Of a stretch of 23,623 nt of DNA, positions 1 through 23,623 are shown one piece after another. The notes under the pieces were generated by a model, which made no database searches, was not told the origin of the DNA, and was given only the letters and a program-made list of their open reading frames with translations. Every line of letters begins with the position of its first letter. Positions within the stretch are counted from its first letter, which is position 1. Made by a program: the position numbers and the translations under genes. The stretch covers positions 1-23,623 of IMG/VR virus record IMGVR_UViG_3300045049_000022; one strand, written 5' to 3'. Origin of the DNA: a virus.

Positions 1-134
1 TTGGTTGCCAGAGAGTCCACGAGCACGCCGATGATGTCGTCGTGCTGCGCCACTTTCTCGTCAAGTTTCACGATCGCGATCGAGGCCGCATCTCGGCGCG
101 TTTTCAGTTCGGCGATGGCCATGTCGTAATCCAT
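1..134 (-). CDS. Hypothetical protein, N-terminal part only
   Basis: The gene starts at ATG 134-132 and runs off the left edge of the window, so only 44 codons are visible. The start is supported by GGGGA four bases upstream and by its position 13 bases after the stop codon of the preceding gene. The visible part (MDYDMAIAELKTRRDAAS...) is charged, lacks a signal peptide and looks alpha-helical, possibly coiled coil, with a more hydrophobic stretch near its visible end (DDIIGVLVDSL). It belongs to the same late transcription unit as the tailspike. Phages often place lysis genes after the tail genes, so this could be the first of such a group, but nothing in the sequence identifies it and no function is proposed. 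Confidence 0.7.
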   Translation of the reverse strand, partial: MDYDMAIAELKTRRDAASIAIVKLDEKVAQHDDIIGVLVDSLAT

Positions 135-147
135 AAAATCCCCGTTT

Positions 148-1095
148 TTAATGCACTCGACGAGCGTTGATGAAGCAGGACATCGTAGCTGTGCCGCTTG
201 AAAAGCCAGCATTGCCAACGAGATAAACGGTCGTGTTGCTCGACACGTTCTGGACTTGCATAGGAGGCATCGAGCTTTGCCCAAATGTCGTGGAGCCCGG
301 ATAAACGGCCTGAGAAAGATTCGGCACAGCCGGAAGCGTCGCGCTAGTCGTGCTAAATCCGCTCGATACCACCGTAAATTGCGCGCCGCCAGATCCCGCG
401 AAGTTGACGTTACCCCATACGTTCCAGTCACCGGCGGTGAGATTCACGCTCGCGCAATTGGTCGACGTGCTATTCGTGATGCTCACCGACGATCCTGTCG
501 CGGTGAGAAGCTGACCAACCTGGCCTGCGGCAGCCGCACTGCCGTTCGTTACACCTTGGATATTCGGCGTCGTGATCGTTGGCGATGTCGCGAGAACAAC
601 CCCACCGGAGCCGGTGACAGCACTGCCGAGCGCTGCGGCAACGCCAGTTCCAAGACCCGATACGCCAGTTGAGATCGGCAACCCGGTCGCGTTCGTAAGT
701 GTCGCGGCCGAGGGAGTGCCAAGGTTGGGCGTTGTCAGAGTCGGGGATGTGGCAAGAACGATCGCCCCCGATCCTGTTACGCCTGGATTTGCACAGGTAA
801 ATCCGGTATTGGTCGTCCACTGCAACGAAGCCCCGGTAGCACTGCACCCAGGCATTGCAAATGCCGTCGGCGATGCGCTGGCGTTAGTTCCGTTTGCGAG
901 GACCGTATTAGCCGCGATCGCTGCAATTCCATTTAGACCAACGCCGCCCCATGCAGGTGCACTAGATGCACCGGTTGATACGATCGCTTGCCCGCTCGAC
1001 GAACCTGTTGGATTGAGCAATTGAACCGGGACCGTCGTCGTCGCAGATGCGATCGCCGCAAAAAGAGCGAAGAATATCGCGAAGAGTCTTTTCAT
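148..1095 (-). CDS. Fibre-repeat protein with a signal peptide
   Basis: This 315-residue protein begins 11 bases after the tailspike stop, with AAGGAT eight bases before the ATG. Residues 1-18 (MKRLFAIFFALFAAIASA) have the basic n-region, hydrophobic core and A-x-A end of a Sec signal peptide. The rest is rich in Gly, Ala, Ser and Thr, with no charged helices, as in phage tail-fibre shafts. Two copies of a repeat of the form VTGSG-x-x-VLATSPT-x-TTPN lie at residues 106-124 and 160-178. Residues 216-312 form a beta-type C-terminal domain that resembles the C-terminus of the 241-residue protein at 10001-10726 (NLTAGDWNVWG against NLSAGTWDISG, and a shared TVYLV). It is probably a fibre-like or exported surface protein. 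The signal peptide is unusual for a virion component and makes export to the periplasm or cell surface a real alternative. Confidence 0.85.
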   Translation of the reverse strand: MKRLFAIFFALFAAIASATTTVPVQLLNPTGSSSGQAIVSTGASSAPAWGGVGLNGIAAIAANTVLANGTNASASPTAFAMPGCSATGASLQWTTNTGFTCANPGVTGSGAIVLATSPTLTTPNLGTPSAATLTNATGLPISTGVSGLGTGVAAALGSAVTGSGGVVLATSPTITTPNIQGVTNGSAAAAGQVGQLLTATGSSVSITNSTSTNCASVNLTAGDWNVWGNVNFAGSGGAQFTVVSSGFSTTSATLPAVPNLSQAVYPGSTTFGQSSMPPMQVQNVSSNTTVYLVGNAGFSSGTATMSCFINARRVH

Positions 1096-1106
1096 GGTTT
1101 TTATCC

Positions 1107-3395
1107 TTATCGAGGGACGATGTTAGCGGTTGGGACTGACGAATACGCGTATTGAATCTGATCACCAGGAGAAAGCCTAAAGAGGCCAGCATTAAGCGAT
1201 GAGCCAGAATATGCAGATACTGTCGTGCTGCCGCGCGTGATATTTACTGATGTAACGGTGCCGCCTTGAATCTCGTAATCCACGTCATAGGCAAACGGAT
1301 TCGTATAGCTCACCGGAGATGCACCGACGGATGCTGCCGTGATCGCGCCATAGTTGTGACCGTTGATCAGAGTGCCGACGCCGCCATCTACAACCTGACT
1401 CGGCGTGGCCCCATAGATCATCGTTCCTACGCATGTCGAATTGACCGTTACCTTTTGCGCGGTGTTGGTGCTCGAAGATGACGGAAGCCCCTGAACAATG
1501 GCGCCAGACGTATAGTTGAGCGAGATGCTGGAATTGCCTGGCGGTGTACCGGTATCGACCTCCGATCCCGATTCGATCGTGATCCCTGTCATCTTTGCTG
1601 CGGTGCCGCTCGATGCATCGGATACAACGATCGCTTCTGCCGTGATCGTCGCTGAACCGTTGATTACAGGACCAATATTGATTCCGTACCGCGGCGATAC
1701 GACGTTCGATCCCAGGGTGCCCCCGTTCGTGATAAGCACGACTGCCTGCGTGGCATCCTGAAAAGCACCTCCGACACCGGATACAACGGCTCGATGCGCA
1801 ACCTTACGCACCGAGATACCGTTTGTGTTGCTGCCGATCTTGACGACCGAATCGGCGGCATGTCCATTCGTAAAACCAGTCGAATTGACGAAGCCGATCT
1901 CAATATCGGTGATCGTGTTATTAGCGCCGGTAGTGCCATCCATCAGGATTGCCTGATTGAACAACGATCCCGTATCGAGAAATCCGACATTTATATCCGA
2001 GCACTGCATTTGCCCTGCCGGCGTGAAAGCGATACCGCCGCAGTAGTAAGCCTGAACGTCGGGAAAGTTGGAGTGCGACGATCCATATATGCGCACCGCC
2101 CAATTGGCGAGACCGTTGCCGCCGTCTACTTTCAGTTGAATCGGGAAAATCTGGCCGTCTGCCTTGAGCACTGCGGGCGCGCCGGCAACCCCGGCATAGC
2201 CGAGAGTGAACACAGCATCCATCGCGGCCGTCGCAACGAACCCCGCATAGGTCATATATCGCGTGTAGTTCTGCTGCTGCTCGAGCCGGATCGGTGCCGC
2301 TACCTTCCAGCCGTAGCCCCACTGACTATTCGGGCTCTGCGTCGCCCACGCATCATTTGGCTGAGGCGGATAGTAGGCGAGCGTCTTGCCGGTGCCATTC
2401 GTATTGCTCACACCGCGTAGGCAGAAAGCTGTCTTCGAGCTTGCATCCGTGCCGTCGAACCATGCCACGTCGATGATGCCGCGATTGATGACGACGGTCC
2501 CGGCGCCCTGGAACAGCACCTTCGAGGGAGCAATGATGCTGCCGTTGATCGTCAGCGTGACGCCGGTCGGAACGGTAATCACACCACCCATGAACCACAT
2601 GTCGGCGGTGACAGTCGTGTTCGTCGCGATCAGATAATCGCCGGTGCTCGGAGGGATGTAGTAGGCCGGCACGTTTGAGGCGAAGGCGCTCGAATCGTCC
2701 GTGGACCCATTGCCGACGGCGCCCTTATCGCGCACGTCGACGAGATCCGTGATGCGGTTGTAGAGCTTCGATCCCGGTGCAATAGACGAATCCAGGACTG
2801 ATCCGTTAGATATCGTTCCTACGGGCGTTGTGATGCCGCCAAGCGTGTTGATGGTCTGCGTGCCGACCGGTACCGGGGCCGTAAAACTCAACGTCGTACC
2901 GTTGAGTGTGTAATCAATACCAGGCTTTTGCAGAACACCGTCGACATCCACGCGGACGTTATTTGCCGATCCAAAATTAGAAGTGAGCGATAGAACTGGG
3001 GCTGATCCGCCGGGCGTGAAGTCGCCGTTGGCAGCGGTGAACTCCTTGAAGACCATGTTGCCGCCCGCACTACCGCCCAGAGAGAAGGGCTGCACGTTCG
3101 GCAGCGACATGACGACGACACCGCCGGCATTCAATACGGCGAGCGAGTAGGCGGTCGTGCCAAGCCCGAGATAGACGACAGCCTGCGTGCCATTGAGCGA
3201 TGGCTGACCGTTGATTGTCTTGATCGGCTGCTGGAAGGGAATCGACAGCGCCGAGTCCTGATAGAGCGTGATCTGATTGGCCGGGTTGGTCGGATCGGTG
3301 TTCGGCTGCCCGATATAGATCGAGCCGCCCTGCAGCGGTTGCCCGTTGGAGTCGAGGAAGATATCGACCGGATTGCCGACGACGTTCACTTGCAT
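1107..3395 (-). CDS. Tailspike protein with P22-type head-binding domain
   Basis: The protein has 762 residues. The ATG at 3395 is chosen because AGGTGA lies five bases before it; a longer open frame back to 3458 has no such site and would overlap the upstream gene. Residues 1-105 match the P22 tailspike head-binding domain (NPVDIF, then GGSIYIGQPNTDPTNPANQI), which attaches the spike to the tail. Residues 113-188 form a small beta module (VDGVLQKPGIDYTL). From about residue 220 (DVRDKGAVGNGSTDDSSAF) the sequence has the start typical of pectate-lyase-like right-handed beta-helices, the fold of polysaccharide-degrading spikes. The last 70 residues form a separate module ending in NIVPR that recurs in the 229-residue gene at 14880-15569. 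By family knowledge it binds and probably cleaves a host surface glycan; the substrate cannot be read from sequence. Confidence 0.9.
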   Translation of the reverse strand: MQVNVVGNPVDIFLDSNGQPLQGGSIYIGQPNTDPTNPANQITLYQDSALSIPFQQPIKTINGQPSLNGTQAVVYLGLGTTAYSLAVLNAGGVVVMSLPNVQPFSLGGSAGGNMVFKEFTAANGDFTPGGSAPVLSLTSNFGSANNVRVDVDGVLQKPGIDYTLNGTTLSFTAPVPVGTQTINTLGGITTPVGTISNGSVLDSSIAPGSKLYNRITDLVDVRDKGAVGNGSTDDSSAFASNVPAYYIPPSTGDYLIATNTTVTADMWFMGGVITVPTGVTLTINGSIIAPSKVLFQGAGTVVINRGIIDVAWFDGTDASSKTAFCLRGVSNTNGTGKTLAYYPPQPNDAWATQSPNSQWGYGWKVAAPIRLEQQQNYTRYMTYAGFVATAAMDAVFTLGYAGVAGAPAVLKADGQIFPIQLKVDGGNGLANWAVRIYGSSHSNFPDVQAYYCGGIAFTPAGQMQCSDINVGFLDTGSLFNQAILMDGTTGANNTITDIEIGFVNSTGFTNGHAADSVVKIGSNTNGISVRKVAHRAVVSGVGGAFQDATQAVVLITNGGTLGSNVVSPRYGINIGPVINGSATITAEAIVVSDASSGTAAKMTGITIESGSEVDTGTPPGNSSISLNYTSGAIVQGLPSSSSTNTAQKVTVNSTCVGTMIYGATPSQVVDGGVGTLINGHNYGAITAASVGASPVSYTNPFAYDVDYEIQGGTVTSVNITRGSTTVSAYSGSSLNAGLFRLSPGDQIQYAYSSVPTANIVPR

Positions 3396-3400
3396 GTGGG

Positions 3401-6400
3401 TCACCTCTTGTTTTCTAGGGCTTGCTGCCCTGCCACGCTCACCAAGCCGCGCAGCCATTGTTCTCGGGCAATCGGATCGTTCGCCGCAGTCTTCGCGGCG
3501 CGCGTGAGGTCGTAAAACCTGCGGAATTTGGGAGAGTTCGCCGCCGCCTTGATCGCAGCATCCGAGGCCGTTCCGCCTTTAGCGACAGCCTGGAATTCGG
3601 GCGACACGATGAGTTCGTCGGCGGCCTTCATCACGTCTGGCTTGCCGCGCGACAGCGCACTCGCGATGGCGCGGCCGATGCCGCTACCAACCGCCGCTCC
3701 AATCGGGCCGGCTATGGCCGCGCCGGCCGACGCCGCACCGGTGCCGATGTGACCGAGCGCGGACTGCCGAGCGATGTTCATGACGTTCGACATGACGCCG
3801 TCGGCGTGCGCGTTCAATTCCTCGCGCGCAGCCATGATGCGGCCGGTCGTGATCGCCTCGCGCGTCGCATTGGAGATGCCGCGCGACACCTTCGCCAGGT
3901 CGAGCAACTGCTGGCGCGTCTCCGGGGGCAAATTACCCATGACAGCGTTGAACGCGGCCGAGTTCTTCTTCAGGCCGTCCATCCAATCGGCGTACGCCTT
4001 GAAGTTGAGCTCGCCGTTCTTTGTGGCCTTGCCGAAGGCATAGCCCAATCCGCTCGCCGTCACCTGATGGCGCATGCTGGGCGGCACGGACTTGATGAGC
4101 GCGACGAACTTCGATTCATCGCCCTTCGGCAGCGCCGAGATAGCCGTGCCGAGCTTGCCGACGATGGAGTCGCCGAGTTGCTTACCAAAGAGCGAGGTCA
4201 TGTCGTCCTCGACGCTCTTTCGCATCTGCACCGCGGCGCGCGCGGCGTCGAACTTCTCGAGCGCACCCGGAACGCTGCTGAGCGCCGCGCGCTGGTCGTC
4301 CGAGATGCGCCCATAGAGCGCCTTGAGCAAGCCGGTGTCGGCATCCTTGAACGGCCCCTGATTGCGCAATCCGTTGCCGATGTTTCGTCGCACGTCGTCG
4401 AGCAGCGCATAGCTCGGCTGCTGCATTTCGGGCGCTATTCCGAGCGCGCGCGGATCGACCTCCTGGCCGCCCACGGTCATCGGGATTTCCTTCGGTGAGA
4501 GCTTGCCGAGAATCATCTTTTCGGGTGCGGAAAGGTTCTTCGCACCGCCCAGGTCGTCGGCGCGCTGCTGGATGAACGACAGGACGTTTTGCGCCGGCGC
4601 GGCCGTCTTGGCCGGGACGGACTGCTTGATGTCGGCATAAAGCGCCTCGGCCTTCTGGTCGAGTTGCTGCTGGGTCGTCATCAACTGGCTTTTGACCTGC
4701 GAGGAAAGGTCGCTCAGGTCGCGCGTACCGCCCGCGTCCTCGATGACCTTCACGCCGCGCTGCCCGATCTGGTCTAGCCCTTCCATCTCCTGCTGGCGCG
4801 CGAGGCTACCAGGCGTCGATTTGATGGCCTGCGCGAGTTCGCGATACGCCTGATTCGTCGTCAGGTGATCCGGTTGAAGGTTGTCTTCGATGCCAAGGCG
4901 CTTGGCCGCCGCTAGCGTCTCGGCGTCGGGCGATGCCTGCGAGGCGAGGATTTCGCGCGCATTGCCCTGACCCATGCCGAACGGTGCTTGCCCGGTTGCC
5001 TTGCGCGTCTGAGCCGCGAGTTCGTCGGGCGCGATGAAGTCTTTCGCGGCGCTCGCGAGGGGCGATGCAGCAGGGTTGATTGCCGCCTCTTCGGTGGCCG
5101 CCGGCGCCGCCGCTTCTGCTTGGGTGCCAGCACTTTCGGCCGATGTTGCTGCAGCCGGGGCCTGCTCCGCTGCTGCTGTTTCAGCCGCTTGCGCCTGCCC
5201 TTCCGGCGCAGCAGCTTCGCCTCGAGCGGCTTGCGATTGCTCGGCTGTGTCTGATACGGACGCCTCGCCCGCCTGCGCGCCGCGCGCGCCGACTTCGCCG
5301 ACAAGCGCCTTCATGACACGTGCGGCCGCGATTGGGGAAAGCGCGGTCGTGAGCAGATTCGCTGCAAGCCCGAGCGCTTGGCTTCCGGTCTGCTGATGGA
5401 CCTGCTCGCCAACCGCGCCGCCGGCCGCGCCGGCAGCAACCGCCGCTGGGAGATGCGCGAGCGTCATGCCCGGGAACGGTTGGACCATGAGCCCAGCGCC
5501 GCGCGCGCCGGCCTGAACGACCTGCTCGCCCGGCGTCTGCGCGACAGGCAAGCCCATCTTGTTCGCCGCCGTCTGGGCAACTTGCTCCATCGGCGGGATC
5601 TGAGCGGCAGCGTTTGGTGCGCCAGCAAGCGGAGCGGCCGCGGCGTTCGCTGGAGATGCCATATGCGTGCCGAGCAGTGCATCAACGGCATTAAGCGGAC
5701 CCGCGCCACCGGCAATGGCGTTCAACGCATTGACGGGAGCGTCGACGATGCCCTTTGCCTTGTCGACGAGGCTACCGATGCCTTGCCCAAGCCCTTCTAG
5801 GAAGCCGCGCTCGGCGACGCCTGCCGCACGTCCGACGCCTGGCGCAGGAGGGTTGAGCGTGACGCCCGGCGGTAGCGCGATATTGCCGGCGTCCAAATCC
5901 TTCTGGAACTGGGCGGCATCCTCCGGGCTCATCTGCCCTTTGTTGAATGCGTCGATCGCTGCCTGCGGCACGATCGGCATCACCTTGGGCTGCGGCTCCT
6001 GCGGCGCGGGCTGTTTTACGGTGGACCCCGCGGGCAGCACAATGCGCCCCGAGTTCACGTCCTGCTCAAACTGCGCGGCGTCCTCGGGCGACATGCTGCC
6101 GCTCTTGTACGCCTGATAGGCTTGCTCGAGCGGAGACGGACCGGATTGCACGGCGCCCGGCGCCTGCCCGACGTTCGGCGCCGGCTGAAGCGCATACGGA
6201 TCGCTTCCGGCGGCCGGCGCGGACGATTGAGGGCCGATCGAACCCGGCGCGCTGCCCACGTCGGGCGCGGCCTGCAGCGCGAATGGATTGGGCGACTGGC
6301 CTTGCACGTAGCTCTTGGGCGTGAATCCAGTCACGCGCTTGGTATATGCCATCGTCTGCGGCCCCCAATTCTTCGGGTCTGTGCCGCCGATGTAATTCGC

Positions 6401-6727
6401 CACTGCCAGCACTGGATTGCCGCCGTTGCGATCGAGATTCTGCTTGAGCAGGTAGGCTGCGCCGTAGGCTGCCGTCTGCGGATTGAGCCACGGATCGACG
6501 CCGGTTTGATCGATGACCGCCTGTCGCGTCGTCGGCGTGATTTGGTACGGCGTTGCGGCGCTCGCGCTCGATACCTGATCGGCGTTCGATTTCTCGCCCT
6601 TCGTGCGGATCGACGACAGCAAAGCGAGCGGGATGCCGACTGCCGCCGCCGCGGACTGGTCGGCTTGATCGTAGGCCGGATCCTTGTACGAGGTCGGAAA
6701 GGCGCTCGGATCGTAGCCGGTCGGCAT
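3401..6727 (-). CDS. Ejection protein with lytic transglycosylase domain
   Basis: This very large protein (1108 residues) is probably ejected with the DNA and opens the peptidoglycan. Residues 30-140 form a lytic-transglycosylase-like domain: the putative catalytic Glu sits in RTKGEKSNADQ (residue 45), followed by a divergent SSASAATPYQITPTT motif and by VLAVANYIGG. Next come Pro/Ala-rich linkers with two copies of a 34-residue repeat containing SPEDAAQF, an Ala/Glu-rich stretch around 480-560, and a long helical C-terminal half. The C-terminal half has a Gly/Ala-rich, possibly membrane-active segment (ASAGAAIAGPIGAAVGSGIG). ATG 6727 overlaps the upstream stop as TGATG and has GGGGG seven bases before it; a GTG at 6730 is the alternative start. 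Position and layout match the last ejection gene of P22 (gene 16) and of T7 (gene 16, which also carries a transglycosylase). Confidence 0.85.
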   Translation of the reverse strand: MPTGYDPSAFPTSYKDPAYDQADQSAAAAVGIPLALLSSIRTKGEKSNADQVSSASAATPYQITPTTRQAVIDQTGVDPWLNPQTAAYGAAYLLKQNLDRNGGNPVLAVANYIGGTDPKNWGPQTMAYTKRVTGFTPKSYVQGQSPNPFALQAAPDVGSAPGSIGPQSSAPAAGSDPYALQPAPNVGQAPGAVQSGPSPLEQAYQAYKSGSMSPEDAAQFEQDVNSGRIVLPAGSTVKQPAPQEPQPKVMPIVPQAAIDAFNKGQMSPEDAAQFQKDLDAGNIALPPGVTLNPPAPGVGRAAGVAERGFLEGLGQGIGSLVDKAKGIVDAPVNALNAIAGGAGPLNAVDALLGTHMASPANAAAAPLAGAPNAAAQIPPMEQVAQTAANKMGLPVAQTPGEQVVQAGARGAGLMVQPFPGMTLAHLPAAVAAGAAGGAVGEQVHQQTGSQALGLAANLLTTALSPIAAARVMKALVGEVGARGAQAGEASVSDTAEQSQAARGEAAAPEGQAQAAETAAAEQAPAAATSAESAGTQAEAAAPAATEEAAINPAASPLASAAKDFIAPDELAAQTRKATGQAPFGMGQGNAREILASQASPDAETLAAAKRLGIEDNLQPDHLTTNQAYRELAQAIKSTPGSLARQQEMEGLDQIGQRGVKVIEDAGGTRDLSDLSSQVKSQLMTTQQQLDQKAEALYADIKQSVPAKTAAPAQNVLSFIQQRADDLGGAKNLSAPEKMILGKLSPKEIPMTVGGQEVDPRALGIAPEMQQPSYALLDDVRRNIGNGLRNQGPFKDADTGLLKALYGRISDDQRAALSSVPGALEKFDAARAAVQMRKSVEDDMTSLFGKQLGDSIVGKLGTAISALPKGDESKFVALIKSVPPSMRHQVTASGLGYAFGKATKNGELNFKAYADWMDGLKKNSAAFNAVMGNLPPETRQQLLDLAKVSRGISNATREAITTGRIMAAREELNAHADGVMSNVMNIARQSALGHIGTGAASAGAAIAGPIGAAVGSGIGRAIASALSRGKPDVMKAADELIVSPEFQAVAKGGTASDAAIKAAANSPKFRRFYDLTRAAKTAANDPIAREQWLRGLVSVAGQQALENKR

Positions 6728-8178
6728 CACTGCGCCCCCGTGTATTTATTCAGATACGAGAGGCTTCCGCCGAATTGGCCTGCTCCCTGAGCCGGTTGCG
6801 CTGGCTGATTGATCTGCACGCCGGGCGCTGCGTTCGGCGCAGCAAAAGGCGAAGGCGCGGTCGATCCTGCCTTGAGCAATTGCGTCATGAACTGCGGGAA
6901 CGTGGTGCCGCGCGCGACCTGAATCCCGCCGATATTGGCATCCTGTGTGGCCGGACCGAGTCGGCCGAACGAATACGCCCAGCTCGATTTCCCATCGGCC
7001 ATGCGCGCGGCGCGCAGCGATGCGTTTTGGAGTGATTGCAGGAACGCTTGAATCTGACCGGCATCGGCATTTTTCGGAGGCAGTCCCGCCGTCAGGTTCT
7101 TTTTGTCCTGCGCCGATAGACCGGCTCCCCCGAACGCACCAAGCGAGTTCGAAACCGACTGCACCTCGTTGCGGATCGTGTTGACCTGATCCTGATTGCC
7201 CCAAAAGTTTTGCCAGCCGGCACGGATATCCTCGGGCTTGCCCGCTGCCCATTGCCCGGACGCATCGAGCGCGCCGACGTTCTGCGCGAGCGTGCCGATG
7301 CGCTGCGCCATCTGGTCGTGCGCAACACTATCGGCCGCAGCCTGATCGGCCTGAGCGCGCAGCGTCGGGTCCATGTTCGGCGCGTTTTGCAGGTAGTTCA
7401 GCTCGCGCACCTTCAGGGCCACGTCCGTCTGGAACTTCTGCTGATCGAGGCCAAAGGTCGCCGCGCGGTTGGCAATGATCGATTGCAAGTCCTGCGACTG
7501 CGATTGCGTCAAGCCTATATTGGCGGCCGTGGCGGCCGGCGCCATATTGGCGGACTGAATCGAGGCCGGCGTCGCCTGTCCTTGCACGAAGTGCGTCGCG
7601 AAGTCCTGCGGACCCATCGAGGCCGCGAGCGTGCCCCACAAGTACGCTTGAGCGTTCTTCGTGCCATTTTGCTGGTCGGACTGGATCAGCTTTTGTGCGT
7701 CGCGAGCCGTCGCGAGCTCGGCCTGAAGTTGCTGATTGTTCTCATATCCAGGCGTGTTCTGCACGGCATCGATATGCTGCTGCACTAGGTCATTCGCTAT
7801 GTCGTAGCGGCCGTTTTGCAAGGACGCCGCGATGGGGGCGAGCTGATTGATCGTCTGCTGGCGCTGCGCGTCCGTATAGTTATTCCAAGACGATGACAGC
7901 GCCGCACTCCACTCGGGATTGGCGGTCGCCATTTGAATCGCGGCCATGGGCGTCGGATTCTTCGCGAACTGCTGCCACTGGTCCATGAAGTTTTGCTGGC
8001 GTTGCTGTGCCATGCCGAGCAGCACGTTTTGCTGTTGCGTTTGCTGAGCTTGGGCCTGCGTCAGGCCGATCGCGGCTTGGGCCTGCGACGCCTTCAAGAA
8101 GCTGTTCACCGGATCGGCCTGGATCTGCATGCCGCTGTAATTCACCGGCTGCGGAGGGGTTGCCATGATGTCGGACAT
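6727..8178 (-). CDS. Putative internal virion / DNA ejection protein
   Basis: The protein has 483 residues. The start at 8178 is preferred because GGAG lies six bases upstream and the ATG follows the previous stop by one base; the open frame extends back to 8208 without a ribosome site. The N-terminal third is extremely rich in Gln and Ala (for example LTQAQAQQTQQQNVLLGMAQ), and most of the chain looks alpha-helical with few Cys or Trp. It is the middle of three consecutive large or repetitive genes that lead to the transglycosylase gene, the place of P22 gene 20 or T7 gene 15. By that position it is probably packaged in the capsid and released into the cell envelope during infection. I see no enzymatic motif, and the assignment rests on composition and gene order. 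Confidence 0.75.
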   Translation of the reverse strand: MSDIMATPPQPVNYSGMQIQADPVNSFLKASQAQAAIGLTQAQAQQTQQQNVLLGMAQQRQQNFMDQWQQFAKNPTPMAAIQMATANPEWSAALSSSWNNYTDAQRQQTINQLAPIAASLQNGRYDIANDLVQQHIDAVQNTPGYENNQQLQAELATARDAQKLIQSDQQNGTKNAQAYLWGTLAASMGPQDFATHFVQGQATPASIQSANMAPAATAANIGLTQSQSQDLQSIIANRAATFGLDQQKFQTDVALKVRELNYLQNAPNMDPTLRAQADQAAADSVAHDQMAQRIGTLAQNVGALDASGQWAAGKPEDIRAGWQNFWGNQDQVNTIRNEVQSVSNSLGAFGGAGLSAQDKKNLTAGLPPKNADAGQIQAFLQSLQNASLRAARMADGKSSWAYSFGRLGPATQDANIGGIQVARGTTFPQFMTQLLKAGSTAPSPFAAPNAAPGVQINQPAQPAQGAGQFGGSLSYLNKYTGAQ

Positions 8179-8179
8179 A

Positions 8180-9073
8180 TCAGTCTCCGCTCGCGCCAGC
8201 GCCTGCACCCATCCCAGCGCCTACGCCAAATAGACCGGCCGGCGACATCCCGCCAGCACTCATATACGAAGGCGCTGCAGCAGATGCGGCAGGCATCGTG
8301 AAGTTGAACGCCCCTGCACCTGCTCCAGCGCCGCCCCCGAAGTACTGACCAAGTGCGCCTGTCACGCCGTTCAGGCCGTTAGTGAATGCGTTGGCTCCGG
8401 CGAGCGTAGCGCCCGCACCGATCGCGCCTTGCTGACCAAGCAAGCTTGTGATGTTGTTACCCGTCTGCATTGCTGCGTTTCCGGTGCCGGCAGCAGCGTT
8501 TTCACCGAGACCCGCGAGACCTCCCCATTGCCCGACTGCGGTATTGGCGCCATTCAATAGACCGATCTGGCCATTCAACGAAGTGTTGAGATTGCCGATT
8601 TGGGTCTGCATGACATTGGAAAGAATCTGCCCAGGCAGATAGCCAAGGTTGGCTATCATGTTTCCGCCGCGTAGGCCGCCAGTTGCACTCGCATTCGCAA
8701 GGATGGCCTGCTGCCCCAGATTCATTGAAGTCGTATAGAGCGGATTCGATTGAAGCCCGGTAATAGCGGCTTGCTGCGCTGGCGCTCCGTTTGCCCCAGT
8801 CAGATTATTCAACTGCCCTAAGACGTTCTGATAACCGCCGAGCGCTTGAGAATAGTTGCCGATTGAGTTCTGGTAGCCGGTCAATGCGCTAGTTCCAGCA
8901 TCGACATACGGCTTGAGCAGGCTGCGCACCGTATCGAACTGGTACTGCTGCTCGGCAAGCTGAGATTGCGTCGCATCGGCTTGCTTGTTCGCGGCGGAAC
9001 GCGAGGCATCCGCCGATATCATGGAGCCCGCCAAACTAGCGCCCGCGACAGCTAATGGAATAGCAGCCGGCAT
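8180..9073 (-). CDS. Putative DNA transfer (ejection) protein
   Basis: The 297-residue protein starts at ATG 9073, four bases after the stop of the GNAT-type gene, whose last codons (AAG GAG TAA) supply the ribosome site. Residues 1-21 (MPAAIPLAVAGASLAGSMIS) are hydrophobic with small-residue spacing, like a membrane-inserting or glycine-zipper helix. Residues 22-65 are polar and probably coiled coil (KQADATQSQLAEQQYQF). The remainder is Gly/Ala/Asn/Gln-rich and low in charge, with a conserved-looking LRGGNMIANLGYLPGQ section near residue 140, and a Gly/Ala-rich tail. This fits the gene 7 ejection protein position of P22-like phages and the gene 14 membrane-pore position of T7. Pore formation in the outer membrane is inference from those families and from the hydrophobic N-terminus. 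Confidence 0.75.
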   Translation of the reverse strand: MPAAIPLAVAGASLAGSMISADASRSAANKQADATQSQLAEQQYQFDTVRSLLKPYVDAGTSALTGYQNSIGNYSQALGGYQNVLGQLNNLTGANGAPAQQAAITGLQSNPLYTTSMNLGQQAILANASATGGLRGGNMIANLGYLPGQILSNVMQTQIGNLNTSLNGQIGLLNGANTAVGQWGGLAGLGENAAAGTGNAAMQTGNNITSLLGQQGAIGAGATLAGANAFTNGLNGVTGALGQYFGGGAGAGAGAFNFTMPAASAAAPSYMSAGGMSPAGLFGVGAGMGAGAGASGD

Positions 9074-9076
9074 CGA

Positions 9077-9538
9077 TTACTCCTTGCTGATCCCAAGAAG
9101 GATCTCGTCGTACAGCACGCCGCCCTTCTGGAAGCTCTTGAGGTTGCGGCCGTATTCGGCCATGCCGCACGCGCGCGCAAAGCGCTCGGCAATGCGGTTG
9201 TATTCGGGCACGTTGGTCACGATTCGCCGGCACGGGCCATGGTCGAACATCCATCGCGTGCCGAGTTGCGCCGCCTCGCGTGCGGACTTGCCCCAAGCGC
9301 GCGGCAACATGCACGTGTGGACTTGGTAGCAGGCCATCGAGAGCGGAATGAGCATGAATACGCCAAGCGTTCCAACCTCGTCTTGTGCATGCAGATAGAT
9401 CACGCTCGGATGGTCGGCCGGCTCGAACTGAGCGACCGACGGAGAACTGTCGTCGATGATGTGCGGATATACGCGCGGGTGCGTCATTACTGAGCGCACT
9501 AGCGGCATATCGGCAGTTCGGGAGATTTGGATCGGCAC
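9077..9538 (-). CDS. GNAT-fold acetyltransferase-like protein
   Basis: The protein has 153 residues. Residues 72-90 (QVHTCMLPRAWGKSAREAA) resemble GNAT motif A, with RAWGKS in the place of the acetyl-CoA pyrophosphate loop. Residues 109-128 (N-x-P-E-YNRIAERFARACGMAE) resemble motif B, with the usual Asn and the Gly-hydrophobic ending, so the fold call is good while catalysis is unproven. The start is a GTG at 9538; the next in-frame ATG is residue 11 and has no ribosome site. It is the first gene after a candidate promoter, with a hairpin almost touching its start. The following three genes are ejection proteins, as in T7, where gene 13, also thought to be GNAT-like, precedes genes 14 to 16. 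A role in assembling the ejection proteins is as likely as an enzyme role. Confidence 0.8.
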   Translation of the reverse strand: MPIQISRTADMPLVRSVMTHPRVYPHIIDDSSPSVAQFEPADHPSVIYLHAQDEVGTLGVFMLIPLSMACYQVHTCMLPRAWGKSAREAAQLGTRWMFDHGPCRRIVTNVPEYNRIAERFARACGMAEYGRNLKSFQKGGVLYDEILLGISKE

Positions 9539-9542
9539 GACG

Positions 9543-9571
9543 GCGAGTCCCCATAAGGTTGAAGGACTCGC
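9543..9571 (-). promoter_or_regulatory. Hairpin just upstream of the GNAT-type gene start
   Basis: GCGAGTCC and GGACTCGC form a perfect 8-bp stem with a 13-base loop. The stem ends four bases before the GTG start at 9538, and the only ribosome-site-like sequence (GGGGA on the minus strand) falls in it. No T-run follows on either strand, so it is not an intrinsic terminator. It could modulate translation or protect the RNA end. Confidence 0.5.
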
Positions 9572-9627
9572 GATCGGAAAGACTTCGCCCGGTACGCGGC
9601 TACGGGCTATTCGGATGTATGCGCAAC

Positions 9628-9657
9628 TTTATAGCACAAATAGCGAGTTTTTAACAA
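9628..9657 (-). promoter_or_regulatory. Candidate sigma-70 promoter before the ejection gene block
   Basis: On the minus strand TTGTTA (9657-9652) and TATAAA (9633-9628) are separated by 18 bases. They match the consensus at 4 of 6 and 5 of 6 positions. The segment lies in the longest noncoding gap of the window (9539-9659) and is far more AT-rich than its surroundings. Transcription would start near 9621, giving a leader of about 80 bases before the GTG of the GNAT-type gene, and would serve the ejection and tailspike genes. Confidence 0.55.
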
Positions 9658-9659
9658 TC

Positions 9660-9989
9660 TTACGACGCTATTGCGCCTGAAACGGTCAACGTTGCGCCGT
9701 TCGTGGACGCATAGATGTTCATTCCTTGCGTCAACTTGTGGTTGATCGCGTTCATGAGCGATAGCGCAGCGCCCGGCGGCACCGAGACGCGATCGATGTG
9801 CGTCGCATCCGCCGCCGATGTGCCGATGTAGAGATCGACCACGGCGGAGCCCGCAGCCGCGACAGGATTCCATGCGCTCGCGGCTGTGATCGACACCTGC
9901 GAGCCGACGGGGACCGGCCCATAGACGGAGGCGGCTGAAGCCGCATTGACGGCTTGGCAAAGTTGCGCCCAATTCAATTGAGTCGTCAT
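9660..9989 (-). CDS. Hypothetical virion-associated protein
   Basis: The protein has 109 residues and starts at ATG 9989, 11 bases after the stop of the 241-residue gene. GGAG overlapping that stop is a usable ribosome site. The N-terminus is helical (TQLNWAQLCQAVNAASAASV), then the chain becomes Ala/Ser/Val-rich and beta-like (GSAVVDLYIGTSAADATHID), ending with GATLTVSGAIAS. No Cys apart from one near the N-terminus, no membrane segment and no known motif were recognised. It lies between tail-assembly and ejection genes and closes that block, since a 121-base noncoding gap with a promoter-like sequence follows. A small structural role is likely by position only. Confidence 0.7.
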   Translation of the reverse strand: MTTQLNWAQLCQAVNAASAASVYGPVPVGSQVSITAASAWNPVAAAGSAVVDLYIGTSAADATHIDRVSVPPGAALSLMNAINHKLTQGMNIYASTNGATLTVSGAIAS

Positions 9990-10000
9990 CGCATTGGCTC

Positions 10001-10726
10001 CTAGGCCAGCGCCGGACGCGCTTTGATATAGCCGTCGGCGGTCATAGTCGAAGTGTTGAAGATCGCTTGCGCGACGAGATAGACTGTTCCGGCATTAGCG
10101 AGCGTAACGCGCGTGAGCGGCGCATCGAGGTTGAACGCTGCAGTCCCGCTCAATGCTTCCGGCAACTGCTGATACGTGTCAGGCGTTCCCAGCGTGGCGG
10201 AAACGGTCGCCACTCCTGCCGTGATCTGCTCGATGACCGTGCTCGCCGCCGAGTTGAAGACGACGGTGCCGGAGATGTCCCATGTGCCAGCAGACAGGTT
10301 GATGCTGGTCGCATTGGCTGTGACTCCGTTTGTGAGCGATGTGCCGGTCGTCGATGCCTCCGAAAAGCCGACGAGCGCTTGTTTCGCCTGGTAGTTCCCC
10401 GGCGGCTGAGCTACGCGCCCGATGCTATCGAGCAGCGCGAACATAGCGAGATCATTGCGGGATCGAGGTGCGACGAGCGTATCGAAGGCCATACGAGCGA
10501 TCGAATTTCCGTCGATGGAGTTCGTGGCAGGAACCTGCCCGTTGACCTGAACGAGCAGGAATTGGAACGCCTCGGCTCCCGATGAGCCATTAATCGCATC
10601 GGGAAGGTTGACGGTAATGTCGCGCGCCATCGATTCGAGAAAGCGCACGGCCGCCTGATTCTGGCCGAATACCTCGGCGAGCATCTTTCGGTCGGGCTTG
10701 GGCGTTGCAATCGTGATCGTCGTCAT
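10001..10726 (-). CDS. Putative structural protein with fibre-like C-terminal domain
   Basis: The 241-residue protein overlaps the end of the gp10-like gene by four bases (ATGA), which implies translational coupling. Residues 1-120 are mixed helical (MLAEVFGQNQAAVRFLESMA), with a possible capsid-binding or assembly role. Residues 138-236 form a beta domain (SINLSAGTWDISGTVVF ... TVYLVAQAIFNTSTMTADGY) closely resembling the C-terminal domain of the signal-peptide protein at 148-1095. In P22 the tail needle gene 26 sits directly after gene 10, so position makes this a candidate for a plug or needle replacement. However, it lacks the long trimeric coiled coil expected of a needle. I therefore call it a structural protein of unknown place in the virion. 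Confidence 0.75.
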   Translation of the reverse strand: MTTITIATPKPDRKMLAEVFGQNQAAVRFLESMARDITVNLPDAINGSSGAEAFQFLLVQVNGQVPATNSIDGNSIARMAFDTLVAPRSRNDLAMFALLDSIGRVAQPPGNYQAKQALVGFSEASTTGTSLTNGVTANATSINLSAGTWDISGTVVFNSAASTVIEQITAGVATVSATLGTPDTYQQLPEALSGTAAFNLDAPLTRVTLANAGTVYLVAQAIFNTSTMTADGYIKARPALA

Positions 10727-12183
10727 ACCATCATCGGCTCGCCTTCAGCCTCCAGTGCCGCGAACGAAACCGGCGCCGCATTGAAGCCGGCAAACCGATA
10801 GCCGCGGAAGTTGCGGAAGAAGTGGCGCGGGCGCCACTGTGCGCGCTCATTGCGCCGGCCCTGCGCTCCCATACTGATGAACTTCGGCGCGCTCCACATG
10901 AGACCGTCATTCGTGTATTGCATCGACATCGTGTCGACTTCGCCAAGCGCCGCGCGGCCGTAGGTGCCAATGAGTTCGACGGCGTTCACGGCAAAGCCCT
11001 TAGCCTTGTTGTAGGCAAAGATCGTGTCGAACTGCCACCGCGCATTGACGCCATACTGCTGCGCGGTCGTGTCATCGAGGAAACCCATGCGCTGGTCGTA
11101 CTTGTCGCCGAAGATGAATTTTCCGTAGCAGTAGACCGCATGCCACGCGCGCCACGGACCCGACCCGTCCGTGCTCGAATCGCGGAAGAACCAAAGCGGC
11201 TGCTGAGCGGATTGCGAGCCCATCACGTCGTAGACGAGCGTGTAATCGGGCAGGTGCATGCAGATGAACTGCTGGTCCTTGGTCCCCCAGTATTCAAGCG
11301 TCGTCCAGTAAAGCTGCTGGTCGGTGTATTGCCTCAAAAGCATCTGAACTTCGCGCGTTGCGATGTCCTGTGCGATGCCTAGGCCCACCGACAGCCATAC
11401 GCTGGGAGACTCGCCACGCTGCCCCCCAATGAACGCGAAACCTTGGCTCGTCAGGCACTTCGCACGCGGGCCGATGACGCCCTTTTGAATCGTCGCGCCC
11501 TGGTTCTCGGTGAAAGGGAAGCCCGTTCCGCCAGTATTTTCGAAGACGGGAACCTGATATCGATTGCCAAGGTAGAGCTCGTTGCGAAACTTCCAAATTC
11601 CGTTGATCGGATCTGGCTGATTGCTGCTCGAGCCGAAAAGCTGGGTGTTGAACGTGAACTGATTGGCCAGTTGCGTCACATAGACGCTCACGCCGTCGGT
11701 GAGCACGAAATAGCCGGCCATCCAGATCAGATCGATGGGCTGACCGACGTTCGGGTCCGTGCACTTCTGCAACGTCGGGAAAGGCTGAGTAGTTCCATCG
11801 GGCTTCTGGATGGTGTAAAACCACAGCGTTCCACCGGAGACGATGCCGATACCCTGATTGGAGTAGCCGTAGTCCATCGCAACGGGATTGCCGTCGTCAG
11901 GAACTTGCCCAATGACTGTCACCACGCCCGCCGAGCTCACCGACACGAAGTTCGTCCCGATCACGCGGTAGCACACGCCCTGCCAGTTGATTCCGCCGCG
12001 ATCGATACCGGTCAGGGTGGGCGCGTTCACGTCGAAGCGCGTCAACCCCTCTGCCGAGCGCAGAAGGATGTTCTTCTCGGAGATCCCCGTCTCCTTCACG
12101 ACCGGGATCATGTTGCGCGGATACGAGGTGCGGAACTCCGCGCCCGCATCCGTATATGACCCGCGCGTGAGCGGAATCTGCAT
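10723..12183 (-). CDS. Packaged DNA stabilisation protein, P22 gp10-like
   Basis: At 486 residues this is close to P22 gp10 (about 470), a hub protein that binds the gp4 ring under the portal, helps keep packaged DNA inside and receives tailspikes. Matching features are a repeated beta-propeller-like pattern of aromatic-rich strands, the segment PSVWLSVGLGIAQDIATREV followed by RQYTDQQLYW (P22 has PSVYIIGSG and IRSYT at the same place), and the later ICMHLPDYTLVYDVMGSQ (P22 IIHLPRHVLVYD). The start at 12183 overlaps the previous stop as TGATG, and the end overlaps the next gene as ATGA. The gene is preceded by the gp4-like gene, as in P22, with two small genes inserted between them. Confidence 0.9.
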   Translation of the reverse strand: MQIPLTRGSYTDAGAEFRTSYPRNMIPVVKETGISEKNILLRSAEGLTRFDVNAPTLTGIDRGGINWQGVCYRVIGTNFVSVSSAGVVTVIGQVPDDGNPVAMDYGYSNQGIGIVSGGTLWFYTIQKPDGTTQPFPTLQKCTDPNVGQPIDLIWMAGYFVLTDGVSVYVTQLANQFTFNTQLFGSSSNQPDPINGIWKFRNELYLGNRYQVPVFENTGGTGFPFTENQGATIQKGVIGPRAKCLTSQGFAFIGGQRGESPSVWLSVGLGIAQDIATREVQMLLRQYTDQQLYWTTLEYWGTKDQQFICMHLPDYTLVYDVMGSQSAQQPLWFFRDSSTDGSGPWRAWHAVYCYGKFIFGDKYDQRMGFLDDTTAQQYGVNARWQFDTIFAYNKAKGFAVNAVELIGTYGRAALGEVDTMSMQYTNDGLMWSAPKFISMGAQGRRNERAQWRPRHFFRNFRGYRFAGFNAAPVSFAALEAEGEPMMV

Positions 12184-12512
12184 CAGTTACCCCACAGGCC
12201 GTATCCAGGCTGCACGTAGACGCTCGCCGTGCCGCTCGCCGTGACGAGCGAAAGCTGGCCGGCGTTGTTCCCTTTCGAGATCACGGCCGGCAGGTTCGGC
12301 AGCAGCATGAAATCCTGATTGGCCACGGCGTTGACGGCCGTCCCCGACACCTGATTGTTTGTCACCCGAGCGAAGGCGTTCGTCGTTCCGCCCACGACAA
12401 TGAGCCGCAGACACGACGCCATCGGATCGACGCCGATTGTCTGCGGGGTCGACGTGACACTGACCAATTGGCCGTTGCCATAGGAAGGTTCAAACGGTTG
12501 AGTCGCGTCCAT
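12183..12512 (-). CDS. Hypothetical small virion-type protein
   Basis: The protein has 109 residues and starts at ATG 12512, three bases after the preceding stop. It has no strong ribosome site, so coupled translation is likely. The chain is beta-rich with few charges (GNGQLVSVTSTPQTIGVD, then LRLIVVGGTTNAFARVTNN, then GTASVYVQPGYGLWGN), a composition typical of small head or tail accessory proteins. It has no signal peptide, helix bundle or metal-binding pattern. It sits between a 209-residue unknown and the gp10-like gene, in the neck and tail assembly block. I do not recognise a family with a known job. Confidence 0.75.
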   Translation of the reverse strand: MDATQPFEPSYGNGQLVSVTSTPQTIGVDPMASCLRLIVVGGTTNAFARVTNNQVSGTAVNAVANQDFMLLPNLPAVISKGNNAGQLSLVTASGTASVYVQPGYGLWGN

Positions 12513-12515
12513 GGT

Positions 12516-13145
12516 TCATAGTCCGTCGATGGGTTGAGCGAGGAACGTCACTTTCGTGATGTTCAATGTGGTCGCTTGATCGGCCGAGGCCACGAGTTGC
12601 ACGATGTCGCCCACATTGATCTGTCCGTTGACGTTGTTCGGGTTTTGCAGGAACCCGGTGAACGTCCAGCATTGCGCGTTTCCCGTTCCCTGGGCGATGG
12701 CTTCGAATTCGGACGTGTAGAGCGTGCCGCCGACGGGGCCCGTTTGCACCTGAAGCGTCAGGATGCGGGGCGATGCGATCGAGCCGACGAGCGCCACGGA
12801 AAACGCGATGCCGGCAATGCTGCGCGTCGCCTGCATGAGTCCCGTCACCACGTTCTGCGTGAGCGCCGTGCCGCCTAGCGGGAGAACCGTGGCGCCGTTT
12901 GGGTCGTAGGTCGTGATGACGGAGGGCGTTGCCGTGAGCGCTTGCGTGCCTGCTACCGTCTTGCGCAGTGCATAGACCGAGGCCGCGCTGAGCAGGCCGC
13001 GTGGCAGCGTCACATTGCCAAGGATGAGAGCCTGCAACGCGCTGATCGACACCTTGCGCGGCTGCCCCTGGTTTTGCGCCCAAATCGCGATCTGATCGGA
13101 GAGTTGCGGCGATACGTCGGCCGTCAACTGATTGATGTTTGCCAT
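12516..13145 (-). CDS. Hypothetical structural protein
   Basis: The protein has 209 residues. The ATG at 13145 has AAAGGA eight bases upstream, just after the gp4-like gene. Residues 1-45 look helical (MANINQLTADVSPQLSDQIA, then an RKVSISALQALILGN section). The part from about residue 55 on is beta-rich and low in charge, with GPVGGTLYTSEFEAIAQGTG and a final ITKVTFLAQPIDGL. Such a helical N-terminus joined to a beta domain is common in small virion proteins. P22 has no gene at this place between genes 4 and 10. No family was recognised; a minor head, neck or fibre role is inferred from its neighbours. Confidence 0.75.
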   Translation of the reverse strand: MANINQLTADVSPQLSDQIAIWAQNQGQPRKVSISALQALILGNVTLPRGLLSAASVYALRKTVAGTQALTATPSVITTYDPNGATVLPLGGTALTQNVVTGLMQATRSIAGIAFSVALVGSIASPRILTLQVQTGPVGGTLYTSEFEAIAQGTGNAQCWTFTGFLQNPNNVNGQINVGDIVQLVASADQATTLNITKVTFLAQPIDGL

Positions 13146-13154
13146 GTCCGTCCT

Positions 13155-13661
13155 TTAGGTTGTGCCGCCCTCGATGGTCCACGGATCTCCCGTCGGCTCG
13201 AGCAGATCGTCGTAGCGCGTTGTGACGCGATCGGTCGGCGCAAAGAACTGCTGGTTCTTGACGTTGCGGCGATTTCCGAGGCCGATCGGCATGTGCCGCG
13301 GCATCTGCATCTTCGGGATCGTGTACGTGCCGACGAGCAGCGCGTCCAAGCCGCGCCGCGCCGCTAGTCGAGTGTCGGGGTGAACCTGCTTGCCGATTGT
13401 GGGAGCCAAGCGCAGTGCGAAGAGCGGGATTACGGCGTCTTCTGCCCAGTCGGGAATGCCGCTGTCGTCGTTCGCATTGGCTTGGCTCGCGCTGGAGGCC
13501 GCGTTGTAGCCGAGGCGAATGCCGCGCCCGTCGAGCATCAGCATGAAGCGCTCGAGCCGGCGCACGCCGGTTTGAACCTCTTCCGGCTGTATATCGAAGA
13601 CGTACCCGGCCAGGCCGATCTCCTCGTAGGCCGCGTTGACGAGATCGCCCTTGGTGGTCAT
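13155..13661 (-). CDS. Tail accessory factor (head closure), P22 gp4-like
   Basis: The 168-residue protein has the length of P22 gp4 (166), which forms a ring below the portal after packaging and begins tail assembly. The N-terminus TTKGDLVNAAYEEIGLAG corresponds to the P22 start (TKGDLVRAALRKLGVAS). It is followed by the helix EVQTGVRRLERFMLMLDGRG (P22 DAVDDLEAMMAEW), GIRLGYNAAS, an Asp-rich loop, PDWAEDAVIPLFALRLAPTI and a helix leading to KMQMPRHMPIGLGN (P22 APYPSRMPTGSGN). It overlaps the upstream gene by four bases (ATGA) and lies upstream of the gp10-like gene, as expected for partners in the neck. Some gp4 proteins have muralytic activity; nothing here shows that. Confidence 0.88.
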   Translation of the reverse strand: MTTKGDLVNAAYEEIGLAGYVFDIQPEEVQTGVRRLERFMLMLDGRGIRLGYNAASSASQANANDDSGIPDWAEDAVIPLFALRLAPTIGKQVHPDTRLAARRGLDALLVGTYTIPKMQMPRHMPIGLGNRRNVKNQQFFAPTDRVTTRYDDLLEPTGDPWTIEGGTT

Positions 13662-14566
13662 CCCAGCTTCTCCAGCTTGATATGCACCGAGTACTTCATG
13701 GCGCCGGCCGTGCCAGATGCGTAGTTACTCGTCTGGTAGGTGATGTTGGTGCCGCCCTTGGCGTAGACGATCTGCGATCCCTGTCCGAACGCGCCGGACG
13801 CGTTGGCCGTGTTCGTCGGCGTGACGTTGCCAGCCGACAGGGCGACGCTCGAGTCTGCGTCCGTCCAGCCGATCCCGATGTTGGGCAGCGTCGACGATGC
13901 TCCGTCCGCCGTTGTCTCGACTGCGTAGCAGGACGCGCGATACATGCCCCCCTCGTTTGCGGGCACCGCATATAGCGTAGTCGACGAGATATTCGCGTTC
14001 TGGGTAGCGAGATCCACTTTCGCCACGATCGCGGATAGACCGTTGCCGACGAGCGTGTCGCCACCGTATGACGTGAGCGCGTTCGTGATCTTCGAGACTG
14101 TCGGATTCGGGTAAGTGCCGCCTAGATCGCCGCCGGCCGGACCGGACGGGGTTGCCGGATTACTGGTAGTGGACAAGACGCCCTGCGACGCGCTGCGGAT
14201 AACCCACTGGACGCCGTCGGATTGGAGTTCCGCCGTCGAGTACTGGCCCGATAGCGAGAGGCTTGCAGAGCCGTCGATCGTCGCACCGCCAACATCGGTG
14301 AATGTCAGCGAGTTGCCTGATGCGTCTAGGCGCTTGACGACGACGATCATGCCGTTGCAATTCACAGCTCCCGGCAGATGCGCCGCAAAAGAGCCGCCCG
14401 GCGCGTTCGTCACGTCGTATTCGACGAAACCATCGTTGCGCGTGATGTTGTCCGAGCCGATCGCGAGCGCGGTCGGTGAGGCAACGGCAGTCACCTTGCG
14501 GATCGAGCTCGTGCTGTATCCGCCGCCGACGCCCGGTCCCGCCAGAGGAGATCCCACATTCGCCAT
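13658..14566 (-). CDS. Modular fibre-like structural protein
   Basis: The 302-residue protein starts one base inside the previous stop (TAATG). Three parts can be seen. Residues 20-123 form a beta domain (VVVKRLDASGNSLTF, GGATIDGSASLSL, AELQSDGVQWVI) resembling residues 40-141 of the 229-residue protein at 14880-15569. Residues 142-160 hold the linker AGGDLGGTYPNPTVSKI, a phrase frequent in phage fibres and spikes. Residues 198-302 form a C-terminal domain (MYRASCYAVETTADGASSTL, GIGWTDADSS, YSVHIKLEKLG) of a type often found at the ends of phage surface proteins. It is probably exposed on the virion as a head or tail fibre. The gene lies beside the gp4-like gene with a four-base overlap, but its attachment point is unknown. 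Confidence 0.8.
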   Translation of the reverse strand: MANVGSPLAGPGVGGGYSTSSIRKVTAVASPTALAIGSDNITRNDGFVEYDVTNAPGGSFAAHLPGAVNCNGMIVVVKRLDASGNSLTFTDVGGATIDGSASLSLSGQYSTAELQSDGVQWVIRSASQGVLSTTSNPATPSGPAGGDLGGTYPNPTVSKITNALTSYGGDTLVGNGLSAIVAKVDLATQNANISSTTLYAVPANEGGMYRASCYAVETTADGASSTLPNIGIGWTDADSSVALSAGNVTPTNTANASGAFGQGSQIVYAKGGTNITYQTSNYASGTAGAMKYSVHIKLEKLG

Positions 14567-14823
14567 TATTTCTTCGTCGGCTTGGCTGCCGGCGCCTCGT
14601 CTTTCGCTTCGATGCTCGGCTCGGGCTGTGCTGCTACCTTCGCCTCATCCGCCGCACACTTGGCCTCAAGCGGCGTGCGATGCCATTCTCCGCTGGCAAG
14701 TGCGTCCTCGACTTCCTCATGCGGAACGATGGTGTAATCGACCCATACGCCATGCAGTTTCTCGGCGTGACCGACGCGGTAGAGCATCGTCGGGCCTTCG
14801 GGGGATCGGAATGCCTGCGCCAT
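14566..14823 (-). CDS. Hypothetical small protein
   Basis: The protein has 85 residues. The ATG at 14823 is preceded by AGGAGAG, and it is the first gene after the intrinsic terminator, so its expression probably depends on read-through or antitermination. The N-terminal half has mixed beta character with aromatic residues (MLYRVGHAEKLHGVWVDYTI). The second half is a charged Ala/Lys/Glu tail ending in APAAKPTKK and is probably disordered. It ends one base into the next start codon (TAATG), which couples it to the modular fibre-like gene. No family function was recognised. Confidence 0.75.
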   Translation of the reverse strand: MAQAFRSPEGPTMLYRVGHAEKLHGVWVDYTIVPHEEVEDALASGEWHRTPLEAKCAADEAKVAAQPEPSIEAKDEAPAAKPTKK

Positions 14824-14839
14824 GTGCTTCTCTCCTATG

Positions 14840-14867
14840 AAAAAGGACCGAGCCCGAAGGCCCGGTC
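14840..14867 (-). terminator. Intrinsic terminator after the coat transcription unit
   Basis: On the minus strand GACCGGGCC, the tetraloop TTCG and GGCTCGGTC form a 9-bp stem with one G-U pair, followed by C and TTTTT. A GC-rich stem with a UUCG loop and a U-run is the classic Rho-independent form. It begins 13 bases after the stop of the 229-residue gene and ends before the ribosome site of the next gene. Confidence 0.88.
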
Positions 14868-14879
14868 AAGTGCCGCTGC

Positions 14880-15569
14880 TTATCGAGGCACGAAGCTCAT
14901 GGTCGGTGCGGCCGAGTACGTCACGGTCACGATGTCTCCGGCAGAAACCGGGATGACGCCGGACGTTTCGCCCACCGAGATCGCCGCAGGGGTGCCCCGC
15001 TTGAGCGTGATCGCCGAAACCGTGCCCCCGCTGACAACGACCGTGCCGGCCGCTGCCGCCGTATAGGCGTATGGCGACGCGCCCGGCGTGATCGATGCGA
15101 TGGCGCCCGTAGCGCCCCATGCGGCAGAGTTCTGACCGCCGACGCACTGCCATTGCGATCCGTCCGCCCGCGCTTCGAAGATCGCGTTCTGCGCGTTGAG
15201 CGTTTGGCTTGCCGCGCCCTCCACGTTGTTCGACGCCGCGTCAACGATCGTCACGGTGTTGCCCGATGCGAACGTCGCGTCCGAGCGCTTGACCATTTTG
15301 TATTGGCCTTGCGAGACGGCCGCGCTCGGCAGCACGACTTGAACGTTCTGGCTTGTCGCGTCAACCTCGATGAGCGTGTCCGTTTCCGTGGCCGTGAAGA
15401 CGAACGGATTCGGATCGGTCGATGCCGCGACGACTTTCGTCACAGGGGCATAGACGTAGCCCTGGCCGCCGCCCGGGCCGATAGGAGATTGATTGACGGT
15501 GCCACCGAGCCCGGTTTTCGTATTGACGCCGGAGAGCAGATCGGCGGTAAAGCGAGTGATCGTTGCCAT
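14880..15569 (-). CDS. Candidate capsid decoration or head-fibre protein
   Basis: The protein has 229 residues. The ATG at 15569 has AAGGAG eight bases upstream and lies 12 bases after the coat stop. The N-terminal 40 residues are Gly-rich (TKTGLGGTVNQSPIGPGGGQ). Residues 40-141 form a beta domain like that of the 302-residue protein (MVKRSDATFASGNTVTI, EARADGSQWQC). Residues 163-229 are a C-terminal module ending in TMSFVPR, which recurs at the C-terminus of the tailspike. It is the last gene before a strong terminator and shares the transcription unit of scaffold and coat, so a high copy number is plausible. That is why a decoration or head-fibre role is proposed; this is inference, not a family match. 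Confidence 0.8.
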   Translation of the reverse strand: MATITRFTADLLSGVNTKTGLGGTVNQSPIGPGGGQGYVYAPVTKVVAASTDPNPFVFTATETDTLIEVDATSQNVQVVLPSAAVSQGQYKMVKRSDATFASGNTVTIVDAASNNVEGAASQTLNAQNAIFEARADGSQWQCVGGQNSAAWGATGAIASITPGASPYAYTAAAAGTVVVSGGTVSAITLKRGTPAAISVGETSGVIPVSAGDIVTVTYSAAPTMSFVPR

Positions 15570-15581
15570 TTCCGATTCTCC

Positions 15582-16844
15582 TTACTGAGCCGTCGATTGC
15601 GAGAAGAGTTGAATCCCGCACATTTCGGTGTTGAGCACGGCCACGCCGAAGAGCACATCGCAGCGATACTTGGTGAGCATCGTGTTGATGTCGTAGAACT
15701 TATGCAGGACCATCTCGATACCCTGCTCGGTCGTCGCGCGCAGCACTTGGACGCCAGCATCCGACGGGGGCGCATAGCGGCCCGGAAGCAGTTCGATCGC
15801 GTCTTCCTTCCAGAACGGGTCGAGGTTCGCCGCCACCGTGTTCAGCCACGTGATGGCAGCGCCGTTGGCCGGCGTCGCCGTGCAGTTCTGGTAGCAGACC
15901 TCGGCATTGGATCCGCCCTGCCCGCTGATGAAGGGGGGCGTGATCGTCATGTGCGTGCCGTCCACGATCGCGACGACGCGGAACGTCTTGGCGATGCCCG
16001 TATCCTGCTTTGTGATGTGGTGCACGCTGTTCACGCCCGCCACGCGGAAGGCATCGCCCACCGCGACGTTCGCAGTGCTCGAAACCTGGATGGTCTGGAA
16101 GCGGTTGTCGACGTTCGTGACTTCGCCGCCAGGAGCCGCCGTCGTGGCCTGCGGCACGTAGTACTGATTGGCCGCGCCGATTGTGATGGCACCACCGGCC
16201 GCCGCGGCGATGCGAGGCGAGTAGTCCATTTTGAACACGTCGATATTCGCGACGTTGCCAACGTAGGCCTTGCGGAACGCTTCGGACGGAATGCCTTGCA
16301 TCGTTTGGCGGGCCGCCAGATTGCTCGCCATCGAGTTGTAATCGCGCGAGTTGTAGGCCGCATAGCGCCCGTCCAAGCCGATCCCGTTCTCGTTGAAGAT
16401 CGAGTCGATTTGCGCGACATCGTCGAAGCCGGTCGCAGCCGTCGTGCGAGCCGAGACGAGAGAACCGAGGTTCGTCACAGCCGAATTGACCGCGATGTTG
16501 ATGTCAGATGCGAGCTTTTGCTTGGCCGCATCGCCGAGGCGCCCTTCTTGCAGTGCATCGCGCAGTTCGGTTGCCGTCATCGTCCACGGCGCGGAGCGCG
16601 GCTGATTGATCTGCGCCGGCACCGAAAGCTGAGTATAGGCGTTGAAGTTGGCCGTCATGTCCGTGCCCGCATACGTCTGCGCGATATACGGCATCGGACG
16701 CCAGATGATGTTGAGCGACCGCTCCATCGCTTGCTGATCGGTCGTGTACTTCTTGACCAGGCGCGACATCACGAGCAGATCGCTGAAGCCTTCAAGCAGT
16801 TGCTCGAAGGCGACTCGTTCTTCCTTGGAAAAAGCGTTCGACAT
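15582..16844 (-). CDS. Major coat protein, P22 gp5-like
   Basis: The protein has 420 residues (P22 coat: 430). Residues 1-60 match the P22 pattern (LVKKYTTDQQAMERSLNIIW against P22 [20 protein letters not shown]). The segment ELRDALQEGRLGDAAKQKLA to VTNLGSLV corresponds to the spine helix region. Around residues 225-345 lies an inserted I-domain with VTNVDNRFQTIQVSS and VVAIVDGTHMTITP, where P22 has VDNRFATVTLSA and VVRVVDGTHVEITP. The protein therefore has the HK97 fold with the P22-type insertion and should form the shell with the scaffold. The only ribosome site, GGGAG, lies nine bases before the start inside a strong hairpin, so its translation may be controlled by RNA structure. Confidence 0.92.
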   Translation of the reverse strand: MSNAFSKEERVAFEQLLEGFSDLLVMSRLVKKYTTDQQAMERSLNIIWRPMPYIAQTYAGTDMTANFNAYTQLSVPAQINQPRSAPWTMTATELRDALQEGRLGDAAKQKLASDINIAVNSAVTNLGSLVSARTTAATGFDDVAQIDSIFNENGIGLDGRYAAYNSRDYNSMASNLAARQTMQGIPSEAFRKAYVGNVANIDVFKMDYSPRIAAAAGGAITIGAANQYYVPQATTAAPGGEVTNVDNRFQTIQVSSTANVAVGDAFRVAGVNSVHHITKQDTGIAKTFRVVAIVDGTHMTITPPFISGQGGSNAEVCYQNCTATPANGAAITWLNTVAANLDPFWKEDAIELLPGRYAPPSDAGVQVLRATTEQGIEMVLHKFYDINTMLTKYRCDVLFGVAVLNTEMCGIQLFSQSTAQ

Positions 16845-16880
16845 TTCCCGTTGCTCCCATCACTAGGAGCGGAACGGGAA
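16845..16880 (-). promoter_or_regulatory. Strong hairpin covering the coat gene ribosome site
   Basis: The arms TTCCCGTTGCTCC (16845-16857) and GGAGCGGAACGGGAA (16866-16880) pair over 13 bp with a two-base bulge and an eight-base loop. On the minus strand the stem ends directly before the coat ATG at 16844, and its 3-prime arm contains the only ribosome-site-like GGGAG. There is no U-run, so termination is unlikely. It may restrain coat translation or be a processing site between scaffold and coat. Confidence 0.65.
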
Positions 16881-16887
16881 AGTCAGG

Positions 16888-17811
16888 TCAGCGCTTTTGC
16901 GCCGCTTCCTTGAGTTGACGCTTGTAGGCGATGACCTTTGTCATATCGCCGGTACGAGCCGCCTCTTCCCGCAACCGCTCCAACGTTTTCTGGCTGCCGC
17001 CGGATACGGGCGCTCCACCGGATGCGGAGACGCGCGACTCGGGCGCAGGCTTGGTTGCAGTGCGGGACGTTTTCAATTGAGACTCCAATTTCGCCGCCGC
17101 GAATGCAAACCGGACGGGATCGTTGATTGAGGCAAGAGACTTCAGCTTCGCGGGGTTGCGGCCCAGGGCGTAGACGAGCAGCGCCGGCTTATCGGCACCG
17201 GCCAGCAATATTCCTTGCTGCTCGACTGAGAGCGCGCTTACGACCTCGCTCTCAACGTCCTGAAAATCCTTCACGCGCAGTTCTTTCGCTTCGCCGATGT
17301 AGCTGTTCAGCTTCGCCTGACCGGCTTCTTGGCGCGCGCGCTCTTGGGCTTCGACTTCTTCCTTGGCCTTGTCGACCTTGCGCTTGGTTTCGTACCACTC
17401 CTCGAGCGCTGCGTCGTACTTGGTTTCGTCGTAATCGAAATCCTCGAGCTTCGGTTTCGCGCCGAGAGTCGGGACTTGCGTGGCTTGCGGAGCCTGCTGC
17501 GTTCTGACCTGTGCTTCCAACTCGCGGATGCGTCTCGCCTTCTCGCGGTCGGCCTTGCGCAGGTCTTTCACCCACTGCGGAGCCGTTTTGAGCTCTTGAT
17601 CCTCAGAGGCCGGCGGGGCCTCGTCGCCAAATTGCAGGGTGAGTTCGCTTTCTTCTCCACCTTCATCCGACCCGCCATCGACGATCGTTGCGTCGTCGGG
17701 CTGCGCGCCGGCTGCGGTGCTATCGGGGGTTTCGGGCGTTTCCGCCGCGGCTCCCGATTGAGGTTGTTCGATCTCGGGGTCCTGCGTATCGAGCGTGTCT
17801 GCCGTTGTCAT
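16888..17811 (-). CDS. Scaffolding protein, P22 gp8-like
   Basis: The 307-residue protein has nearly the length of P22 scaffold (303) and sits directly before the coat gene. The first 80 residues are acidic and disordered (PDDATIVDGGSDEGGEESEL). Residues 75-110 and 125-180 are charged helices, probably coiled coil (LEEWYETKRKVDKAKEEVEA). The last 40 residues form a basic helix-turn-helix tail (TLERLREEAARTGDMTKVIA, then KRQLKEAAQKR), the part that docks on coat subunits in P22. AAAGGGA lies five bases before the ATG. It acts only during procapsid assembly and would leave before packaging. A candidate promoter lies about 40 bases upstream. Confidence 0.88.
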   Translation of the reverse strand: MTTADTLDTQDPEIEQPQSGAAAETPETPDSTAAGAQPDDATIVDGGSDEGGEESELTLQFGDEAPPASEDQELKTAPQWVKDLRKADREKARRIRELEAQVRTQQAPQATQVPTLGAKPKLEDFDYDETKYDAALEEWYETKRKVDKAKEEVEAQERARQEAGQAKLNSYIGEAKELRVKDFQDVESEVVSALSVEQQGILLAGADKPALLVYALGRNPAKLKSLASINDPVRFAFAAAKLESQLKTSRTATKPAPESRVSASGGAPVSGGSQKTLERLREEAARTGDMTKVIAYKRQLKEAAQKR

Positions 17812-17855
17812 GTGATCCCTTTGGCTCGCGATTCGCTCCGCGGAAAGCTATCGCA

Positions 17856-17885
17856 ATAATTAGCAGAAAGTGCCGCGAAAATCAA
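17856..17885 (-). promoter_or_regulatory. Candidate promoter before scaffold and coat genes
   Basis: TTGATT (17885-17880) and AATTAT (17861-17856) on the minus strand are spaced by 18 bases; each matches the consensus at 4 of 6 positions. They lie in a 91-base AT-rich gap (17812-17902) between portal and scaffold genes. A start near 17849 would give a short leader. Together with the terminator at 14840-14867 it would bound a scaffold-coat-decoration unit. Confidence 0.4.
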
Positions 17886-17902
17886 GAAAATTGCGTATTT
17901 AA

Positions 17903-20113
17903 CTATGCTTGCGCAACTTGTGCGGCGCTTGATGCGCCTGTACTGGCATTTCCTGCCGCCTGTGCATCCTCGCCCGTCTGGGCGATGAGGGTCTGCAGCA
18001 GTTCATGGGCGAAACGCAGTCGGTCGAGGTCGTGTCCGGCAAGTTCGGCAATCGCTTTGGCCCGGCTGTCGGCTGCGTTGGCCAGCGTCTTGATCGTGTT
18101 GGCGCGCTTCTCTTCGATCTCGACCTGCGATTTCGCCGCCTCGGCCGTTATGCGCTGCGTCTCGGCCATGAGCAGTTGATCCTGCGGGCTCGGCGGCTGT
18201 TTGGCGGCCGCTGCCGCCTGCTCTTGCAGTTCCTTGGCCTCTTTCTGGGTCGGCTTGAGCACGCCCATTTGCACCAGTCGCATGCGCAGGAACTCCTGCA
18301 GGTCGTCCAGGCCCTCTCCGTCCATGTTCGTGAGGATCATCGACGTGATGATGTTGGCGAGCTGCGGGTCTTGAACGAACTGGAGCATGCCGACGAGCGC
18401 GCGCACAGTCGCATCACGCCGGCTACGGAACGCAGGGCCGACATCGACGGTGACTTCGAACTTGCCCTTGCTCGGGTCGTTGACGACTCGGGACACGCCG
18501 TCGACAAGTTTGGGCGTCTTCAGTCGGCCGCTGCCGCGCTTTCCGTCCTTGCCGACGGTCTGCATCAGCCGGCCGTCCTCGTCGTAAATCTCGCGGGCCA
18601 TGCCAAGCCAAATTTCGGCGCTTCGGCGCACCGACTTCGCCATGTTGTCCATGTAGATGAAGGCCATCATGTCGATCTGGTTTTGCACCATCTCGACGGC
18701 CTGCGCGGAAACGTTGGACACCATCTTCTCGCCCGCTTCCTGTTCGCCGAGCAACTGCTGAATATCGGCGTTCGTCATCTCGATCATCGCGGCGAGAGCC
18801 GGCGGCACGTTCGGCGGTTGGGTGAGCGTAAGCGGTAGCGGTGTCGGCGGCGCGGAGCCATCGCCCGGATCGAAGGCGTTGCGCAGCAGGTACGGGTTGT
18901 CGTCGATGTTGTCGTTCGCCCATGTCATTTCGTGGCCGCGGATCTCTTCGGGCGTGAAAACGGGCTTCGCACGCGGCGAGAGCGCAGAGATGATCGCGAG
19001 CAATGACACCTGCATGTTGAGCAGGCGCTGCGAGTCCTTTCCGTTGCGGATGTGGCCTTGAATGCGCTCTTGGTTGTCGATCCAAGCGCGCTTGCCATAG
19101 AACGGCACGATCGGAATGTTCGGGCCGGCGATATAGCCGCAATCCTCGAGCACCCGAGCGCCGTCGTGAATCCACTTGCGCACGCGCTTTTTCGTGACCG
19201 TGCGCGTGCGGATGTGCGTATAGCCCTGTGCTTTGAGGTCGTCGCGATCCTCATCCGTCAGATCGTCGTCATCGATCTTCAGGTCGCGCGTCTTGTCGTT
19301 CTCGCCGAGCGGCCTGAATACATGAACCTTCTTGCTGACCTTCTCAACCTTGTAGTACTCGACGATGTAGATCACATCCGGCGTGTACCAGTCGAACTCG
19401 GTCATTGTGACGAGCCGGCCGAGACCCATTGTCTGAGCGCTTGACGTGTACTTCGCGGCCAGGTTGTAGGGGTCGTTCGGGCTGTCGCCGTATTTCTCTT
19501 GGAACTCCGCTCGGCCCATTGCCGTGAGCACCCAGCAGTGCTGCGCGTCGCTCTTGTCGTATTTCTTGCCGCCCAGATCCCAGAATACGAATCGATCGGC
19601 GTCGTAAATCGGCTCGAGCGAGATCTTTTGCTTCTCGTCTTCCTCGTCCTCGTCGTCTTCGTAGGTGTTCGTGAGACGCCACGCACCGAAGCCGCCGGCT
19701 ACGCCCTCTTCGAAGGCGTTGTCCATGGCTTCCTGTCCGCCATGCGCCTCGTCGGCGCGGTACAGGTCGTTCAGGAAGTTGGCCGTGTGCTCATCAGCCT
19801 CGTCATCCTTCGGGCGGAAATCGACCGAGACTCGATTGTTCCGGTACTCGCTGAAGATGCGTATGCAGGCGAGGTGCAGCTTGTTGATCTCGAACCGCGG
19901 CTTGTTGTCGAACTGCAGGCGCAGCGCGTCTTCCCACTGCGCGCCATCGACAAAGACGAAGCGCCTATCCTGCAGGCACTTCATGCGGATTTCGTACTGA
20001 CTCTTTTGAGCCATATCGAAGCGGCGCAGCGAATCCTCGACTAGCTCGTCCTCAACGAGATCCAGCCTCGCGCCCATTCCTTCACGTTCTTCAGCCATTT
20101 TGTGCGAGTCCAT
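17903..20113 (-). CDS. Portal protein, P22 gp1-like
   Basis: At 736 residues it matches the P22 portal (725), the dodecameric ring at one capsid vertex through which DNA is packaged and ejected. Seen in order: a charged helical N-terminus (LVEDELVEDSLRRFDMAQKS), the core with QWEDALRLQFDNKPRFEINK and RIFSEYRNNRVSVDFRPKDD, the crown and stem region with NDNIDDNPYLLRNAFDPGD and LLGEQEAGEKMVSNVSAQAV, and a long Ala/Gln-rich helical C-terminus (residues 620-715) like the P22 barrel. The start is uncertain: the first ATG at 20113 is preceded directly by an in-frame TAA and by a GC hairpin without a ribosome site. ATG codons at residues 6 (20098) and 13 are alternatives. Its neighbours are the terminase before it and the scaffold after it. 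Confidence 0.92.
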   Translation of the reverse strand: MDSHKMAEEREGMGARLDLVEDELVEDSLRRFDMAQKSQYEIRMKCLQDRRFVFVDGAQWEDALRLQFDNKPRFEINKLHLACIRIFSEYRNNRVSVDFRPKDDEADEHTANFLNDLYRADEAHGGQEAMDNAFEEGVAGGFGAWRLTNTYEDDEDEEDEKQKISLEPIYDADRFVFWDLGGKKYDKSDAQHCWVLTAMGRAEFQEKYGDSPNDPYNLAAKYTSSAQTMGLGRLVTMTEFDWYTPDVIYIVEYYKVEKVSKKVHVFRPLGENDKTRDLKIDDDDLTDEDRDDLKAQGYTHIRTRTVTKKRVRKWIHDGARVLEDCGYIAGPNIPIVPFYGKRAWIDNQERIQGHIRNGKDSQRLLNMQVSLLAIISALSPRAKPVFTPEEIRGHEMTWANDNIDDNPYLLRNAFDPGDGSAPPTPLPLTLTQPPNVPPALAAMIEMTNADIQQLLGEQEAGEKMVSNVSAQAVEMVQNQIDMMAFIYMDNMAKSVRRSAEIWLGMAREIYDEDGRLMQTVGKDGKRGSGRLKTPKLVDGVSRVVNDPSKGKFEVTVDVGPAFRSRRDATVRALVGMLQFVQDPQLANIITSMILTNMDGEGLDDLQEFLRMRLVQMGVLKPTQKEAKELQEQAAAAAKQPPSPQDQLLMAETQRITAEAAKSQVEIEEKRANTIKTLANAADSRAKAIAELAGHDLDRLRFAHELLQTLIAQTGEDAQAAGNASTGASSAAQVAQA

Positions 20114-20117
20114 TTAG

Positions 20118-20135
20118 CGCCGCACGAAGGCGGCG
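20118..20135 (-). promoter_or_regulatory. GC hairpin upstream of the portal start
   Basis: CGCCGC and GCGGCG form a 6-bp all-GC stem with a six-base loop; the stem ends four bases before the first portal ATG at 20113. There is no ribosome site between hairpin and start and no U-run after the stem. A role in translation of the portal is possible but unproven. Confidence 0.4.
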
Positions 20136-20157
20136 AACAGCAGCGCTAGGGCTGCAT

Positions 20158-20177
20158 CGTTGAACTCGCGTTGAACT
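20158..20177. repeat. Tandem 9-bp direct repeat in the terminase-portal gap
   Basis: CGTTGAACT occurs twice, separated by CG, so the copies are 11 bases apart, about one helical turn. They lie in the 106-base noncoding gap 20114-20220 between the terminase and portal genes. The spacing suits a dimeric DNA-binding protein, but nothing identifies one. No promoter-like sequence was seen in this gap. Confidence 0.5.
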
Positions 20178-20220
20178 GCTTGAGCGCACTCGATACGCGG
20201 CTACGAGTGGCGTAATGGAG

Positions 20221-21738
20221 CTACCGGCGCCCCTGATTCCAGTGATTCACCGTGCGGGGGATTGCGACTGGCTCAACAGCCTTTTTCGGTCCGAGCAATT
20301 GCTTATGCCGCTGGCCCCACTGACGCAAGGCGTCTGCGCCGTTCGAATGATCGTCGTGCTTGGGGTGGTCTTTCCATGTACCTGCGCGCTCGTCCCATTC
20401 CTTCGAATACTTCTCCAAATGGTCCAAGCCTTCCTTGCAACCATCGGCGTCGAAAAATGCCGAGGAGAGAGCCATGCGCGTTTGGTTGATGCCCACGGTA
20501 ATGTCGTCGATGCGCGGCACGATGAAGGTATCGGTGAGCCCCAATTCCCTGAGCATGTCTTCCACCGACTTATTGCGAAATCCCGTCCCAAGACGCTTAT
20601 GGCCTGCATCGTGCGGCAGATAGTGACGGCCGAAGACATAGCCGGTTTCCTGCAACACCTGAACGTAGTGATCGAGGGTGCGGCCGCTGTTCTCGTAATA
20701 TTTGAGGAATCGATGTTCGACGCCGACTTGCTGGTGAAACCAAATCGCGTTCAGGTCGTTCGCACCGATATCCCAAAACGTATTGACTGGAACGCTGCGC
20801 TCGTAGGGCACGCGGCATATGCGTCCATCTCGGCGCATCTCGTCGAACTGCTCGCGATACCATGCGCCCTCGTTTGCTGCCTCGAATGCCTCGTCAGGCG
20901 TGCTGGGGAACTCGCGCTTCATATCCGCGCCTTGGCGCCGCTGCATGAGCACGTACCATGCGCGTTTCCGGGCCGAGAGCTTCACGCCGGTCTTGCCTTC
21001 GACCTTGTCGAAATATTCGGACATCTTGGCTGTGATTTCTACGCCGTTAGGATCAACTTCGTATTCGCCGCGCACGAACCATGGGAAGAAGTGGAATTTC
21101 TCTTCGAGCGGCTGATGGATCTGTCCGACGCGTTTGCGCGCCTCTTCACACATCTCATAGAAGGCACCGTCTCGACCCTCTGCAGTCGATTCGACGAAGA
21201 GAAAGCCATCGGGGGCGAGCGCTGGAACGGCACCAGTAATGATCTCTCGCGCCTTGGCCGGGTCGCGAGCACAAATCTTCCCGAACTCGGAGACATGCAG
21301 GAATTGCAGTGTTCCTGATCGCATCGATGTAGCGACACGCACGCTCGAATTGTTCGACAGCATCAATTCGGTCGTGCTCTCCTTGACCGGGAAACGCCGT
21401 TCGCGGATGGCGTTCGGCAGCTTGTCATAGGCGAACTTGATCTTGTCGCGGAAAATGACCTCCGCATTATCCTTCGTGTCCGCGATGACCCCCGCGCGCA
21501 CGTTCGACGTGAAGACAGCCGAGTCGAGAAACATCAACTGAATCAGCGTCGAGAACCCGAGCTGACGAGCCTTCAGGATGACGTTGCGATAGTGCAGATC
21601 CTCAAGAAATTGCGTCTGCTCGGCGTTCGGCCGAAACTTCACGACCTGATTGCTCTTGTCGGTGATCCAGTATAGGTTGTGCAGCCTCCAAACCGGATTG
21701 GACCATTCATCGAGCTTTAGCCGCGGATCGCCCATCAT
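20221..21738 (-). CDS. terL: Terminase large subunit
   Basis: The 505-residue motor protein cuts concatemeric DNA and pumps it into the procapsid at the portal. The ATPase domain shows a Walker A variant KARQLGFST at residues 56-64, a Walker B with catalytic Glu in LQFLHVSEFGK (Glu 151), and a coupling motif FVESTAEG near residue 183. The C-terminal RNase H-like nuclease is marked by FWDIGAND (Asp 323), LPHDAGH (Asp 377) and the late Asp cluster HDDHSNGADA near residues 461-470. The start overlaps the small subunit stop as ATGA. The length is like P22 gp2 (499), and with the P22-type portal headful packaging is likely, though not proven by sequence. Confidence 0.93.
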   Translation of the reverse strand: MMGDPRLKLDEWSNPVWRLHNLYWITDKSNQVVKFRPNAEQTQFLEDLHYRNVILKARQLGFSTLIQLMFLDSAVFTSNVRAGVIADTKDNAEVIFRDKIKFAYDKLPNAIRERRFPVKESTTELMLSNNSSVRVATSMRSGTLQFLHVSEFGKICARDPAKAREIITGAVPALAPDGFLFVESTAEGRDGAFYEMCEEARKRVGQIHQPLEEKFHFFPWFVRGEYEVDPNGVEITAKMSEYFDKVEGKTGVKLSARKRAWYVLMQRRQGADMKREFPSTPDEAFEAANEGAWYREQFDEMRRDGRICRVPYERSVPVNTFWDIGANDLNAIWFHQQVGVEHRFLKYYENSGRTLDHYVQVLQETGYVFGRHYLPHDAGHKRLGTGFRNKSVEDMLRELGLTDTFIVPRIDDITVGINQTRMALSSAFFDADGCKEGLDHLEKYSKEWDERAGTWKDHPKHDDHSNGADALRQWGQRHKQLLGPKKAVEPVAIPRTVNHWNQGRR

Positions 21739-22115
21739 GCGCCCCGCGGCTTGAACGTAGTGCCTTCGAGTTCAGACAGCAACTCGTCGACAGGAGAAAT
21801 TCCGACACGTGCGACCGTGTCCAGCCGATCGCGCCACCCCAACCGATTCTTGAGCCAGAAAATGAGCATCGTCGAGTCGCCGTCCATGCAGCGCTGAAAC
21901 GCCTTGCCGATCACCTTGGCGTCCGCGTGCTTATTGCCTTCCTCGATCGCAGCAGCGAACTCGGGATGCGCCACCTTCCATTTCTTGACCGTGCGGCCGG
22001 TGACGCCCAGGAGCGGACCGATATCCTCGAGCGTCGCGCCGAGCAACGCATAGTTGCGCGCGAGCTCGACATACTCGGGCCGGTAGAGAGTGGGCTGACC
22101 GCGACCGCGCGCCAT
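21735..22115 (-). CDS. terS: Terminase small subunit
   Basis: The 126-residue protein starts with a basic stretch (ARGRGQPTLYRPEY) followed by a helix-turn-helix at about residues 24-50 (GATLEDIGPLLGVTGRTVKK). This is the arrangement of small terminase subunits that recognise the packaging site. The central helices (AAIEEGNKHADAKVIGKAFQ) would form the oligomer, and the motif MLIFWLKNRLGWRDR is common in this family. AAGGG lies five bases before the ATG, and the stop overlaps the start of the large subunit by four bases. It should bind the pac sequence, which in P22 lies inside the small subunit gene itself; I could not locate such a site here. Confidence 0.88.
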   Translation of the reverse strand: MARGRGQPTLYRPEYVELARNYALLGATLEDIGPLLGVTGRTVKKWKVAHPEFAAAIEEGNKHADAKVIGKAFQRCMDGDSTMLIFWLKNRLGWRDRLDTVARVGISPVDELLSELEGTTFKPRGA

Positions 22116-22116
22116 A

Positions 22117-22329
22117 TCAGCCCTTCACCGCGCCAACCGCCGCGCGCCAAGCGTTGGCAGCAAACCACATGCTCCATGCGATCGCCAGGCCGATGAACAG
22201 CAGCAAACCGCCGTCCGTCGTGTTGAAGATCTTCGTGACCGCGCCGCCGATCAAGAAGGCGACGCCGACGCCGAAAGCCCAGGTTCCGCAAACGGCCAGC
22301 AAGAGGATAAGCAGCAGCATCGTTTTCAT
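22117..22329 (-). CDS. Small two-helix membrane protein
   Basis: The protein has 70 residues and starts two bases after the previous stop. Residues 3-28 (MLLLILLLAVCGTWAFGVGV and onward) and 43-66 (LLLFIGLAIAWSMWFAANAW) are strong hydrophobic segments joined by a short loop with GGAVTKIFNTTDGG, and the end is short and basic. Size and topology would fit a holin, the membrane protein that times lysis. However, no endolysin or spanin gene is next to it and it lies against the terminase genes, so a different membrane role is equally possible. The N-terminal segment could alternatively be read as an uncleaved signal anchor. Confidence 0.75.
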   Translation of the reverse strand: MKTMLLLILLLAVCGTWAFGVGVAFLIGGAVTKIFNTTDGGLLLFIGLAIAWSMWFAANAWRAAVGAVKG

Positions 22330-22331
22330 GG

Positions 22332-22511
22332 TTATCGTTTCCCCATGCCGCGCTTAGCGGCTTCGCTGCGGCTCTGCTCGAACCCGGTCCAGCGCTCGCC
22401 CGCTGCGCCCTTGCTCGAACCGCCGTTCCAATTTCCGCTCTTTGCGGTCCCGGCGCAGTGATACGGCTCCTGCTTCGGTGGCGCTTTCACGCCGTTTTTG
22501 TTGCCTGCCAT
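22332..22511 (-). CDS. Hypothetical small Gly-rich protein
   Basis: This is a 59-residue protein with a clear ribosome site, AAGGAG, six bases before ATG 22511. The sequence begins MAGNKNGVKAPPKQEPYH and contains CAGTAKSGNWNGGSSKGAAG and a basic end (EAAKRGMGKR). It is hydrophilic, Gly- and Lys-rich, without helix or membrane character, and has a single Cys. It fits tightly between the small basic protein and the membrane protein gene (stop 22332, next start 22329), which supports it being a real gene. The function is unknown. Confidence 0.7.
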   Translation of the reverse strand: MAGNKNGVKAPPKQEPYHCAGTAKSGNWNGGSSKGAAGERWTGFEQSRSEAAKRGMGKR

Positions 22512-22536
22512 GTCGCTCTCCTTGAGCAGTTGACGA

Positions 22537-22713
22537 TCACTTGTCCATCTTGCGCAGCGTCTTCGCCAAGCGGGCGCGCTGCCCTTCCTTGCCGCCCTTC
22601 TTCGCCGCCGCGTCGAGCTTTTTTTCCGGGATCTTCTCGCCCTTCTTCACGCCGAGTTCCTTGCGGAGCGCGCCGGGCTTTTTGATCGCATCCTTGATGA
22701 ATTTTTCCGCCAT
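22537..22713 (-). CDS. Small basic phage protein
   Basis: The protein has 58 residues. The ATG at 22713 is chosen because GGAGG lies eight bases upstream; the frame stays open to a GTG at 22734 without a ribosome site. The sequence (AEKFIKDAIKKPGALRKELG, then KKGEKIPEKKLDAAAKKGGK and QRARLAKTLRKMDK) is very Lys-rich and helical. Proteins of this kind, with an AIKKPGALR motif and a final RARLA-x-TL, occur in many phages as small conserved hypotheticals. Binding to nucleic acid or to another protein is possible from the charge, but no role is established. Confidence 0.75.
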   Translation of the reverse strand: MAEKFIKDAIKKPGALRKELGVKKGEKIPEKKLDAAAKKGGKEGQRARLAKTLRKMDK

Positions 22714-22754
22714 TTTAACCGCCTCCATTCGCACTTTTGTGCTATGTCGATGCG

Positions 22755-23246
22755 TTATTTAAACAAAGATTCGACAAAGTCAAGGTCTTTGTGCAGATGC
22801 GCAACCGTCGATTGCTCGAACGTCCAAAGATGCGCCCGCAAGTGATCGATGCTCACGCGGGCGCGCTCAACGAGGGATGCGGAAACGCTGCGATCCCCGG
22901 TGTCGACGCTTTGCGATGCAACTTGCGCAGACGATGCCGAGTCGGCGCCGGAGGTGTTTTCCGCAGCCGACGCAACGGCGTTTGGGTCTTCACCGACGCC
23001 CGAGGCAGATGCGCCAGGAGCGGCAGTAGCCGCACCAGAGTTCTCCTCGGAGCCAACAGAAGCCGGCACAGTGCCGGCAGCGTTTCCCTCGGCGTTTTCG
23101 CCATCCTGCGGATGAATGAAGCTCTCGATCTTCTCGCCCAGCTCGCGCACGTCGTCGAGCAGCTCGCCGACGATTCCCTTCGATTGCTCTTGGGCCTGAA
23201 GTTGCGCCGCCGCAGCGGCTACGGGGTCGTTCGTTTGATCCGCCAT
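22755..23246 (-). CDS. Hypothetical acidic, partly disordered protein
   Basis: The protein has 163 residues, with AAGGAG six bases before ATG 23246. Residues 1-45 are helical (QLQAQEQSKGIVGELLDDVR ... KIESFIHPQ). Residues 50-120 are Ala/Gly/Ser/Glu-rich and probably disordered (ENAEGNAAGTVPASVGSEEN). The C-terminus is a well-formed helical section (SLVERARVSIDHLRAHLWTF ... LDFVESLFK). This shape, two helical ends joined by a flexible linker, suggests an adaptor or minor virion protein, but no family was recognised. A weak promoter-like sequence overlaps the last codons of the gene. Confidence 0.75.
   Translation of the reverse strand: MADQTNDPVAAAAAQLQAQEQSKGIVGELLDDVRELGEKIESFIHPQDGENAEGNAAGTVPASVGSEENSGAATAAPGASASGVGEDPNAVASAAENTSGADSASSAQVASQSVDTGDRSVSASLVERARVSIDHLRAHLWTFEQSTVAHLHKDLDFVESLFK
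22756..22783 (-). promoter_or_regulatory. Weak promoter-like sequence before the terminase cluster
   Basis: TTGACT (22783-22778, 5 of 6) and TAAATA (22761-22756, 3 of 6) on the minus strand are spaced by 16 bases. They overlap the last codons of the 163-residue gene, so the match may simply reflect coding sequence. Transcripts from it would cover the small basic protein and terminase genes. Confidence 0.2.
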
Positions 23247-23299
23247 GATTGCTCCTTGTGAAAAATCGTTTGCCTCGGCTCAAGCGTCGCCAGGTCCAT
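23219..23299 (-). CDS. Possible leader peptide, 26 residues
   Basis: A short open frame begins with ATG 23299 and has GGAGG four bases upstream, within the last codons of the preceding gene. It would encode a basic peptide (MDLATLEPRQTIFHKEQSW and eight more residues, ending with TTP) and overlaps the first 28 bases of the next gene in another frame. It may couple translation of the two flanking genes rather than make a useful product. Chance occurrence is a serious alternative, because the GGAGG also codes Gly-Gly at the end of the upstream protein. Confidence 0.25.
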   Translation of the reverse strand: MDLATLEPRQTIFHKEQSWRIKRTTP

Positions 23300-23623
23300 T
23301 CAACCTCCGAAAATGCTGCGCCACCAGGGCTGATGGATAGGCGGCGCGTCGCCTACTACCCATTGACCAACGACTATTCGAGTGATTTCCGGATCCGGCT
23401 CGCGCTGCTCGAAAAGCGCTGCATCCATGCCGCATATCGGGTCTGGGCCACCTGTTGCGCCGCGTGCAATCTCGCACGGAGTCTTGAGGGAGCCATCGAC
23501 GACGCTACGTGCTGCGTTTGGGTGCCCGCACATCTCGAGCATGGTGAATTTCTGCCCGACCTGAACGTTCGCCCATGGCGGTTGTGGCAACAGCGCATGC
23601 TTGCAGTCCTTGCAGAGTTTCAT
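23300..23623 (-). CDS. Cys-rich putative metal-binding protein
   Basis: The protein has 107 residues and its ATG is the last codon of the window, so its ribosome site and any earlier start lie outside. The N-terminus MKLCKDCKHALLP has a CxxC pair (Cys 4, Cys 7), followed by Cys 32 and His 34 in EMCGHPNAA, Cys 50 in KTPCEIARG and Cys 64 in DPICGMDAALFE. This pattern suggests a small zinc-ribbon-like fold. Similar short proteins beginning with a CxxC and ending in a Cys-Gly-x-x-x-x-LFE motif are common in phages without a known job. The C-terminal 30 residues are Trp- and Pro-rich (HQPWWRSIFGG). Confidence 0.75.
   Translation of the reverse strand: MKLCKDCKHALLPQPPWANVQVGQKFTMLEMCGHPNAARSVVDGSLKTPCEIARGATGGPDPICGMDAALFEQREPDPEITRIVVGQWVVGDAPPIHQPWWRSIFGG

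What the first reader, a model, noticed from the sequence alone, without database searches (positions are those of the whole stretch)
3401..9538. T7-like ejection cassette on a P22-like head: GNAT protein plus three ejection genes
The sequence shows a GNAT-fold protein followed without gaps by a 297-residue protein with a hydrophobic N-terminus, a 483-residue Gln-rich protein and a 1108-residue protein with an N-terminal transglycosylase domain. T7 has the same order (genes 13, 14, 15, 16), with the transglycosylase in the last, and T7 gene 13 is thought to be GNAT-like and needed for assembly. Head, portal and neck genes here are instead P22-type. This suggests that the GNAT protein is an assembly factor for ejection proteins conserved across podophage lineages, possibly occupying the slot of P22 gene 14. 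The link between families is inference.
Basis: partly seen in the sequence, partly recalled or inferred. Interest (0 to 1): 0.55.

Follow-up and report, generated by a model that had tools for sequence, protein, structure and literature searches.

The report
P22-type ejection cassette with GNAT-fold gp14
This stretch of a phage genome is the standard P22-style set of genes for making the proteins injected with the DNA; its first gene, an acetyltransferase-like protein that has probably lost its enzyme function, is a relative of P22 gene 14, and similarly folded proteins sit in the same place in T7 and epsilon15, which hints at a shared helper for building the injection machine.

Summary
The four genes are real and at the stated coordinates. 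The cassette is P22-type, not T7-type: the order matches P22 14-7-20-16. The 153-aa protein is a distant P22 gp14 homologue (phrog_651, 1.4e-13; profile-profile prob 87-95), the 297-aa protein matches the P22 gp7 family (phrog_598, 1.9e-28), and the last protein's C-terminal half matches an SLT-bearing gp16-slot protein of a Lederbergvirus, P22's own genus (32% over 488 columns). Only the N-terminal SLT domain recalls T7. It is weak, and the catalytic-Glu column holds Gly. The 153-aa protein has a GNAT fold (pLDDT 95.5, Z 17). In its family the acetyl-CoA loop motif is lost (0 of 22) and a His is invariant (33 of 33). T7 gp13 also models as a GNAT (Z 12); it is linked by profile to epsilon15 gp13 but not to P22 gp14. 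So GNAT-fold proteins directly precede the first ejection gene in P22, T7 and epsilon15 lineages. SP6 and phiKMV lack one, and in P22-type phages gp14 is firm in 6 of 21 portal-seeded records, probable in 7 more. Best reading: a non-catalytic GNAT-fold assembly chaperone for ejection proteins; the function is inferred. The T7/SIO1 part is already in print.

The parts
9077..9538 (-). GNAT-fold protein, 153 aa; P22 gp14-type (phrog_651)
8180..9073 (-). first ejection protein, 297 aa, Ala/Gly-rich; P22 gp7 family (phrog_598)
   Evidence: phrog_598 1.9e-28; no pairwise BLAST similarity to P22 gp7 itself
6727..8178 (-). second ejection protein, 483 aa, Gln-rich; P22 gp20 slot, assigned by position only
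   Evidence: 15.1% Gln; P22 gp20 profile only E 0.008, prob 4.8
3401..6730 (-). third ejection protein, 1109 aa; gp16 slot, SLT-bearing type
   Evidence: phrog_6704 1.9e-187; 32% identity over 488 columns to the gp16-slot protein of Lederbergvirus APC_JM3.2
6329..6673 (-). N-terminal SLT (lytic transglycosylase) domain of the third ejection protein, degenerate at the catalytic Glu column
3509..4933 (-). C-terminal region shared with the SLT-bearing gp16-slot protein of APC_JM3.2
   Evidence: residues 600-1074
10723..12183 (-). P22 gp10-type head completion protein (PF11134)
   Evidence: 1.7e-24
13155..13661 (-). P22 gp4-type tail accessory factor (PF11650)
   Evidence: 2.1e-19
17903..20113 (-). 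P22-type portal (PF16510)
   Evidence: 4.3e-162
9660..10726 (-). two small genes (241 aa fibre-like, 109 aa unknown) in the place of P22 gene 26 (tail needle)

Best explanation
The cassette is a P22-type ejection module (14-7-20-16). SHOWN: its first gene encodes a GNAT-fold homologue of P22 gp14, tightly coupled to the first ejection gene; the family has lost the acetyl-CoA P-loop motif and keeps an invariant His on strand 4. INFERRED: gp14 is no longer an acetyltransferase. It acts late in infection as an assembly chaperone that binds the small hydrophobic, Ala/Gly-rich first ejection protein (gp7 type) as it is made, keeps it soluble and delivers it to the portal/scaffold inside the growing procapsid, and is not itself a main virion part. 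T7 gp13 and epsilon15 gp13 would do the same job for the T7 gp14-type protein.
For: Homology to gp14: phrog_651 1.4e-13; hhalign prob 86.7-94.6, E 4e-6 to 7e-8; bridge through H6/1 gp15 (PF11039 35.5 bits; tblastn 3e-10 from the window). Fold: pLDDT 95.5, Z 17.1 to SpeG. Motif loss: [QR]xxGx[GA] in 0 of 22 family members at the loop, 0 of 34 P22 gp14s and 0 of 56 epsilon15 gp13s anywhere in the protein, 4 of 19 T7 gp13s at the loop. Invariant His and Gly in 33 of 33. Coupling: gp7 homologue follows in 23 of 26 relatives, with 2 of the 3 misses cut off by the contig end. Cross-lineage slot: T7 gp13 model is a GNAT and gp14 follows in 29 of 29 loci; epsilon15 gp13 directly precedes gp14 in 77 of 80; P-SSP7 orf032 is phrog_308. 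In Pseudomonas phage G11 the acetyltransferase between gp12 and gp14 is not among the virion proteins named in the passage I saw (PMC10142737). P22 ejection proteins enter at the procapsid stage and need scaffold (PMC4992974 passage).
Against: No binding or knock-out data for the window; function is by synteny. A lost sequence motif does not prove loss of CoA binding. SP6 and phiKMV and about a third of the 21 P22-type records (6 with a fibre-like protein in the slot, 1 with no gene in it) make ejection proteins without a recognisable gp14, so the function is dispensable or replaceable. P22 gp14 is annotated 'virion stability factor', not ejection chaperone.
Confidence: 0.5

Rival explanations
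1. gp14 is an active N-terminal or lysine acetyltransferase that modifies an ejection or head protein during assembly (a RimI/RimJ-like enzyme dedicated to the phage).
For: Best structural neighbours are real acetyltransferases, SpeG and RimI; residues on strands 4 and 5 that line the GNAT cleft (His73, Pro78, Pro110) are invariant in 22 of 22.
Against: The CoA pyrophosphate loop is one residue short and lacks the GxG/A in the profile alignment to solved GNATs; strict motif in 0 of 22.
Confidence: 0.2
2. gp14 is a head or neck stability/completion protein (as the P22 annotation says); its place before gp7 only reflects operon order.
For: P22 record: 'virion stability factor'; phrog_651 'head morphogenesis'; neighbours upstream are head-completion genes 4, 10, 26.
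Against: Does not explain why GNAT-fold proteins precede the first ejection gene also in T7 and epsilon15 types, whose necks differ.
Confidence: 0.23
3. The cassette is truly T7-derived and was swapped onto a P22-type head.
For: Similar order; SLT domain in the last protein matches phrog_342 at 3e-11 and the T7 gp16 profile at E 4e-4.
Against: No match of proteins 1-3 to any T7 ejection family; P22 has the same order; SLT also in other P22-type gp16-slot proteins, including a Lederbergvirus.
Confidence: 0.03
4. The GNAT protein is a host-takeover enzyme (like the RNA polymerase-targeting Rac of phiKMV-like phages) that merely sits in the late operon.
For: Phage GNATs of that kind exist (PMC8515928 passage).
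Against: Late morphogenesis position, coupling to gp7 in 23 of 26 relatives, family named head morphogenesis.
Confidence: 0.04

Closest known systems
Salmonella phage P22 gene 14-7-20-16 module (BK000583)
   Same: Gene order, slot of the GNAT protein, homologous gp14 and gp7 families, P22-type portal, gp4, gp10
   Different: gp14 only 17% identical in alignment; last protein carries an SLT domain and a different C-terminus from P22 gp16; gp20 not detectably homologous (E 0.008)
gp16-slot protein of Lederbergvirus APC_JM3.2 (MG197996)
   Same: N-terminal SLT domain and a homologous C-terminal region (32% over 488 columns)
   Different: Carries a P22 gp16 module (84% identical, 125 residues) to which the window shows no match; intact KES motif where the window has KGE
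T7 gene 13-14-15-16 (V01146)
   Same: GNAT-fold protein first, then three ejection proteins, transglycosylase domain in the last
   Different: No sequence relation of proteins 1-3; T7 gp13 is phrog_308/PF11090
epsilon15 gp13-gp14-gp15-gp16-gp17 (AY150271)
   Same: Annotated GNAT acetyltransferase directly before the first ejection protein
   Different: phrog_308 type, related to T7 gp13 (hhalign prob 94); lytic transglycosylase annotated in the next protein, gp15
Pseudoalteromonas phage H6/1 gp15 and Pseudomonas phage PAE2 orf12
   Same: Closest named homologues of the GNAT protein (28% and 34%), same slot
   Different: H6/1 has an extra 172-aa gene between gp14 and gp7; its gp16-slot protein gave no SLT hit

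Membership tests
P22 gp14 family (phrog_651 / PF11039 DUF2824) | Match to the phrog_651 profile | tested here: met
   1.4e-13, residues 3-153 of 153
P22 gp14 family (phrog_651 / PF11039 DUF2824) | Pfam PF11039 at its gathering score | tested here: not met
   19.0 bits against 25; so filed as a distant homologue, not as a DUF2824 member by Pfam's threshold. Relative H6/1 passes with 35.5
P22 gp14 family (phrog_651 / PF11039 DUF2824) | Position directly before the gp7-type ejection gene | tested here: met
   3-nt gap in the window; gp7 homologue follows in 23 of 26 relatives
P22 gp14 family (phrog_651 / PF11039 DUF2824) | Needed for infectious or stable virions | not testable with these tools
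   P22 annotation only
T7 gp13 family (phrog_308 / PF11090) | Sequence or profile similarity | tested here: not met
   hhalign prob below 1 for the window family; no phrog_308 hit at E up to 1
T7 gp13 family (phrog_308 / PF11090) | GNAT fold and slot before the first ejection protein | tested here: met
   both models are GNAT; slot shared
GNAT acetyltransferases (enzyme) | GNAT fold | tested here: met
   Z 17.1, rmsd 2.5, 150 residues
GNAT acetyltransferases (enzyme) | Acetyl-CoA loop motif [QR]xxGx[GA] (motif recalled) | tested here: not met
   0 of 22; one residue short in the profile alignment. Some solved GNATs also depart from the first position of the strict motif
GNAT acetyltransferases (enzyme) | Acetyl transfer | not testable with these tools
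   -
P22-type ejection cassette | Order 14-7-20-16 downstream of gp4 and gp10 | tested here: met
   gp20 by position only
T7-type ejection cassette | Homologues of T7 gp14 and gp15 | tested here: not met
   no match
Active lytic transglycosylase | Catalytic Glu in the ES motif | tested here: inconclusive
   Gly in that column with Glu one residue on; Pfam 21.2 against 21.3

The most novel reading that the evidence does not exclude
A GNAT fold stripped of its CoA site is the common assembly factor of the ejection apparatus across P22-, T7- and epsilon15-type podophages, either one ancient gene diverged past sequence recognition or the same fold recruited more than once; P22 gp14, a gene without a clear molecular role, would be its P22 form, and uncharacterised slot proteins such as phrog_17333 would be further diverged forms.
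Probability: 0.4. Interest if true: 0.6.

Novelty: new member of a known kind. Interest (0 to 1): 0.38.

Why it matters
The window itself is an ordinary, if divergent, P22-type module. The wider pattern matters more. If GNAT-fold proteins without a CoA site serve ejection-protein assembly in three podophage lineages, two poorly understood genes (P22 14 and T7 13) get one testable role, and a cheap genetic test in P22 or T7 could settle it. The survey also shows transglycosylase domains on the last ejection protein in several P22-type phages, contrary to a statement in a review (PMC8954989 passage).

Tried and rejected
T7 origin of the cassette: rejected. Sequence link between P22 gp14 and T7 gp13: tried with five groupings, with A3 against A4, and with the epsilon15 and P-SSP7 proteins added; none reached prob 5. 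One comparison (H6/1 plus P22 types against T7) gave E 0.0094 over 47 columns, which I do not count. Direct BLAST of the window 297-aa protein to P22 gp7: nothing; that assignment rests on phrog_598, an Ala/Gly-rich family, although phrog_598 marked a gp7 in 21 of 21 records. Relatives in bacterial genomes: none confirmed. gp20: no significant homologue outside the closest relatives.

Gene-14-slot proteins of other P22-type phages (12 proteins, 1000 shuffles each): no shuffle reached the score of Skarpretter, C130_2, Aeromonas 4_4512 or MW202520, but 4, 15 and 39 shuffles did for Lumpael, sortsyn and Vibrio 199E37; Vib41E34.2, BA3, VvAW1, X14 and AH02 show nothing (681-818). A profile of six of these proteins finds one PDB chain at E up to 10, a GNAT, E 0.96: suggestive only. 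Of the 6 slots called fibre-like, 4 (Vib41E34.2, BA3, VvAW1, P26218) rest on PHROG hits; X14 and MW202557 were not scanned and rest on like size and position. C130_2 and Lumpael were not scanned by PHROG; they were aligned with the phrog_17333 members (67% and 49% identity to Skarpretter). The 33-sequence gp14 alignment used 6 of the 34 distinct P22-like sequences.

Rows dropped before counts: L001, L002, L004, L005 and L006 (own locus or shorter duplicates); identical sequences collapsed.

Literature: no paper held the terms gp14, P22, ejection proteins and acetyltransferase together; the term DUF2824 is in 2 papers, seen as listing only; searches gave no statement of P22 gp14 as GNAT in their listings. 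I did not search beyond this open-access library; of 12 papers opened I saw passages only. The T7/SIO1 parallel is in print (PMC6775973, passage). Roles of T7 gp13 and P22 gp14 mutants in subscription papers are recalled only vaguely and not used.
Full report
WHAT IS THERE. The window is a 23.6-kb linear viral contig. Its late genes run on the minus strand in P22 order: small and large terminase, P22 portal (PF16510, 4e-162), scaffold, coat, gp4 (PF11650), gp10 (PF11134), then the reported cassette, then a tailspike with a P22 head-binding domain (PF09008). Composition agrees with the description: hydrophobic N-terminus of the 297-aa protein, 15% Gln in the 483-aa protein.

THE CASSETTE IS P22-TYPE. 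P22 has genes 14 (151 aa), 7 (229), 20 (471), 16 (609) in this order. The window's 153-aa protein matches phrog_651, the P22 gp14 family, at 1.4e-13, better than any acetyltransferase family. Profile-profile comparison with P22 gp14 gives probability 86.7 (window type alone) and 94.6 (with the H6/1 type added), E 4e-6 and 7e-8. It fails Pfam's own DUF2824 cut-off (19.0 against 25), so it is a distant homologue; the H6/1 protein bridges (35.5 bits; tblastn 3e-10 from the window). The 297-aa protein matches phrog_598, the P22 gp7 family, at 1.9e-28, although BLAST sees nothing against P22 gp7. The 483-aa protein can only be called gp20 by position. The last protein's C-terminal half is 32% identical over 488 columns to the gp16-slot protein of APC_JM3.2, a Lederbergvirus, which in turn carries a 125-residue P22 gp16 module at 84%. 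None of the first three proteins matches a T7 family.

THE SLT DOMAIN. It is the one T7-like trait, and it is not peculiar to T7: an SLT domain heads the gp16-slot protein in 6 of the 21 phage records of the P22 type whose regions I fetched (sortsyn, Lumpael, Skarpretter, APC_JM3.2, C130_2, PAE2), as well as in the window and its two nearest relatives (some fetched regions may stop short of the gene, so 6 is a lower bound). A review states that it is absent from P22-like phages (PMC8954989, passage seen). In the window the catalytic Glu column holds Gly, with a Glu one residue on (KGEKS for KESS), and the Pfam score is just under the cut-off, so activity is uncertain.

THE GNAT PROTEIN. The AF2 model from 22 family sequences has pLDDT 95.5. 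Solved GNATs align at Z up to 17.1 (SpeG, rmsd 2.5, 150 residues), and all 26 PDB sequences found by the family profile at E up to 1 are named as acetyltransferases. In BFVD the top named relatives include a DUF2824 protein (1.5e-8). In the alignment to solved GNATs the acetyl-CoA loop is one residue short and lacks the second Gly. The strict motif occurs in 0 of 22 family members. A Gly and a His are invariant in 33 of 33 P22-type gp14 proteins aligned. I read this as a GNAT fold that has lost its cofactor site and kept a binding cleft; that is inference.

HOW FAR THE ASSOCIATION REACHES. Among 26 viral contigs found through the GNAT protein, a gp7 homologue follows in 23; two of the misses end in the contig and one (L031) has a 407-aa gene without detectable similarity. 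In H6/1 one extra gene intervenes. To avoid that seeding bias I took 18 diverse records found by the window's portal (one search lists 60 of 233) plus H6/1, PAE2 and P22. All 21 carry a gp7 (phrog_598), but only 6 carry a firm gp14 (phrog_651 alone finds 5). In 7 more the gene just before gp7 is a 123-133-aa protein with weak gp14 likeness: six of or near phrog_17333, with the invariant His in register, and MW202520, whose alignment does not reach the His. In 6 it is a fibre-like protein (4 by PHROG, 2 by size and position), in AH02 unassigned, and in MW202475 there is no small gene. So gp14 is common but not universal in P22-type phages.

OTHER LINEAGES. T7 gp13 models with pLDDT 94.0 and is a GNAT (Z 12.1). 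T7 gp14 follows it in 29 of 29 loci. Epsilon15 gp13 is annotated as a GNAT acetyltransferase just before the T7 gp14-like ejection protein; phrog_308 joins it with T7 gp13 and P-SSP7 orf032, and the T7-epsilon15 link is also seen by hhalign (prob 94). Seeding on the epsilon15 ejection protein, the GNAT gene lies directly upstream in 77 of 80 loci (aligned ends 3-8 nt apart), 2 are cut off and 1 lacks it. SP6 and phiKMV have no gene in the slot. There is no sequence link between the T7/epsilon15 and P22 forms, so shared descent and repeated recruitment remain open.

WHAT IS IN PRINT. [quoted passage not shown] YA3 and G11 list an acetyltransferase before the internal virion proteins (PMC7326022, PMC10142737, passages). 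I found no statement that P22 gp14 is a GNAT or belongs to this pattern (listings of an open-access library).

HOW IT PROBABLY WORKS. Tight coupling to the hydrophobic first ejection protein, late timing, loss of the cofactor site and recurrence of the fold in the same slot point to a non-catalytic assembly chaperone for the first ejection protein. P22 ejection proteins enter at the procapsid stage with scaffold's help (PMC4992974, passage), which is where such a chaperone would hand over. The identity steps are shown; the function is inferred at about even odds, with an active dedicated acetyltransferase and a plain head-stability factor as the main rivals.

VERDICT.

Noticed in passing
L253:5105-7840, L252, L251, L250, L254, L008:11776-14373, window 6329-6673: SLT transglycosylase domains head the gp16-slot protein in 6 of 21 P22-type phage records examined, including one Lederbergvirus, contrary to a review's statement that P22-like phages lack it.
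   Followed up: partly
L250:2688-3089, L252:5999-6394, L262:2712-3089: phrog_17333, ~130 aa, unknown function, sits in the gene 14 slot of Murrayvirus-, Skarprettervirus-type and an Aeromonas phage and may be a far-diverged gp14.
   Followed up: partly
L259:6354-6905, L260:6202-6696, L257:2474-3034, L263:6358-7233: In a group of marine and freshwater P22-type phages a fibre-like protein (phrog_12032/24280/34170) takes the slot before gp7.
   Followed up: no
L005:8941-11031: The 696-aa gp16-slot protein of this relative has weak hits to four GNAT Pfam families around residues 484-539 (E 0.02-0.05).
   Followed up: no
window 148-1095, 10001-10726: Two proteins of the window (one with a fibre-family hit) end in a similar motif (TVYLV...), suggesting a shared C-terminal domain; the 241-aa one lies where P22 has its tail needle gene 26.
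   Followed up: no
L007:9464-9982, L034, L035: H6/1 has an extra 172-aa gene between gp14 and gp7; the loci L034 and L035 show a gap of about 500 nt there.
   Followed up: no
L146:17922-18535: SP6 lacks the GNAT in the ejection slot but its record lists two short 'acetyl-CoA acetyltransferase' genes after the terminase.
   Followed up: no
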